DNA of 64,000 nucleotides from the NCBI RefSeq assembly GCF_002020355.1, contig NZ_MPZV01000003.1, positions 310,001 through 374,000 of the forward strand, read 5' to 3'. A program made the translations under genes and the position numbers. The notes below the pieces were generated by a model that saw only the letters and a list, made by a program, of their open reading frames with translations, made no database searches and was not told the origin of the DNA. Shown in pieces: positions 1 to 64,000 of the stretch. This stretch comes from Thioclava sediminum (GTDB lineage Bacteria; Pseudomonadota; Alphaproteobacteria; Rhodobacterales; Rhodobacteraceae). The number at the start of each line of letters is the position of its first letter. Position 1 is the first letter of the stretch.

Positions 1-2041
<2,041 letters not shown>

Positions 2042-2059
2042 TCATCGGCTTGAGGGAAG

Positions 2060-2773
2060 TCAGGCACCCATAGCGATGCGACGTTCCAACTCGGACGGGT
2101 CGGGATCGCGCAGCACATAGCCGCGGCCCCAGACGGTTTCGATGTAATTTTCGCCCTCGGTGGCATCGGCCAGCTTCTTGCGCAGTTTGCAGATGAAGAC
2201 GTCGATGATCTTCAATTCGGGCTCATCCATGCCGCCATAGAGGTGGTTGAGGAACATCTCCTTCGTCAGGGTCGTGCCCTTCCGGAGGCTGAGCAGTTCG
2301 AGCATCTGGTATTCCTTGCCAGTCAGATGCACCGGCTTGCCGTCGACCTCGACCGTCTTCGCATCGAGATTGACCGAGATCTTGCCGGTGCGGATGATCG
2401 ATTGGGCATGACCTTTGGACCGGCGGATGATCGCGTGAATGCGCGCCACCAATTCCTCGCGATGAAACGGCTTGGTCATGTAGTCATCGGCGCCGAAGCC
2501 GAATCCCTTGATCTTGTTCTCGGTGTCGTCCGCGCCGGTGAGAATCAGGATCGGCGTGTCGATCCTGGCCAGACGCAATTGCCGTAGCACCTCGTGCCCG
2601 TTCATGTCGGGAAGATTGAGGTCGAGCAGGATCAGATCGTAATCGTAGAGCTTCGCGAGATCGATTCCCTCCTCCCCCAGATCGGTGCAGTAGACGTTGA
2701 GATTCGCGTGCGTCAGCATCAATTCGATGCTGCGCGACGTCGTCGGGTCGTCTTCCACCAATAAAATCCGCAT
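2060..2773 (-). CDS. ctrA: Cell-cycle response regulator CtrA
   Basis: OmpR-type regulator of 237 aa that controls cell-cycle, motility and gene-transfer functions in alphaproteobacteria. The receiver domain (about residues 1-120) has the acidic pair near residues 8-9, the phospho-acceptor Asp51 in [10 protein letters not shown] and the conserved Lys in MTKPF. The C-terminal winged helix (about 130-225) contains the very conserved [14 protein letters not shown] and GRGYVL segments typical of CtrA rather than of other OmpR regulators. sciP lies just upstream on the same strand. The 95-bp gap between them holds a TTAA-N7-TTAC box and a GATTC methylation site, suggesting autoregulation. Confidence 0.96.
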
Positions 2774-2826
2774 CCTGGGTTCTCCGCATTAATCCCTCGA
2801 TCGGGGTCGAGACTTACACCAAATGG

Positions 2827-2841
2827 TTAACACCGGGTTAC
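2827..2841. promoter_or_regulatory. ctrA: CtrA-type binding box upstream of ctrA
   Basis: TTAACACCGGGTTAC: TTAA, seven bases, TTAC. The CtrA consensus is TTAA-N7-TTAA, so this is one base off. It lies 54-68 bp upstream of the ctrA ATG, inside the sciP-ctrA gap, where autoregulation by CtrA would be expected. The assignment is by motif only. Confidence 0.6.
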
Positions 2842-2849
2842 CTTGTCAC

Positions 2850-2854
2850 GATTC
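2850..2854. promoter_or_regulatory. GANTC (CcrM) methylation site in the ctrA upstream region
   Basis: GATTC, one instance of the alphaproteobacterial CcrM target GANTC, about 80 bp upstream of ctrA and 9 bp from the CtrA box. A GANTC site in the ctrA promoter is known from Caulobacter. One five-base site can also occur by chance. Confidence 0.4.
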
Positions 2855-2868
2855 CGTTACATCGCAAT

Positions 2869-3147
2869 CTAAAGTTGTTTCAACTTCTGGATCGCGGTGA
2901 CTTTAAGACCTTGAATCCCGTGCCTTTCGACACCCTCGATCCAAAGATCCAATTCCTCGTCAGAGAGCGCGTAACGCTCCAGAACCTCGTCGCGGGCGAT
3001 CAACCCATGCGCGACCGCCTGCACGATCACCGCCTTCCGGCTCGCCACCCATCGTCGGGTTTTCGGCGAGGGCAGATCCGCGCGCGTCAGGATCGTGCCG
3101 TCGGCGAGGGTCACCGCGCGCGGACCATCGACTTTCTTGAGATACAT
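2869..3147 (-). CDS. sciP: SciP/DUF1153 family CtrA inhibitor
   Basis: Small 92-aa protein of the DUF1153 family. In Caulobacter its homologue SciP binds CtrA and blocks transcription of CtrA-activated genes. The sequence shows an N-terminal beta-rich part (PRAVTLADGTILTRADLP), the family signature TRRWVASRKAVIV and a helix-turn-helix-like helical C-terminus (EEVLERYALSDEELDLW-type pattern). Its position directly upstream of ctrA on the same strand is the arrangement familiar in Rhodobacterales and supports the name. The ATG at 3147 gives a full-length family member. Confidence 0.9.
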   Translation of the reverse strand: MYLKKVDGPRAVTLADGTILTRADLPSPKTRRWVASRKAVIVQAVAHGLIARDEVLERYALSDEELDLWIEGVERHGIQGLKVTAIQKLKQL

Positions 3148-3278
3148 GGGCTCACCCCTTCAAGCTCTTCACGCCGGCCACACTGGCGCGCGGGCCCTTA
3201 ACACTGCGTGAAACGCGGGGTTGAGAGTGGGTCGCATTTTCCTATATTGCTGCACGTCTCGTTAAAGGACGCTTCATC

Positions 3279-4415
3279 ATGCCCAAGGATCTGCCGCTCA
3301 ATTCGCTCGGTTTCGCCAAACCGCCCGCGGACACCCGCGTCGTCGTCGCCATGTCGGGCGGCGTCGATAGTTCGGTCGTAGCCGCCAAACTGGCCGAGGA
3401 AGGCTATGACGTCGTGGGCGTGACGCTGCAGCTTTACGACCACGGTGCGGCGCTGGCCAAGAAAGGCGCGTGCTGTGCGGGTCAAGACATCCACGACGCG
3501 CGCCGCGTGGCCGAGGAGATGGGCTTCCCGCATTACGTGCTCGATTACGAGAACACCTTCCGCGAGGCGGTGATCGACGAATTCGCCGACGCCTATCTTG
3601 GCGGCGCGACGCCGGTGCCCTGCATCCGCTGCAACGAGCGCGTGAAGTTCAAGGACCTGCTGGAGACGGCGAAGGACCTCGATGCCGATTGCATGGCGAC
3701 GGGCCATTACATCCAGCGCAAGGACGGCGCGGCCGGGCCGGAGCTGCATTGCGCAGCCGACGCGAACCGCGATCAGAGCTATTTCCTGTTCTCGACCACG
3801 CCCGAGCAGCTCGATTACCTGCGCTTCCCGCTGGGCCACCTGCCCTCGAAGGATGCGACGCGGGAGCTGGCGGCGAAATACGGGCTGGCGGTGGCCGACA
3901 AGCCCGACAGTCAGGATATCTGCTTCGTGCCGAACGGGAATTACGCGAGCGTCATCGAGAAGCTGCGGCCTGGTGCGGCCGATCCCGGCGATATCGTGGA
4001 TATGGAGGGCAACGTCCTCGGCCAGCATCGCGGCGTGATCCATTACACGATTGGCCAGCGGCGCGGGCTTGGCATCGGCGGGCTCGAAGACCCGCTCTAT
4101 GTGGTGAAGCTCGATCCGGACACCCGCCATGTGGTCGTCGGCCCGAAAGAGGCGCTCTCCACCCGCACCATCCCGGTGCGCGAGATCAACTGGCTCGGCG
4201 ACGAGCCCTTCACCTCGCGCAAGGAATGGCACCTGAAGGTCAAGGTCCGTTCGACCCGTCCGCCGCGCGAAGCGATCATCCGGCCCATCTCGGAGACCGA
4301 GGCGGAAGTCGAACTGGTCGTGCCAGAGGAAGGCGTCAGCCCCGGTCAGGCCTGCGTGTTCTACGCGCCCGAGGACAGCCGCATCTTCGGCGGTGGCTGG
4401 ATCTACAAGAAGTAA
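3279..4415 (+). CDS. mnmA: tRNA-uridine 2-sulfurtransferase MnmA
   Basis: Makes 2-thiouridine at wobble position 34 of tRNA-Lys/Glu/Gln. The 378-aa protein has the PP-loop ATP-binding motif SGGVDSS (residues 26-32), the catalytic cysteine in RCNERVKF (Cys118) and the second cysteine in DSQDICFV (Cys215), which forms the persulfide. The N-terminus is slightly longer than in E. coli. It is a single-gene unit, divergent from sciP and convergent with the phasin gene at 4544, with a long hairpin between them. Confidence 0.96.
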
Positions 4416-4444
4416 GCGCCGAATAGGCCCGCAAACAGCACTGC

Positions 4445-4473
4445 GCGCGGCGAGCCCGTCTAGCTTGCCGCGC
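4445..4473. terminator. Hairpin between convergent mnmA and phasin genes
   Basis: GCGCGGCGAGC (4445-4455) pairs with GCTTGCCGCGC (4463-4473), 11 bp with one G-U wobble and a 7-base loop. There is no clear T-run on either side, so it may act as a stem-limited or bidirectional terminator. Supported by position between two convergent genes. Confidence 0.45.
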
Positions 4474-4543
4474 CTAACTATCTGTCGGATCACTCAGACC
4501 GGCACGTCTCCGAGGCTCACCCCGTGCTTGCCGACCCGAGTCG

Positions 4544-4915
4544 TCACTTTTTTCCGACCGCCTTGGCGAGCGCTTCGCCCTCTTCGGTGGCCGAGCGCAC
4601 TGCGCGCTCCGCAATCCCCGTCATCGAGGTCGCGAGCTTCGTTATCTCGGCGGTGTAATCGCTCGCCGTGCGCTGCCAGAATTCGCCCCAGAGGCTCATC
4701 GCGCGCATCGGATCGGGCGTTTCCGCCAACTGGGTGACCATCTCTTGATCGCGCTCGAAGCGGGTCTTCAGAAACTCGAGCAGCTCGATATTCTGCGCGA
4801 TCATCGATTCCATCATCTTGAGCTGCGGTGCCATCACCGAGCTTACCGACCCCATATCGGGCACTGGCATGCAGCCAGCCATGTTCATCCCGGGTGCGGA
4901 TTTCTTCTGTGCCAT
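4544..4915 (-). CDS. Phasin family protein
   Basis: Small 123-aa helical protein, probably coating polyhydroxyalkanoate granules. The start at 4915 is chosen because GGGAGG stands just upstream and the longer frame has no family similarity. After a Met/Pro-rich N-terminus, the segment MMESMIAQNIELLEFLKTRF through WGEFWQRTASDYTAEITK is the amphipathic phasin repeat pattern, ending in a basic VGKK. phaC is at 7656-9503, about 2.7 kb away with two unrelated genes between, so the PHA genes are loosely clustered here. The family (phasin_2-like) is fairly clear; the exact paralogue is not. Confidence 0.8.
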   Translation of the reverse strand: MAQKKSAPGMNMAGCMPVPDMGSVSSVMAPQLKMMESMIAQNIELLEFLKTRFERDQEMVTQLAETPDPMRAMSLWGEFWQRTASDYTAEITKLATSMTGIAERAVRSATEEGEALAKAVGKK

Positions 4916-5086
4916 GTCAGCCTCCCTTGTGACTGGATGGCGCGAGCGTAGCATGGGTCCGGCGCACAGCGTTTGATTTGGAACAATCGTAGCGCGAAAA
5001 GCTTGGCTCAAGGCAAATGCCGAAAATTTGGGCCGAGATCGCGCGCCCGCGTATGCATTTCGAGCGTTAGCGTAAGTGAAGGACCG

Positions 5087-6088
5087 ATGGCCGAGCCGCT
5101 TCTGATCCCGCGCCCCGAGGGGCTCTACTGCCCTAGCGGCAATTTCTACATCGACCCGAGTCGCCCCGTGGCGCGCGCGCTGATCACGCACGGCCACGCC
5201 GATCACGCGCGCGCAGGCCACGGGCATGTGCTTGCCACGCGCCAGACGCTGGAGATCATGGCGATCCGCTATGGCAAGGATTTCGCGGGCCAGCGGCAAG
5301 CCTATGAGGGGCCGCTCTCCGTAGGCGGCGTGGATGTCAGCTTTCACCCGGCGGGACATGTGCTGGGCTCGGCGCAGATCGCGATCACGCATCGCGGGCA
5401 GCGGATCGTGGCGTCGGGCGATTACGCGCGCGTCTCGAACCCCTCCTGCGCGCCCTTCGAGCCGGTGCCCTGCGATACGTTCATTACCGAGGCGACCTTC
5501 GCGCTCCCGGTGTTCAAACATCCCGACCCGGCTGACGAGATGGCCAAGCTGATGGCTTCGATGCGCGCAGCCCCCGAGCGCCCGCATCTGGTGGGTGCCT
5601 ATGCACTGGGCAAGGCGCAGCGGGTCATCATGCTGGCGCGCGAGGCGGGCTATGACGCGCCGATCTACATCCACGGAGCGCTGCAAAAACTCTGCGACTA
5701 TCACATCGAGCAGGGCATCCCCTTGGGCGATCTGCGCCCCGCCACGATGAACAAGGCCGAGGCGCGGGCGCTGCGCGAGGCGCTGGTGATCGCGCCGCCC
5801 TCCGCCTTTTCCTCGCCTTGGGTGCAGCGCTTTGCCGATCCGGTGATCTCTTTTGCCTCGGGCTGGATGCAGATCCGCGCCCGTGCCCGCCAGCGCGGCG
5901 TCGAACTACCGCTGGTGATCTCGGACCATATCGACTGGGTGGACCTGACGCGCACGGTGCGCGAGGTCGCCCCCTCCGAGTTGTGGATCACACATGGCCG
6001 CGAGGAGGCGCTGATGCGCTGGGCCGAACTGGAGGGGCGCGTGGCTCGTCCGCTGCACCTCGTGGGCTATGAGGAGGAGCCGGAATGA
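5087..6088 (+). CDS. Ligase-associated DNA exonuclease (metallo-beta-lactamase fold)
   Basis: A 333-aa metallo-beta-lactamase/beta-CASP-type nuclease of the family found next to ATP-dependent DNA ligases and presumed to act in DNA end processing. The metal-binding motif is LITHGHADHA; further histidines are in FHPAGHVLGS and the C-terminal DHIDW and LWITHG. The start is placed at 5087 (MAEPLLIPRPEG), where family proteins begin; a longer frame from 4973 adds 38 residues without family character. Its stop overlaps the ligase start by 4 bp (ATGA), so the two are translationally coupled. The DEXH helicase and phosphoesterase that complete this gene set in many bacteria are not in this window. 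Confidence 0.88.
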   Translation: MAEPLLIPRPEGLYCPSGNFYIDPSRPVARALITHGHADHARAGHGHVLATRQTLEIMAIRYGKDFAGQRQAYEGPLSVGGVDVSFHPAGHVLGSAQIAITHRGQRIVASGDYARVSNPSCAPFEPVPCDTFITEATFALPVFKHPDPADEMAKLMASMRAAPERPHLVGAYALGKAQRVIMLAREAGYDAPIYIHGALQKLCDYHIEQGIPLGDLRPATMNKAEARALREALVIAPPSAFSSPWVQRFADPVISFASGWMQIRARARQRGVELPLVISDHIDWVDLTRTVREVAPSELWITHGREEALMRWAELEGRVARPLHLVGYEEEPE

Positions 6089-7653
6089 AAGCCTTCGCGG
6101 TCCTTCTCGAACGGCTCGCCTTCACGCCGGGGCGCAATGCCAAGCTCGACGTGCTGGGTGATTACCTGCGCCATGCGCCCGACCCCGAGCGCGGCTATGC
6201 GCTGGCGGCGCTGACCGGAGAGCTGGAACTGGGCCGCGCGCAGCCTGCGGTCCTGCGCGCCATGGTGGGCGAGCGCGTCGATCCCGAGCTCTTCGCGCTG
6301 TCCTATGACTACGTGGGCGATCTGGCCGAGACGATCGCGCTGATCTGGCCGCAGGAGAACACCGCCCAGGACGTCGATCTGGTCGAGATCGTCGAGACCT
6401 TGCAGGACACGCCCAAAACCCGCGTCGGGCCGCTGATCGCCGGGTGGCTGGACCGGCTGGAGCCCTCGGAACGCTATGCGCTGCTGAAGCTTGCGACCGG
6501 CGGGCTGCGGGTCGGTGTCTCTGCCCGGCTCGCGCGGGTGGCGCTGGCCTCGGTCGGCACGCCAAAGCTGGAGGAGATCGAGGAAATCTGGCACGGGCTC
6601 TCGCCGCCCTATCAGCCGCTTTTCGACTGGATCGCGGGCGGCGAGAAGCCCGAGCGTGCGGGCTTTGCGCCCTTCCGGCCGGTTATGCTCTCGACGCCGA
6701 CCGATCTCGAGGCGCTCAACGACCTGCCACCCGGCGACTTCGCCGCCGAGTGGAAATGGGACGGCATCCGGGTGCAGGCCGTGGCGGAGGGCGGCGAGCG
6801 GCGGCTCTATTCGCGCACCGGCGAGGATATCTCCGGCGCCTTTCCCGATGTCGTCGCGCATATGGGCTTCGAGGGCGCGCTCGATGGCGAGTTGATCGTG
6901 CGGCGCGGCGATCAGGTCGCGCCCTTTGGCGATCTGCAAAAGCGGCTGGGGCGGAAGTCTCCGGGCAAGGCGATGCTGGCCTCGCATCCGGCGGCGCTGC
7001 GCCTCTACGACATCCTGACCGAAGGCGAGGAGGACCTGCGCCCCCTGCCCTTCGAAACCCGCCGCACGCGGCTGGAGGCCTTCGTTGCCGATCTCAATCC
7101 CGAACGGTTCGACGTCTCGGAGTTGCTACCCTTCGAGACGTGGGATGACCTTGCGAGCCTACGCGAAGCGCCGCCCGAAGTGGTCATCGAGGGCGTAATG
7201 CTCAAACGCCGCGACACGCCCTATATGGCGGGCCGCCCCAAGGGGCCGTGGTTCAAGTGGAAACGCGATCCGCGCATCATCGACGCGGTGATCCTTTATG
7301 CCCAACGCGGGCATGGCAAACGCTCGGGCTTTTATTCCGACTTCACCTTCGGCGTCTGGGACGGTGACCGCCTCGTGCCCGTCGGCAAGGCCTATTCCGG
7401 CTTCACCGACGAGGAACTGCGCAAGCTCGACCGCTTCGTGCGCAATCACACCGTGGAGCGCTTCGGCCCGGTCCGGTCCCTGTCGCCCGAGCTGGTGGTG
7501 GAAGTGGCCTTCGAAGGGCTCAACCGCTCCACCCGGCACAAATCCGGCGTCGCGATGCGCTTCCCGCGCATCTCGCGCATCCGCTGGGACAAGCCCGCAG
7601 GCGAGGCCGACCGGATCGACACGCTGCGCGCGATGCTGCCCGAGGTGGACTAG
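6085..7653 (+). CDS. ATP-dependent DNA ligase, exonuclease-associated type
   Basis: A 522-aa ATP-dependent ligase with an N-terminal DNA-binding domain (about residues 1-200), the nucleotidyltransferase motif EWKWDGIRVQ (adenylated Lys224), the downstream DGELIV and VIEGVMLKRR motifs and the PWFKWKRDP motif leading into the C-terminal OB-fold. This matches the ligase type that travels with the exonuclease encoded just upstream, with which it overlaps by 4 bp. It is likely an accessory repair or end-joining ligase beside the essential LigA. The stop is 2 bp from the convergent phaC stop. Confidence 0.93.
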   Translation: MKAFAVLLERLAFTPGRNAKLDVLGDYLRHAPDPERGYALAALTGELELGRAQPAVLRAMVGERVDPELFALSYDYVGDLAETIALIWPQENTAQDVDLVEIVETLQDTPKTRVGPLIAGWLDRLEPSERYALLKLATGGLRVGVSARLARVALASVGTPKLEEIEEIWHGLSPPYQPLFDWIAGGEKPERAGFAPFRPVMLSTPTDLEALNDLPPGDFAAEWKWDGIRVQAVAEGGERRLYSRTGEDISGAFPDVVAHMGFEGALDGELIVRRGDQVAPFGDLQKRLGRKSPGKAMLASHPAALRLYDILTEGEEDLRPLPFETRRTRLEAFVADLNPERFDVSELLPFETWDDLASLREAPPEVVIEGVMLKRRDTPYMAGRPKGPWFKWKRDPRIIDAVILYAQRGHGKRSGFYSDFTFGVWDGDRLVPVGKAYSGFTDEELRKLDRFVRNHTVERFGPVRSLSPELVVEVAFEGLNRSTRHKSGVAMRFPRISRIRWDKPAGEADRIDTLRAMLPEVD

Positions 7654-7655
7654 CC

Positions 7656-9503
7656 CTAGCGGGTCAGCACATAAGCCCCCGGCGCATCGCAGAGCGGGCG
7701 ATACTTGCGCCCCTTGCCTATGGGCGGCGGCTCGATCTCCTGCCCGTCGCCCGTCTTGCGCAGCCATTTCGCCCAAGGCTCCCACCACGACCCTTCGCGC
7801 GGCGCACATTCCGCAGCCCAGTCCGACGCGGAGGGGTGCAGCATGCCGGGGCGGTGCTCCATCAAACGGTAGCTCGCGCGCGGTGCACCCGGCGGGCGCA
7901 CGATCCCGGTATTGTGCCCGCCCGAGACCAGCGCGAAGGTGACCGCACCCGGCAGCGACCATGTTAGCTTGAAGACCGAATGCCACGGCGCGATGTGATC
8001 GGTCTGGGTCGCGACGGCGAAGACCGGCGTCTCGATATCCTGCAGGAAGACCGGCGCGCCGCGCGTGTCCATCCGCCCCTCGGCCAGATCGTTGTCGAGA
8101 AACAGTCGGCGCAGATATTGCGAATGCATCTTGTAGGGCATCCGCGTCGCGTCATGGCTCCACGAGGCCATCGCGCCATCCGTCTCGCGCTCGCCCATCA
8201 GATAGGTATGGACCGCCTGCGACCAGATCAGGTCCTTCGATTTGAGCATGGTGAAAGTGCCCGCCATCGCGGTCTTGTCGAGATAGCCCTCCTCCCACAT
8301 CATGTCTTCGATCAGGCTGAGCTGGTCTTCATTGGTGAACAGGCTCAGTTCCCCGGCCTCGGTGAAATCGACCTGCGCCGCCAGCATCGTGAGCGAGGCC
8401 AGCCGATCATCGCCATCGCGCGCCATCGCCGCCGCAGCGACCGACAGAAGCGTGCCGCCGAGACAATAGCCCAGCCCGTGTACCTTTTCCGCCCCGGTGA
8501 TCTCGCAGACCGCATCGAGCGCCGTCATCACGCCCTCTTCGCGGTAATCGTCGAAGCCCAGATCGCGGTCGCCCTCGTCGGGGTTCTTCCACGAGATCGC
8601 GAAGACAGTGAAGCCTTGCCCCACGAGCCAGCGGATCAGCGAATTCGTCTCCTCCAGATCGAGGATGTAATATTTCATGATCCATGCCGGGACGATCAGC
8701 AGGGGCACCGAATGCACCTTCGGCGTGCTGGGCTCGTATTGCAGCAACTCGATCAGATCGTTGCGCAGCACCACCTTGCCCGGCGTCAGCGCCACGTCGG
8801 TTCCCGGGATCAGCGTGGGCTCCGGCTTGGTGTCGCCGGTCATCACCTTGAACGCATCCTCGCCCCAATAGCGCGCCCCGCGCATGAGGTTCACCCCGCC
8901 CTCTTTCAGCGTCTGGGCAAGCACCAGCGGATTGGTCGCGATGAAATTCGTGGGCGACGCCATGTCGAGCCATTGCCGGGCGTAGAACTGCATCATCTGC
9001 TCGTGGCGTGCCTCGACCCCGCGCACATCGGTCGTGGCGTTGTGCCACCATTGCTGGGCATGGAGGAAACTCTGCGCATAGAGGGAATACGGGAACTTCT
9101 GCCAATCGGGCGCAGAGAAGCGGCGGTCCTGCGGCAGCGGCTCGAGCGGCTGCGCGCCCTCGTCGTCGCTCCGGTGCGGCGCCATCTCGCGTAGCAGGTG
9201 CATCCATTTGCGACCCGCCTTCCAGCCCAACTCGGCCTGCTTGCCGGGGCTGAGCGCAAGATGGGTCGCCCAATCGGAAAACGCGAGCCCGAGCGAAATC
9301 GGAGACAGCCCGCCTTCGGCCCGGCCCATCAGCGCGTGAGTCAACCGATCGAGCCGCTCGAACGAGGCCAGCGCGGCGCTGTGCTCCTCGGCCAGAGGCG
9401 TGTCGGCCTTGGCAGATTTGCCCGCAGCTTTCCCGGCAGCCTTGCCCTCGCCCTTGCGGGCGCCCTTGCGCGGTGGCGTTTTGTCTCCGGCCATATCCTT
9501 CAT
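7656..9503 (-). CDS. phaC: Class I poly(3-hydroxyalkanoate) synthase PhaC
   Basis: Polymerises hydroxyacyl-CoA into PHA storage granules. The 615-aa length fits class I. The lipase-like box with the catalytic cysteine is GYCLGGTLLS, followed by the catalytic Asp in TQTDHIAPWHS and the catalytic His in SGGHNTGI. The first 45 or so residues are a Lys/Ala/Gly-rich tail (KGARKGEGKAAGKAAGKSAK) resembling DNA- or granule-binding histone-like tails. The ATG at 9503 follows TAGGAGG with an 8-base spacer. phaA, phaB, phaR and phaZ are not adjacent; a phasin gene is at 4544. Confidence 0.95.
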   Translation of the reverse strand: MKDMAGDKTPPRKGARKGEGKAAGKAAGKSAKADTPLAEEHSAALASFERLDRLTHALMGRAEGGLSPISLGLAFSDWATHLALSPGKQAELGWKAGRKWMHLLREMAPHRSDDEGAQPLEPLPQDRRFSAPDWQKFPYSLYAQSFLHAQQWWHNATTDVRGVEARHEQMMQFYARQWLDMASPTNFIATNPLVLAQTLKEGGVNLMRGARYWGEDAFKVMTGDTKPEPTLIPGTDVALTPGKVVLRNDLIELLQYEPSTPKVHSVPLLIVPAWIMKYYILDLEETNSLIRWLVGQGFTVFAISWKNPDEGDRDLGFDDYREEGVMTALDAVCEITGAEKVHGLGYCLGGTLLSVAAAAMARDGDDRLASLTMLAAQVDFTEAGELSLFTNEDQLSLIEDMMWEEGYLDKTAMAGTFTMLKSKDLIWSQAVHTYLMGERETDGAMASWSHDATRMPYKMHSQYLRRLFLDNDLAEGRMDTRGAPVFLQDIETPVFAVATQTDHIAPWHSVFKLTWSLPGAVTFALVSGGHNTGIVRPPGAPRASYRLMEHRPGMLHPSASDWAAECAPREGSWWEPWAKWLRKTGDGQEIEPPPIGKGRKYRPLCDAPGAYVLTR

Positions 9504-9789
9504 CCCGCAGCCTCCTAGCGTTGCGATTCCGCGCAGAACTTACCGCAAAACCGATGACAGTGGTTTGACCTGACGCAAGAGAACGCGCCACCGCAACGCC
9601 TCACGCAAATAAGAGCCGATCTCACATGGGCGGGAGGCGGATGAAATATCGGAACTGAGGCATTGCTGCATCGGTTCACCCTGCACATCTCGAGACGCAA
9701 GGGCAAAGGCGAGATGGCAAACCGGGACACGCCACCCCCGGGGAGCGCTGTCCGCTGCCGATGCCCCGCGACATACGGATACGACATAC

Positions 9790-9931
9790 GGAAAGGCCGG
9801 GTTTCTCTCTCCACCCTTCCCTCTGCCCGGGTTTCCGGCACGACCTGCTTCCGGGTTCTCCTGTCTCTCTTGCCCGGAAGCAGGCCCCTTCACTCCCAAC
9901 TCCCCGCCCCTCTCGGGCGGGGCTTTTCTTT
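9790..9931 (+). ncRNA. Candidate trans-acting small RNA with three hairpins and intrinsic terminator
   Basis: Three consecutive hairpins lie in a gene-free gap. Hairpin 1 pairs GGAAA-GG-CCGGG (9790-9801) with CCCGG-G-TTTCC (9826-9836) around a 24-base C/U-rich loop. Hairpin 2 is a perfect 12-bp stem, CCTGCTTCCGGG (9844-9855) with CCCGGAAGCAGG (9873-9884), and its 17-base loop contains CTCCT. Hairpin 3 is a perfect 8-bp CCCCGCCC/GGGCGGGG stem (9902-9922) followed by CTTTTCTTT, an intrinsic terminator that works only on the plus strand. The single-stranded linker 9885-9901 contains CTCCCA. C/U-rich unpaired anti-Shine-Dalgarno segments are typical of alphaproteobacterial riboregulators (AbcR, CcsR types). 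The 5' end and promoter are not determined. Confidence 0.7.
9902..9931 (+). terminator. Intrinsic terminator of the candidate sRNA
   Basis: Perfect 8-bp stem CCCCGCCC (9902-9909) and GGGCGGGG (9915-9922), loop CTCTC, then CTTTTCTTT. No plus-strand protein gene ends upstream (mnmA and the ligase are far away), which is itself evidence for a short non-coding transcript. Confidence 0.85.
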
Positions 9932-10018
9932 GCCCGCCTCACCTGCGCGATAGAGCACGCAAGCCTGCGCGCGGCCGCGGGGTGACACCGTGCGCCTGCG
10001 TGCTAGCTATGCCCGGTC

Positions 10019-11494
10019 ATGTTGAGCAGGCTTCGAGACAATATCATTCCGCTGACGGTCGCGCTGTCGCTCCTGATGGAGCTGATCGACGCGACCGTTC
10101 TGGCGACCGCGATCCCGGTGATCGCGCGGGACCTTTCGGTGCCGGTGCTGTCGCTCAAGATGGCGATGGCGACCTATCTGATCGCGCTCGCGGCTTTCGT
10201 GCCGATCTCGGGCTGGATCGCGGATCGCATCGGGGCGCGGCGGACCTTCCTCGCGGCGATGGGCGTTTTCCTTGTGGCCTCGCTTCTCTGCGCCATTCAG
10301 ACGAGCCTGACCGGGCTGGTGCTGGCCCGCGCGCTGCAGGGCATCGGGGCTGCGATGATGAGCCCCGTCGGCCGGTTGATCGTGCTGCGCCACACCTCCA
10401 AGGAGGAGATGACCCGCGCGATGGTCTATGTCACCCTGCCCGCGCTGATCGGCCCGGCGCTGGGCCCCTTCGTGGGCGCGACGGTGACGACCTTCCTCGG
10501 CTGGCGCTCGATCTTCCTGATGAACCTGCCGCTGGGGGCGCTCGCGATCTGGCTGACGCTGCGCCACATGCCCGCCGACGGCCCGCCCGAGCCGAAGCCG
10601 TTCGATTTTCCGGGCTTCCTGCTCTCGGCCGTGGGGCTGGCAGCCGTGATGACCGGGTTTTCCGCGCTGGGCGAGCATATCCTGCCATGGCAGGCCGCCG
10701 CGGGCCTCAGCGTTGCGGGTGTGGCGCTGCTCGTCCTCTACTGGCTGCGGGCGCGCAACACAGAGGAGCCGCTTCTCGATCTGCGGCTGTTCCGGCACCG
10801 CACCTTCGATGTCTCGATCACCGGCGGGTTGATATTCCGACTGTCGAACGGGGCGATCTCGCTTCTGCTGCCGCTGTTCTTCCAACTGGGCCTCGGTGCC
10901 TCGGTGATGGTCTCGGGCGCGCTGACGGGTCTGAACGCGGTGGGCGCGGTAAGCCTGCGGACCTTCGTGCCGCGCATCCTCGACCGGTTCGGCTTCAAAT
11001 GGGTGATGATCTGGGCGGCGGTGATCCGCGGCGCGACGATCTTCGGCTTCCTCACCGTGACGAGCATCCATGACTGGCAACTGATCCCGCTTCTGCTGAT
11101 CGGCGGCGCCGCGCAATCGGTCGTCTTCACCGCGATCAACTCCATCGGGTTCGCCGATCTCGATACGCGCGAGATGAGCCCCGCCACCGCCTTCACCGCG
11201 ATGAGCCGTCAGGTCTCGCTCGCGCTCGGCATCGCGCTGGCGGGCGTGGTGCTGGAACTGACCGCAGGGTCGGCGGCGACCACGACAGGGGCCGAGATGA
11301 TCCCGATCCACGCCTTCCTCTGGGGCTTTGCGATTGCGGGCGCGACGGGGCCGCTCTCGGCGCTCTATTTCCTGCGCCTGCGCCGGGGCGATGCCGACGG
11401 GCTGCGCCGCAAGCGCCGGACGGTGGAGCCCTATGGTTCGGCCAAGGAGCGCTTCCGCGCCCCGCAATCCAAGCAACGCGAACCAGCCGAATGA
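10019..11494 (+). CDS. MFS transporter, multidrug-type (DHA2-like)
   Basis: A 491-aa integral membrane protein with 12-14 hydrophobic segments. The first helix LLMELIDATVLATAIPVI is typical of the drug:H+ antiporter DHA2 group, followed by loop motif A GWIADRIGARRTF and the motif-C-like GPALGPFVGA. The substrate cannot be read from the sequence. It precedes an AsnC regulator and the dehydrogenase/aminotransferase pair on the same strand, separated from the regulator by 66 bp, so it may or may not belong to that pathway. The C-terminus ends in a basic, soluble tail. Confidence 0.85.
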   Translation: MLSRLRDNIIPLTVALSLLMELIDATVLATAIPVIARDLSVPVLSLKMAMATYLIALAAFVPISGWIADRIGARRTFLAAMGVFLVASLLCAIQTSLTGLVLARALQGIGAAMMSPVGRLIVLRHTSKEEMTRAMVYVTLPALIGPALGPFVGATVTTFLGWRSIFLMNLPLGALAIWLTLRHMPADGPPEPKPFDFPGFLLSAVGLAAVMTGFSALGEHILPWQAAAGLSVAGVALLVLYWLRARNTEEPLLDLRLFRHRTFDVSITGGLIFRLSNGAISLLLPLFFQLGLGASVMVSGALTGLNAVGAVSLRTFVPRILDRFGFKWVMIWAAVIRGATIFGFLTVTSIHDWQLIPLLLIGGAAQSVVFTAINSIGFADLDTREMSPATAFTAMSRQVSLALGIALAGVVLELTAGSAATTTGAEMIPIHAFLWGFAIAGATGPLSALYFLRLRRGDADGLRRKRRTVEPYGSAKERFRAPQSKQREPAE

Positions 11495-11560
11495 GCAGTG
11501 CTGCACCGGACCCGAAAAATCGGGGATGCGCAGGGCGTTAACCCGGTGTAGCGTGGCGCC

Positions 11561-12046
11561 ATGATCAAGCTCGACCCCCGCGATATCGAAATTCTGCGCG
11601 TGCTGGCGCGCGAGGGCCGCATCACCAAGGCGGCGCTGGCCGAGAAGATCAACCTCTCGCCCACGCCCGCCTGGGACCGGCTGAAAAAGCTGGAGAAAGC
11701 GGGCCTGATCGCGGGCTATCGCGCGACCTTCAACCTCAAGAAGCTCGGGCCGCATGTGACGCTGTTCGTGGCCGCAGAACTGGCCGATCACACCGCCGCC
11801 AGTTTCCAGACCTTCGAGCGCTCGCTCGATCAGCACCCCGAGGTCGTGGGCTGCTGGGCTTTGGGCGGCGGATTCGACTATCTGATGCAGATCGTGACCC
11901 GCGACATCGACGCCTATCAGCGGCTCATCGACTCGATGCTGGACGCGCGGATCGGCATCGCGCGCTATTTCACCTATATCGTTACGAAAGAGGTGAAGAA
12001 CGCCGCCATGCCGCCCTTCGATCTCTTCGCAGACCAAATGGACTGA
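11561..12046 (+). CDS. Lrp/AsnC family transcriptional regulator
   Basis: A 161-aa protein with an N-terminal helix-turn-helix (LDPRDIEILRVLAREGRITK... KINLSPTPAWDRLKKLEKAGLI) and a C-terminal RAM/AsnC ligand-sensing domain (GCWALGGGFDYLMQIVTRD). It is followed 102 bp later by the semialdehyde dehydrogenase and then the class III aminotransferase. The regulator-dehydrogenase-aminotransferase order matches asnC-ssd-atf / doeX-doeC-doeD at the end of ectoine-catabolic operons, so it probably controls these two genes in response to an amino acid intermediate. Confidence 0.9.
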   Translation: MIKLDPRDIEILRVLAREGRITKAALAEKINLSPTPAWDRLKKLEKAGLIAGYRATFNLKKLGPHVTLFVAAELADHTAASFQTFERSLDQHPEVVGCWALGGGFDYLMQIVTRDIDAYQRLIDSMLDARIGIARYFTYIVTKEVKNAAMPPFDLFADQMD

Positions 12047-12148
12047 CGGACGGCTCTATTTCAGCCCAAATCCGGGGCCCGCGCAGTCCATTCGGACTAT
12101 TACCCTGTGAAATCGGGCGCAGAGTGATCTCAACCAAGGAGGTCTCTC

Positions 12149-13624
12149 ATGCTCGATACCGCCATTTCCGCCCGCCCCGATATTGCCGACAAGCGCTTGC
12201 TGCGCAGCTTTTCCTATGTGAATGGCCGCTGGATCGCGGGTGAGACGGGCGAGGTGATCCCCGTCACCAACCCCGCCAATGCCGAACGTCTGGGCGATAT
12301 CACCGCGCTCAACCGCAGCCAGTCGCGCGCGGCGGTCGATGCCGCCCAAGCCGCCTTTCTCGACTGGTCGATGACGCTGCCGCAGGAACGCTCCGCCATT
12401 CTGCGCCGCTGGTTCGACCTGATCATTGAAGCGAAGGACGATCTGGCGCGGATCATGGTGCTCGAACAGGGCAAGCCGCTCAGCGAAGCCATGGGCGAGA
12501 TCGACTATGCGGCGAGCTTCATCGAGTACTACGCCGAAGAGGCCAAGCGCCCGAATATCGAGGGCGTCACCTCGCATCTGCATGACGCAGAGGTGGAGCT
12601 GTGGCTCGAACCCGTGGGCGTCGTGGGTCTCGTCACGCCGTGGAACTTCCCCGCCGCGATGCTGACGCGCAAGGCCGCCGCCGCGATTGCCGCGGGCTGC
12701 ACCGTGGTCGCGCACCCCTCGCATGAGACGCCCTATTCGGCGCTGGCGCTGGCGGAACTGGCCGAACGCGCGGGCCTTCCCGCGGGCGTGTTCAACGTGT
12801 TGACCGGCCACGCCCCGGAAATCGTCGAGCCCTGGTGCGACGACACCCGCGTCCGCGCGCTCTCCTTCACAGGCTCCACCGAAGTGGGCCGCCTGCTCTA
12901 TCGCCAATCGGCTCAGACGGTGAAACGGCTGGTCCTCGAACTGGGCGGCCATGCCCCGGTCATCGTCTTCAAGGGGGCCGATCTCGATCAAGCCGTCGAG
13001 GAAGTCATCAAGGCGAAATTCGCAACCTCGGGCCAAGACTGCCTCGGCGCGAACCGGATCTATGTCGAGCGCCAAGTCTATGACGAGTTCTGCCGCCGCT
13101 TCACCGAGGCCACGCAGGCGCTCAGCGTGGGCATCGGCATGGAGGACCCCGATATCGGCCCGCTGATGAACGAAAAGGCGGTGGCCAAGCAGGAGGAACA
13201 TGTCGCCGACGCGCTGGCCAAGGGGGCGAAACTGGCCTGCGGCGGCAAGCGGCTCGATCGTGGCCCGCTGTTCTTCGCGCCGACCGTGCTGACCGACGTG
13301 CCTGATAACGCCAAGATCATGCAGGAGGAGACCTTCGGCCCGGTCGCTCCGATCACCGTCTTCGACACGGAAGAAGAAGTCTTCGCCAAAGCCAACGCAA
13401 CCGAATACGGCCTCGTCGCCTACGTCCACAGCCAGAACCCGAAACGCATCTACCGCGCCACCCGCGCGCTGCAATTCGGCATGGTCGCGGTCAACCGCAC
13501 CAAGGTCACCGGCGCGCCGATCCCGTTCGGCGGCATGAAGCAATCCGGCCTCGGCCGCGAAGGCTCGCGTCGCGGAATGGAAGAGTTCATGGAAATCAAA
13601 TACGTCTGTCGGGATTGGGGTTAA
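12149..13624 (+). CDS. NAD(P)-dependent semialdehyde dehydrogenase (Ssd/DoeC/GabD-like)
   Basis: A 491-aa aldehyde dehydrogenase that oxidises a semialdehyde (succinate-, or in ectoine breakdown aspartate-semialdehyde) to the acid. The catalytic Glu is in LELGGHAPVIVF and the catalytic Cys in SGQDCLGANRIYVE; the cofactor-binding TPWNFPAAMLTRK and FTGSTEVGRLL are present. GGAGG stands before the ATG at 12149. The downstream aminotransferase starts 47 bp after its stop, so the two form an operon: transamination then oxidation of the product. GABA and diaminobutyrate routes cannot be told apart by eye. Confidence 0.9.
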   Translation: MLDTAISARPDIADKRLLRSFSYVNGRWIAGETGEVIPVTNPANAERLGDITALNRSQSRAAVDAAQAAFLDWSMTLPQERSAILRRWFDLIIEAKDDLARIMVLEQGKPLSEAMGEIDYAASFIEYYAEEAKRPNIEGVTSHLHDAEVELWLEPVGVVGLVTPWNFPAAMLTRKAAAAIAAGCTVVAHPSHETPYSALALAELAERAGLPAGVFNVLTGHAPEIVEPWCDDTRVRALSFTGSTEVGRLLYRQSAQTVKRLVLELGGHAPVIVFKGADLDQAVEEVIKAKFATSGQDCLGANRIYVERQVYDEFCRRFTEATQALSVGIGMEDPDIGPLMNEKAVAKQEEHVADALAKGAKLACGGKRLDRGPLFFAPTVLTDVPDNAKIMQEETFGPVAPITVFDTEEEVFAKANATEYGLVAYVHSQNPKRIYRATRALQFGMVAVNRTKVTGAPIPFGGMKQSGLGREGSRRGMEEFMEIKYVCRDWG

Positions 13625-13671
13625 CTCCCCCGCCAGCCCGGACGGCCCAAGACAAGAAGAAGGAGAGAAAA

Positions 13672-15042
13672 TTGCTGACCAATGACCAACTCGACAAGTG
13701 GGATCGCGAAAGCTTCTTCCACCCCTCGACGCATCTCGCCCAGCACGCGCGCGGCGAGTCCCCCAACCGCATCGTCACCGGCGGCAAGGGCGTGTTCATC
13801 GAGGATCGCGACGGTAACAAGCTGCTCGACGCCTTCGCAGGCCTCTACTGCGTGAACGTGGGCTACGGGCGCACCGAGATCTCCGAGGCCATCGCCGAGC
13901 AGGCGAAGGAACTGGCCTATTACCACGCCTATGTCGGCCACGGCACCGAGGCCTCGATCACCCTGGCGCATATGGTCCTCGACCGTGCGCCCGATCACAT
14001 GTCCAAGGTCTATTTCGGCCTGTCGGGCTCGGATGCGAACGAGACCAACATCAAGCTGGTCTGGTATTACAACAACATCCTGAACCGCCCAGAGAAGAAG
14101 AAGATCATCTCGCGCTGGCGCGGCTATCACGGCTCGGGCCTGATGACCGGTTCGCTGACGGGTTTGGAGCTGTTCCACAAGAAGTTCGACCTGCCGCTGA
14201 GCCAGGTGGTCCACACCGAGGCGCCCTATTACTACCGCCGCCCTGATGAGGCGATGTCGGAAGAGGCCTTCACCGCCTATTGCGCGTCCGAGCTGGAGCA
14301 GCTGATCGAACGCGAAGGCCCCGACACCATCGCCGCCTTCATCGGCGAGCCGGTTCTGGGCACCGGCGGCATCGTGCCCCCGCCCGCGGGCTATTGGGAA
14401 GCGATCCAGAAGGTGCTGAACAAATACGACATCCTGCTGATCGCCGATGAGGTCGTGACCGGCTTCGGGCGTCTGGGGAGCATGTTCGGCTCGGATCACT
14501 ACGGCATGAAGCCTGACCTGATCACCATCGCGAAAGGCCTGACCTCGGCCTATGCGCCGCTCTCGGGCACCATCGTGAGCGACAAGATGTGGAAAGTGCT
14601 TGAGCAAGGCACCGACGAGAACGGCCCGATCGGCCACGGCTGGACCTACTCGGCGCACCCGATCGGGGCTGCGGCCGGTGTCGCGAACCTCGAGCTGATC
14701 GACAAGCTCGGCCTCGTCGAGAATGCGGGCAAAGTCGGCAAATACCTCAATGACCAGATGCGCGCCGCCATCGGCGAGCACGCGAATGTCGGCGATATCC
14801 GCGGCGAAGGGATGCTCTGCGCGGTGGAATTCATGGCCGATCGCGACAATCGCAGCTTCTTCGACGCCTCCGACAAGATCGGCGCGAAGATCGCAGGCGC
14901 GATGGTCGAGCGTGGCGTGATCGGGCGCGCGATGCCGCAGGGCGACATCCTCGGCCTCGCACCGCCGCTGTGCCTCACCGAGGCGGAGGCCGACAAGATC
15001 GTCGAAGTCACCGCCGATGCCGTGAAATCGGTTCTGGGCTAA
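13672..15042 (+). CDS. Class III omega-amino acid aminotransferase (DoeD/Atf-like or GABA-type)
   Basis: PLP-dependent transaminase, 456 aa from a TTG start at 13672 that sits after AAGGAG (about 13659-13664); no in-frame ATG lies nearby. The PLP-binding Lys is in TIAKGLTSAYAPLSG, the cofactor Asp in LLIADEVVTGFGRLG, and the family signature GYGRTEI is near the N-terminus. The N-terminal LTNDQLDKWDRESFFHPSTHL is the pattern I associate with aminotransferases adjacent to AsnC/Ssd in ectoine operons. It likely passes an amino group from a terminal amine to pyruvate or 2-oxoglutarate, feeding the upstream dehydrogenase. Confidence 0.88.
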   Translation: MLTNDQLDKWDRESFFHPSTHLAQHARGESPNRIVTGGKGVFIEDRDGNKLLDAFAGLYCVNVGYGRTEISEAIAEQAKELAYYHAYVGHGTEASITLAHMVLDRAPDHMSKVYFGLSGSDANETNIKLVWYYNNILNRPEKKKIISRWRGYHGSGLMTGSLTGLELFHKKFDLPLSQVVHTEAPYYYRRPDEAMSEEAFTAYCASELEQLIEREGPDTIAAFIGEPVLGTGGIVPPPAGYWEAIQKVLNKYDILLIADEVVTGFGRLGSMFGSDHYGMKPDLITIAKGLTSAYAPLSGTIVSDKMWKVLEQGTDENGPIGHGWTYSAHPIGAAAGVANLELIDKLGLVENAGKVGKYLNDQMRAAIGEHANVGDIRGEGMLCAVEFMADRDNRSFFDASDKIGAKIAGAMVERGVIGRAMPQGDILGLAPPLCLTEAEADKIVEVTADAVKSVLG

Positions 15043-15044
15043 GG

Positions 15045-15058
15045 CCCCTCGGCAGGGG
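15045..15058. terminator. Short hairpin between convergent genes
   Basis: CCCCT (15045-15049), loop CGGC, AGGGG (15054-15058), between the aminotransferase stop and the convergent mini-cytochrome stop. The stem is only 5 bp and the T-run is poor, so this is a weak call. Confidence 0.3.
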
Positions 15059-15063
15059 TCGTC

Positions 15064-15327
15064 TTACGAGGCGAGCCCTGCCAGCCATTCGGCGATCGCC
15101 GCGCGGCTGTCTGGATCGGGCGAATGGTGACGCACCATGAAATCGTCGAACCAGTCGCGCCGCGCCTCGGGCGTCTGATTGTCCGCAGCCCAATCGATCT
15201 TTGCGACCATTCTGACCGCGTCGCGATGACAGCGCCCGCAGGATTGCGCGAAAAGCTGCGCGGGATCGGTCTCGGCCAAGGCGGCCCCGGCCCAGATTGT
15301 CAGAAAAACAGCCAAAAAGACGCGCAT
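15064..15327 (-). CDS. Small periplasmic monohaem c-type cytochrome-like protein
   Basis: An 87-aa protein (ATG at 15327; a GTG one codon upstream is possible). It has an export signal (MRVFLAVFLTIWAGAALA, then AETD) and one haem c attachment motif CGRCH in LFAQSCGRCHRDA. After cleavage only about 68 residues remain, small for a class I cytochrome c. There is no obvious Met axial ligand in a KM/GMP context, though MVAKIDW and FMVRHH are near. The start overlaps the lpxB stop by one base (TGATG), so it is the last gene of the lpx operon. The role is unknown. Confidence 0.75.
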   Translation of the reverse strand: MRVFLAVFLTIWAGAALAETDPAQLFAQSCGRCHRDAVRMVAKIDWAADNQTPEARRDWFDDFMVRHHSPDPDSRAAIAEWLAGLAS

Positions 15328-16478
15328 CACGCCCTCCCGAGAAACTCCAGAACCGAACGCGCCGCGCGCAGGCCGGGCGGCTCGCCGCCCTCGCCCAAAC
15401 GGCGCATCACCTCTTCCATCGCGGCCATCTGCTCTTCGCGCGCCGCGTCTTCTTCCAGCAATTCCAGCATCTTCGCCGAAATGTCACGCGGCTTGCAGTC
15501 GGGGCCGAGGAATTCCGGGATTACCCGGGTATCGGAGACCAGATTAACCAGCGTCACCGTATCGATCTTGAGCATCCGCGAGATCACGTGCCATGTCAGG
15601 AAATTCGCGTCATAGGCGATCACCATCGGCACCCGGTTCGCAGCCAGCTCCAGACTGACCGTGCCCGAGGCCGCCAGCGCGATATCGGCGGCGGCAAAAG
15701 CCGCGCGCTTGTCATCGGCATTCTCGACGACGATCGGCGCGACCGGCCAGCGGGCCGTCATCTCGCGCACCATCGGCGCCACGCCCCGCACCGTCGGCAG
15801 CACGACGCGCAGCCCCGGCTCGCGGTCGCGCAGCTGCATCAGCGCCTCGTCGAAGCGCGCCCCGAGCCGCTTGACCTCGCCGCGCCGCGAGCCCGGCAGA
15901 CACAGCGCGAGCGGTTGTTCCTCGCCGATCATATGGGTCTCGCGGAAGGCCGCCGCGTCCGCCCCGGTCGCGCGCGGCTCGGCCACGACGGGATGGCCCA
16001 CGAAATCGCAGCTCATCCCGGCGGCTTCCATATAGGGCGGCTCGAAAGGCAGCAGCGCGAGCACATGATCGACCACCTGCGCCATTTTCGCCGCGCGCCC
16101 CGGACGCCATGCCCAGACCGAGGGCGCCACATAGTGGATCACCTTGAGATCAGGGCGCTTTTCCTTCACCAGTCGCGCCACGCGCAGGCAGAAATCGGGG
16201 CTGTCGATGGTGACCAGAGCCTCGGCGCCGCTTTCGACCACGTGATCCGCAGTCTCGGCGATGCGCCGTTTCAGATGGCGGTATTTCGGCAGGACCTCCA
16301 TCAGCCCCATGACCGAAAGCTCTTCCATCGGGAAAAGACTGGTGAGCCCCTGCGCGCCCATCTCCTCGCCGCCGATACCGGACCACTCGACGTCCGGCGA
16401 AAGCCCGTTGATCCCCGCCATCAGGGCGCCGCCGAGCTTGTCGCCCGATGCCTCGCCCGCGATGACGTAGAGCCTCAT
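15327..16478 (-). CDS. lpxB: Lipid-A-disaccharide synthase LpxB
   Basis: GT19 glycosyltransferase that joins UDP-2,3-diacylglucosamine and lipid X to the lipid A disaccharide at the inner membrane. The 383-aa protein shows the family pattern: N-terminal VIAGEASGDKLGG, then GIGGEEMGAQGL, VHYVAPSVWAW-type segment (VIHYVAPSVWAWRPGR) and LPGSRRGEV. It overlaps lpxI by 4 bp upstream and the mini-cytochrome by one base downstream. It closes the lipid A part of the minus-strand envelope cluster. Confidence 0.96.
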   Translation of the reverse strand: MRLYVIAGEASGDKLGGALMAGINGLSPDVEWSGIGGEEMGAQGLTSLFPMEELSVMGLMEVLPKYRHLKRRIAETADHVVESGAEALVTIDSPDFCLRVARLVKEKRPDLKVIHYVAPSVWAWRPGRAAKMAQVVDHVLALLPFEPPYMEAAGMSCDFVGHPVVAEPRATGADAAAFRETHMIGEEQPLALCLPGSRRGEVKRLGARFDEALMQLRDREPGLRVVLPTVRGVAPMVREMTARWPVAPIVVENADDKRAAFAAADIALAASGTVSLELAANRVPMVIAYDANFLTWHVISRMLKIDTVTLVNLVSDTRVIPEFLGPDCKPRDISAKMLELLEEDAAREEQMAAMEEVMRRLGEGGEPPGLRAARSVLEFLGRA

Positions 16479-17290
16479 GGCTCCCGCGCCCAGAGAAAGA
16501 GGCCCGCGGCCTCGGCGGCCTCGATGACCGCATCGCGATCGAGAAGCATAACACCGCCCGCCTCGAAAGCGATGCCGGACAGGCCAGCGGCGGCGGCGTT
16601 CTTAACCGTCTCGACCCCAATGGCAGGCAGATCGGCACGACGGTCCTGATCGGGTTTCGGCGCCTTGTAGAAGACGCCCTTCACCGCTTTAAGATCGCCG
16701 CGCAAGCCTTTGTGGTGACGCACGAAATCCAGCATCGCATCGGTACCCGGCAGGGTCTCGACCGCAAGGCAAAGCCCGCGCCCGACCACTGCGCCCTGAC
16801 CGATATCCGACGCCCCAAGCGCGGTGACAATCTCGGCCCCACGCTCGGCATCCTCTTCGTCCACGACCGACGGTTTGCCGCACAGCACGCCCGCCTCGGG
16901 CAGCAGCGCGGGCGCGATCTCATGCGCGCCGACGACCTCCAGATCGAACTCCTCGAACACCTCGATCACCGCGCGCAGCGTCGCATCGTCGCCCGCCTGC
17001 ATCGCCATCGCGAGCCGCGGCACCAGCTGCGCCGAGCGGGGATCGAACTGCTCGGGATCGATCGCCGGACGCTGCATCGCGCCCGCGAACACCACCCGCT
17101 CGATCCCGCGATCGGCCAATTCGTCGAGAAACGGCACCAGCCGCTCGATCCGGAAGCGCAGATGATCGCCGTCCAGATCGCAAGGCGCCCCGATCATCTC
17201 GCAGACGAGAAGATCCGGAACGGCCTCGGTCAGAATCGCAGGCAAACGGCCAGCCCCGGCGATCAGCGCGGTATGCGTGCCCCCGCTCAT
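16475..17290 (-). CDS. lpxI: UDP-2,3-diacylglucosamine pyrophosphatase LpxI
   Basis: Hydrolyses UDP-2,3-diacylglucosamine to lipid X; LpxI (DUF1009) replaces LpxH in alphaproteobacteria. The 271-aa protein begins with a short Rossmann-like part (ALIAGAGRLPAILTE), continues with IERLVPFLDELADRG and FAGAMQRPAI, and ends with the DUF1009 catalytic-type segment (TLPGTDAMLDFV, KGVFYKAPKPDQDRRADLPAIG, GIAFEAGGVMLLDRDAV). It overlaps lpxA upstream and lpxB downstream by 4 bp each, so translation is coupled and the enzyme order follows the pathway. Confidence 0.94.
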   Translation of the reverse strand: MSGGTHTALIAGAGRLPAILTEAVPDLLVCEMIGAPCDLDGDHLRFRIERLVPFLDELADRGIERVVFAGAMQRPAIDPEQFDPRSAQLVPRLAMAMQAGDDATLRAVIEVFEEFDLEVVGAHEIAPALLPEAGVLCGKPSVVDEEDAERGAEIVTALGASDIGQGAVVGRGLCLAVETLPGTDAMLDFVRHHKGLRGDLKAVKGVFYKAPKPDQDRRADLPAIGVETVKNAAAAGLSGIAFEAGGVMLLDRDAVIEAAEAAGLFLWAREP

Positions 17291-18084
17291 TTGCCGGGCG
17301 TCAGGAAGCTGCGCTCGGACGGGCCGAGGATGAAATCAAGCACTTCGCGCGCCAATTCGCCTTCGACGCCCTCTTCCGAGAGGGTCCGCGCGCTTTCGCG
17401 GAAGCTGCCCTGACCGAGCGCCTCGACGGTTTTGCGCAGCGACGTGATTTCCTCGCGCGGCGTGCCACGGCGCTTCAACCCCACGAGGTTCAACCCTTCG
17501 AGCCCCGCGCGCGGTCCCGCCACCAAGGCATGCGGTATCACATCCGCCGTCACCATCGACAGCGCGCCGATGATCGCGCCGCGCCCGATGCGGACGAATT
17601 GGTGCACGCCCGACAGACCGCCGACGATGACGTCATCCTCGAGCTGACAATGGCCGGCGAGCGCCACGGAATTCACAAGGATCACACGGTCGCCGATCTT
17701 GCAGTCATGCCCGACATGGCAGGACGACATGAACAGCCCGTCATCACCCACCTGAGTGAGCCCACCGCCGCCATCCGTCCCGGTGTTCATCGTGACATAT
17801 TCGCGGATGCGGTTGCGCTTGCCGATCTTGAGCCGCGTCTTCTCGCCCTTGAATTTGAGATCCTGCGGGATCTGCCCCAGTGAGGCGAAGGGAAAGATCT
17901 GCGTCTCCTCGCCGATTTCTGTCGCACCCTGCAGCACGACATGGCTTTGCAGCGAGACGCCCCGGCCCAGCACGACCTCGGGGCCGACCACGCAGAACGG
18001 GCCGATCCGGCAGTCCGGACCGATCACCGCGCCGGGTTCGATCACCGCGGACGCGTGGATCTGCGCGCTTGGGTCAATGCTCAT
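17287..18084 (-). CDS. lpxA: UDP-GlcNAc 3-O-acyltransferase LpxA
   Basis: First committed step of lipid A synthesis, acylating UDP-GlcNAc from hydroxyacyl-ACP. The 265-aa length is standard. The N-terminal two-thirds are left-handed beta-helix hexapeptide repeats (VIEPGAVIGPDCRIGPFCVVG and onward); the catalytic His lies in the VALAGHCQLED segment. The C-terminal helical part contains LKRRGTPREEI. It starts 4 bp after the fabZ stop and overlaps lpxI, in a fabZ-lpxA-lpxI-lpxB run. Confidence 0.97.
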   Translation of the reverse strand: MSIDPSAQIHASAVIEPGAVIGPDCRIGPFCVVGPEVVLGRGVSLQSHVVLQGATEIGEETQIFPFASLGQIPQDLKFKGEKTRLKIGKRNRIREYVTMNTGTDGGGGLTQVGDDGLFMSSCHVGHDCKIGDRVILVNSVALAGHCQLEDDVIVGGLSGVHQFVRIGRGAIIGALSMVTADVIPHALVAGPRAGLEGLNLVGLKRRGTPREEITSLRKTVEALGQGSFRESARTLSEEGVEGELAREVLDFILGPSERSFLTPGK

Positions 18085-18088
18085 GCAT

Positions 18089-18550
18089 TCAGCCCTGAAG
18101 GTCCATCATGGCGGTGAACTCGGCTTCGGCCGCCAGTTCACCATTCACCGTGCCCCGGCCTTCGAATTTCCAGATCTTGCCGCCGCCGCGCTTCACGGTG
18201 ACATGCAGTTCGAGCACGTCGCCCGGCACCACCTTGCGGCGGAACTTGCACTTGTCGATGCCCATGAAATAGGTCAGCAGCGGCTTGTCGATCACGTCGA
18301 GCGAAATCCCCACCACCACGGCAGAGGTCTGCGCCATCGCCTCGACGATGGTGACGCCGGGCATGATCGGCTCTTCCGGGAAGTGGCCCTGGAAATGCGG
18401 CTCGTTCGCGGTGACGTTTTTGATGCCGACGGCGCCCTTGTTCGGAACGATGTCGCGCACCTTGTCGATCAGCAGGAACGGATACCGATGCGGAATGATG
18501 CGCTTGATGAGCGACAGATCGGCTTCGGTATAGGGGGCGGGTTCGGTCAT
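18089..18550 (-). CDS. fabZ: 3-hydroxyacyl-ACP dehydratase FabZ
   Basis: Dehydrates 3-hydroxyacyl-ACP in fatty-acid elongation, competing with LpxA for substrate. 153 aa from the ATG at 18550 ([12 protein letters not shown]), preceded by GAGGA; a longer frame adds only low-quality residues. The hot-dog fold motifs are [14 protein letters not shown] and the catalytic [20 protein letters not shown]. It sits directly upstream of lpxA as in most Gram-negatives, but lpxD, usually placed between ompH and fabZ, is absent. Confidence 0.96.
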
Positions 18551-18672
18551 GAGCTGTCCTCGTTCTTGGGCGCACTGCGCCTGCGGCGGTATCAATTTGC
18601 CGCATCACGCGATCATCGCTTTTGGATTGTTGCTAGCAATCGCGGCCCCGCTTGGCAAGCAGCGCGCGTCTG

Positions 18673-19560
18673 CTATTGCGCTGGTGCGGTGTCGGTCGGC
18701 GCAACCTGATTGTTATCTTCGACCGGCAGACCAAGCGGCAGCCCCGGCGCATCTCGTGTCGCGCCGTCGAGCGTGGAATTGCCGCCCGATTTGCCTGCGG
18801 AGTTGGGGCTGCTGTCGACAAAGACACCCGCCTCGCCGCTTTGATCCGGGTCTGCGCCGCTTGACGATTGGCCCGAAGCGGGCTGGTTCGAACCAGGCTG
18901 GTCCGGTGTCGCGGGCGCACCTTGAGCCGCATCCGCCGAGCCCCCGTTCGACGTCGGCGGAACCAAGGGCGTCACGCGCCCGGCCCCGTCACCGATTTCC
19001 TTGTCGACCCGCGCGCCCAGTTCGGACGTTACGTCGGCCTGCGCGAGCCCGCGAATGATCGCGCGGGAATCGAGCACCACGACTGCGCCGCGCGCCTTCA
19101 GCACCTCGTCGAGCAGCGGCACCACGGTTTGCACGAAGGTCTGGTGTTCCTGATTCAACTGGCGCTGGATCGCATCGGCCTTGGCCTTCTGGGCCTTGCG
19201 GATATCGGTCGCCCGCGTGTCGAAGGCATCGGCGGCTTGCTGGAACTGATCCGAGGGCATCGTCAGCCGCTCCTCGGTGAGCTTGCGCTCTTCCGCCTCG
19301 AGCTGACTGGCGATCCGGTCGTTTTCCTTGCGCAGCGCGCTCGACGCGGACTCGATCTCGGATTGCACCCGCTTGCCCCACAGAGAGTTGTCGTAAAGCC
19401 GCTCCCAATCGAGGGTGAGGACCGCGCTCTGCTGCACGCGCGGCCCGGCTGCGGGCGCCTGCGTGTGGGGTGTCTGCACCGCCGATTGCGCGACAGCCGC
19501 GCCGGGCCCGAAGGCCAGCGCGGCCGCAATGAAGGAAACGGTGACGCTGCTCAGACGCAT
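18673..19560 (-). CDS. OmpH/Skp family periplasmic chaperone with disordered C-terminal extension
   Basis: A 295-aa Skp-like holdase for outer-membrane proteins. It has a signal peptide (about residues 1-24, ending AAVAQSA). The OmpH core (about 48-190) has LTLDWERLYDNSLWGKRV, a coiled-coil helix pair rich in Lys/Glu/Gln (IESASSALRKENDRIASQ onward) and the closing ARGAVVVLDSRAIIRGLAQADVT strands. About 100 C-terminal residues are Ser/Gly/Pro/Asn-rich (SSSGADPDQSGEAG), much longer than in E. coli Skp, and look unstructured. It starts 9 bp after bamA, so it is co-transcribed with its partner. Confidence 0.88.
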   Translation of the reverse strand: MRLSSVTVSFIAAALAFGPGAAVAQSAVQTPHTQAPAAGPRVQQSAVLTLDWERLYDNSLWGKRVQSEIESASSALRKENDRIASQLEAEERKLTEERLTMPSDQFQQAADAFDTRATDIRKAQKAKADAIQRQLNQEHQTFVQTVVPLLDEVLKARGAVVVLDSRAIIRGLAQADVTSELGARVDKEIGDGAGRVTPLVPPTSNGGSADAAQGAPATPDQPGSNQPASGQSSSGADPDQSGEAGVFVDSSPNSAGKSGGNSTLDGATRDAPGLPLGLPVEDNNQVAPTDTAPAQ

Positions 19561-19569
19561 CGCGCGCCC

Positions 19570-21906
19570 TTAGAACTGCGTGGAAAGCGACAGATCGAAG
19601 TTCTGCGTCTTGTCGTAGCTTTCTTTCTTGATCGCCCGCGAGAAGTTCAGACGCAGCGGACCGATCGCGGATTTCCAGAAGATCGAGACGCCGACCGCAG
19701 AGCGGACATGCATCGAGTCGTCGACCTCGTTGCCGCCGGTCCCGGTCGTGTCGTCCAGACCCCAGACCGAGCCGACATCCCAGAACACGCCGCCGGTGAT
19801 GCCGTACTCTTCGGGCAGACCGATCGGGAATTCGGCTTCGACTTTGCCGACCCAATAGTAGTTACCGCCAAGCGCGTCGGTATTGCCCGCATTGAGGTCA
19901 CGCGGACCGATACCGTAGCTCTCGAAGCCGCGGATCTGGCTGCCCGAGAAGCGTTGCAGGATCGTCGAACCATCCGTGGCATCGACCGCGCCGCCTTCGA
20001 GCGAGGCGCGCAACGTCGCTTCCTCGTTGAAGATCTTGCGCTCGCCGACGATCTTCGCAGTGGTCTGGCCGCCTTTCACGTCACCGCCGACGCCCCAGAA
20101 CTGCTGATCGACGTTGAACCGCCAGGTGAAGCGCGGGTCGATCTGTTCGCGCGCGGTATCATAGCTGTAGCGCAGACCCGGGCCGCTGTAACGCTGCGTG
20201 CCCTTGTCGGCTTCTTCGTTCAGCAGGATGTCCGAGGAGTCACTCGGCACGTTGTTCAACGTGTCTTCGCCGATCTTGTAGCTCACCTGCAGACGGCCGC
20301 GCTCGGAGACCGGGAATTCCAGTGCCGGCTCGACGCTGATGCGGCGCGTGTCGTAAGCGGTGTTCGACGCCGAGCTCGAGGTCGCATAGGCGGCCGAGAA
20401 CTTCAGCGCCACGTCACGTCCGAGGAACGCCGGCTCGATAAACCGGAAGCTGGAGCTGTTATTGTCCTTGGTCGTGCCGATCGACACGCCGAGATACTGC
20501 CCGCGACCGAGGAAGTTCTTCTCTTCCAACGAGGCGTTGAAACCGATCCCGTCCGAATTCGAATAGGAGGCGCCGAAACCAAGCGAGCCGGTGGGCTGCT
20601 CTTCGACATTCACGTCCACCACGACCTGATCGGAGCTCGAGCCCGGCTTCGTGTTCACGTCGACCGACTTGAAGTAGCCGGTGCCGCGGATGCGGTCGGC
20701 GGCGTTCGAGATCTCACGCGGGTTGTAGGGGTCGCCTTCAACCGTCCGGAACTCGCGCCGGACCACCCGGTCGAGCGTCGCGGTGTTGCCCTCGATGTCG
20801 ATGCGCTGCACGAAGACACGCGGGCCACGGACCAGCACGAAATCGACATTGACCGACTGCGTGCGCGGGTCTTGGGTGATGCGCGGCTCGACGCGGGCGA
20901 ATTGGATGCCCTTCTTGATCGCAAGCTGCTCCATCCGGGTCACGGCCAGTTCGATCGCTTTCGGCGAGAAGGTCTGCCCTTGGCGGATCTTGGTAAGCGG
21001 CGCGAAATCGTCAGGCGCGACGCCGTCGATCTCGGAAGTCGTGTTGATCGAGTTGAAGTGGTATTTCTGCCCTTCGATGATGTTGAAGGTCATGAAGAAC
21101 GCATCGCGCTGGCGCGACATCTGCGAGGACACGCCGGTGACCTGCACGTTCTTGTAGCCGCGCGCTTGGTAGAAATCGATCAGCTTCTGACGGTCGACCG
21201 GGATCCGGTTCGCGTTGAACGTGTCGTTCTTGACGAAGGTGCGGAAGATCCCCGCCTGCTTCGTCTCGAGCACCTGACGCAGACGACGGTCCGAATAGGA
21301 GCGGTTGCCGGTGAAGGTCACGCGCTCGATCGAGGTGACCTTGCCTTCCTTGATCTCGAAGGCGACGTCGACGCGGTTATTGTCGCGGCGGATGACCTTC
21401 GGCACCACACGGGCGGCCATGCGGCCATCCTCGGAATAGGCGCGCGCCAGACGCTGGGCGTCGGCCTCGATCTGGGCGGGATTGTAGACGCGGTTCGGCT
21501 TCGCCTGAATGATCGTGGCGAGCTGCTCGTCCTTGATGATCTTGTTGCCTTCGAAATTGATCACGCTGATCGTCGGGTACTCGGTCACGGCGATCTTGAG
21601 CGTGTTGCCCTGCGGCGTGATTGCAACGTTCTCGAACAGGCCGGAATTCGTCAGACGCTGGTAAGCGGCGTTGAGATCGGCTGCGGTGACGGCTTGATTG
21701 CGGGCGATTCTGGCGAAGGACAGAATCGTCGCCGCGTCGACGCGCTCGTTACCGGTGATCACCACCTGCGAGAAACTGTATTGCTGCGCTTGAGCGATCA
21801 CGGGAACCGCAAGGCAACTCATTGCAACTGCTGGAAATACTACGCTGGCCCGCAGTGCCTTTCGCGTCGCACAGAGTCTCAGCATAGTTTGCACGCTCAT
21901 AGACAT
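19570..21906 (-). CDS. bamA: Outer-membrane protein assembly factor BamA
   Basis: Core of the BAM complex that inserts beta-barrel proteins. 778 aa from the ATG at 21906 (MSMSVQTMLRL), chosen for its GGGAGAGGG upstream and because a signal peptide ending VIAQAQQ follows; the longer frame adds 39 residues with no function. Five POTRA repeats (about residues 45-430) are followed by the barrel (GFGASYSNSDGIGFNASLEEKNFLG onward), with the (V/I)RGF-type motif QIRGFESYGIGPRD and terminal aromatic Phe of the strand FDLSLSTQF. It is followed by ompH. Confidence 0.96.
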   Translation of the reverse strand: MSMSVQTMLRLCATRKALRASVVFPAVAMSCLAVPVIAQAQQYSFSQVVITGNERVDAATILSFARIARNQAVTAADLNAAYQRLTNSGLFENVAITPQGNTLKIAVTEYPTISVINFEGNKIIKDEQLATIIQAKPNRVYNPAQIEADAQRLARAYSEDGRMAARVVPKVIRRDNNRVDVAFEIKEGKVTSIERVTFTGNRSYSDRRLRQVLETKQAGIFRTFVKNDTFNANRIPVDRQKLIDFYQARGYKNVQVTGVSSQMSRQRDAFFMTFNIIEGQKYHFNSINTTSEIDGVAPDDFAPLTKIRQGQTFSPKAIELAVTRMEQLAIKKGIQFARVEPRITQDPRTQSVNVDFVLVRGPRVFVQRIDIEGNTATLDRVVRREFRTVEGDPYNPREISNAADRIRGTGYFKSVDVNTKPGSSSDQVVVDVNVEEQPTGSLGFGASYSNSDGIGFNASLEEKNFLGRGQYLGVSIGTTKDNNSSSFRFIEPAFLGRDVALKFSAAYATSSSASNTAYDTRRISVEPALEFPVSERGRLQVSYKIGEDTLNNVPSDSSDILLNEEADKGTQRYSGPGLRYSYDTAREQIDPRFTWRFNVDQQFWGVGGDVKGGQTTAKIVGERKIFNEEATLRASLEGGAVDATDGSTILQRFSGSQIRGFESYGIGPRDLNAGNTDALGGNYYWVGKVEAEFPIGLPEEYGITGGVFWDVGSVWGLDDTTGTGGNEVDDSMHVRSAVGVSIFWKSAIGPLRLNFSRAIKKESYDKTQNFDLSLSTQF

Positions 21907-22039
21907 CGCCCTCTCCCGCCGGAAGTTCACTTTTTCCCTTTGATAAGGGTCGTACCGAAGGGCGTAAGCGATGTCAAAGCTGGGATGGGGGCTCAGACCC
22001 GAGATTTTGTGGAGCGCGATCATCTTGCCACGAAAGAAA

Positions 22040-22057
22040 GGGCCGCGAAGGCGGCCC
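22040..22057 (-). terminator. Intrinsic terminator downstream of the 57-aa membrane protein
   Basis: GGGCCGC (22040-22046), loop GAAG, GCGGCCC (22051-22057). On the minus strand it is followed by TTTCTTTCG (22031-22039). It lies between the small gene at 22112-22285 and bamA, implying that bamA has its own promoter in 21907-22039. Confidence 0.7.
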
Positions 22058-22111
22058 CGGGATCGACGACGAAGGGATTTTGCGGGCGTTTCGTGCCCTT
22101 TTCGGTCCGGC

Positions 22112-22285
22112 TCAGATGCGCCGGAAGCTGGAAGCGTCGCCGCCGAGAATGTCGATCAATTGAATACCGATCAGCGCCGCGCCGAACAGCGCGACCAGAA
22201 CCGCTGCGATGAACAGCAGCCGGTCCCCGACGATTTCCACCAACGGGCGAAGTTCGCGATAGTGATGCGCGATGATCTCGGACAT
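22112..22285 (-). CDS. Small single-span membrane protein, unknown function
   Basis: 57-aa ORF with a good Shine-Dalgarno (GAAGGAGG, 6 bases before the ATG at 22285). A charged N-terminus (MSEIIAHHYRELRPLVEIVGDRL) is followed by one hydrophobic helix (LLFIAAVLVALFGAALIGI, about residues 23-41) and a short tail ending SSFRRI. It lies between rseP and bamA with its own intrinsic terminator. Codon use matches its neighbours (high GC at third positions). I do not recognise the family. Confidence 0.7.
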   Translation of the reverse strand: MSEIIAHHYRELRPLVEIVGDRLLFIAAVLVALFGAALIGIQLIDILGGDASSFRRI

Positions 22286-22387
22286 GAGTGGCCTCCTTCG
22301 CGCGATTTGCGCTAAGAGTTCCCTACCCTGTCTTCATGACCGCATTGCGAGGCAATTGTGGCGAAATCTGGGCCGTCACGTCCCCGC

Positions 22388-23728
22388 TCAGCAGGTCAGA
22401 TCGTTCCAGAGCCCGAAGACCATCAGCGTCAGCACCAGCGCCAGCCCGATCGACATGAAGACGTTCATCAGCTGATCGGAGGGCGGCTTGCCCGTGATTG
22501 CCTCATAGAGGTGGAACATCAGATGCCCGCCATCGAGCACCGGGATCGGGAAGAGGTTCAGGAAGCCCACCGCCGTCGACAGAACCGCGATGAACCAGAT
22601 GAAATCGAGCACACCCGATTTCGCAGCCGCCGCCGAGGTCTCGGCAATGCGCAGCGCGCCGGTCAGGTTACAGCTGGAAATCCGCTGCGCGATCATCGCC
22701 TGAATGCCCGAGACCGATTGCGTGATGATGCCCCAGGTCTGTCTTGCACCGCCCAGCAGCGCATCGACCGGACCGACCGATTGCGTCACCGGCTCGAACA
22801 TGAACGAACCCGTCGCCCCGATCAGGAAGCGCGTCTCGAACTGCCCGTCGCCCACCGGCAGATCGGTGCGGCGCGGCGCCAGCGTCACGGAGAAGGTCTC
22901 GCCGCCATCGCCCGCAGGCCGCCAGATATCGAGCGAGACCGCCTTACCCTCACCCGCCTTCACCGCGTCCTGCAGATCGACGAAGCGATAGACCGGCTTG
23001 CCGTCGATCGCGGTGATCACATCGCCCGCGCGCAGCCCGGCATCATAGGCGGCAGAGCCCGGCTGAACGCCTGCAAACCGCGCCGGGAAGAGCTGCGGCC
23101 CCGTCGCGTCGGTTTTGCTGCCATCGCGGGTCACGGTGTAATCGAGCGTCGGCCCTGCGGGCAGTTGATCGACCACATCAGAGAGCGCCTGATAATCCGG
23201 CGTAGGCTTGCCCGCCACCGCATCGATCACATCGCCCTGCTGCAGATCGCCCGACCCGCCGGGCAGCGCCACGACGGTCTGGATCGCGGGCGTCTCGGTG
23301 GCCTGCCCCGTCCAGAGGCTCAGCCCCGCGATCACGCAGATCGACAGGATGAAGTTGAAGACCGGCCCGGCCGCCACGGTCGCCGCGCGTGCCCAAAGCG
23401 GCGCGCCATGCATCGTGTGGCGGCGTTCCTCGGGGCTCAGATGGGCCATCTCCTCGGAATCGACCCCGGCAGAGGCCGCATTCGCATCGCCCAGAAACTT
23501 GACGTAGCCGCCAAGCGGAACGGCGGCGATCTGCCAGCGCGTGCCATGCTTGTCGACGCGGCTGATCAGCTTCGGCCCGAAGCCGAGCGAGAAGACCTCC
23601 GCCTTGATCCCGGAAATCCGCCCGATGATGTAATGGCCGTATTCATGCACCGCGACGATGATCGAGAGCGCGACGACGAAGGCCACAACCGTATAGAGCA
23701 GATTGCCGAATTGGGGCAGCAGGTCCAA
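22388..23728 (-). CDS. rseP: RIP metalloprotease RseP (site-2 protease)
   Basis: Intramembrane zinc protease that cleaves anti-sigma factors and signal peptides. 446 aa. The N-terminal membrane segment carries VAVHEYGHYIIGRI (HExxH zinc site); a PDZ region lies around residues 200-300 (PGSAAYDAGLRAGDVITAIDG); the C-terminal membrane segments contain the third ligand motif PIPVLDGGHLMFHL. It starts 3 bp after dxr, within the uppS-cdsA-dxr-rseP run found in most Gram-negatives. Confidence 0.95.
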   Translation of the reverse strand: MDLLPQFGNLLYTVVAFVVALSIIVAVHEYGHYIIGRISGIKAEVFSLGFGPKLISRVDKHGTRWQIAAVPLGGYVKFLGDANAASAGVDSEEMAHLSPEERRHTMHGAPLWARAATVAAGPVFNFILSICVIAGLSLWTGQATETPAIQTVVALPGGSGDLQQGDVIDAVAGKPTPDYQALSDVVDQLPAGPTLDYTVTRDGSKTDATGPQLFPARFAGVQPGSAAYDAGLRAGDVITAIDGKPVYRFVDLQDAVKAGEGKAVSLDIWRPAGDGGETFSVTLAPRRTDLPVGDGQFETRFLIGATGSFMFEPVTQSVGPVDALLGGARQTWGIITQSVSGIQAMIAQRISSCNLTGALRIAETSAAAAKSGVLDFIWFIAVLSTAVGFLNLFPIPVLDGGHLMFHLYEAITGKPPSDQLMNVFMSIGLALVLTLMVFGLWNDLTC

Positions 23729-23731
23729 AAC

Positions 23732-24910
23732 TCAGATCCTTCCGTGTTCACAAATCGCCATCGCGCGCGCCCGCGCTTCGGCGTCGCAGCTCAGAACCAT
23801 ATCGAGGTCTTTTGCGGCGATTCCAAGACCCTGGTCCCGCGACATCTCGCCCAGAACCTTCTCGACCAGCGTGGCCATGTCGAGAAATCCGATCCGGCCC
23901 GCGATGAACAGATCGAGCGCGACTTCCTTGGCGGCGTTGAACACGGTGCCCGCCAGACCGCCCGTTTCCATCACCTCGTGCGCCAGCCGCAGCGCGGGGA
24001 ACCGCTCCAGATCCGGGGTGCGGAAATCGAGCTGTCCGATCTTCGCCAAGTCGAGCTTCTCGACCGGCAGAGGTTTTCGCGCGGGCCAGTTGAGCGCATA
24101 GCCGATCGCGTGGCGCATGTCAGGCACGCCCATATGCGCCATCAGCCCGCCATCGTGGAACCCGACCAGCGAATGGACGATGCTCTGCGGATGGACGAGG
24201 ACTTCGATCTGCTCCGGCGCGAAGCCGAAGAACTCTTTTGCCTCAATGACTTCCAGAGCTTTGTTAAACATCGACGCGGAGTCGATCGTGATCCGCTGCC
24301 CCATGTCCCAGTTCGGATGCGCCGAGGCCTCGGCCACCGTGGCATGGGCGAGTTTCTCCATCGGCCAGTCGCGAAACGCGCCGCCCGAGGCGGTGATGAT
24401 CACCCGCTCGACCGCGGCGATGTCTTCGCCTACGAGCCCTTGGAAAATCGCCGAATGCTCGCTGTCGACCGGCAGGATCGTCGCGCCATGCGCGCGCGCC
24501 TCGGCCATCAGCAAGGGGCCCGCGGTCACCAGAGATTCCTTGTTTGCCAGCGCCAGCGTCGCGCCTTGCGAGAGCGCCGCGAAGCCGGGCGCGAGCCCCG
24601 CCGCGCCGACGATACCCGACAGAACCCAATCCGCCGGACGATACGCCGCCTCGATCAGAGCCTGCGGCCCGGCAGCGACTTCGATCCCGGTCCCGGCCAG
24701 CGCATCGCGTAGCGCGGGCAGACACTCGTCGAAGGCCGTCACGGCCAGATCGGCCTCCAGCGCCACGGCCTGCTCGGCCAGCCGGGCAACATTGCGGCCT
24801 GCGCTCAGCGCGACCACGTCGTAAGCCTCAGCCCCGCCCTGTGCCATCAGCAGATCAAAGCAGCTTTCGCCGATCGAGCCGGTCGCCCCGAAGACCGAAA
24901 CCTTCCGCAT
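23732..24910 (-). CDS. dxr: 1-deoxy-D-xylulose-5-phosphate reductoisomerase Dxr
   Basis: Second step of the MEP isoprenoid pathway, making the precursors used by UppS encoded just upstream. The 392-aa protein shows the NADPH-binding N-terminus (VFGATGSIGESCFDLL), the LANKESLVTAG motif, metal-binding residues around ILPVDSEHSAIFQ, and MGQRITIDSASMFNKALE in the catalytic domain. It begins 3 bp after the cdsA stop. Confidence 0.97.
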   Translation of the reverse strand: MRKVSVFGATGSIGESCFDLLMAQGGAEAYDVVALSAGRNVARLAEQAVALEADLAVTAFDECLPALRDALAGTGIEVAAGPQALIEAAYRPADWVLSGIVGAAGLAPGFAALSQGATLALANKESLVTAGPLLMAEARAHGATILPVDSEHSAIFQGLVGEDIAAVERVIITASGGAFRDWPMEKLAHATVAEASAHPNWDMGQRITIDSASMFNKALEVIEAKEFFGFAPEQIEVLVHPQSIVHSLVGFHDGGLMAHMGVPDMRHAIGYALNWPARKPLPVEKLDLAKIGQLDFRTPDLERFPALRLAHEVMETGGLAGTVFNAAKEVALDLFIAGRIGFLDMATLVEKVLGEMSRDQGLGIAAKDLDMVLSCDAEARARAMAICEHGRI

Positions 24911-24913
24911 CGT

Positions 24914-25711
24914 TCAGCCTTCCGTCAGCGGCAGGGTCATCACCTGCGAGATCAGCATCAGGAAGACGACCGCGCCGGTCAGCGCATCGAAGCGGTCCAG
25001 CACGCCGCCATGACCCGGGATCAGCGAGGAGCTGTCCTTCACGCCGGTCGCGCGCTTGATCGCGCTTTCGGCGATGTCGCCCAGCTGGCCAGCAAAGGCC
25101 AGAAGCGGGGAAATCCAGATCATCGCGAGCCCGCCGCCCATCTGGGCGAAGAGAAAGCCCACGAGCGCCGCACCGACCCAGCCGCCGACCGTGCCCGACC
25201 ATGTCTTCTTCGGGCTGACCTTGGGCCAGAATTTCGGCCCGCCGACCGTGCGGCCCACGAAATATCCCATGATATCAGAGACAACGACCACCGCGACGAT
25301 CCATGTGATCGCACCAAGCCCCGCGCCTTCACGCAACGCGACAAGCCCATAGCCCGTCAGCATGATCGCCAGCGCATAGCCCGCGCCAAGCCAGCGCCGC
25401 CCGGTGCAGATCACCGCCGCCATGATCGGCACGATCAGCAGATAAAGCAGGCCGTAAGGCTCATGGATCGCCAAGACGAAGGTCAGCGCAGCCGCCGCCA
25501 CAAGCCCCAGACCGACCGCCTTGCCGGGACGTTCGGGGCGCAGCATCGCGGTGAGTTCCCAGATCATCAGACCCGTCACGAGCACCGAGAGCGCCGCGAA
25601 GACCGGACCGCCCCACCAGATCGCGGCGAGGCCGATCGCGACCATCGCAAGCCCGGAGGCGAGCCGCGGGACGAGATCGCCCCATTTGCCGGTCCGCGGC
25701 GTCTCCGTCAC
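24914..25711 (-). CDS. cdsA: Phosphatidate cytidylyltransferase CdsA
   Basis: Makes CDP-diacylglycerol for phospholipid synthesis at the inner membrane. 265 aa with about 7-8 hydrophobic segments and the C-terminal family signature: Ser/Lys/Arg of ESAIKRATGVKD and then LIPGHGGVLDRFDAL. It overlaps uppS by 4 bp, and dxr starts 3 bp after its stop. Confidence 0.95.
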   Translation of the reverse strand: MTETPRTGKWGDLVPRLASGLAMVAIGLAAIWWGGPVFAALSVLVTGLMIWELTAMLRPERPGKAVGLGLVAAAALTFVLAIHEPYGLLYLLIVPIMAAVICTGRRWLGAGYALAIMLTGYGLVALREGAGLGAITWIVAVVVVSDIMGYFVGRTVGGPKFWPKVSPKKTWSGTVGGWVGAALVGFLFAQMGGGLAMIWISPLLAFAGQLGDIAESAIKRATGVKDSSSLIPGHGGVLDRFDALTGAVVFLMLISQVMTLPLTEG

Positions 25712-26466
25712 GAGGCAACCCCGCCGAAGCGCCGCTCGCGCCCGGCAAACCGATCGAGAATGTCGGACAGCTCGTCCGGCGTGAAATCGGGCCAGAGCGT
25801 CGGCGTGAATTCATATTCCGAGTAGGCCGCCTGCCACGGCAGGAAATTCGAGGTCCGCGTCTCGCCCGAGCTGCGGATCACCAGATCGGGATCGGGCATG
25901 CCCGCGCTGTCGAGCCGCGACGAGATCATCGCTTCGTCCACCTCGTCGGCCGTGATCTTGCCCTCGGCGACGTCGCGCGCAATCGACTGGGCTGCGCGTT
26001 TCAGCTCGTCGCGCCCGCCGTAATTGATCGCAACCGCCAGCGTCAGCTTGGAGTTGCCCTTGGTGCGCGTCTCGATCGCGTCCATCGTCTCGCGCAGCAG
26101 CGGGTCGAGCGGCGTGCGGTCGCCGATAAAGCGCAGCTCGACGCCCTGACGCGACAGCTCCGCCGCCTCGCGTTTGATCATCAGCCGGAACATCTTCATC
26201 AACCCGAGAACTTCCTGCGTCGAGCGCTTCCAGTTCTCCGTCGAGAAGGCGTAGATCGTCATGTAGCGGATGCCCAGATCGGGCGCGGCCTGCACGACCT
26301 TCTTGATCTGCTCGGCCCCCTTGCGGTGACCGGCCAGACGCGGCCAGCCCCGCTGGGTGGCCCACCGCCCGTTGCCATCCATGATGATCGCGACATGCAG
26401 CGGCGCCGGGGCGCCCCCCTCATGCCCCTGCGGGGTCTGGGCGATGTCGGGAATGCTAGGGGCCAT
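25708..26466 (-). CDS. uppS: Isoprenyl (undecaprenyl) diphosphate synthase UppS
   Basis: cis-Prenyltransferase that makes the C55 lipid carrier for peptidoglycan and LPS precursors. Core motifs are IIMDGNGRWATQRGWPR with the catalytic Asp, HRKGAEQIKK, and the C-terminal DLVIRSSGETRTSNFLPW. The ATG at 26466 is used here. A TTG two codons upstream (26472) has better spacing to the AAAAGGA ribosome site and may be the true start. The 4-bp overlap with cdsA indicates coupling. Confidence 0.95.
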   Translation of the reverse strand: MAPSIPDIAQTPQGHEGGAPAPLHVAIIMDGNGRWATQRGWPRLAGHRKGAEQIKKVVQAAPDLGIRYMTIYAFSTENWKRSTQEVLGLMKMFRLMIKREAAELSRQGVELRFIGDRTPLDPLLRETMDAIETRTKGNSKLTLAVAINYGGRDELKRAAQSIARDVAEGKITADEVDEAMISSRLDSAGMPDPDLVIRSSGETRTSNFLPWQAAYSEYEFTPTLWPDFTPDELSDILDRFAGRERRFGGVAS

Positions 26467-26516
26467 CGGCAATGTGATCCTTTTCGCTCAAGACGCAGGG
26501 GGCTGAGGCAAACGCC

Positions 26517-27080
26517 TCAGACCTGCATGATCTCGGCTTGCTTGTCTTCGAGCGCCTTGTCGACCTTGGCGATATGCGCGTCGGTCATGTCCTGAACCTC
26601 GCTCTCCCAGATCTTCACGTCGTCTTCGGACATGCCATCGGCCTTGGCCTTCTTGATCTGGTCCATGCCGTCGCGGCGTACGTTGCGGATCGCGACGCGG
26701 GCGTGCTCGGCATATTGGGCGGCGACCTTGGTCAGCTCGCGGCGGCGTTCCTCGTTCAGCTCCGGGATCGGCAGCATGATGATCGTGCCATTGGTCTGCG
26801 GGTTGATGCCCAGACCGGATTCGCGGATCGCTTTCTCGACCTTGCCGACCATCGACTTGTCCCAGACGTTGATCGTGACCATCCGCGGCTCGGGCACGTT
26901 CACGGTGCCGACCTGGTTGATCGGGGTCATCTGGCCATAAGCTTCGACCTGAACCGGCTCCACCATCGAGGCCGAGGCGCGGCCCGTGCGCAGCGACGCG
27001 AATTCATGCTTGAGCGAGCTCATTGCGCCATCCATGCGGCGGGCAAGGTCATCGGTGTCGATCTCGATATCGTCGGACAT
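26517..27080 (-). CDS. frr: Ribosome recycling factor Frr
   Basis: Splits post-termination ribosomes together with EF-G. The 187-aa length is the family norm. Diagnostic segments are [37 protein letters not shown] and the C-terminal [16 protein letters not shown]. It is encoded between pyrH and uppS as in most proteobacteria. Confidence 0.97.
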
Positions 27081-27169
27081 TGGGTATTTCCCCGTTCTTG
27101 TTGAGCCTCGGGCCGAGCTTTAGCGCAGCTCGCAGGCGAAAACTAGCATTTGTGACCGTCGCGCGGCGC

Positions 27170-27901
27170 TCAGCCCTGCACTTTGGTGTAGGTGCCTTCG
27201 CCTGCCAGAATGCCGCGGAAGCCACCCGGCTCGTCAAGCGAGAAGACGATGATCGGCTTGTTGTTATCGCGTGCGAGCGCGATCGCCGAGGCATCCATCA
27301 CGCCGAGGTTCTTCTGCAGAACTTCATCGTAGCTGACGGTGTCGTAGCGCTTGGCGTCGTCGAATTTCACCGGGTCCTTGTCATAGACCCCGTCAACCTT
27401 GGTGCCCTTGAAGATCGCCTCGCAGGACATCTCGTTGGCGCGCAGCGTCGCGGCGGTGTCGGTCGTGAAATAGGGGTTGCCGGTGCCGGCAGCGAAAATG
27501 CAGACCCGCTTCTTCTCGAGGTGGCGCACCGCGCGACGGCGGATATAGGGCTCGCAGACCTGATCCATCGGAATAGCCGAGATCACGCGGGTGAAGACGC
27601 CGAGGCCTTCCAGCGCGGACTGCATCGCCAGCGCGTTCATCACCGTCGCGAGCATCCCCATGTAGTCGGCCGTCGTGCGCTCCATCCCCTGAGCCGAGCC
27701 CGCAAGCCCGCGGAAGATGTTGCCGCCGCCGATCACCATGCAGATCTCGACGCCCAGATCGCGCACCGATTTCACTTCATGCGCTATACGCGAGACGGTC
27801 GGCGGATGCAGGCCGTAGCCCTGATCGCCCATCAGCGCCTCACCCGAGATCTTCAGTAGCACGCGATTGTATTTGGCCGCGGGATGCGTCTCGGTGCTCA
27901 T
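27170..27901 (-). CDS. pyrH: UMP kinase PyrH
   Basis: Phosphorylates UMP to UDP. 243 aa from the ATG at 27901 ([23 protein letters not shown]), which follows GGAGGA; the longer upstream frame runs into the divergent miaA. Family motifs are [42 protein letters not shown] and [14 protein letters not shown]. It heads the frr-uppS-cdsA-dxr-rseP series; rpsB and tsf, usual upstream neighbours, are replaced here by divergent miaA. Confidence 0.96.
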
Positions 27902-28019
27902 CTGATCCTCCGATGGGCTGTTGTCATTGGCGCGCAAAATGATCCAAATAGAGCCGGGGTTCAACCTCTTGCGAAAGCGTAGAGCCCCGAGCCCACCAGA
28001 AAGCCTGCAAGAGCCGCCG

Positions 28020-28904
28020 ATGCCGCCTGCCCTGCCCGAAATATCGCCGCGAACGCCCGTGCTGATCGCGGGAGCGACGGCGAGCGGAAAATCGGCGCTG
28101 GCGCTGTCGATCGCCGAGGCCGAGGGCGGCGTGGTGATCAATGCCGACGCGCTGCAGGTCTGGTCTTGCTGGCGAGTGCTGAGCGCGCGCCCCTCGCCCG
28201 AGGAAGAAGCCCGCGCGCCGCATGCGCTCTACGGTCATCTCGATCCCGGCGCCGATTATTCCGTCGGCCATTGGCTGCGCGACGTCACCCCGTATCTGGA
28301 GGCCTTTCACGCAGGCGGGCCGCGCCCGATCATCGTGGGCGGCACCGGGCTCTATTTCACCGCCCTGACGCAAGGCCTGGCGGAAATCCCTGAAACGCCA
28401 CCGGAAATCCGCGCCGAGGCCGATCAGCGACGCCTCTCGGAAGGCCATGTCGGGATGCTGGACGAGCTGGACGACGCGACCCGCGCGAAGATCGACGCGC
28501 AGAACCCGATGCGGGTGCAGCGCGCGTGGGAGGTGCTGCGCGCTACCGGTGAGGGGCTCGCCGCGTGGCAGGCCCGCACCCCGCCGCCGCTTCTGCCGCT
28601 CGACACCGTGGCGCCGCTTCACCTCGATCCGGATCGCGACTGGCTGGCGGACCGCATCGACCGTCGCTTCGATCTGATGCTCGAACAGGGCGCACTCGAC
28701 GAGGTCCGCGCGGTGGAGCCGATCTGGGACCCGAACGCGCTCTGGGCGAAGGCGATCGGGGCACCGGAACTGATCGCGCATCTGCATGGCGAACTCGATC
28801 TGAGCGAGGCGCGAGAGCGCGCACAAGCGGCAAGTCGCCAATATGCCAAGCGGCAACGCACCTGGTTTCGTGGCCGCATGAAGGCGTGGCACAAGATCAC
28901 GTAG
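28020..28904 (+). CDS. miaA: tRNA dimethylallyltransferase MiaA
   Basis: Adds a dimethylallyl group to A37 of tRNAs reading UNN codons. 294 aa from the ATG at 28020 (MPPALPEIS); a longer frame to 27921 lacks family similarity. Motifs: P-loop [23 protein letters not shown] (catalytic Asp region), [11 protein letters not shown] and the C-terminal [13 protein letters not shown]. It is divergent from pyrH, with 118 bp between the two starts. Confidence 0.95.
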
Positions 28905-29012
28905 ACTGTGACCCTGCGGCAACTGGGCGCCGGGGCTTCTGTGGAAAATTCCTTGGTTCACGCGAGAGTTGCGGGCTATCCTCCCGCCGAAATCGCGTAG
29001 GATCAAAGCATC

Positions 29013-29906
29013 GTGAAGCTCTTTTCGACACCGCCCCTCTCCCAGCTCTCGCAGGCCAAAACCGTGAAGCCCGGCGCGAGTGGCTCGCCCGGCCCGGCGC
29101 AGACCGCGACCGACCTGCCGAGCCCTCCGAGTGAGCCGCGGCTGGTGCAGATTGCCCATCTCGCCAAGGGCGGGCGCTGGCGGGTCGAGGCGATGCGCGC
29201 CCATTCCGAGCCCTGCCTGCTGTGGTTCTCGCGCGGGCAAGGCCGGATCACGCTGGGCGGTGTGACCCGCGGCTACGGCCCCAATAACGCGATCTTCATC
29301 CCGCCGGGCGTGATGCACGGCTTCGAGATTTCCAACCAGACACACGGTCAGGCCCTGTTCTTCGGCCGCGACACCGACATCACTCTGCCGCCTGCCGCCC
29401 ATCACCTGCGCATCCGCGAAGCGATCGCGCAGGGCGAGATCGGCTCGATCTTGGAGGCGATCCAGCGCGAAAGCGAAAGCACGCGCCCTGCTGCCGACCG
29501 CGCGCTGCGCAGCCATCTGGGCCTCTTGAGCGTCTGGCTCGAGCGACAGATCGCGAGCAACGCGAACGAGGCGATCCGCCCGAGTGCTGCGCGCCGTCTG
29601 GTCACGCGCTACGCCGTTCTGGTCGAGCGCGAGTATCGCGCGGGAACGCCAGTCGCGGATATCGCGCGCGAACTGGGCGTCACACCCACGCATCTGTCGC
29701 GCGCCTGCCGCGATGCCTGCGGGAAATCCGCGCTGGAGCTGATGCAGGAACGGCGTCTGTATGAAGCGCGTCGCCTGCTGCGCGACACACCCGTCCCGAT
29801 CAAGGATATCGCGCAGCTCTTGGGCTATCGCAGCCCGGGCTATTTCTCCCGCGCCTTCCAGGCCGGCACCGGCAGCACTCCGAACGCCTTCCGCCGCGCG
29901 AGCTGA
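29013..29906 (+). CDS. AraC family transcriptional regulator
   Basis: A 297-aa protein with a GTG start at 29013. The N-terminal cupin sensor (about residues 60-130: LLWFSRGQGRITLGGV, PPGVMHGFEIS) precedes two helix-turn-helix motifs at the C-terminus (TPVADIARELGVTPTHLSRACRD and PIKDIAQLLGYRSPGYFSRAFQ). The ligand is unknown. It is convergent with the aldehyde dehydrogenase gene at 30011-31537, so adjacency alone does not prove a link. Confidence 0.9.
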   Translation: MKLFSTPPLSQLSQAKTVKPGASGSPGPAQTATDLPSPPSEPRLVQIAHLAKGGRWRVEAMRAHSEPCLLWFSRGQGRITLGGVTRGYGPNNAIFIPPGVMHGFEISNQTHGQALFFGRDTDITLPPAAHHLRIREAIAQGEIGSILEAIQRESESTRPAADRALRSHLGLLSVWLERQIASNANEAIRPSAARRLVTRYAVLVEREYRAGTPVADIARELGVTPTHLSRACRDACGKSALELMQERRLYEARRLLRDTPVPIKDIAQLLGYRSPGYFSRAFQAGTGSTPNAFRRAS

Positions 29907-29956
29907 CCCGCGCCGGGACAGGCCACCTGCCCGATCTTTTCCGACCCAGCGACACG

Positions 29957-29987
29957 AAAAAGGGCCGCGCCTTTGCAGACGCGGCCC
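29957..29987 (-). terminator. Intrinsic terminator of the aldehyde dehydrogenase gene
   Basis: GGGCCGCG (29962-29969) and CGCGGCCC (29980-29987), 8-bp perfect stem with a 10-base loop. On the minus strand the stem is followed by TTTTT (29957-29961), placing it just downstream of the dehydrogenase stop at 30011. Confidence 0.85.
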
Positions 29988-30010
29988 GGGGTTTGGGGAG
30001 GTAAACCCTA

Positions 30011-31537
30011 TCAGAAGAACCCGAGCTTGTTCGGGTTGTAGCTGACCAGCATGTTCTTGGTCTGCTGGTAGTGATCGAGCATCATCTTGTGGGTCTCGCG
30101 ACCGATGCCCGATTGCTTGTACCCGCCAAAGGCCGCATGGGCCGGATAGGCGTGGTAGTTGTTGACCCAGACGCGACCTGCCTCGATCCCGCGCCCGAAG
30201 CGATAGGCACGCGAGCCGTCACGGGTCCAGACACCGGCGCCAAGGCCGTACATCGTGTCATTGGCGATCTCGAGCGCCTCGGCCTCGTCCTTGAAGGTCG
30301 TGACCGACACCACCGGGCCGAAGATTTCCTCCTGGAAGACACGCATCTTGTTGTGGCCCTTCAGGATCGTCGGCTGGATGTAGAAGCCGTTCGCCAGATC
30401 GCCGTTGAAGCGCGCGGCGTCACCGCCGGTCAGCACCTCGGCCCCTTCTTCGCGACCGATGCTCAGGTAGGACATGATCTTGTCATGCTGCTCCTGGCTG
30501 GCCTGCGCACCGACCATCGTCTCCATCGCGCGGGGATCGCCCTGCTTGATGGCTTCGACGCGGGCGATGCAGCGCTCCATGAACTTCTCGTAGATGTCTT
30601 CCTGAATGAGCGCACGGCTCGGGCAGGTGCAGACCTCGCCCTGATTGAAGGCGAAGAGCACGAAGCCCTCGATCGCCTTGTCGAGGAAGGCGTCATCCTC
30701 GGCCATCACGTCCGAGAAGAAGATGTTGGGCGATTTGCCACCCAGCTCGAGCGTGACCGGGATCAGGTTCTCGGTCGCGGCCTGCATGATCTTGCGGCCC
30801 GTCGCGGTGGAGCCGGTGAAGGCGATCTTGGCGATACGCGAGGAGCTCGCGAGCGCCGCGCCGACTTCCGCGCCATAGCCGTTGACGATGTTCAGGACAC
30901 CATCGGGCAGCAGGTCGGCGATGACTTCCATCACGACGAGGATCGCCGCCGGGGTCTGCTCGGCCGGTTTCAGCACAATGCAGTTGCCCGCCGCCAGAGC
31001 CGGCGCCAGTTTCCATGCCGCCATCAGCACCGAGAAGTTCCACGGGATGATCTGACCCACGACGCCCAGCGGCTCGTGGAAGTGATAGGCGACGGTGTCG
31101 TTGTCGATCTCCGACATCGTGCCTTCCTGGCTGCGCAGAACGCCCGCGAAATAGCGGAAATGGTCGACGGCGAGCGGAATGTCGGCCGCCGTGGTCTCAC
31201 GGATCGGCTTGCCGTTGTCCCAGGTCTCGGCGGCGGCGATCAGGTCGAGATTTTCCTCGATCCGGTCGGCGATCTTGAGAAGCACGTTCGAGCGCTCGGC
31301 AGCCGAGGTCTTGCCCCATGCGTCTTTCGCAGCATGGGCTGCATCGAGCGCGGCTTCGATATCCTCTGCGGAGGAATGCGCGACTTCACAGACCTTGCCG
31401 CCGGTGATCGGCGTGATGTTGTCGAAATACTTGCCGTTTTTCGGGGGCACGAACTTGCCGCCGATGAAATTGTCATAACGGTCGCGGAACGGCGACACCG
31501 AAACGCCTTTGAACTCGGGCGTCATGTCGTTGGCCAT
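30011..31537 (-). CDS. NAD+-dependent aldehyde dehydrogenase (acetaldehyde/ExaC-like)
   Basis: A 508-aa aldehyde dehydrogenase whose [27 protein letters not shown]-type start and [20 protein letters not shown] segment are typical of the acetaldehyde dehydrogenase group (AldA/ExaC). The catalytic Glu is in [12 protein letters not shown] and the catalytic Cys in [12 protein letters not shown]. The ATG at 31537 follows GGGAGGAAG. A perfect 20-bp palindrome (31649-31668) lies 112-131 bp upstream, identical in its arms to one upstream of the GAF-Fis regulator at 41148-42119. The gene ends in a strong terminator. Confidence 0.92.
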
Positions 31538-31648
31538 TGGTCTTCCTCCCAGATTTGAGCGCAACCGACAGGGCTGCGCGCCATGGAGATCAGACTGCCC
31601 AACCGCGCGCCCTGCGCATAGCCGCTCTGCGCTGGTGGAATGCATCAT

Positions 31649-31668
31649 CTGTCTCGCGCCTGAGACAG
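31649..31668. promoter_or_regulatory. Palindromic operator CTGTCTC-N6-GAGACAG upstream of the aldehyde dehydrogenase
   Basis: CTGTCTC, spacer GCGCCT, GAGACAG: perfect inverted repeat with 7-base arms. Half-site-like GAGAC(A/T) sequences recur at about 31703 and 31755. The same arms and spacer length occur at 42218-42237 upstream of a GAF-Fis regulator, the likely binding protein. Confidence 0.75.
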
Positions 31669-31805
31669 GTGCAGCCGCAGCATTGAGAATTTGCCGGGGC
31701 GCTGAGACTATCGAAGACGGCGTGTGTCGCGCGCGCGTCAGGAAGCGAAGTCCTGAGACACGTGGATATCACGACGGCAAGTCGTTCAGGACAGCCCAAG
31801 CCGGA

Positions 31806-34190
31806 TCAGAAACGCGCCGTCCATCCCAGCGAAACCCCCATCGCCGAACTCTGTCCCGGCTCGTAGACGAGCCCCGCACCGAGCCGCCCGATCCCGGCCT
31901 TGCGCGAATAGCCGATCTGCAGGTCGGGCTGAGGCGCCACGCTTTCGATATTCACCGAGGCTGTCGTCATCACGACCTTTTCGGAGCGCGTATTTCCGAT
32001 GGCTGCGCCGACAGCGGTCGGAACGCTCATCGTCAATTTCCCCGAGGCGAGCGCGATCGGCGTCGAAACCCCGACAGAGAGGCGGTCGTCCCCGGTCAGA
32101 AACCCGGTCTTGCTCAGGCCAATGGCATAGGCATTCGACCGCAGCCCGCTCCCGGATTGGAGCAAGCCGTTCCCGGAGAAGCTCGAACTGCCATTCGCGG
32201 CCGTAAGCTCGAGAGTTGCCCCGTCTCCGAGAGCGACATTCATCCCGAGCTGTACGAAATGGGTATTGCTCGAAAGGCCGCCGCCGAACGCGCCCCCCAC
32301 CGAGGTGCCCAGGAAACCGCCGTCTTCGTGCAGATTGCCGACGGTCATGGAAAGCGTGCTGGCGCCGAACCGGGCGTTGAGCGAGCCGGCGATATATTGA
32401 GAGCTAACATCGCCCGCGCCGCCGCCTGCCTGCGAAATCGAGGCCGATATGCCATCGCCGAGACCGATTTCGTAGTGAAGCGCGGAGTCGGTGTCGAAAG
32501 ATTTCAAATAAGGCGCGGCCATCGCGGCACTGTCGACCCATTTCGTTCCGGCAATCGCGGAGCTGTCGCCATGCGACAGCGACAGGGTACCGGTGCCCGC
32601 GCTGAAATTGACCGGAGCGGTCGGCCCCATCGCGAAAATCTCGGTGGAGGCCTGCGCGGCGCGGGCATCGGCATAGTCGGCCACGAAGCTGCTCGCCGCC
32701 ACGTGATAGCCGCGATCATAGGCATCCGTGACGATCATCCGCTGACTGGAGAGTGTCGCGCGCAGGGCGCCTGCGACGCCGCGGGTTGCGCTGATCGTGC
32801 TCTGGGTGGCCGGCACGGACGGGCCGTCGAGCGAGCTTGTCGTCTCGACTTTCAGCGTTCCGGCCGGTGCCTGAGCCTGTCGCAGATTGAGCGCGCCCCA
32901 GCCATAGATCGGGTCGATCCCCACCGCACCGAGATCGGTTGCGCTGTTTTCGAGGATCTGCACGATCTGCTGACCGGTGAGCTCGGGGAACTCGCTCTTG
33001 AGCACCGCAACCGCGCCGGTGACATAAGGCGTCGCCATCGAGGTCCCGCTCATATAGGCGTAATCGCTTCCAAGATCGCTCGGGTAGGTCGAGAGGATAT
33101 CCACGCCCGGCGCGGCGAGGCAGTAATTCATCGCCTCGCCACAGCGGTTGGAAAAACTGGCGATCTGGTGGTTGCTGTCGACAGCGACGACGCCAAGGAT
33201 CGAGCCTTCCATTTCCGGAAAATACTCCGGCAGACCCGCCATCAGGCTCGGATTGGCTCCACCGTCATTGCCCGCGGCGAACACGCTGACCATGCCCGCC
33301 TTTGCCGCCGCGTCGAGCGAGTCGATGGTGGCCGACCCAAGCTGTTGGCGGATCTGGTCGGCGCTCGAAAACTGGTCGATCGTGAGTGTCTTGTTATTGC
33401 CGTCGACATAGGCCCAGCTGTTGTTCATCGAGACCGCACCGGCATTGACCGAGCGCGTGACCGCATCGGCGTAGCTGCCCGCAGGCACCGAGCCTCCGAC
33501 GCCTTGCAGGATCATCAGCTTGGACCCCCAGGCGATCCCCTCGATCCCCTGCCCGTTCTGCACACCGGCAACGATCCCGGCCACATGCGTGCCGTGCCCG
33601 TCGGTGTCGGTGACGTCAGAGGTGTTGTCGAAATAGCTGTAGGAGAGCGCGCCATCGATGTTGCCAGCGAGATCGGGATGGGTCACATCCGCGCCGGAAT
33701 CGTAGATCGACACGAGCGTTCCCAGCCCATAGGCCCCCTCGGCGTAGCGATAGGCTGCCTCGGTCTGCGCAAGGCCGCCGCTTGCATAATACTCGTCAGT
33801 CTCAAAACTGCTGACGCTGCCGCCAGTGCCGGTATACGGCGCGTTGCCCGAGGGCGGCGGCTGGGTGTTGCTCGAGGAGCCGGATGAGCTCGAGGACCCG
33901 CCTCCTCCTCCTCCCCCCGCAGCGGCGGCCAGCCCCACCACACCGAGGCCAAGGAGCAAGAGCATGCTGTTGGAGCCAGTCACGGATGTCGTGCTTGCCG
34001 CGGTATTTGCCGCAGTATTTCCCGAAGTGGTATCAGGCGAACCGGGCGCAGCGGCGGGAGCCTGCGCGAGACCGTAGGAGACCGTCGTGCGACCCGCGAG
34101 CGCGATCCGCTGAGTGAGATCCTGTGCATGCACCTGTGTGACGGCAAGCGAGGTCAAAGCCGTCGCCGCCAGAATACGTCCCATCGTCAT
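31806..34190 (-). CDS. Secreted S8 subtilisin-like protease with C-terminal outer-membrane-type domain
   Basis: About 794 aa, exported and probably outer-membrane anchored. It has a signal peptide (MGRILAATALTSLAVTQVHA), a hydrophobic stretch followed by a Gly/Ser/Pro-rich linker (GLAAAAGGGGGGGSS), then the S8 peptidase domain (about 130-450) with the triad in SIYDSGADVTHPDL, DTDGHGTHVAGIVAG and SGTSMATPYVTGA. The C-terminal 270 or so residues are rich in alternating strands and end in LGWTARF, as in autotransporter barrels. ATG 34190 is used (AGGGA six bases upstream). A perfect CtrA box is 110-124 bp upstream. Confidence 0.88.
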   Translation of the reverse strand: MTMGRILAATALTSLAVTQVHAQDLTQRIALAGRTTVSYGLAQAPAAAPGSPDTTSGNTAANTAASTTSVTGSNSMLLLLGLGVVGLAAAAGGGGGGGSSSSSGSSSNTQPPPSGNAPYTGTGGSVSSFETDEYYASGGLAQTEAAYRYAEGAYGLGTLVSIYDSGADVTHPDLAGNIDGALSYSYFDNTSDVTDTDGHGTHVAGIVAGVQNGQGIEGIAWGSKLMILQGVGGSVPAGSYADAVTRSVNAGAVSMNNSWAYVDGNNKTLTIDQFSSADQIRQQLGSATIDSLDAAAKAGMVSVFAAGNDGGANPSLMAGLPEYFPEMEGSILGVVAVDSNHQIASFSNRCGEAMNYCLAAPGVDILSTYPSDLGSDYAYMSGTSMATPYVTGAVAVLKSEFPELTGQQIVQILENSATDLGAVGIDPIYGWGALNLRQAQAPAGTLKVETTSSLDGPSVPATQSTISATRGVAGALRATLSSQRMIVTDAYDRGYHVAASSFVADYADARAAQASTEIFAMGPTAPVNFSAGTGTLSLSHGDSSAIAGTKWVDSAAMAAPYLKSFDTDSALHYEIGLGDGISASISQAGGGAGDVSSQYIAGSLNARFGASTLSMTVGNLHEDGGFLGTSVGGAFGGGLSSNTHFVQLGMNVALGDGATLELTAANGSSSFSGNGLLQSGSGLRSNAYAIGLSKTGFLTGDDRLSVGVSTPIALASGKLTMSVPTAVGAAIGNTRSEKVVMTTASVNIESVAPQPDLQIGYSRKAGIGRLGAGLVYEPGQSSAMGVSLGWTARF

Positions 34191-34666
34191 CAAGATCCCT
34201 TTCGCGGAAAAATGCCTGCTTCGCGGAAGTCCGGTCTTCTTTTTCTCTGGATAGCCTCAGCGATACTGTGCTTCTCCCCTTGCTTCAACGACACTTGAGT
34301 TAAGCATCGGTTAAACGCGCTGGCATGTGTTGATCGCGACGCAGGGAGCCCTCGGAAAATTCATCAGGGCGCGCTTGGAAACGCAGGAGACAGGGTGCGA
34401 AATCTCAATGTTTCTTGGCCCGACTTCGCGACGTCGCGGATGGCGGAAGGTCGGATGCGCTGCGCCTCGCAAGCATGCCGGTCGCTTCGGATACACGAAC
34501 AATTGAAACGTCATCGCGGCGCTCGGTCGGGTTGCATTGGCCCCTTTCGGCACAATCTGCAGCGTAGCGGGTCGCGTACCGCGGCGCGCGACGTTAAGCG
34601 AACCGCGCGCATCTATGACAGAACAGGCGGCCAAACGCCCCGCGTCTGACTTACGTCGATGCGCGC
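34191..34666. other. 476-bp intergenic region upstream of the subtilase
   Basis: No protein gene is convincing here. The part next to the subtilase holds a direct repeat TTCGCGGAA (34201-34209, 34220-34228) and the CtrA box at 34300-34314. From about 34320 to 34666 I see no recognisable structure, terminator or repeat. Confidence 0.55.
34300..34314. promoter_or_regulatory. Perfect CtrA box upstream of the subtilase gene
   Basis: TTAAGCATCGGTTAA, an exact TTAA-N7-TTAA match, 110-124 bp upstream of the subtilase ATG. TTAA is rare in this GC-rich sequence, and no other exact N7-spaced pair was noticed in the window. Confidence 0.65.
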
Positions 34667-35485
34667 TCAACCAAGCTCCATCGTTGCGATGGCCTGCAAG
34701 GATGCCGTCGTCTTCGGAGCGGTGCCGCGATACATGCGCGCCGTCTCGAAAGCCGGGGTGAAGCCGCAGTCCGACAGACGGGCCCTGAGTGCCGCGTTGT
34801 TCTCAGGCAGATCGATTGAGACGGGCGCTACTGGAAAACGGTGCGCCGCGGCGCGTGCCAGCCGCATTGCATCGTCACTCCGCACGGCAATGATCGGCCC
34901 GATCTTGAGCCCCTCGCGACATTGCCGCACGGTCGCGAAGCCTGTGCCATCGCTGAGCCAGACCGTCTGGCGAGATGGGCCGGGGGCGAGCCAGCAGCTC
35001 AGGAAAGCGTCTCGCCGCACGCCAGATGCCTGCGCATCAAGCGCAATGAGGTGCTCCAGGTCAGAGGGCTCGGCCAGCACGACGCCTGTGTCGTCTTCGC
35101 GCGAAAGCATGCCCGTGAGCCGCAAGCTCGCGCCCTGACGTCGGAACCCGGAACGCGCGTAATTGTCCTGCTGCGCGGCCACGCCATCGAGGCCGACGCT
35201 GCGATCTCCCGCATGGCGCAGCGCATGTTGCCACAGGGCGAACCCGATGCCCTGCCCCCGGACCTCGGGTTTGCAGATATAGAGACCCAGAAACGCATTA
35301 TTCGCATCATGAATGACCACAGAAATCGCGGCCACAGGCGCACCATCCACCTCCGCGACGAAGACCCCTTGGGGATCGGCTGCGTAGAAAGCCTCGGCAT
35401 CCGCGAGGCCGGGGTTCCAGCCCTCGGCGGCGGCCCAGTCGAGAACCGTCTCCAACTCTGACAGATCGGCATGACGCAGGATCAT
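34667..35485 (-). CDS. Tandem GNAT-fold N-acetyltransferase
   Basis: 272 aa from ATG 35485 (MILRHADLSELETV). The N-terminal GNAT domain (about 1-140) has the acetyl-CoA loop in ICKPEVRGQGIGFALWQHAL; the second half (about 150-270) resembles the Acetyltransf_18-type C-terminal GNAT domain (GFTPAFETARMYRG). The start overlaps the gntR stop by 4 bp, so the two are co-expressed. The substrate is unknown; the neighbouring transporter suggests an amino acid or amine. Confidence 0.82.
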   Translation of the reverse strand: MILRHADLSELETVLDWAAAEGWNPGLADAEAFYAADPQGVFVAEVDGAPVAAISVVIHDANNAFLGLYICKPEVRGQGIGFALWQHALRHAGDRSVGLDGVAAQQDNYARSGFRRQGASLRLTGMLSREDDTGVVLAEPSDLEHLIALDAQASGVRRDAFLSCWLAPGPSRQTVWLSDGTGFATVRQCREGLKIGPIIAVRSDDAMRLARAAAHRFPVAPVSIDLPENNAALRARLSDCGFTPAFETARMYRGTAPKTTASLQAIATMELG

Positions 35486-36168
35486 GCCCCCAAGGCCTCG
35501 CGCAGGCTGGCAGGAGCGGAGGTGCGGTTTCGCAAGTCGAGAGAGCTGAGGAGGTCGAGAAGGTGATTTTTCATCAGCTCCTCCGCCAAATCGGAATCGC
35601 GTTCCGCGAAGGCGCGCATCAAGGCATGGTGGGCATGGCTTTCGCACAGGGCCCCGCGCCGGTGCCAATAAAGCGCGATGATCAGCGAAGACCGCGCGAC
35701 CAGCTGGGTGATGAAATCGGTGATCGTGGCCTGATCGGCAATCCGTGCGATCTCGAGGTGGAACTGCCCCGAGAGAAAGAGCGCCCGGCCCGCCTCGCCA
35801 TCGTCGATCGCCGCGTGCTCTTCGTCGATGTGACGTTGAAGCGCCGCGAGGTCGTCCTCGGTGATCCGCTCGGCCGCCGAGCGCGCGGTGCGCGGCTCGA
35901 GCAGAGCGCGCGCCTCGAACACCTCGCGCGCCTCGCGCACCGTGGGCTGCGCGACATAGGCCCCGCGGTTGCGCTTGAGTTCCACCAGCCGGTCATGGGC
36001 CAGCCGCTGCAGCGCGGCGCGGATGATGGTCCGCGAGACACCGTATATCTCCCCCAGCTCCTCTTCCGACAGCTTTGTGCCCGGCATCAGCCGATGCTCG
36101 TGAATCGCGAGCGCCAGATCATTGGCGATCGTATCGGGCATCGGGGCGGCGGGGAGCGGGTCGTTCAT
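35482..36168 (-). CDS. GntR family regulator, FadR/FCD subfamily
   Basis: 228 aa from ATG 36168 (MNDPLPAAPMPD), preceded by AAAGGAA. The N-terminal winged helix (LMPGTKLSEEELGEIYGVSRTIIRAALQRLAHDRLVEL) is followed by an all-helical FCD ligand domain with metal-type histidines (QFHLEIARIA, ESHAHHALMRAF). It is divergent from the ABC transporter operon. The perfect palindrome ATTGTATACAAT at 36239-36250, in the gap between the two, fits the FadR-type consensus TNGTNNACNA. Confidence 0.92.
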   Translation of the reverse strand: MNDPLPAAPMPDTIANDLALAIHEHRLMPGTKLSEEELGEIYGVSRTIIRAALQRLAHDRLVELKRNRGAYVAQPTVREAREVFEARALLEPRTARSAAERITEDDLAALQRHIDEEHAAIDDGEAGRALFLSGQFHLEIARIADQATITDFITQLVARSSLIIALYWHRRGALCESHAHHALMRAFAERDSDLAEELMKNHLLDLLSSLDLRNRTSAPASLREALGA

Positions 36169-36238
36169 CTTGAGTTCCTTTCGTTCACACGATGCCCCGG
36201 GCGATCCGCGGAGGACAAGCTGGATCACTTCGATTCGG

Positions 36239-36250
36239 ATTGTATACAAT
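36239..36250. promoter_or_regulatory. FadR/GntR-type operator palindrome
   Basis: ATTGTATACAAT, a perfect 12-bp palindrome matching TNGTNNACNA, 71 bp upstream of gntR and about 147 bp upstream of the first ABC gene. Probably the site by which the GntR protein controls both transcripts. Confidence 0.75.
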
Positions 36251-36396
36251 GTTGTGTCGTAATTTTGCGCATGCAGAAAATTTTTCTGCTCAAATTCGAG
36301 GCAAGGTCGGATTCACGGCACCGTGAGTTCGGAAAATGATGGCGAGCTGTCCGGTTCGCACCGAAGGCTGAACCCAGATCAAAGGGAAGCGATGCG

Positions 36397-37371
36397 ATGC
36401 GAACGGCACATGATCTCGAGCTGGTGAACCTGACGAAGCGCTACGGCGACACGGTCGCGGTGGACGCGATCAATCATGTCTTCGCGCCGGGCAGCTATGT
36501 CTGCCTGCTCGGCCCCTCGGGCTGCGGCAAAAGCTCGACCCTGCGGATGATCGCGGGCCATGAAAGCGTGAGCGAAGGCGCGATCCGCCTGAACGGCGTT
36601 GATATCTCCGCCCTGCCCCCGGCCAAGCGCGGCACTGCGATGATGTTCCAGAACTACGCGCTCTTTCCGCACCTTTCGGTCAAGGACAATGTCGCGTTCT
36701 CGCTGCGGATGAAGGGCGTCGACAAGACCGCGCGCCATGCCAAGGCGATGGAGCTTCTCGAACTCGTCGATATGGCGCATCTCTCCGAGCGTCTTCCCAC
36801 GCAGCTTTCCGGCGGGCAGCAGCAACGCGTCGCGCTGGCGCGTGCGCTGGTCACCGAACCGGAAGTTCTGCTTCTCGACGAACCCCTTTCCGCGCTCGAC
36901 CCCTTCCTGCGGGTGCGGATGCGTGCCGAGCTCAAGCGGCTGCAGCGCGAGCTCGGCATCACTTTCCTTCATGTCACCCACGGGCAGGATGAGGCGCTCG
37001 CGCTCGCCGACGAGGTCGTGGTCATGAACAATGCCGTCATCGAACAGGCCGGACCCGCGCGCGAGGTGTTCAACACGCCCCGGACCGAATTCGTGGCGCG
37101 CTTCATGGGCGGCCACAACGTGGTCACGCTCGACGGGAAGCTCCATGCGATCCGCTCGGATGCGGTGCGCCTTGGCGCCGAGGGGATGCCCGCGACGGTC
37201 AGCGCGATCGAATATCAGGGCGACCGCGTCGCGGTGACGGCCCAGGCCGAGGGCCAGGAGCCGATCATCGCACTGATGAGCGACGAGGCCTTCTATTCAA
37301 ACGACATAAACCCGGGCGAGCAAGTGCGTCTTGCTTGGGATGAGGGGCGGCTGCACCGCCTCCGTGCCTGA
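36397..37371 (+). CDS. ABC transporter ATP-binding protein (spermidine/putrescine PotA-type)
   Basis: A 324-aa nucleotide-binding subunit. Walker A is [14 protein letters not shown], the signature [15 protein letters not shown], Walker [13 protein letters not shown] and the switch His in [16 protein letters not shown]; a short TOBE-type domain follows from about residue 245. PotA-like ATPases energise polyamine, iron or related transporters. It is the first gene of a five-gene operon (ATPase, binding protein, two permeases, racemase). Confidence 0.92.
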
Positions 37372-37402
37372 AATCGACACTCCAACAGAGGGATAAGTGA
37401 CA

Positions 37403-38668
37403 ATGTCGAAAACCGGTTATACCCGCCGCTCGATTCTCAAAACCGGGGCGGCCGCGCTTGGCGCCTCCGCCTTCCCGGCGCCGATGATCTGGGCGCAGGA
37501 AATCAAGAACATCACGCTGCGCCAGTTCGGCACGGGCGTGTCGAACCTCAATGACGTGGCCAACAAGGTGAAGGAAGACCTTGGCTTCACGCTCGAGATG
37601 ACCGCGCTCGATTCCGACGCGGTGACCCAGCGCGCGGCAACCCAGCCCGACAGCTTCGACATCGCCGATATCGAATACTGGATCTGCAAGAAGGTCTGGC
37701 CGACCGGCAACCTGCAGGCGATGGATACCTCGAAGATCAAGAATTACGACAAGATCGTCGGCATCTTCAAATCCGGCAAGCTGACGCCCGAGAGCGTGAT
37801 CGCCCAAGGCACCGCGCCCTCGACCGTGGGCTTCGTCGAGGGCCCCGGCGGCACCACCTTCGCCGATCAGGAAACCGGTTGGATGACGCTGATCCCGACC
37901 ATCTACAACGCCGACACGCTGGGCATCCGTCCCGACCTGATCGGCCGCCCGATCGAGAGCTGGACCGAACTCCTGAACCCCGAGTTCAAGGGCAAGGCTT
38001 CGATCCTCGACATCTCCTCGATCGGCATCATGGACATGGCCATGGTCTGCGAGGCGATGGGCGAAATCCAGTATGGCGACAAGGGCAACATGACCCGCGA
38101 AGAGATCGACAAGACCATGGCGATCTTCACCGAAGCGAAGAAGAACGGCCAGTTCCGCGCCTTCTGGAAGACCTTCGACGAGAGCGTGAACCTGATGGCC
38201 TCGGGCGAGGTGGTGATCCAGTCGATGTGGTCGCCCGCGATCACCGCGGTGAAATCGCGCGGAATCGACTGCGTCTACCAGCCTCTGAAAGAGGGCTATC
38301 GCAGCTGGGGTGGCGGTCTCGGCCTGTCGAAGTCGCTCTCGGGCATGGAGCTCGATGCGGCCTATGAATACATCAACTGGTATCTCTCGGGCTGGGTCGG
38401 CGGCTACCTGATGCGTCAGGGCTATTACTCGGCCGTGCCGGAAACCTCGAAGGACTTCATGTCGGACAACGAATGGGGCTACTGGTTCGAAGGCAAGCCC
38501 GCGACCGATGTCATCACCAGCCCGACCGGCGACAAGCTGGCCGAAGCCGGCGAGACCCGCGACGGCGGCTCCTTCTACGACCGAATGGGCCATGTCGCGT
38601 GCTGGAACGCCGTGATGGACGAGAACCAGTACATGGTTCGCAAGTGGAACGAGTTCATCGCCTCGTGA
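37403..38668 (+). CDS. ABC transporter periplasmic binding protein (PotD-like, Tat signal)
   Basis: 421 aa from ATG 37403 (a frame opening two codons upstream is possible). A twin-arginine signal (TRRSILKTGAAALGASAFPAPMIWAQ-type, RRSILK core) precedes a type II solute-binding fold resembling PotD: KNITLRQFGTGVSN, WMTLIPTIYNADTLG, VVIQSMWSPAITAVKSRG. The Tat signal suggests folding before export. A hairpin element follows its stop (38680-38698) and may raise its expression over the permeases. Confidence 0.85.
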   Translation: MSKTGYTRRSILKTGAAALGASAFPAPMIWAQEIKNITLRQFGTGVSNLNDVANKVKEDLGFTLEMTALDSDAVTQRAATQPDSFDIADIEYWICKKVWPTGNLQAMDTSKIKNYDKIVGIFKSGKLTPESVIAQGTAPSTVGFVEGPGGTTFADQETGWMTLIPTIYNADTLGIRPDLIGRPIESWTELLNPEFKGKASILDISSIGIMDMAMVCEAMGEIQYGDKGNMTREEIDKTMAIFTEAKKNGQFRAFWKTFDESVNLMASGEVVIQSMWSPAITAVKSRGIDCVYQPLKEGYRSWGGGLGLSKSLSGMELDAAYEYINWYLSGWVGGYLMRQGYYSAVPETSKDFMSDNEWGYWFEGKPATDVITSPTGDKLAEAGETRDGGSFYDRMGHVACWNAVMDENQYMVRKWNEFIAS

Positions 38669-38679
38669 TGACCGATGGT

Positions 38680-38723
38680 GGGGGGCTATCCGCCCCCCAT
38701 ACCCCCCGAGGATATTTGAGCCA
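38680..38723. repeat. Hairpin plus GAGGATATTT intergenic element, copy 1
   Basis: GGGGGGC (38680-38686), loop TATCC, GCCCCCC (38692-38698), then CCCCCCGAGGATATTTGAGCC (from about 38702). A similar arrangement follows livM at 57154-57205. It lies between the binding-protein and permease genes. Confidence 0.55.
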
Positions 38724-38743
38724 AGTCGAAGGGCAGGATCGCG

Positions 38744-39601
38744 ATGAAAGTGACCCGCGAGACAGTGACGGGATGGTTGCAGGCGGCGCCCCTGACGGTG
38801 GTGCTGCTGGGCTTTCTGGTCGCGCCGATCATTACCATCGTGATCGTCAGCTTCTGGCAGGCGACCGAGTTCTCGATCATCCCCGCCTTCAGTCTTGAGA
38901 ATTACGAGTTCCTGTTCGGCTCGCCGGTGACCTACAAAGTCTTCGCCGCGACCTTCAAATACGCCTTCCTGACATGGGCGATGACACTCGCGATCGGCTT
39001 CACCGTCGCCTATTACCTCGCCTTTCACATCCGCAGCCAGACGATGCAGATCGCGCTGTTCCTGCTTTGCACGATCCCGTTCTGGACCTCGAACATCATC
39101 CGCATGATCTCGTGGATCCCGTTCCTCGGGCGCAACGGCATCGCGAACCAGACGCTGATCTCCTGGGGCGTGATCGACCAGCCGCTGGAGTGGCTGCTCT
39201 ATTCCGATTTCTCGGTGATCCTCGCCTTCGTGCATCTCTACACGCTGTTCATGGTGGTGCCGATCTTCAACACGATGATGCGGATCGACCGCAACCTGAT
39301 CGAGGCGGCGCGCGACAACGGTGCGAGCGGGTTTCAGACGCTGGTTCATGTGATCATCCCGCTGACCAAACCCGGCATCATGATCGGCACGATCTTCGTG
39401 CTGACGCTGGTGATGGGTGATTTCATCACCGTGCGGTTCATGTCCGGCTCCCAGCGGGCCAATGTCGGGCGCCTGATCTCCAACGATATCGCGCTGCTGC
39501 AATACCCGTCTGCGGCCGCCACGGCGGTGGTGCTGCTGTGTACCGTGCTGATCGTGATCGGGATCCTGCTGCGCTTCGTCAACATCCGCAAGGAGCTCTG
39601 A
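38744..39601 (+). CDS. ABC transporter permease (PotB-like)
   Basis: 285-aa inner-membrane subunit with about six hydrophobic helices. The cytoplasmic EAA loop is EAARDNGASGFQTLVHVIIPLTKPG, which contacts the ATPase. It lies 75 bp after the binding protein and 3 bp before the second permease. PotB/PotC-type pairs form the channel heterodimer. Confidence 0.92.
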   Translation: MKVTRETVTGWLQAAPLTVVLLGFLVAPIITIVIVSFWQATEFSIIPAFSLENYEFLFGSPVTYKVFAATFKYAFLTWAMTLAIGFTVAYYLAFHIRSQTMQIALFLLCTIPFWTSNIIRMISWIPFLGRNGIANQTLISWGVIDQPLEWLLYSDFSVILAFVHLYTLFMVVPIFNTMMRIDRNLIEAARDNGASGFQTLVHVIIPLTKPGIMIGTIFVLTLVMGDFITVRFMSGSQRANVGRLISNDIALLQYPSAAATAVVLLCTVLIVIGILLRFVNIRKEL

Positions 39602-39604
39602 GCC

Positions 39605-40441
39605 ATGGAGAAACGTCCGCGCAGCTTCTATGTCCTGACCGTCATCTTCGCGCTTTTCGTGCTGTTCCTTTACGGGCCGACGATCACCATCGGCATCCTG
39701 AGCTTTCAGGGCCCCGAGGGCGGGCTGACCTTCCCGATGCGGGGCGTCTCGCTCAACTGGTTCCACGAGCTGTTCCAGCAGCAGGCCGTGGGCGATATCT
39801 GGGGCGCGTTCCGGCGGTCCTTCATGCTCGGCCTGTTGGTCATGGTGACGACGGTTGTCGTCTCGGTCATGGCGGGCCTCGCATTTCGCAAGAAATTCCC
39901 CGGCTCCGGCATTCTGTTCTACCTGACGATCGCCTCGCTGGTGATCCCCTCGATCCTCATCTCGCTGGGCGTGGGGCTGATCTTCAACCAGCTCGGTCTG
40001 AAGGTGCATTGGGCGACCTCGGGCTTCGGCTCTCAGCTGACCTGGACGCTGCCCTTCGGCCTTCTGATCATGTTCGCAGTCTTCAACCGGTTCGACAAAA
40101 GCTTCGAGGAGGCCGCGCGCGATCAGGGCGCGAGCGCATGGCAGACGATCCGCTTCGTGGTCCTGCCGATCATCGCGCCGTCGCTGATCGGGGTGGCGCT
40201 GTTTGGCTTCACGCTGAGCTATGACGAATTCGCGCGCACGCTGTTGACGGCGGGCAGCTACAACACGCTTCCGCTCGAGATCTTCGGGATGACGACGAAT
40301 GTGACGACGCCCGTGGTCTATGCCCTGGGCACGCTCACCACGGCGTTTTCGCTGCTGATCATCGGGGCGTTCCTGATCGCCGCCTGGATCATGGCACGGC
40401 GGCGCGCCAGGCTTGGCTCGGATGCCGGGAAAGGCGTTTGA
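39605..40441 (+). CDS. ABC transporter permease (PotC-like)
   Basis: 278-aa second permease with about six hydrophobic helices and EAA loop EAARDQGASAWQTIRFVVLPIIAPS, followed by GFTLSYDEFARTLL, a segment typical of PotC proteins. It starts 3 bp after the first permease stop and ends 6 bp before the racemase start. Confidence 0.92.
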   Translation: MEKRPRSFYVLTVIFALFVLFLYGPTITIGILSFQGPEGGLTFPMRGVSLNWFHELFQQQAVGDIWGAFRRSFMLGLLVMVTTVVVSVMAGLAFRKKFPGSGILFYLTIASLVIPSILISLGVGLIFNQLGLKVHWATSGFGSQLTWTLPFGLLIMFAVFNRFDKSFEEAARDQGASAWQTIRFVVLPIIAPSLIGVALFGFTLSYDEFARTLLTAGSYNTLPLEIFGMTTNVTTPVVYALGTLTTAFSLLIIGAFLIAAWIMARRRARLGSDAGKGV

Positions 40442-40447
40442 TCCCAG

Positions 40448-41098
40448 ATGCGCATTCTCTACATCAACCCGAATTCGACGGCGTCGATGACCGATCAGAT
40501 CGTGGGCATCGCGCGGGCAGCACTACCTGACGCCGAGATCGTCGGCTGGACGAATGCGGAGGGGCCACCGGCCATCGAGGGGCCCGAGGATGGCGCGCAT
40601 GCCGTGATCGGGCTGAAGAAACTGCTGCCCGAGGCGAAGGGGATTGGCGCCGATCTGATCGTGATCGCCTGTTTCGACGATACCGGGCTCGACGAGCTGC
40701 GCGCCGCCGCCCATTGCCCGGTGATCGGGATCGGTCAGGCCGCCTACGTGATCGGCGCGCTGGCGTTCGGGGCGTTCTCGGTGGTGACCACTTTGCAGGT
40801 GTCGGTGCCGGTCCTTGAGGAGAACATCGCGCAGTACGGGCTTGCGGGCGCGTGCATCGCGGTGCGCGCGAGTGGCGTCCCGGTGCTGGCCGTCGAAGAG
40901 GGATCAGAGCCGGTCCGCGTGCGCCTCTCCGAGGAGATCGCCGCAGCCGGGAAGGAAGGCGCGCGCGCTGTTGCGATGGGATGCGCAGGCATGTCGCATC
41001 TGCGCGCCGATCTCTTCGAGCGAACCCGCGTTCCGCTGATCGACGGGGTCATCGCCTCGGCGCATCTGGCGCGCGCGATCCGGGCGACCCTGAATTGA
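40448..41098 (+). CDS. Aspartate/glutamate/hydantoin racemase family protein
   Basis: A 216-aa two-domain racemase. The start MRILYINPNSTASMTD is the hydantoin/allantoin-racemase pattern, and the two catalytic cysteines are in LIVIACFDDTGLDEL and AVAMGCAGMSHL, each beginning one half. Its position as the last gene of the ABC operon suggests that the imported compound is a chiral hydantoin-like or amino acid derivative. The true substrate (hydantoin, allantoin, Asp, Glu) cannot be told from sequence. Confidence 0.85.
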   Translation: MRILYINPNSTASMTDQIVGIARAALPDAEIVGWTNAEGPPAIEGPEDGAHAVIGLKKLLPEAKGIGADLIVIACFDDTGLDELRAAAHCPVIGIGQAAYVIGALAFGAFSVVTTLQVSVPVLEENIAQYGLAGACIAVRASGVPVLAVEEGSEPVRVRLSEEIAAAGKEGARAVAMGCAGMSHLRADLFERTRVPLIDGVIASAHLARAIRATLN

Positions 41099-41147
41099 GA
41101 GCAAACGCGTCCCTGAGGGCGAAGCACCCTGCCCGTCGACCTGCCAC

Positions 41148-42119
41148 TCAGACGCCGAGATTGAGCGCCTTGGCCTTGCGGTAGAACGTCGCCCGCCCGA
41201 TGCCGAGATCGCGCGCGGCCGCCGACACATTGCCGCCGTTGCGGGCCAGTGCGCGGGCCATTTCGGAGCGTTGCGCCTCTTCCAGCCCGTTGCGGATGCC
41301 GTGTTCCAGCAGGTCCGACGCCGGAAGCTGGCCGATCTGCCCCGCCTCGATCCCGAGATGCCGCCGCGCGGCGCGGGTGGCGCCGACGACCAGATCGTCG
41401 CGGTCGAGCGCCAGCAGCATCACGCCCTGCGCCCCGGTCTCGCCCGAGCCGGTCGAGAGAATGCGCGCGCCGTCATAGGAGGCGCGGAACAGGTCCGCCT
41501 CGATCCGGTGCGCCGCGTCCTGCACGGTCAGCGCGACGAGCCGGGCATAGCCCTCGGTCATGTCCGAGCGCGCGGAGCTGACATCGATCACCCCCGCCAG
41601 ATCGCCCTGCGCACCGAAGATGGGCGAGCCCATGCAGGTCAGGACGGTGTTGCGGGTGCGGAAATGCTGATCTCGCCAGACGGTGACGGGGCGCGCCTCG
41701 GCCACGCAGGTGCCGATGCCGTTCGTGCCCTCGACCCCTTCGGACCAGTCCGAGCCGGGCGCGAGATTCGAGGAATGGAAGTCATCGACATCGGCGTCGC
41801 GCAGCCGCTCGTCCAGCACCAGCCCGCCCGCATCCGACAGCAGAACCGTGCAGCCCGCATCGCCTGCCGCCCGCGACAGACGGTCGAGCACCGGCGAGGC
41901 GATCCGCATCATCAGCCCCGCCCGCTCGCGCCTCTCGCGCATCTCGGCCTGGGTCAGACGCTCGTTGCGCCCGCCGGTTTCGGGGTCGATACGGTGATGG
42001 ATCATCGAGCGGCGCCAGCTCGCAGCGAACCCCGCCCGCGTGGCGGATTTCGGCGAAGAGACGACCTCGCGCACGATATCGGCATGTTGGCGCGGAACGC
42101 CCGTATGCAGTGACGGCAT
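41148..42119 (-). CDS. GAF-domain, Fis-type regulator (AcoR-like without AAA+ domain)
   Basis: A 323-aa regulator with a GAF sensor in the middle (CTVLLSDAGGLVLDERL, GTNGIGTCVAEARPVTVWRDQH, GSPIFGAQGDLAGVIDVSSA) and a C-terminal Fis/HTH_8 helix (RALARNGGNVSAAARDLGIGRATFYRKAKALN). The first 40 residues (AGFAASWRRSMIHHRIDPE) match AcoR family N-termini. The AAA+ ATPase domain that AcoR uses with sigma-54 is absent, so it cannot drive sigma-54 open complexes. Its upstream region holds a palindrome shared with the aldehyde dehydrogenase. Confidence 0.9.
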   Translation of the reverse strand: MPSLHTGVPRQHADIVREVVSSPKSATRAGFAASWRRSMIHHRIDPETGGRNERLTQAEMRERRERAGLMMRIASPVLDRLSRAAGDAGCTVLLSDAGGLVLDERLRDADVDDFHSSNLAPGSDWSEGVEGTNGIGTCVAEARPVTVWRDQHFRTRNTVLTCMGSPIFGAQGDLAGVIDVSSARSDMTEGYARLVALTVQDAAHRIEADLFRASYDGARILSTGSGETGAQGVMLLALDRDDLVVGATRAARRHLGIEAGQIGQLPASDLLEHGIRNGLEEAQRSEMARALARNGGNVSAAARDLGIGRATFYRKAKALNLGV

Positions 42120-42217
42120 GCGAAAGCCTCCCTCTCTTGCGCAGCCTATGAAAGCTCAAGCAGGTTAGGCCGATTCGGACCTTACACAACGTAAATTCCC
42201 GCTGAGCGGCCCGGCAC

Positions 42218-42237
42218 CTGTCTCAGCCGTGAGACAG
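42218..42237. promoter_or_regulatory. Palindromic operator CTGTCTC-N6-GAGACAG upstream of the GAF-Fis regulator
   Basis: CTGTCTC, spacer AGCCGT, GAGACAG, 99-118 bp upstream of the regulator ATG. Arms and spacer length are identical to the site at 31649-31668; the spacer sequence differs, as expected for a dimer site. Confidence 0.75.
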
Positions 42238-42244
42238 TCGCGGC

Positions 42245-42982
42245 TCAGTCCTCCTCGTGCCGCCGCCCGCGAAATCCTTGGGCGACCACGAATTTCTCCG
42301 AGCTGTCCGAGCGCGAAGCCGGTGGTTTCACATTGGCGACCTTGGTGAAGTTTTTCTTCAGGATCGTCATCAGCCCCTGCTCCGCACCGCCTGCGAGGAC
42401 CTTGGCGACGAAAGTGCCGCCCTCTTCGAGCACGTCGAAGGCGAACTCCGCCGCCGCTTCGCACAGCGTGATGATGCGCAGGTGATCGGTGTTCTGGTGC
42501 CCCGAGGACGAGGCCGCCATATCCGACATCACCACATCCGCAGACCCGCCGAGCCATTCCTTGACCTTGTCGTCGGCGCCTTCCTCGAGGAAATCGAGCA
42601 CATGGATCTCGGCCCCCGGGATCGGATCGACCTCCTGCAGGTCGACGCCCAGAACGGTGCCGACCTTCTTGCCCGATTTCTCGCCCAAGGCGTTCACGCG
42701 CTTGACGGCCACCTGACACCAGCCGCCGGGCGCGCAGCCCAGATCGACCACCCGCGCGCCGGGCACGAGAAAGCGATACTTGTCGTCCAGTTCGAGGATC
42801 TTGTAGGCCGCGCGTCCGCGATAGCCCTCTTTCTTCGCGCGCTGCACGTAAGGGTCGTTGAGCTGCCGCTCGAGCCAGAGGGTCGAGGACAGCCTGCGCC
42901 CCTTCGCCGTCTTCACGCGCACGCGCAGGTCGCGCTGCCCGCGTCCGGAAGTGTTCTTGCCGCTGGGTGTCTTCGCCATCAT
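42245..42982 (-). CDS. rlmE: 23S rRNA (uridine-2'-O)-methyltransferase RlmE
   Basis: Methylates U2552 of 23S rRNA in the late 50S particle. The 245-aa protein has SAM motif [16 protein letters not shown], the catalytic K-D-K-E set (LKGRRL-type N-terminal Lys region, VVMSDMAAS Asp, FVAKVLAGG Lys) and the RrmJ fold. The N-terminal basic tail is longer than in E. coli. Its start overlaps the ppx stop by 4 bp, so it is coupled to that gene. Confidence 0.95.
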
Positions 42983-44124
42983 TTCATCTCTTCTAACACG
43001 CCGTCTCCGGCCATTTGCGCATAGAGGAGCCCCTCGCGCAGGCCACGGTCGGCAATGGACATCTGGTCGGTGGGCCAGACCCGCATCAGGGCCTGCAGGA
43101 TTGCAGCCCCCGACATAATCAAAGTGTGCCGGTCGCGCCCGATCCGCGGATCCGAGCGCCGCCCGGCGGGGCCGAGTTGCAGGAAGGAGCGGATCACCGC
43201 GTCGATCTCTCCCGAGGTCATCGTCAGCCCGTCGACCCGGTTGCGGTCGTAACGCTTCAGGTTGAGGTGGCAGGCCGCAACGGTGGTGACGGTGCCCGAG
43301 GTGCCGATGATCTGGAACCCGTCCTGCGGGCTGCCCGCCGCATAGGGCGTGAAGTCCGCGAGCTTCTCCTCGAAGAACCAGCTCATCAGCGCAAAGCGCG
43401 CGGCATCGTCCTCGACATCGGCGAATTGATCCTTGAGCGTCGCGACCCCCAGCGGCACCGAAATCCAGTCCACCACCCGCGCCGCCGGGTCCGGCCCGTC
43501 GGGCTGGTTGAACCCTTGCGAGAGCCGCATGATCGCGCGGGCGCGGTCGCCGGGCGGCACGTCCTCGAGGTCGATCCAGACCAGCTCGGTCGAGCCGCCG
43601 CCGATATCGACCACCAGCACTTGCTCGGAATTGGGTGACACCAGCGAGGCGCAGGAGATCACGGCCAGCCGGGCCTCTTCCTCGGGCGGGATGATCTCCA
43701 GCGGCAGGCCGGTCTCGCGGCGCACATAGCGGATGAAATCGCGCGCGTTCTTGGCCCGGCGGCAGGCCTCGGTCGCCACAAGACGCATCCGGGTGACCCC
43801 GTGGGTTTCGATCTTGCGTCGGCAGATTTGCAATGCCTGAACGGTCCGCGACATCGAGCTGCGCGACAACCGGCCATAGGTTTCAAGACCTTGGCCCAGC
43901 TGGACGGCTTTTGAGAAGCTATCCACCACCTGAAACTGAGAACCCCGTGGACGGGCAATCAGCATCCGGCAACTGTTGGTGCCAAGGTCGAGAGCGGCAT
44001 ATAGCCCCTCGCCGGACTTGGCGGATTTGGTCGCGGGGGACTCGACCTGAGCCGGTTTCACCGCCCGCGCGGGCGATGCAGCTGTCGGGAGCGCGCCCGC
44101 CGACCGGGGACGCTTGGGCGCCAT
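42979..44124 (-). CDS. Ppx/GppA family exopolyphosphatase
   Basis: A 381-aa phosphatase of the actin-like ASKHA fold that degrades polyphosphate and/or pppGpp. The phosphate-binding motifs are [18 protein letters not shown] and [30 protein letters not shown] follows. An N-terminal Ala/Pro/Lys-rich tail of about 40 residues precedes the fold. Operon with rlmE (4-bp overlap) is common in alphaproteobacteria. The PPX and GppA activities cannot be separated by sequence alone. Confidence 0.92.
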
Positions 44125-44255
44125 GATTACGCCCTCCGATTTGAAGTTGCTCTAAAGCTATCGGTTTGCGCCTCCCGGTTCAAGGGAGCGCGACGCGGAA
44201 GTGATAGAAGGTCGGCGCTTTTCGCGGGGCGCAACCGGGTCGCCCCGGCGCGCCC

Positions 44256-45320
44256 TCAGACCGCGGGCAGGATCACCGTGAAGCAGCTGCCCTCGCCCTT
44301 CTTGCTATCGACGCGGAACCGGCCACGGTGGCGCGCCACGATATGCTTGACGATGGCGAGCCCCAGCCCGGTGCCGCCCTTCTCGCGCGAGCGGTGGGTG
44401 TCGACGCGGTAGAAGCGCTCGGTGATGCGCGGCAGATGCTGCTCGTCGATCCCCTCGCCGCGGTCGATCACATCGACGCGATAGGCTTTGCCGCGCAACA
44501 CCGGTTCATGCGCGATCGCGGAGACGCGCAGCCGCACCTCGCCGCCCTGCCCGCCATATTTGATCGCGTTCTCCACGAGGTTCGAGAAGACCTGCGTCAG
44601 CTGATCGGGGTCGCCCTGCACCGGCAAGGCCCCGGTCTCGCCCTCGGAGATCAGCTTCACCTGTGCCGCCTCGGCGACGGGTTCAAGCGTCTGCGTGACG
44701 CCCTTGAGCACCAGCGCCAGATCGACCTTGGTTGTCGGGCGCATCCGTTCTTCGCCCTCGACGCGGCTCAGCGACAGAAGATCGCCCACCAGACGGTTCA
44801 TCCGCGCGGCTTCGCGCTCCATGATAGACAGGAACCGATCGCGCGCCGCCGCATCGTCGCGTGCGCTCGAGCGCAGCGTCTCGATGAAGCCCATCAGCGC
44901 GGTCAGCGGCGTGCGCAACTCATGGCTGACATTGGCCACGAAATCGCGCCGCATCGCCTCGGCGGTCTCCAGCGCGGTGATGTCCTCGAAACTCGCCAGA
45001 ACCGAATTCGTGGAAAGCGGGCCTTCCGGCGCGGGCGGCAGCGGAGAGAAATGCACCAGCGTGATCGTCTCGGCCTGACCGGTGGGATGCAGCCGCAGGC
45101 GCACCGGATCGGGCCGCGCGCCGCGAAGCGCCGCGCTGACTGCCGCGCCGAAACCGGGCTGGCGCAGCACCGTCACATAGGGACGCCCGAGAAACTGCGT
45201 ACCGAACAGACGGTTGGCCGCGACATTGCCCTGCGCGATCCGCTCGTCGCGCCCGATCAGCAAAACCGCGCTCGGCAGCGCGTCGAGAACCTGTCCGATC
45301 GCCCCTTGGCTCATTGCCAT
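44256..45320 (-). CDS. phoR: Sensor histidine kinase, PhoR-like
   Basis: A 354-aa kinase without obvious membrane segments. A PAS domain (about 10-110) is followed by the dimerisation helix with the phospho-accepting His in FVANVSHELRTPLTALMGFIETL and the catalytic ATPase domain (N-box NLVENAIKYGGQGGEV, G1 DRGEGI, G2 GGTGLGLAIVKHI). This is the PhoR pattern (ETL after the H-box). phoB and the pst genes, the usual neighbours, are not in the window. It may also be a related orphan kinase. Confidence 0.8.
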   Translation of the reverse strand: MAMSQGAIGQVLDALPSAVLLIGRDERIAQGNVAANRLFGTQFLGRPYVTVLRQPGFGAAVSAALRGARPDPVRLRLHPTGQAETITLVHFSPLPPAPEGPLSTNSVLASFEDITALETAEAMRRDFVANVSHELRTPLTALMGFIETLRSSARDDAAARDRFLSIMEREAARMNRLVGDLLSLSRVEGEERMRPTTKVDLALVLKGVTQTLEPVAEAAQVKLISEGETGALPVQGDPDQLTQVFSNLVENAIKYGGQGGEVRLRVSAIAHEPVLRGKAYRVDVIDRGEGIDEQHLPRITERFYRVDTHRSREKGGTGLGLAIVKHIVARHRGRFRVDSKKGEGSCFTVILPAV

Positions 45321-45557
45321 GCCTCCCCGCCTGCCATCGCTGTCGCGGCAAGGTTTGAGCGATGCGGCGCGAGCTGTAAAGCCTTGCCATGCCCGAAAAA
45401 CCGACCCCTGCTTCGGTTTTGCAACTCACGCTTCGCAGTCAACAATCAGTGCCTTGTGAAATAAGTGAAAAAACGCTAAACCTAGGCGTGTATTTCATGG
45501 GATCTTTCCGGATCCCGTCACTTACACCGCGGGGGCGATGAGGTTTGCACTATTACT

Positions 45558-45965
45558 ATGTCAAGAACCCCCCGTTCCCGTCTCGCCTTACAAGCCGTTC
45601 TCTTTCAATGTGTGAAGGCGTCTGAGACCAGCAACCTGCTGCTGGTCGACCCTGCGCGTGAGCTGCCGTCTTCGCTCAAAGAGATCTCCGGCCAGGCGAT
45701 TCAGGTGCTTCAATACGACCAGATCACCGCGCAAAAGATGGTGAAGCTGCGCCCCGAACTGGTGCTGGCTCCGCTTCTGTCGGAGAGGTTCGACATTCTC
45801 GACCTCGCGAAGCGGCTCGAGGAATTCGGGTTCACCGGCAAGCTGCGAGCCTATTCCCGCCCGCTGCCCAATATCTCAGCCATCCGGCAGGAGGTGCGCG
45901 CCGCGCATCCCCAGCTCGACTTCGACATCTTCACCCTGCCGGTAGATGAGTTTCGCGACAATTAA
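45558..45965 (+). CDS. Conserved hypothetical protein, receiver-like fold possible
   Basis: A 135-aa soluble protein, unrecognised. The segment [15 protein letters not shown] then [44 protein letters not shown] has the alternating beta-alpha rhythm of a response-regulator receiver domain, but the phospho-Asp position is replaced by APL and no conserved Lys is clear, so it would be a degenerate receiver. It ends overlapping the convergent carbonic-anhydrase-like gene by 4 bp. The ATG at 45558 is used; no regulatory role is proven. Confidence 0.6.
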
Positions 45966-46483
45966 CCGATCGCTTTGAGCCCCTTCGAGAAGCGCGCGGC
46001 ATTCTCGCGATAATGTGCGGCGGAGCCCAGCAGCGCCTGCAGTGCCTTCTCGTCAAGCTGGCGGACCACCTTGCCCGGCGCGCCCATCACGAGGCTGCCA
46101 TCGGGGATTTCCTTGCCTTCGGTGATCAGCGCGCCCGCGCCGATCAGGCAGCCCTTGCCGATCTTCGCGCCGTTGAGCACCGTCGCCCCCATGCCGATCA
46201 GCGAGCCGTCCCCGATCGTGCAGCCATGCAGCATCGCCTTGTGGCCGATCGTGCAATTCGCGCCGATCACCAGGGGAAAGCCCATATCGGTGTGGCAGAC
46301 GACGTTCTCCTGCAGGTTCGAGCCCGCACCCACGCGGATTTCCTCGTTATCGCCGCGCAGAGTGGCGCCGAACCAGACCGAGGCCTCGGTCTCCAGCACC
46401 ACCTTGCCGATCAGATTGGCGTCGGGCGCGACCCATGCGTCTTCGGCGATTTCGGGGGCGATCCCGTCCAGTTCGTAAATCAT
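45962..46483 (-). CDS. Gamma-class carbonic anhydrase-like hexapeptide protein
   Basis: 173 aa of left-handed beta-helix hexapeptide repeats. Zinc-type histidines are in [14 protein letters not shown] and [14 protein letters not shown], the pattern of the gamma-CA/YrdA/PaaY family. Such proteins may have carbonic anhydrase or other acyl/transfer activity, or none. It overlaps gmk by 4 bp at its start and the convergent hypothetical gene at its end. Confidence 0.85.
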
Positions 46484-47124
46484 CTTGCCTCGAACTCCCT
46501 GTTCAGTTTTCGCACGAATTCACTCAACCCGGTCTGACGGTCGCGGCGGCTGCGCTCGGCGGTCAGGATGGTGCGCAACTGCTCTTCGGCGCGGTCGAGA
46601 TCGTCATTGACCAGAACATAGTCATATTCAGACCAATGGCTGATTTCGGCGAGCGATTTTTCCATCCGGCCGTTGATCACTGCATCGCTGTCTTGCGCGC
46701 GGCTGCGCAGCCGCTCTTCCAGCGCCGCAATCGAGGGCGGCAGGATGAAAATCGAGACCACATCCTTGCCCAGCGAGGAATTGCGGATCTGCTGCCCGCC
46801 CTGCCAATCGACGTCGAACAGCGTATCGCGCCCCTCGCCCATCGCGGCCTCCACCGGGCCTTTCGGCGTGCCGTAGAAATTGCCGAACACCTCGGCATGT
46901 TCCAGCATGTCGCCCTGATCGACCATCTTTTCGAACTCGGCGCGGGATTTGAAGAAATACTCCACCCCGTCGCTCTCGCCCGGACGCGGATCGCGCGTCG
47001 TGGCCGAGACCGAGAAGCGCAGCGTCGAGTCCCAGTTCATCAGCCGCTTGGCCAGCGTGGATTTGCCTGCGCCCGAGGGCGACGAAAGGATAATGAGAAG
47101 GCCGCGGCGGTTGGTATCGGGCAT
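46480..47124 (-). CDS. gmk: Guanylate kinase Gmk
   Basis: Phosphorylates GMP to GDP. 214 aa from ATG 47124 ([18 protein letters not shown]). P-loop [13 protein letters not shown]-binding [11 protein letters not shown] and [14 protein letters not shown], lid residues after RLRSRAQD. A longer frame (to 47226) would overlap the yicC end. It forms a run with yicC upstream (5-bp gap) and the gamma-CA gene downstream. Confidence 0.96.
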
Positions 47125-47129
47125 CAGTA

Positions 47130-48065
47130 TTACTCTACGTTCTGGATCTGCTCGCGCAGCTGGTCGATCGCGTATTTCAACGCCAGACCGATCCGCGTCA
47201 ACTCCGCATCGCCCGATTTCGAGCACAGCGTATTGGCCTCGCGGACGAATTCCTGCGCCAGAAATTCGAATTTGCGGCCCACGGGTCCGGTCTCGGCGAG
47301 CAGCGCACGGGCGGCTTCGACATGGACGCGGAGGCGCTCGATCTCTTCGGTGACATCGGCCTTGATCGCGATCAGGGCCAGTTCCTGCGCGACCCGGTCG
47401 GGATCGGCCTCGGTGGCCTCCATCACCCGCGCAAGGGCGGCCTTCAGCGTCTCTGCAGCCTTCGGGGCACGCGCGGCGGCGGCGTCAGCGGCCTCATCGG
47501 TCAGCGCGGCGATCTCGTCGATGCGCGCGGCCAGCAAGGCGCCGGTCCGGGCGCCCTCTTCGCGGCGCATCGCGACGAAACTCTCCAGAACGGGCTCGAA
47601 ACTCTCAAGCAGTGCGGCCAGCAGTGCCGCGGGATCCTCGATCGTGCCGCCCGAGTGATCGACCACTCCGCGCATCGCCATCAGATCGCTCGGCTTGAGC
47701 GGCGCCAGCGCCACGCCCTTGCGCTCGGCGGCGCGCTCGACCCTGTCGACGGCAGCAAGGGCGGCATTGAGCACGTCGGGCTCGATCCGCATCGCGGCAC
47801 TGCCTGCGGCCTGCGTGAGCTTGAGGTTCAGCGTGACATTGCCCCGCGCGACGCGTTCGCCCACCGCCTTGCGCAGAGCCGGCTCCAGCCCCTCGATATC
47901 GGGCAGCCGCAGCCGCAGGTCGAACCCTTTGCCGTTGACCGAGCGCAGATCCCAGCTCCAGTCATGCCCCGCGCCGCTCCCCTGCCCGGCGGCAAATCCG
48001 GTCATCGAGACCGTGGCGGCGGCGGGCGCCCCCTCCGGGCGCGGCTCTGGAGCGGGTTTAACCAT
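47130..48065 (-). CDS. YicC/YloC family endoribonuclease
   Basis: 311-aa YicC family protein; E. coli YicC has been linked to RNA degradation. The N-terminal family signature [10 protein letters not shown] and [18 protein letters not shown] is complete; the C-terminal family segment [34 protein letters not shown] is present. The N-terminal 18 residues are extra and Pro/Ala-rich. It lies upstream of gmk (5-bp gap), a gene pair conserved in many proteobacteria. Confidence 0.92.
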
Positions 48066-48239
48066 TTAAGAGTTTCTTTCCCCATGTGACGAAAAAATGG
48101 CCTAACTTGGCCTTGGTAAGAGTTCAGTAACGATTTCGCCCTGACGGTCAACCGCAAGGCGGCACATGCCGCCCGATCGCCGGGCGCGAGACAGCCACCC
48201 CGCGCCAGCGCCGCGCGGGACGAAGTAAGGGTGATTGAA

Positions 48240-49004
48240 ATGGATCGCGAGACCGACAGCAACGCCGCATCCCCCGCCTCGGCCAAAGGTCGCCGGATCG
48301 GCAACGAGCTGCGCGCCTATTGGGAGGCGCTGCTGGCCGGCCGCCCGATACCCGCCCGCGCCGATATCGATCCGCGCGGCATCGACCGCGCGCTGGAATT
48401 TGCCTTCATCCTCGAACGGGTCGCGCCGGGCATGGGGCGGTTTCGTCTCGCAGGGCAGCATATCTGCGACCTGATGGGAATGGAGGTGCGCGGAATGCCC
48501 CTGACCTCGCTTTTCGCACCCGAGGGCCGCAAGCAGATCGCCGATCTGACCGAGGCCGTCTTCGCGCGCCCCGCCATCGCCGAGGCGCAGCTGGTCTCGG
48601 AGGCCGGGATCGGCAAGCCGGGGCTCGCGGGCCATCTGGTGATGCTGCCGCTGACGGATGATTTCGGGGCGGTTACGCGGGTGCTGGGATGTTTCGTGGC
48701 AGAGCCGCTGCGCAATACGGGCGAGGCGGAAGACATCCACGATGCAGGCCGCGCTCCGCGCCGCTTCACGGTCACGGGCGCCCGGATCAAGCCGCTGGAG
48801 ATGCCGCCCCAGCCCAAACCTGCCGGACGCGATTTCCGCGCCGCGCCCCAATTCGAGCAGCCCGCACCGATGCCCGCCAGCTCGGGCTTTGCGGAGAGCC
48901 AAACGCCCTACACGCCACGCCCGAAAACCCGCGCCGAGCATCTGGCCGAGATGACGCCGGACGAGCGCCGCGCGATGTTCCGGGTGGTGCGTCAGGAGGG
49001 GTAA
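48240..49004 (+). CDS. PAS_5 domain protein (alphaproteobacterial PF07310 type)
   Basis: 254-aa protein, ATG 48240 following AAGG with a 10-base spacer (GTG 48231 also possible but overlaps the ribosome site). A PAS_5 domain occupies about residues 20-160 (RAYWEALLAGRPIPARADIDP, FILERVAPGMGRFRLAGQHICDLMGMEVRGMPLTSLF). The rest is a Pro-rich disordered tail ending in an amphipathic helix. No output domain is visible. Single PAS_5 proteins such as Caulobacter MopJ affect cell-cycle control, but that role is not shown here. Confidence 0.75.
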   Translation: MDRETDSNAASPASAKGRRIGNELRAYWEALLAGRPIPARADIDPRGIDRALEFAFILERVAPGMGRFRLAGQHICDLMGMEVRGMPLTSLFAPEGRKQIADLTEAVFARPAIAEAQLVSEAGIGKPGLAGHLVMLPLTDDFGAVTRVLGCFVAEPLRNTGEAEDIHDAGRAPRRFTVTGARIKPLEMPPQPKPAGRDFRAAPQFEQPAPMPASSGFAESQTPYTPRPKTRAEHLAEMTPDERRAMFRVVRQEG

Positions 49005-49083
49005 AGAAGCCCTCGCCAAGCCGCTCAGCTACAGCCCGCAACTCCCTGTCACGCTTTGATTATTCTCTGCAGCGCCACGCATG

Positions 49084-49112
49084 AAAAAGGCCCGGACACC
49101 AAGGTCCGGGCC
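49084..49112 (-). terminator. Intrinsic terminator of the DAHP synthase gene
   Basis: GGCCCGGAC (49089-49097), loop ACCAAG, GTCCGGGCC (49104-49112): 9-bp perfect stem. The minus-strand T-run is TTTTT (49084-49088). It lies 39 bp beyond the stop. Confidence 0.85.
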
Positions 49113-49150
49113 AATCAATCCGTTGAAACCTGCCGCAGCGCGGCGCGCGC

Positions 49151-50521
49151 TTATTGCGACGCCGCTTTCGCGAACTTGCGGCGGTCCTGCAGTTCCTCGG
49201 CGACGAGGAAGGCCAGTTCCAGCGACTGGCTCGCATTCAGACGCGGGTCGCAGGCGGTGTGGTAGCGCGAGGACAGATCGCCATCGGTCACGGCGCGCAC
49301 GCCGCCGGTGCATTCGGTCACGTCCTTGCCGGTCATCTCGAAATGCACGCCGCCGGGGATCGTGCCCTCGGCTTTGTGGATCGCGAAGAATTCCTTCACC
49401 TCGCGCAGCACGGACTCGAACGGGCGGGTCTTGAAGCCCGAGGCCGATTTGATCGTGTTGCCGTGCATCGGGTCGCAGGACCAGACGACATTCGCGCCCT
49501 CGGCCTCGACCGTGCGGATCAGGCGCGGCAGGTGATCGCCGACATTGCCCGCGCCGAAACGCGCGATCAGGGTCAGACGGCCCGCCTCGTTTTCCGGGTT
49601 CAGCTTCTCCATCAGCACCTTGAGGTCGTCCTCGGTGGTGGTGGGGCCGCATTTCAGGCCGATCGGGTTCTGCACGCCGCGTGCGAATTCGACATGCGCG
49701 CCGTCGGGCTGACGGGTGCGGTCGCCGATCCAGAGCATGTGGCCGGTGCCCGCGATCGGCAGGCCGGAGGTGGAATCGATGCGGCAGAGCGCCTCTTCAT
49801 ATTCCAGCAGCAGCGCCTCGTGCGAGGTGTAGAAATCGACCGAAGCCAGCTCATGCGCGGTTTCCGAGGTCACGCCCGCGGCCCGCATAAAGTCCATCGC
49901 CTCCGAGATCTGATCGGCGACCTGACGGTATTTCTCGGCGTCGTCGGCATCGGTGAAGCCCGCGATCCAGCTTTGGACGCGGTGGATATCGGCGAAACCA
50001 CCGGTCGAGAAAGCGCGCAGCAGGTTCAGCGACGCGGCCGCCTGCGTGTAGGCCTGCAGCATCCGGTTCGGATCGGGCAGACGCGCCTCCGAGGTGAATT
50101 CGAAGCCGTTGATGATGTCGCCGCGGTAGCTCGGCAGCTCGGTGCCGTCGATGGTCTCGGTCGGTGCCGAACGCGGCTTGGCGAACTGCCCCGCCATGCG
50201 GCCGACCTTGATGACCGGAACCTTCGCGCCCCAGGTCAGCACGACCGCCATCTGCAGCATCACCTTGAAGGTGTCGCGAATGTTATCGGCCGAGAATTCC
50301 CCGAAGGACTCGGCGCAATCGCCACCCTGCAGCAGGAATGCTTCGCCGCGCGCGGCTTTCGCCAGCTCCGACTTCAGCGTGCGTGCCTCGCCCGCGAAGA
50401 CCAGCGGCGGCATCCGCGACAGCTGTGCCTCGACAGCGTTCAGCGCCCCCTGATCGGGATAGTCGGGCATCTGAACCCGCGGTTTCGCGCGCCAGTCCGA
50501 TTTGCTCCAACCCTTGCCCAT
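49151..50521 (-). CDS. Class II 3-deoxy-7-phosphoheptulonate synthase (DAHP synthase)
   Basis: First step of the shikimate pathway. 456 aa from ATG 50521 ([20 protein letters not shown]), preceded by GGAGGATCAG. Class II marks: [22 protein letters not shown] (metal Cys), [28 protein letters not shown] and [27 protein letters not shown]. It forms its own transcription unit with a terminator, convergent with the PAS_5 gene. Confidence 0.95.
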
Positions 50522-50698
50522 CTGATCCTCCAAAAGCGTGGTCGTTTCATTCGGCGCCGCTTATAGACGGCGCGGGTCAGGGAAACAAACCCGAAATTGC
50601 ATTTCCGCACGCCTGCGGGCCCCTCCGTAAGTTCCCCCTCTTGCGGCGGGCACCAATTTCCTGTTTCGGTGATTCACCACAGATGACGGATTGACGAC

Positions 50699-51772
50699 AT
50701 GCCTGATCCCCGCCCCACCCGTCGCCCAGCCCCTTCGCAGGGGATGATCCGGATCGCCCCGGACGCGCGCCAGCGCTCGGTCGTCTTCATGCTTCTCGAC
50801 CGGTTCACGATGATGGCCTTCGCCAGCGCGATCGAGCCGCTGCGCCTCGCCAATCAGGTTTCGGGCCGCACGCTTTATACGTGGAAACTGGCCTCGGAAA
50901 CCGGCGAGGATGTCACCTGTTCGAACGGCACGACCTTCCGCACCGATATCGGGCTGGAGGAACTGGGCCGCGATACGATGGTGCTGGTCTGCGGCGGCAT
51001 CGACGTGGCCGAGGCGGTCACCAAGCCGCTTCTGAACTGGCTCCGGCGCGAGGCACGGCGCGGCGCGGTGATCGGGGGCCTGTGCACCGGCTCTTATGCG
51101 CTGGCCCGCGCAGGCCTGCTCGACGGCAAACGCGCGACGATCCATTGGGAGAATGTCGACGCTTTCGCCGAGGATTTCCCCGATATCGAGCTGACCAAGG
51201 GCGTCTTCGTGATCGACGGCAACCGGGTGACGACGGCGGGCGGCACCGCCTCGATCGACCTGATGCTGCGGCTGATTGCCCGCGATCACGGCGAGGAACT
51301 GGCCAATACCGTCGCCGATCAGCTGATCCATTCTTCGATCCGCTCGGATCGCGACACGCAGCGGCTGTCGATTCCCACCCGGATCGGCGTGCGCCACCCC
51401 AAGCTCGCGCAGGTTATCGGCCGGATGGAGCGCAATATCGAAGACCCGATCAGCCCCGCGACGCTCGCGACCGAAGTGGGCATGTCCGCGCGCCAACTGG
51501 AGCGGCTGTTCCGTCGCTACCTCAACCGCTCGCCGAAGCGCTATTACATGGAATTGCGGCTGCAAAAGGCGCGTAACCTGTTGATGCAAACGGAAATGAG
51601 CGTGATCAACGTCGCCATGGCCTGCGGCTTTGCGAGCCCGTCGCATTTCTCGAAATGCTACCGCGCGCATTACCAGACCACACCCTACCGTGAACGCGGC
51701 GCGAGCGCTGCGGGCGAAAAGGAAAGCTTGGACTCCACCGTCGATTTAGGGCCGGAAGACTCGCTCGACTGA
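50699..51772 (+). CDS. GlxA family transcriptional regulator (DJ-1/PfpI-AraC)
   Basis: A 357-aa regulator. The N-terminal DJ-1/PfpI-like ligand domain (about 20-200) has the VVFMLLDRFTMMAFASAIEPLR start and the Cys of GGLCTGSYALARAGLL, a position that is catalytic in PfpI proteases but sensory here. The C-terminal AraC domain has two helix-turn-helices (SPATLATEVGMSARQLERLFRRYL and SVINVAMACGFASPSHFSKCYRAHY). The family controls choline, carnitine, arginine and related catabolism. It lies 191 bp upstream of livJ on the same strand. Confidence 0.9.
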   Translation: MPDPRPTRRPAPSQGMIRIAPDARQRSVVFMLLDRFTMMAFASAIEPLRLANQVSGRTLYTWKLASETGEDVTCSNGTTFRTDIGLEELGRDTMVLVCGGIDVAEAVTKPLLNWLRREARRGAVIGGLCTGSYALARAGLLDGKRATIHWENVDAFAEDFPDIELTKGVFVIDGNRVTTAGGTASIDLMLRLIARDHGEELANTVADQLIHSSIRSDRDTQRLSIPTRIGVRHPKLAQVIGRMERNIEDPISPATLATEVGMSARQLERLFRRYLNRSPKRYYMELRLQKARNLLMQTEMSVINVAMACGFASPSHFSKCYRAHYQTTPYRERGASAAGEKESLDSTVDLGPEDSLD

Positions 51773-51963
51773 AAATTGCGCAATCGCCCCCCGCGGCTTT
51801 CACGAATTTGCACATAACCCCAAATTGCCGTTACGTCGCATTGCGCGCGCCTTGACCTTCGGGTCCGTTTTTCGCGTCATCGCGCCACTCGCGGTTCTTC
51901 ACATTTGACGAACCGCGCACTAACCTCGCGCAAGAACGCGAGTTCCAACACGGGAGTGAACAC

Positions 51964-53148
51964 ATGAAAAAACTGCTTCTGGCTTCGGCTGCGATCGCGC
52001 TTGGCGCGACTGGCGCATATGCCGATGACGTGAAGATGGGCGTCCTGCTGGGCTTTACCGGCCCGCTTGAATCGCTCGCCCCGCCGATGGCGCAGGGTGC
52101 CGAGATGGCGATCAAGGAAGTCTCCGATTCCGGCAAGCTGCTGGGTGGCGACACCGTGACCGCAGTCCGCGGCGACTCGACCTGCGTCGACGCAGCAGCC
52201 GCGACCGCGGCAGGCGAAACGCTGGTCACCACCGACAAGGTCGCTGGCATCATGGGTGCAATGTGCTCGGGCGCGACCACCGCTGTCCTGCAAAACGTCG
52301 CCATGCCGAACGGCGTCGTGATGATCTCGCCCTCGGCGACCTCGCCGGCACTCTCGACGCTCGAAGATGACGGTCTGTTCTTCCGCACCGCTCCGTCGGA
52401 TGCGCGTCAGGGCGAAGTCATGGCCGACGAAATCCTCGAGAAGGGCATCAAGAACGTCGCCGTGACCTACACCAACAACGACTACGGCAAGGGTCTCGCC
52501 GACAGCTTCGAGAAGGCCTACAAGGCCAAGGGCGGCAGCGTCACGATCTCGGCCGCGCACGAAGACGGCAAGGGCGACTACTCCGCTGAAGTCGCATCGC
52601 TCGCTTCCGCAGGTGGCGACGCGCTCGTCATCGTCGGCTATATCGACCAGGGCGGCTCGGGCATCCTGCGCGGCGCGCTCGACACCGGCGCCTTCGAGAC
52701 CTTCGTCTTCCCGGACGGCATGGTCAGCCAGACGCTTGAGGACAATTTCGGCTCGGAAATCAACGGCTCCTTCGGCCAGCTTCCCGACTCGGCAGGCGAC
52801 GGCATGAAGACCTATCTCGGCATGGCCGAGAAAGCCGGGTTCGACGGCTCGTCGGCTTATTCGGGCGGCGCCTATGACGCGGCGGCTCTGATGCTGCTCG
52901 CGATGCAGGCGGCGGATTCCACCGACCCGAAAGTCTACAAGGACAAGGTCATGGAAGTCGCGAACGGCCCCGGCGAGAAGATCTATCCCGGCGAGCTGGG
53001 CAAGGCGCTCGACCTGATCAAGGAAGGCAAGCCGGTCGACTATGAAGGCGCGACCGCCGTCAACCTGATCGGCAATGGCGAAGCCGCGGGCACTTTCCGC
53101 GAAATCGCGATCAAGGACGACAAGATCGAGACGGTGAAATACCGCTAA
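51964..53148 (+). CDS. Branched-chain amino acid ABC transporter binding protein (LivJ/LivK-type)
   Basis: A 394-aa type I solute-binding protein. The signal peptide is MKKLLLASAAIALGATGAYA; the mature part begins DDVKMGVLLGFTGPLESLAPPM, the two-lobe Leu/Ile/Val-binding fold with VAGIMGAMCSGATTAVL. GGGAGTGAA stands before the ATG, and it is exactly complementary to an unpaired segment of the candidate sRNA at 9889-9897. A hairpin terminator follows the gene, which would separate its high expression from the downstream permease genes. Confidence 0.93.
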   Translation: MKKLLLASAAIALGATGAYADDVKMGVLLGFTGPLESLAPPMAQGAEMAIKEVSDSGKLLGGDTVTAVRGDSTCVDAAAATAAGETLVTTDKVAGIMGAMCSGATTAVLQNVAMPNGVVMISPSATSPALSTLEDDGLFFRTAPSDARQGEVMADEILEKGIKNVAVTYTNNDYGKGLADSFEKAYKAKGGSVTISAAHEDGKGDYSAEVASLASAGGDALVIVGYIDQGGSGILRGALDTGAFETFVFPDGMVSQTLEDNFGSEINGSFGQLPDSAGDGMKTYLGMAEKAGFDGSSAYSGGAYDAAALMLLAMQAADSTDPKVYKDKVMEVANGPGEKIYPGELGKALDLIKEGKPVDYEGATAVNLIGNGEAAGTFREIAIKDDKIETVKYR

Positions 53149-53168
53149 GCGGTCATCAGAGCTGAAGC

Positions 53169-53194
53169 AGCCCGGAGCGATCCGGGCTGTTTTC
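53169..53194 (+). terminator. Internal terminator between livJ and livG
   Basis: AGCCCGGA (53169-53176), loop GCGA, TCCGGGCT (53181-53188), then GTTTTC. It lies after the binding protein and before livG, and may cause partial termination. Confidence 0.75.
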
Positions 53195-53252
53195 AATTAT
53201 AAAACAACAAGATGCGGCGTGAAGCTAACACGCCTACAACTCAGGGGACCCT

Positions 53253-54113
53253 ATGATCCGGGTTGAAAACCTAGTCAAATCCTTCGGCGGATTCCGCGCG
53301 GTCGATGGCGCGAGCCTCGAAATCGCGACCGGCTCGATCACCGGGCTGATCGGCCCGAACGGCGCCGGCAAATCAACGCTCTTCAACGTCATCGCAGGCG
53401 TGCACGAACCCACCGCGGGCCGTGTCACGATGGATGGCGAGGACATCACCGGGCTTGCCCCGCACGAGCTGTTCCGCAAGGGGCTGCTGCGCACCTTCCA
53501 GATCGCGCATGAATTCCCCTCGCTCACCGTGCGCGAGAACCTGATGATGGTGCCCACCGGTCAGGCGGGCGAGACGCTCTGGAACACATGGTTCGGGCGA
53601 AAACACATCCGCGACGAGGAAGCGGCGCTTCTGAAGAAAGCCGATGAAGTCCTTGATTTCCTGACGATTTCGCATCTCAAGGACGAGAAGGCAGGAAACC
53701 TCTCGGGCGGCCAGAAGAAGCTTCTGGAGCTGGGCCGCACGATGATGGTCGAAGCCAAGATCGTCTTCCTCGACGAGGTCGGCGCGGGCGTGAACCGGAC
53801 GCTTCTCAACACGATCGGCGATGCCATCGTGCGCCTCAACAAGGAACGCGGCTACACCTTCTGCGTGATCGAACACGACATGGATTTCATCGGCCGCCTC
53901 TGCGACCCGGTCATCGTGATGGCCGAGGGCAAGGTGCTGGCCCAAGGGTCTGCCGATCACATCATGGAAAACGAGGCCGTCATCGAGGCCTATCTGGGCA
54001 CCGGGTTGAAGAACAAGGTCAAGGCCGAGGAAACCGCCGAGACCGCCGCCCACGAAGATCACGGCGCGCAGCCCGGTCTGGGCGATGAAGCCGGCCATGG
54101 AGGCGACCAATGA
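53253..54113 (+). CDS. livG: Branched-chain amino acid ABC transporter ATPase LivG
   Basis: 286-aa ATPase. Walker A GLIGPNGAGKSTLFNV, signature LSGGQKKLLELGRTMM, Walker B KIVFLDEVGAGVN, His of FCVIEHDMDFIG. The C-terminal tail (ETAETAAHEDHGAQPGLGDE) is acidic and His-containing and longer than in E. coli LivG. It overlaps livF by 4 bp. Confidence 0.94.
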   Translation: MIRVENLVKSFGGFRAVDGASLEIATGSITGLIGPNGAGKSTLFNVIAGVHEPTAGRVTMDGEDITGLAPHELFRKGLLRTFQIAHEFPSLTVRENLMMVPTGQAGETLWNTWFGRKHIRDEEAALLKKADEVLDFLTISHLKDEKAGNLSGGQKKLLELGRTMMVEAKIVFLDEVGAGVNRTLLNTIGDAIVRLNKERGYTFCVIEHDMDFIGRLCDPVIVMAEGKVLAQGSADHIMENEAVIEAYLGTGLKNKVKAEETAETAAHEDHGAQPGLGDEAGHGGDQ

Positions 54114-54814
54114 GCTATCTCAACGCTTCCAACATGACCGGCGGCTACGGCAAGGCCGATATCCTGCACGATTGCACGCTGACCGTCGAAAAGGGTGAGA
54201 TCGCCGTAATCGTCGGCCCCAACGGCGCGGGCAAATCCACCGCGATGAAGGCGGTCTTCGGCATGCTCGGCCTGCGCGAAGGCAAGGTCACCCTCGACGG
54301 GCAGGACATCACCGGCCTTTCGCCGCAGGACCGCGTTAAGAAAGGTATGGGCTTCGTTCCGCAGGTGAACAACGTCTTCCCGACCATGACGGTCGAGGAA
54401 AACCTCGAGATGGGCGCCTTCATCCGCGACGACGATTTCCGGGGCACGATGGATCAGGTCTTCGATCTGTTCCCGATCCTGAAGGAAAAGCGCCGCCAGA
54501 ACGCGGGCGAGCTGTCCGGCGGGCAGCGTCAGCAGGTGGCCGTAGGCCGCGCGCTGATGACCCAGCCGAAACTGCTGATGCTCGACGAGCCGACCGCAGG
54601 CGTCTCGCCCATCGTCATGGACGAGCTGTTCGATCGCATCATCGAGGTCGCCCGCAGCGGCATCTCGATCCTGATGGTCGAACAGAACGCCCGACAAGCC
54701 CTTGAGATCGCGGATAAAGGCTATGTCCTCGTGCAAGGCGCGAACAAATACACCGACACTGGCGAGGCCCTTCTGGCCGACCCGGAAGTCCGCCGCACCT
54801 TCCTGGGGGGCTGA
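54110..54814 (+). CDS. livF: Branched-chain amino acid ABC transporter ATPase LivF
   Basis: 234-aa ATPase. Walker A IVGPNGAGKSTAMKAVFG, signature LSGGQRQQVAVGRALM, Walker B LLMLDEPTAGVSPIV, His-switch-type SILMVEQNARQALEIAD (Gln instead of His as in LivF proteins). It starts in a 4-bp overlap with livG and ends 3 bp before livH. Confidence 0.95.
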   Translation: MSYLNASNMTGGYGKADILHDCTLTVEKGEIAVIVGPNGAGKSTAMKAVFGMLGLREGKVTLDGQDITGLSPQDRVKKGMGFVPQVNNVFPTMTVEENLEMGAFIRDDDFRGTMDQVFDLFPILKEKRRQNAGELSGGQRQQVAVGRALMTQPKLLMLDEPTAGVSPIVMDELFDRIIEVARSGISILMVEQNARQALEIADKGYVLVQGANKYTDTGEALLADPEVRRTFLGG

Positions 54815-54817
54815 GGA

Positions 54818-55825
54818 ATGGAACTCATCAACGCGCTTGTCGCGGTTACCAATTACGTCATCATCCCCGCCACCGCCTATGGCGCGCAGCTCGCGCTCGG
54901 GGCGCTCGGGGTCACGCTGATCTACTCGATCCTGCGGTTTTCCAACTTCGCCCATGGCGACACGATGGCCTTCGGCACCGGGGTCGTGATCCTGATCACC
55001 TGGGGTTTCCAGGCGATGGGGATCAGCTTCGGCCCGCTGCCGACCGCCCTTCTCGCCCTACCCTTCGGCATCGCAGTCACCGCGGCGCTGATGCTCGGGA
55101 CGGACAAGGTCGTTTACCAATATTACCGAAAAGTCAGGGCCGCGCCCGTGGTCATGGTCATGGTCTCGGTCGGCGTGATGTTCGTGATGAACGCGCTCAC
55201 GCGCTTCCTGATCGGCGTCGACCAGATCAACTTCGACGACGGCACGCGCTTCGTCATCAACGCCCGGCAATGGCGCGACATGACGGGACTGCACGAGCCG
55301 CTGACGCTGCGCTCGACCCAGGTGATCACCGTCGTCACCGCGATCATCACCGTGGCCGCGCTGTTCTGGTTCTTGGGCAAGACACGCACCGGCAAATCCA
55401 TGCGCGCGTTTTCCGATAACGAGGATCTGGCGCTGCTGTCGGGCATCGACCCGAACAAGGTCGTGGCCGTGACCTGGATCATCACCGGCGCGCTCGCGAC
55501 CATCGCAGGCACGCTCTACGGGCTCGACAAATCGTTCAAAGCCTTCACCTATTTCCAGCTTCTGCTACCGATCTTCGCCTCGGCCATCGTCGGCGGCATC
55601 GGCAACCCGGTGGGCGCGATCGCAGGCGGCTTCGTGATCTCCTTCTCGGAAGTGGGCCTCACCTACGCATGGAAGAAGGTTGCGACCTATCTGGTCCCGA
55701 GCTGGGAGCCGGACGGCCTCGTCCAGCTTCTCTCCACCGACTACAAATACGCAGTCAGCTTCACGATCCTGATCCTCGTCCTGATCTTCAAGCCGACCGG
55801 CCTCTTCAAGGGGAAAATCGTATGA
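54818..55825 (+). CDS. livH: Branched-chain amino acid ABC permease LivH
   Basis: A 335-aa inner-membrane permease with about eight hydrophobic helices. The family start LGALGVTLIYSILRFSNFAHGD and the EAA-like FSDNEDLALLSGIDPNKVVAVTWIITGALAT are present. Slightly longer than E. coli LivH. It overlaps livM by 4 bp (ATGA). Confidence 0.93.
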   Translation: MELINALVAVTNYVIIPATAYGAQLALGALGVTLIYSILRFSNFAHGDTMAFGTGVVILITWGFQAMGISFGPLPTALLALPFGIAVTAALMLGTDKVVYQYYRKVRAAPVVMVMVSVGVMFVMNALTRFLIGVDQINFDDGTRFVINARQWRDMTGLHEPLTLRSTQVITVVTAIITVAALFWFLGKTRTGKSMRAFSDNEDLALLSGIDPNKVVAVTWIITGALATIAGTLYGLDKSFKAFTYFQLLLPIFASAIVGGIGNPVGAIAGGFVISFSEVGLTYAWKKVATYLVPSWEPDGLVQLLSTDYKYAVSFTILILVLIFKPTGLFKGKIV

Positions 55826-57150
55826 GCAGCAATCGTCAGGCTGGCGAGACCAGCAGCATCCGTGCGCCCCTCTTCTTCGCCATCATGGCCGCGCTCATCC
55901 TGCTCGAGGGCTTCACCTCGGGCTGGAACTCGGCGCTCGGCATTCTCAACATGGGGCTTCTGTCGGCGATCATGGCGCTCGGCGTGAACATGCAATGGGG
56001 CTATGCGGGCCTGTTCAACGCGGGCGCGATGGGCTTCCTCGCGCTTGGCGGCCTCGCCCCGGTGCTGATCTCCATGCCGCCCACCTCCGGCGCCTTCTCG
56101 GGTGGCGGTCCGGGCATCATGGCGGCCTTCTTCGTGGCCATCGTCGCGGTGCTGGCGGCGGTCTGGATCTGGCGCAATCTGCGCGGCAAGACGCGCGGCC
56201 TCGCCGTGACCGCCGTGCTAATCGTCGGCTTCTTCACCTATCGCTGGCTGTTCGATCCGGCGGTCGAGGTGATCGAGGCGATCAACCCCTCGGCGCAGGG
56301 CAACCTCGGCGGGTTGGGCCTGCCGACGCTGATCTCCTGGCCCGTGGGCGCGGTTCTGGCCGCAGGCGCGGCCTGGCTGGTCGGCAAGACCGCGCTCGGC
56401 CTGCGCTCGGATTACCTCGCGATCGCCACGCTCGGCATTGCAGAGATCATCGTCGCGATCCTGAAGAACGAGCAATGGCTCGACCGCGGCGTTCTGAACG
56501 TCAACGGCATCCCGCGCCCTTGGCCGGTGCCCTACGAGATCGACCTGCAGAACTCGCCCGACTTCGTCGCGCAGATGCAGGCTTGGGGTCTCGATCCGCA
56601 GCTGGGCTCGACGATCGCGGTGAAGCTGGCCTTCCTCGTGCTGTTCGTGATCGTCATCCTCGCGCTGATCTGGCTGACCGAGATGTCGCTGAAATCGCCT
56701 TGGGGCCGGATGATGCGCGCGATCCGCGACAACGAGATCTCGGCGGCGGCAATGGGCAAGAACGTCACCCGCCGCCACCTGCAGATATTCGTGCTGGGCT
56801 CGGCGGTGATCGGGCTTGCGGGCGCGATGATGATCTCGCTCGACGGGCAGATGACGCCGACCTCCTACAACCCGCTGCGCTACACGTTCCTGATCCTCGT
56901 GATGGTGATCGTGGGCGGCTCTGGCAACAACTGGGGCTCGATCCTCGGCGGTGTGCTGATCTGGTACGTCTGGGTCAAGGCAGGCGACTGGGGCCCGGAT
57001 ATCATGGGCGCGCTGGCGGCACCCTTCCCCGATGGCGGGCTCAAGGATCACCTGATCCAGTCGGCCCCGCATATGCGGATGCTGGTAATGGGGATCATCC
57101 TGCTGATGGTGCTGCGCTTCAGCCCGCGCGGGCTCTTGCCGGAGAAATAA
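55822..57150 (+). CDS. livM: Branched-chain amino acid ABC permease LivM
   Basis: 442-aa permease from ATG 55822, overlapping livH; a frame opening at 55669 lies within livH. About ten hydrophobic helices; family segments ALGVNMQWGYAGLFNAGAMGFLALGG, GLRSDYLAIATLGIAEIIVAIL and the EAA-like AIRDNEISAAAMGKNVTRRHLQIFVLG. Completes livJ-livGFHM. It is followed by a hairpin element and a terminator before the convergent ntrX. Confidence 0.93.
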   Translation: MSSNRQAGETSSIRAPLFFAIMAALILLEGFTSGWNSALGILNMGLLSAIMALGVNMQWGYAGLFNAGAMGFLALGGLAPVLISMPPTSGAFSGGGPGIMAAFFVAIVAVLAAVWIWRNLRGKTRGLAVTAVLIVGFFTYRWLFDPAVEVIEAINPSAQGNLGGLGLPTLISWPVGAVLAAGAAWLVGKTALGLRSDYLAIATLGIAEIIVAILKNEQWLDRGVLNVNGIPRPWPVPYEIDLQNSPDFVAQMQAWGLDPQLGSTIAVKLAFLVLFVIVILALIWLTEMSLKSPWGRMMRAIRDNEISAAAMGKNVTRRHLQIFVLGSAVIGLAGAMMISLDGQMTPTSYNPLRYTFLILVMVIVGGSGNNWGSILGGVLIWYVWVKAGDWGPDIMGALAAPFPDGGLKDHLIQSAPHMRMLVMGIILLMVLRFSPRGLLPEK

Positions 57151-57153
57151 AAA

Positions 57154-57205
57154 CGAGGGGCTCTGCCCCTCGCCCGTTCCGGGCTCACCCCGGGATATTT
57201 CTTCC
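57154..57205. repeat. Hairpin plus GGGATATTT intergenic element, copy 2
   Basis: CGAGGGGC (57154-57161), loop TCT, GCCCCTCG (57165-57172), then ACCCCGGGATATTTCTTCC. It resembles the element at 38680-38723: GC-rich hairpin, C-run, G(A/G)GGATATTT, then CCAAG. Located right after livM. Confidence 0.55.
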
Positions 57206-57218
57206 AAGCCGAAAACAG

Positions 57219-57249
57219 ACGCGCGCCCCGCAAGGAGGCGCGCGTTTTT
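57219..57249 (+). terminator. Intrinsic terminator downstream of livM
   Basis: ACGCGCGCC (57219-57227), loop CCGCAAGGA, GGCGCGCGT (57237-57245), then TTTTC. It ends the liv operon 2-3 bp before the convergent ntrX stop region. Confidence 0.8.
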
Positions 57250-57251
57250 CG

Positions 57252-58652
57252 TTACTCCTCGCCGCCGTCGAATTGGGCGACGCGGGCGCCGGCCTTGTTC
57301 GTGGTGACGACGCCGAGCGATTTCAGTTTGCGGTGCAGCGCCGAGCGTTCCATGCCGACGAAATTCGCGGTCCGCGAGATGTTGCCGCCGAAGCGGTTGA
57401 TCTGGGTGAGGAGGTATTCGCGCTCGAACAGCTCGCGCGCTTCACGCAAGGGCAGCGTGGCGAGCGCGCCGCCCAGAACGATGCGCCCCTCGTCCGCCGG
57501 GCCTTCCTGACCGGGCAGCTCGCGCGCCTCGATCGCGCCCGTGCCTTCACCGAGGATCAGCACCCGCTCGATCACGTTGCGCAACTGGCGGACATTGCCG
57601 GGCCAGTCCATCGTCTGCATCAGCGCCGCGGCCTCTTCCGAGATCTCGCGCAGCGGCAGGCCCTGGGTCTCGTTGAAGCCGCGCAAAAAATGGTCTGCCA
57701 GAAGCGGCACGTCCTCGCGCCGCTCCGAGAGCGGCGGCACCTCGATCGGCACCACGTTCAGCCGGTCGTAGAGCTCCTGCCGGAAAAGACCCTCGCGGAT
57801 CTGCGTCATCAGATCGCGGGTCGTCGACGAGATCACCCGCAGATCGACGCGGACCTTGTCGGCCCCGCCGACGCGCAAGAATTGCTGCTCGGTCAGAACG
57901 CGCAGGATTTTCGACTGCGTGCCGAGCGGCATCTCCGCCACCTCATCGAAATAAATCACGCCGCCATGTGCCTGCTCCAACAGGCCCTTCTCGACGCCGC
58001 GCTCGGGCGTCTCGCGCCCGAACAGCACCTCTTCCATCCGGTCGGGCTCGATCGAAGCGGAATTGACCGTGATGAACGGCCCCGCCGCACGGGTCGAGAA
58101 CTGGTGGATATAGCGCGCGGCCATCTCCTTGCCCGAACCCGGCTCGCCCGTCAGCATCACCCGGCCGTTGGACTTGGTCACCTTGTCGAGCTGATCCTTC
58201 AGCCGCCGGAACGCGGCCGAGTCGCCGATCATCTCGCCCGAGGACATGTCGCGGCGCTTCAGCGTCGAGTTCTCACGCCGCAGCCGCGCTGTCTCCATCG
58301 CGCGGGAGATCACCACCATCAGCTGGTCGATGTTGAAGGGCTTCTCGATGAAGTCGTAGGCGCCCTGCTTGATCGCCGCCACCGCGATCTCGATATTGCC
58401 GTGGCCCGAGATGATGATGACCGGCACATCCGGGTTGTCGCGCTTGACCGTCTTGAGGATGTCGATCCCGTCCATCTTGCTGTCCTTCAGCCAGATATCG
58501 AGGATCATCAGCGCCGGTTCCTGGGCGTTGATCTCGTCCATGCACTCGTTGGAATTCGCCGCGAGGCGTGTCTTGAAGCCTTCGTCGCGCAGGATGTCGG
58601 CGATCAGCTCGCGGATGTCTTTCTCGTCGTCGACGATCAGAATGTCGCTCAT
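57252..58652 (-). CDS. ntrX: Nitrogen regulation response regulator NtrX
   Basis: 466 aa: receiver (phospho-Asp52 in LMILDIWLKDSKMDG), AAA+ domain (Walker A LTGEPGSGKEMAAR, Walker B GGVIYFDEVAEMP) and Fis helix (FGGNISRTANFVGMERSALHRKLKSLG). The L1 loop where sigma-54 activators carry GAFTGA reads LFGRETPERGVEKGLLE, so direct sigma-54 activation is unlikely. It overlaps ntrY by 4 bp. NtrY/NtrX affect nitrogen, redox and envelope responses in alphaproteobacteria. Confidence 0.94.
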   Translation of the reverse strand: MSDILIVDDEKDIRELIADILRDEGFKTRLAANSNECMDEINAQEPALMILDIWLKDSKMDGIDILKTVKRDNPDVPVIIISGHGNIEIAVAAIKQGAYDFIEKPFNIDQLMVVISRAMETARLRRENSTLKRRDMSSGEMIGDSAAFRRLKDQLDKVTKSNGRVMLTGEPGSGKEMAARYIHQFSTRAAGPFITVNSASIEPDRMEEVLFGRETPERGVEKGLLEQAHGGVIYFDEVAEMPLGTQSKILRVLTEQQFLRVGGADKVRVDLRVISSTTRDLMTQIREGLFRQELYDRLNVVPIEVPPLSERREDVPLLADHFLRGFNETQGLPLREISEEAAALMQTMDWPGNVRQLRNVIERVLILGEGTGAIEARELPGQEGPADEGRIVLGGALATLPLREARELFEREYLLTQINRFGGNISRTANFVGMERSALHRKLKSLGVVTTNKAGARVAQFDGGEE

Positions 58653-60931
58653 GTCACTTCCCCTGGGGCTTCGCCCCTCTCCTTGATGGCTCTGAGCGCT
58701 GCTCGGGCGCGTGGGAGCCTGATTTCGGCGAGCGCCCCGCGATGGGCACCCTCTGCAAAGGCGGGCGCATCGCTCAGGGTCAGCGTTCCACCATGTTCCT
58801 CAATGATCTTCTTGACGATGGGAAGGCCCAGCCCGGTGCCTTTCTCGCGCGTCGTAACGTAAGGCTCGAACAGCCGCGAGCGGTCCGGCGGCAAGCCGAT
58901 CCCGTTATCCGCGATGTGGATCGTAACATGCTCAGGCGCGACCTGCATATCGAGGCGAACCTCGGGCGCGAAGCCTTCTTCCACATTGCCTTTTTCCGTA
59001 TAGGATTCAATCGCTTCGCCTGCGTTCTTCACAAGATTCGTCACCGCTTGCGAGATCATCGTCGCGTCCAGTTCGACGATAACCGGCTCGCTCGGGACAT
59101 CCGTCACCAGCTTCGCGCCATGCAGGCTGTCTTGCTGCAGGGTCGCGGCGTCGCGCACCAGTTGAGCCAGATCGTGATCCGCGCGGTCGGGTTCCGGCAT
59201 CCGCGCGAAGCGCGAAAACTCGTCCACGATGCGCCGCAAGTCATTGGTTTGCCGCACAATCACGCCGGTGAGCTGATTGAGCGTTTCAAGATCTTCGCCC
59301 TCGGTCATCTTGCCGAATTTGCGCTTGATCCGCTCGGCCGAGAGCTGGATCGGCGTGAGCGGGTTCTTGATCTCATGCGCGATGCGCCGGGCCACGTCGC
59401 CCCACGCCGCCATCCGCTGCGCCGAGACCAGATCGGTCACATCCTCGAAGGCCACCACATAGCCCTCGGGCGTGCCCAGATCGTTGCGCCGCACCGCCAT
59501 GCGCACCAGCAGGCTTTCCAGCCGCCCGCCGCGGGAGACCCGGATTTCCTCCTGCGCGACCTCGTTAAGACCGTCCTGCAAACGATTGTAAAGCCCGACG
59601 AATTCTGGAACGGCGGTCGAGAGCTCGCGGGCATTGTCACGCGCACTATCGAGCGCCAGCAAGGTCATCGCCGCCCGGTTCACGAAGTCTATCCGCCCAT
59701 CAGCATCCAGCCCGATCACCCCCGAGGTTACCGAAGACAGCACGGAATCAAACATCCGCCGCCGTTCCTCGGTTTCGCGGTGGTTCTCGATCAGGGCCAT
59801 GCGCTGGCCCTTCAGCTGCCCGGTCATCCGGTTAAACGCCTCGCCGAGGGTCGCGATTTCGTCGTCGCCCTCGGCCTCGATGACCCGCGCATCCAGATCG
59901 CCCGAGCCGACACGCTCTGCCGCGGCAGCAAGACGACCGATGGGGCGCGACAGGCGCTCTGCGAACCACAGCCCCATCCAGAGGGCGGCGAGGATCAGGA
60001 TCAGCGCGAAGCCGAAATAGAGCAGCCCGAACTCAAAAATCACCCGGCCGCGCGCGCTCTCCAATTGCTGATAGAGCGTCACCGTCTCGCGCGTTTTATC
60101 GAGCAGCGCGAGGATCTGCCCGTCCACCTTGCGCGAGATATAGAGATACCGGTCCACGAAGGCGTCGAGCCGGATCAGCGCGCGCAGTTCCGAGTTCGGC
60201 CAATCTTCGATCAGCACCGTCTCGCCCTTCTGCGCCTCGACGATGTCGCGCGGGGAAGGTTCTTCGTAATCAAAGAGATAGGAGCGATCGCCGCGGGCGA
60301 CGATCCGGCCCGTGCCGTCGATCACATAGGCCTCTTTCACGCCGCGCTGGATGCCCGCCTGCCCGGTGATGAGCAATTCGCGCAGCTCGCCATCCGACAT
60401 GAAGGTCGAGGCCTGCCGCCGCAAATTGAGGAAATTCGCGAGCGCCCGGCTATCCTGCACCAGATCACGCTTATGCTCGGACTGATAGGCCTCGGCGGCC
60501 TGTAGCGACGTGCCCACGACCGAGCGCACGCGATCCGAGAACCAGCCCTCGAGACCGATATTCACCGTGAGGAACGCGAAGACCGCAACAAGGATCGTCG
60601 GCACCAGCGCGATGCCCGCAAAAACACCGGTGAGGCGCAGGGTCAGCCGCGATCCGGCGGAATGCGCGCGGCGCGCGGCGATGATCTGCACCAGCCGCAT
60701 CAGGATCAGCCCGGCGAGCAGCAGGAAATAGACGAAATCGGCGAGCAGGATCAGGCGCAGCGCGGTGCTGTCCGCCCCCTGTCCCAAGGGCCCGAGGACT
60801 ATGAAGGTCGCAATCGCGAGCGCCGGGCCCAGAACGACCAGACCGAAGGTAAACAGGTTGCGCACCCGCTTTTGGCGGCGAAAGCGCGCCAAACGGTCCC
60901 AGCCTGAGCGATATGCCGTGCTGCCCTGCAC
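58649..60931 (-). CDS. ntrY: Membrane sensor histidine kinase NtrY
   Basis: A 760-aa kinase. The first 320 residues have about four hydrophobic segments bounding a periplasmic sensor; a HAMP segment (GRLAAAAERVGSGDLDARV), a PAS domain, the H-box RIAHEIKNPLTPIQLSAERIKRKFG and the ATPase domain (NLVKNAGEAIESY, GIGLP, GTGLGLPIVKKIIEEHGG) follow. It overlaps ntrX by 4 bp and lies 73 bp downstream of ntrC. Confidence 0.94.
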   Translation of the reverse strand: MQGSTAYRSGWDRLARFRRQKRVRNLFTFGLVVLGPALAIATFIVLGPLGQGADSTALRLILLADFVYFLLLAGLILMRLVQIIAARRAHSAGSRLTLRLTGVFAGIALVPTILVAVFAFLTVNIGLEGWFSDRVRSVVGTSLQAAEAYQSEHKRDLVQDSRALANFLNLRRQASTFMSDGELRELLITGQAGIQRGVKEAYVIDGTGRIVARGDRSYLFDYEEPSPRDIVEAQKGETVLIEDWPNSELRALIRLDAFVDRYLYISRKVDGQILALLDKTRETVTLYQQLESARGRVIFEFGLLYFGFALILILAALWMGLWFAERLSRPIGRLAAAAERVGSGDLDARVIEAEGDDEIATLGEAFNRMTGQLKGQRMALIENHRETEERRRMFDSVLSSVTSGVIGLDADGRIDFVNRAAMTLLALDSARDNARELSTAVPEFVGLYNRLQDGLNEVAQEEIRVSRGGRLESLLVRMAVRRNDLGTPEGYVVAFEDVTDLVSAQRMAAWGDVARRIAHEIKNPLTPIQLSAERIKRKFGKMTEGEDLETLNQLTGVIVRQTNDLRRIVDEFSRFARMPEPDRADHDLAQLVRDAATLQQDSLHGAKLVTDVPSEPVIVELDATMISQAVTNLVKNAGEAIESYTEKGNVEEGFAPEVRLDMQVAPEHVTIHIADNGIGLPPDRSRLFEPYVTTREKGTGLGLPIVKKIIEEHGGTLTLSDAPAFAEGAHRGALAEIRLPRARAALRAIKERGEAPGEVT

Positions 60932-61004
60932 TAATGCCCCCTCATTCCAGACCGTGGCTCGCGAATCCGTGTGAACGGAAAAGCCACAGCCCCCTGTTGC
61001 GGGT

Positions 61005-62375
61005 TTACATCAGTTTGCGGCGGCGTGTCACCTGAATATCCAGATCGGTGATCTTTTTACGCAACGTATTGCGGTTGATGCCGAGCAGATCGGCACATCT
61101 GGCTTGGTTGCCACCGGTCGCATCGAGCGCGATTTCGATCAGCGGCGCCTCCATTTCCTTCAAAATCCGGTCGTAAAGGCCCGGAGGCGGCAGCGTGCCG
61201 CCGTGAAGGTCGAAATAGCGCCGCAGGTGGCGCGCGATGGAGGCCGAGAGCTTCTCGCCCTCGCCGCCTTGGCGCAGCGGTTCGATCGCGGGCTGGTTGC
61301 CCAGCACGAATTCGGCCTCGGCGCGGGTAATTTCTTCCTCGGGCGAGGTCACCGCAAGACGGCGGATCGTGTTCTCCAGCTGGCGCACGTTGCCAGGCCA
61401 GGAATAGGCGCGCACGAGTTGCAGCGCCTCGGGCGTGAAGCGGCGCAGACCTAGCCCGTCGCGCTCGGCGCGGGCAAGGAAATGCTCGGCCAGAAGCGGG
61501 ATATCCTCGACCCGCTCGCGCAAGGACGGCACGTTCAGCGTCACGCCGCCCAGCCGGTAGAACAGGTCCTGACGGAACTTGCCCGCCTCCATCAGCCCCG
61601 CAAGGTCGATCTGCGTCGTGGCCATGATCCGCGGCGCCGGATCGGGCAGCGCGTCGAGCATCCGCACGATCCGCGCCTGCGTGTCGTCGTCGTAATCGCC
61701 AACCTCGTCGAAGACGAGCGAGCCACCCTTGGCCTTCGCCACCAGCGCCGCCGGGCCGTCCGCACCCTGCAGATCGCCCGCCTGCGCAACCACGAAGGGC
61801 AGTGTGCGACGGTCGGAAAAGTCGTGAATAGCCTTCGCGATCAAGGACTTGCCTGTGCCGCTCTCACCCGCGATCAGAACCGCGAGATCGGCATTCATCA
61901 CCCGTGCGACAAGCCGGTAAAGCTCCTGCATCGCCGGCGTGCGACCCACCAGCGGCAGATCGCCCGCATCGCCGCTGCCTTCGATCTCGCGCGGGGCGAT
62001 CGGGCTACGGCGCTTCTGCTCCAGCGCCTTTTGCGCGCGCTTCATCAGGTCAGGCAGATCGAACGGTTTCGGCAAATAGTCGTAAGCCTCAGCCTCGGCC
62101 GCTTGGATCGCGGTCATGATCGTGTTCTGCGCGGAGATCACGATGACCGGCAGGCCCGGACGCTCCTCGGAGATCTTCGGCAGCGCCTCGAGCCCGTTTC
62201 CGTCAGGCATGATCACGTCCGAGATCACCAGATCGCCTTTGCCCTCTTCGACCCAACGCATCAGCGTCACGAGCGACGCAGTGGCATGAACCTTGCAGCC
62301 CGCCCGGGTCAGGGCCTGGGTCAGAACGGTGCGGATTGTGCGATCGTCATCCGCGACAAGTACGGTGCCGTCCAT
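61005..62375 (-). CDS. ntrC: Nitrogen regulation response regulator NtrC (Rhodobacter type, no GAFTGA)
   Basis: 456 aa: receiver (phospho-Asp53 in [13 protein letters not shown]), AAA+ domain (Walker [13 protein letters not shown], Walker [14 protein letters not shown]) and Fis helix ([22 protein letters not shown]). The region between Walker A and B is short: where other NtrC proteins carry ELFGHEKGAFTGA, this one goes from [13 protein letters not shown] straight to [14 protein letters not shown]. Rhodobacter capsulatus NtrC has the same deletion and acts with sigma-70. It starts 3 bp after ntrB. Confidence 0.95.
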
Positions 62376-62378
62376 GGA

Positions 62379-63446
62379 TCAGGCCTCCTTTGGCGCAACG
62401 GGAAGTGAAATGCGAAACCGGGTCTTGCCCGGGACCGAGTCGAGCGTGACCCAGCCGTTGTGATCGTTGATGATCTTCGAGACAAGCGCGAGACCAAGCC
62501 CCGTGCCGTTCTCACGGCCCGAAACGAAGGGCTCGAAGATCTCGTTGGAGATTTCCGGCGGGATGCCGGGGCCGTCGTCGATGATCTCGATCTGGAGCGG
62601 CAGAGGCTGCCCCGATCCATCGGCACGACGCAGACGCAGGCTGTGTTCATAGAAGGTACGGATCTTGATTTCTCCATTCCCTTCCGAGGCTTCTGCAGCG
62701 TTCTTCAACAGGTTCAGGAAGACTTGAGTCAATTGATCCGCATCGCCCAGTGTCGGCGGCAGCGAGGGATCGTAATCCTCCTTGATCGTCATATGCGCGC
62801 CGAAGCCGACGCCTGCGGATTTGCGCGCGCGATCGAGTACGTCATGGATATTGACCGCTTTCTTCTCGGGCGCGCGGACATTGCCGAACTGTTCGACCTG
62901 TTCGAGCAGCTTCACGATGCGGCGCGTCTCGTCGACGATTAAGTCCGTCAATTCAAGGTCTTCTCCGGACAAGTTCATGCTCAGAAGCTGGGCCGCCCCG
63001 GCGATCCCGGCGAGCGGGTTCTTGATCTCATGGGCCAGCATCTCCGCCATGCCGATGGCCGAGCGCGCGGCCGATTTCACGAGGCTCGCGCGGCCCAGCC
63101 GATCAGCCAGCTCGCGCGGCTCGATCAGCAGCAGCACCCGGTCGGGGTCTTCGCCCACGGGGGCGGCTTGCAGATTGCATTGCACCGGGGCTTTCTCGCC
63201 CGTCGTCAACTCGACATCGTTAACGAAGAGCGAGGCGCGGTTCTTCCGGACCCGGTAGAAGATTTCCTCCAAAGGTGCGGAAATCGCGAGCCTTTCGCCG
63301 ATCGCCTTACCTCTCAGCGCCTTGGCGGAAAGGTTAAGGAACAGCTCGGCGGCGGGGTTCACCTCGTCGACAAGATCGTCGCCATCGATCAGCAAAGCCG
63401 GGGTCGGAAGCGAGGTCCAGATAATGCCGGGGGCCGGAAGGTTCAT
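62379..63446 (-). CDS. ntrB: Nitrogen regulation sensor kinase NtrB
   Basis: 355 aa from ATG 63446 (MNLPAPGIIWTSLPTPALLID), within a 4-bp overlap with dusB. A PAS domain (about 10-110) precedes the H-box MLAHEIKNPLAGIAGAAQLL and the ATPase domain (NLLKNAAEASEGNGEI, DDGPGIP, NGTGLGLALVSKII). NtrB is soluble, phosphorylates NtrC under nitrogen limitation and is controlled by PII. Confidence 0.95.
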   Translation of the reverse strand: MNLPAPGIIWTSLPTPALLIDGDDLVDEVNPAAELFLNLSAKALRGKAIGERLAISAPLEEIFYRVRKNRASLFVNDVELTTGEKAPVQCNLQAAPVGEDPDRVLLLIEPRELADRLGRASLVKSAARSAIGMAEMLAHEIKNPLAGIAGAAQLLSMNLSGEDLELTDLIVDETRRIVKLLEQVEQFGNVRAPEKKAVNIHDVLDRARKSAGVGFGAHMTIKEDYDPSLPPTLGDADQLTQVFLNLLKNAAEASEGNGEIKIRTFYEHSLRLRRADGSGQPLPLQIEIIDDGPGIPPEISNEIFEPFVSGRENGTGLGLALVSKIINDHNGWVTLDSVPGKTRFRISLPVAPKEA

Positions 63447-64000
63447 GCGGCGCACCTTTCCCCGAAAGCGCGCTCGATCAGCGACAAGGTCGCCTCCGGC
63501 GTCTGGCTGACCATCATCTCGGCGCGCAGCGGCGCATTCGCCGCCTCGCAATACCAGCCCAGATGCTTGCGCGCGAGACGCAGCCCGAGATCACGTCCGT
63601 AGAAACTCAAGATTGCCTCGTAATGCTCTGAAATGTAATCGCAAAGCGTATTCCCATAAGGAACCTGCGGCTTCAACGATCCGAAGATTTCATGACCGAT
63701 TTCAGCCAGCCGCCACGGCGCGCCCTGCGCCCCGCGACCGACCATCACACCCGCCGCGCCCGATTGCGCCAGCGCTGCGCGCGCGGAGCTCGCATCGACC
63801 ACGTCTCCATTGGCGATTACCGGGATCGAGACCGCGTCGACGGTCTCGGCAATCGCTTCCCAATCGGCGCTGCCCTTGTAGAACTGCATCCGCGTGCGGC
63901 CATGCACGACGATCATTTTCACGCCCGCAGCCTCGGCCCGGCGCGCGATCTCGGCTGCGTTATGCGTGTCGTCACACCAGCCCAGCCGCATCTTCAGCGT
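63443..64000 (-). CDS. dusB: tRNA-dihydrouridine synthase DusB (NifR3), 5' end cut by window edge
   Basis: C-terminal 185 or so residues. VKMIVVHGRTRMQFYKGSADWEAI is the Dus signature with FMN-phosphate residues; GDVVDASSARAALAQSGAAGVMVGRGAQGAPW and the C-terminal helical RKHLGWY complete the family pattern. It is the first gene of the dusB-ntrBC-ntrYX operon, the nifR3 gene of Rhodobacter. The N-terminus lies beyond position 64000. Confidence 0.94.
   Translation of the reverse strand, partial: TLKMRLGWCDDTHNAAEIARRAEAAGVKMIVVHGRTRMQFYKGSADWEAIAETVDAVSIPVIANGDVVDASSARAALAQSGAAGVMVGRGAQGAPWRLAEIGHEIFGSLKPQVPYGNTLCDYISEHYEAILSFYGRDLGLRLARKHLGWYCEAANAPLRAEMMVSQTPEATLSLIERAFGERCAA

Follow-up and report, generated by a model that had tools for sequence, protein, structure and literature searches.

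Several described bacterial small RNAs (sRNAs) resemble the locus analysed here. GsrN, an EcfG/SigT-dependent sRNA of Caulobacter (PMC5869019), and ReC64 of Rhizobium etli (PMC3892343) both combine an EcfG-type promoter motif with an exposed C-rich loop that pairs with mRNA. The motif of R. etli is GGAAC-N16-CGTT, and an ncRNA carrying it was mapped by 5' RACE (PMC3892343). Other sRNAs derive from the 3' UTRs of mRNAs, as do SorX and PcrX of Rhodobacter sphaeroides, and the MalH/MicX locus yields a pair of sRNAs, of which one arises by processing and the other has a promoter to itself (PMC9438474). The alpha-r8 family (RF00519; MmgR of Sinorhizobium and SisA-D of Caulobacter; PMC12559287) presents a hairpin, a C/U-rich unpaired stretch and a terminator. 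Finally, the stress-related CcsR1-4 RNAs of R. sphaeroides (PMC8307010) possess C/U-rich motifs and are co-transcribed with a protein gene.

The window, i.e., the whole 64,000-nt stretch of the Thioclava sediminum genome that was analysed, spans 310001-374000 of contig C3 (genome G000) and contains a plus-strand element between a PHA synthase gene and an MFS transporter gene that shares features with each of these systems. Like GsrN and ReC64, it presents an EcfG-type promoter-like motif and exposed C-rich sequence, but it has three C/U-rich segments and probably began as an oxidoreductase gene's 3' UTR (a comparison at the level of features). GsrN-like sRNAs typically lie near phyR-nepR-ecfG, Caulobacter crescentus being an exception; the element is on contig C3 and this stress locus on C4. 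As for SorX and PcrX, the element directly follows a gene, together with an apparent terminator, in five genomes, whereas seven genomes, including the source genome, have no host gene at the locus. The layout of hairpin, C/U-rich unpaired stretch and terminator is that of alpha-r8, whose conserved 10-mer is UUUCCUCCCU. This 10-mer has no match in the window, and membership of the family was rejected (18.0 bits at 9876-9938, with a gathering score of 41). CcsR1-4 belong to the same bacterial family, but the host gene of the element is a different one. The CcsR motif, CCUCCUCCC, is not found in the element and matches the window at 2668, 8288 and 33907 only.

Results

Structure of the element and its surroundings

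An earlier note on this DNA, made from the sequence alone, described three serial hairpins with their loops and a T-rich tail; upon rechecking the sequence, we found all of them at the coordinates it had given (Table 1). In hairpin 1 (H1), positions 9790-9794 and 9797-9801 pair with 9826-9830 and 9832-9836 around a loop of 24 nt, and the stem can be extended by one pair, C9789-G9837. The stem of hairpin 2 (H2) consists of 12 perfect pairs, and CTCCT lies within its loop. Hairpin 3 (H3) is formed by eight perfect GC pairs (9902-9909/9915-9922) and is followed by CTTTTCTTT at 9923-9931. Scanning 9500-10100 for terminators yielded three sites relative to 0.4 expected, two of which correspond to the H3 hairpin. 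The plus-strand fold of 9790-9936 reached -63.6 kcal/mol (z -4.65), and none of 200 shuffles was equally stable. Fold energy alone cannot assign the strand, however, because the minus strand is close behind with a z of -4.26. In a fold of 9789-9931, H1 gives way to pairing of the 5' GGAAAGGC with the tail of the terminator; by itself, the H1 segment is no more stable than shuffles in the source genome (z -0.95).

Table 1. Features of the element, its locus and a candidate target in the window.
Feature	Position	Strand	Remark
phaC2 (second PHA synthase gene)	7656..9503	-	Pfam PhaC_N
EcfG-type (general stress response) promoter-like sequence, GGAAC-N17-GGTT	9651..9676	+	conserved in carriers
Relict RBS (GGCAAAGGCG, 9702-9711) and start codon (9714-9716) of absent gene	9702..9716	+	compare GGCAAAGGAG...ATG in G003 and G001
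H1 with C/U-rich loop (9802-9825)	9789..9837	+	CGG/CCG base in 12/12
H2, stem 9844-9855/9873-9884, C/U-rich loop 9856-9872	9844..9884	+	covariation
Unpaired C/U-rich spacer, UCACUCCCAACU	9885..9901	+	CCCA in 12/12, CUCCCA in 11/12 carriers
H3 and T-rich tail, intrinsic terminator	9902..9931	+	terminator scan, covariation
Promoter-like block of MFS gene, GTGACA ... TAGCTAT	9982..10010	+	conserved; 3' of terminator
MFS transporter gene	10019..11494	+	Pfam MFS_1
Candidate target site GGGAGTGA before ATG of livJ-like substrate-binding protein (gene 51964-53148)	51952..51966	+	complementary to spacer; 5/5 genomes

The same note held that no protein gene on this strand ends here. Our ORF check agrees: the element is not the end of any sizeable plus-strand gene that has a plausible start, and the 96-aa ORF at 9663-9953 was rejected as such a gene. 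The presence of a terminator without a gene is explained by relatives that possess a plus-strand gene at this place, of which the element is the 3' UTR (see below).

The other genes around the element encode a DNA ligase, an Lrp-type regulator, an aldehyde dehydrogenase and an aminotransferase. The phaC2 product is 38% identical to the canonical PHA synthase encoded elsewhere in the genome; close forms (76% or more) were observed in 8 of 16 Thioclava genomes and more distant ones (45-53%) in three. The MFS gene starts 88 nt past the terminator tail on the same strand as the element. In the source genome and at L106, L107, L108 and L112, the block CTAGCT[AT]T stands ~10 nt 5' of the MFS start codon, and the longer GTGACA...TAGCTAT block may be the MFS promoter. 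No sigma-70 promoter was found by a scan of 9500-10100, this block included. The sequence GTGACA...CTAGCTAT (within 9982-10019) reaches to ~8 nt from the start codon with no RBS visible in between, which suggests a leaderless MFS mRNA. In G003, a gene for a DUF3096 small protein (L106, 7624-7791) separates the element from the MFS gene, and similar sequence is found at the matching position in G001 (L107).

Distribution of the element

Model searches detected the element in 12 of 16 Thioclava genomes. Model R1 was built from eight genomes, which it recovers at E <= 8.6e-13. Weak matches were obtained in four more (G005, 34.9 bits; G008, 27.7; G002, 27.7; G013, 24.1; E 3.1e-4 to 0.084), for which the R1 score alone is insufficient because other Thioclava genomes also give weak matches. 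A separate protein search placed the matches of G005, G008 and G002 ~115-150 nt 3' of a FAD oxidoreductase gene, and the G013 copy, which comes after a ligase gene, has the same promoter-like sequence upstream. These four divergent copies served as the training set of model R2, whose scores for them are therefore not independent. With a pattern derived from the element, four matches were found in a collection of named genomes: T. pacifica, T. atlantica, T. marina and Thioclava sp. JE_KL1. A tree of the canonical PhaC splits the 12 carriers from G004, G007, G010 and G011 by a well supported branch, and does not resolve the order of the three main clades. The source genome contains one full match to the element, the rest having E values of 0.3-7 in a search at E <= 10.

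No element match was detected in plasmid and phage collections, from which records of very near genomes may be missing. Searches of the bacterial family (295 genomes for R1 and 394 for R2, with about a dozen of the better matches read) revealed no convincing homolog in other genera. At E <= 1, R1 matched 131 of the 295 genomes, two of them Thioclava, and many rows among the matches listed span just the terminator part of the model; at E <= 0.01, R2 matched 21 of 394, again with two Thioclava. Near the dozen or so better matches read in other genera, we found no promoter motif, the one upstream of L148 being 949 nt away. Three loci of other genera (L140, L141 and L144; 27.7-34.8 bits) combine a hairpin, a C/U-rich stretch and a terminator and have no match in Rfam; we judged them to be other RNAs or terminators, although a remote kinship is possible. 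Separately, L141 (1501-1596) and L144 (1501-1591) have in common a hairpin, the stretch CTTCCTCCCTGTC[AG]ACTGGCCGCGCC and a terminator, and possibly represent another family of C/U-rich sRNAs. By these searches, the RNA is found convincingly in Thioclava only. Rfam 15 yielded no match at gathering threshold in the window or at the loci of seven relatives; the best score below threshold was that of anti-hemB (23.5 of 49.5 bits).

Conservation of stems, segments and strand

Stem conservation in relatives had been named by the earlier note as a check on its small RNA candidate. H2 and H3 indeed recur in 12 genomes, and 7 of their 20 pairs are changed on both sides. Across the alignment of the 12 homologs, 95.8% of 240 cells are paired: 93.1% in H2, with both sides changed in 5 of 12 pairs, and 100% in H3, with both sides changed in 2 of 8. 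The shuffle mean for double-changed pairs was 4.7, and 11 of 500 shuffles reached seven; cells with a double change numbered 21 relative to a shuffle mean of 7.6, and no shuffle out of 500 reached this value. These double changes represent few events, since most of them separate eight genomes from four. The number of standard pair types was no higher than in shuffles (11 vs 11.7), and shifting the partner by one to three columns reduced pairing to 34-60%. Eight wobble cells pair on the plus strand only and two on the minus strand only, so the plus strand is favoured.

H1 varies in sequence and length around its invariant base. All seven representatives that were folded form a hairpin closed by CGG/CCG (z between -0.83 and -4.99); its z ranges from -2.9 to -5.0 in five of them and is not significant in the source genome and T. 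marina. The unpaired segments are C/U-rich throughout the carriers, and CTCTCTC occurs somewhere in each of the 12.

Relative to T. nitratireducens, the core of the element (9844-9922) is identical at 74 of 79 positions, the leader at 79 of 107 and the sequence after the terminator at 77 of 92, with four-fold sites identical at 206/270 in the aldehyde dehydrogenase gene and 231/315 in the MFS gene. The corresponding values for T. atlantica are 63/79, 40/107 and 51/92, and 177/263 and 150/262 at four-fold sites. Neither species has the host gene at the locus, which indicates that the core is kept without it.

Promoter-like sequence and stress locus

Upstream of the unit, all 12 carriers present GGAAC-N17-[AG]GTT, a near-consensus EcfG promoter motif of the kind that precedes GsrN-like sRNAs (a likeness of motif only). 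The source genome possesses a complete stress locus with adjacent phyR, nepR and ecfG (L135, contig C4 of G000, around 38287). The gap before phyR and nepR contains GGAAC-N17-CGTT and GGAAC-N17-AGTT in opposite orientations, and a third match to the EcfG-type motif lies inside phyR. The motif GGAAC-N16/17-[ACG]GTT is not rare (2 in the window vs 2.0 expected), so the evidence for a promoter consists of conservation and position. On these grounds, 9651-9676 is likely the promoter of the element, which would then be under EcfG control. A transcript of 130-150 nt had been proposed in the earlier note; with this likely promoter, a primary transcript of ~250 nt is expected unless it is trimmed.

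The absent oxidoreductase gene

Five of the 12 carriers (G003, G001, G005, G008 and G002) present the order promoter, FAD oxidoreductase gene, element, and in these the element forms the 3' UTR between stop codon and terminator. The host gene is absent from the locus in the other seven, including the source genome, where the promoter-like sequence is still present. A protein search did not find the oxidoreductase gene anywhere in the source genome. The host protein is a Pyr_redox_2-type flavoprotein, whose nearest PDB entry is 3h8i, called NADH oxidase (E 1.1e-46), followed by sulfide:quinone reductases (SQR); its score falls well short of the NCBIfam cut-off for SQR.

The phylogeny of the five oxidoreductase copies matches that of the species, with moderate support (80/86) for one branch. 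Because G013 nests with the gene carriers, a gene loss is needed there, barring a double entry into the slot. The RBS, GGCAAAGGAG in the gene carriers G003 and G001, has become GGCAAAGGCG at the relict start of the source genome and GGCATAGGCG or GGCATAGGCA in two relatives. These remnants of start signals speak for an independent loss in the clade of the source genome, given a tree in which the three main clades are unordered. In T. atlantica, the gene may have been lost or may never have been present. Gene and RNA do not always go together, for copies of the oxidoreductase gene that lack the element were found on a T. nitratireducens plasmid and in a single genome of a different genus (1 of 149 searched). 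The copy at L122 (G009 contig 3, plasmid NZ_CP019439.1) is 73% identical and lies on a plasmid typed as conjugative; by eye, a transposase-like reading frame seems to come after it.

Candidate targets

An anti-Shine-Dalgarno role of the C/U-rich segments is plausible. The word GGGAGTGA was found within 12 nt of an ATG 9, 14, 13, 11 and 18 times in five genomes, and the reversed pattern 3, 3, 2, 4 and 3 times, an excess that any Shine-Dalgarno-like word would show. Four starts with GGGAGTGA are kept in all five genomes searched (those of the livJ-like protein, a PstS-like protein, GroES and a DUF6691 protein), and two are kept in three of five each (HypD and a Bmp-type substrate-binding protein). 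Ortholog groups were built among GGGAGTGA matches only, such that orthologs lacking the site are invisible to this count. Two of the nine matches in the source genome were excluded as doubtful genes (L178, 60 aa, and L210, 130 aa), and the word is kept at 5 of the remaining 7 starts. As controls, in 200-kb blocks of G000 and G015, the GGGAGNNN word before orthologous starts was kept in 2 of 9 cases, and the figure for any Shine-Dalgarno 8-mer was 10 of 32; the difference from these controls was not significant (Fisher p 0.13 and 0.08). The livJ-like and other GGGAGTGA sites are suggestive as targets, a lead rather than a result. The phaC2 start region was also considered and rejected as a target: its duplex energies with the three segments (-21.8, -15.1 and -16.0 kcal/mol) are fairly strong but inside the spread of 40 starts of the window.

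Discussion

Our sequence comparisons establish that the plus-strand element is conserved and structured, includes a terminator, has a promoter-like sequence in common across carriers and occupies a place after a gene that is absent here. The small RNA proposed in the earlier note is supported by the conservation of its stems, by the H1 hairpin in 7/7 representatives and by the lack of an Rfam family at threshold. The latter, and a blunt search of literature titles that found no description, also bear out its view that the RNA is undescribed. Our preferred reading, which we consider fairly probable, is that the locus is the gene of a trans-acting sRNA of the general stress response, formerly a 3' UTR and now stand-alone, that pairs with Shine-Dalgarno regions. 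The EcfG-type promoter would start a transcript of ~250 nt ending at the terminator (9931), which may be trimmed before H1 to ~145 nt. This RNA would expose its C/U-rich segments in the H1 loop, the H2 loop and the spacer before the terminator. The segments are predicted to pair with G-rich Shine-Dalgarno regions and to block translation, perhaps of mRNAs for ABC transporter substrate-binding proteins and a few others.

Promoter and RNA have outlasted the protein gene here, so that the RNA appears to be what selection has maintained at the locus. It is conceivable, at somewhat less than even chances, that the locus was a stress operon whose conserved output was the 3' UTR RNA, the enzyme gene being a dispensable passenger that was lost on more than one occasion while the stress promoter before it and the sRNA after it stayed fixed, giving rise to a stand-alone sRNA gene in place.

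Alternatively, the element might be a relict, the 3' UTR, terminator and promoter of a deleted gene, that is transcribed without function. Relatives have a gene exactly in this slot, and the clade of the source genome keeps decayed start signals, as a relict would lead one to expect. Yet in gene-less genomes the core is better conserved than the leader and four-fold sites, and the unpaired C/U-rich segments, not the terminator alone, are kept in 12 of 12 carriers, which makes this origin unlikely. We consider it just as unlikely that the C/U-rich segments titrate a G/A-rich sRNA or an RNA-binding protein instead of acting on mRNAs: the presence of several similar segments in one RNA would suit such a sponge, and Caulobacter has a described sRNA sponge (PMC12559287), but this RNA has no known partner.

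The short distance to the MFS gene (88 nt) on the same strand could also suggest a transcription attenuator or riboswitch-like leader of that gene. This appears very improbable, because a conserved promoter-like block lies between the terminator and the MFS start, the distance grows to ~430 nt with an intervening DUF3096 gene in G003 and G001, and a different gene follows the element in G005, G008, G002 and G013. An mRNA for a small protein starting at the ATG at 9714 is the least credible explanation, for although an ATG follows the promoter in the seven gene-less genomes checked, the seven ORFs (79, 79, 110, 74, 99, 33 and 48 aa) have no common end or frame, those of the clade of the source genome run past the terminator and the RBS has decayed in that clade.

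If the sRNA reading is true, the element would represent a new family of sRNAs and, for the Rhodobacterales, a probable sRNA of the general stress response. The relatives, some of which have the host gene and some of which do not, would then constitute a natural series for a direct test of how stand-alone sRNA genes originate from the 3' ends of mRNAs.
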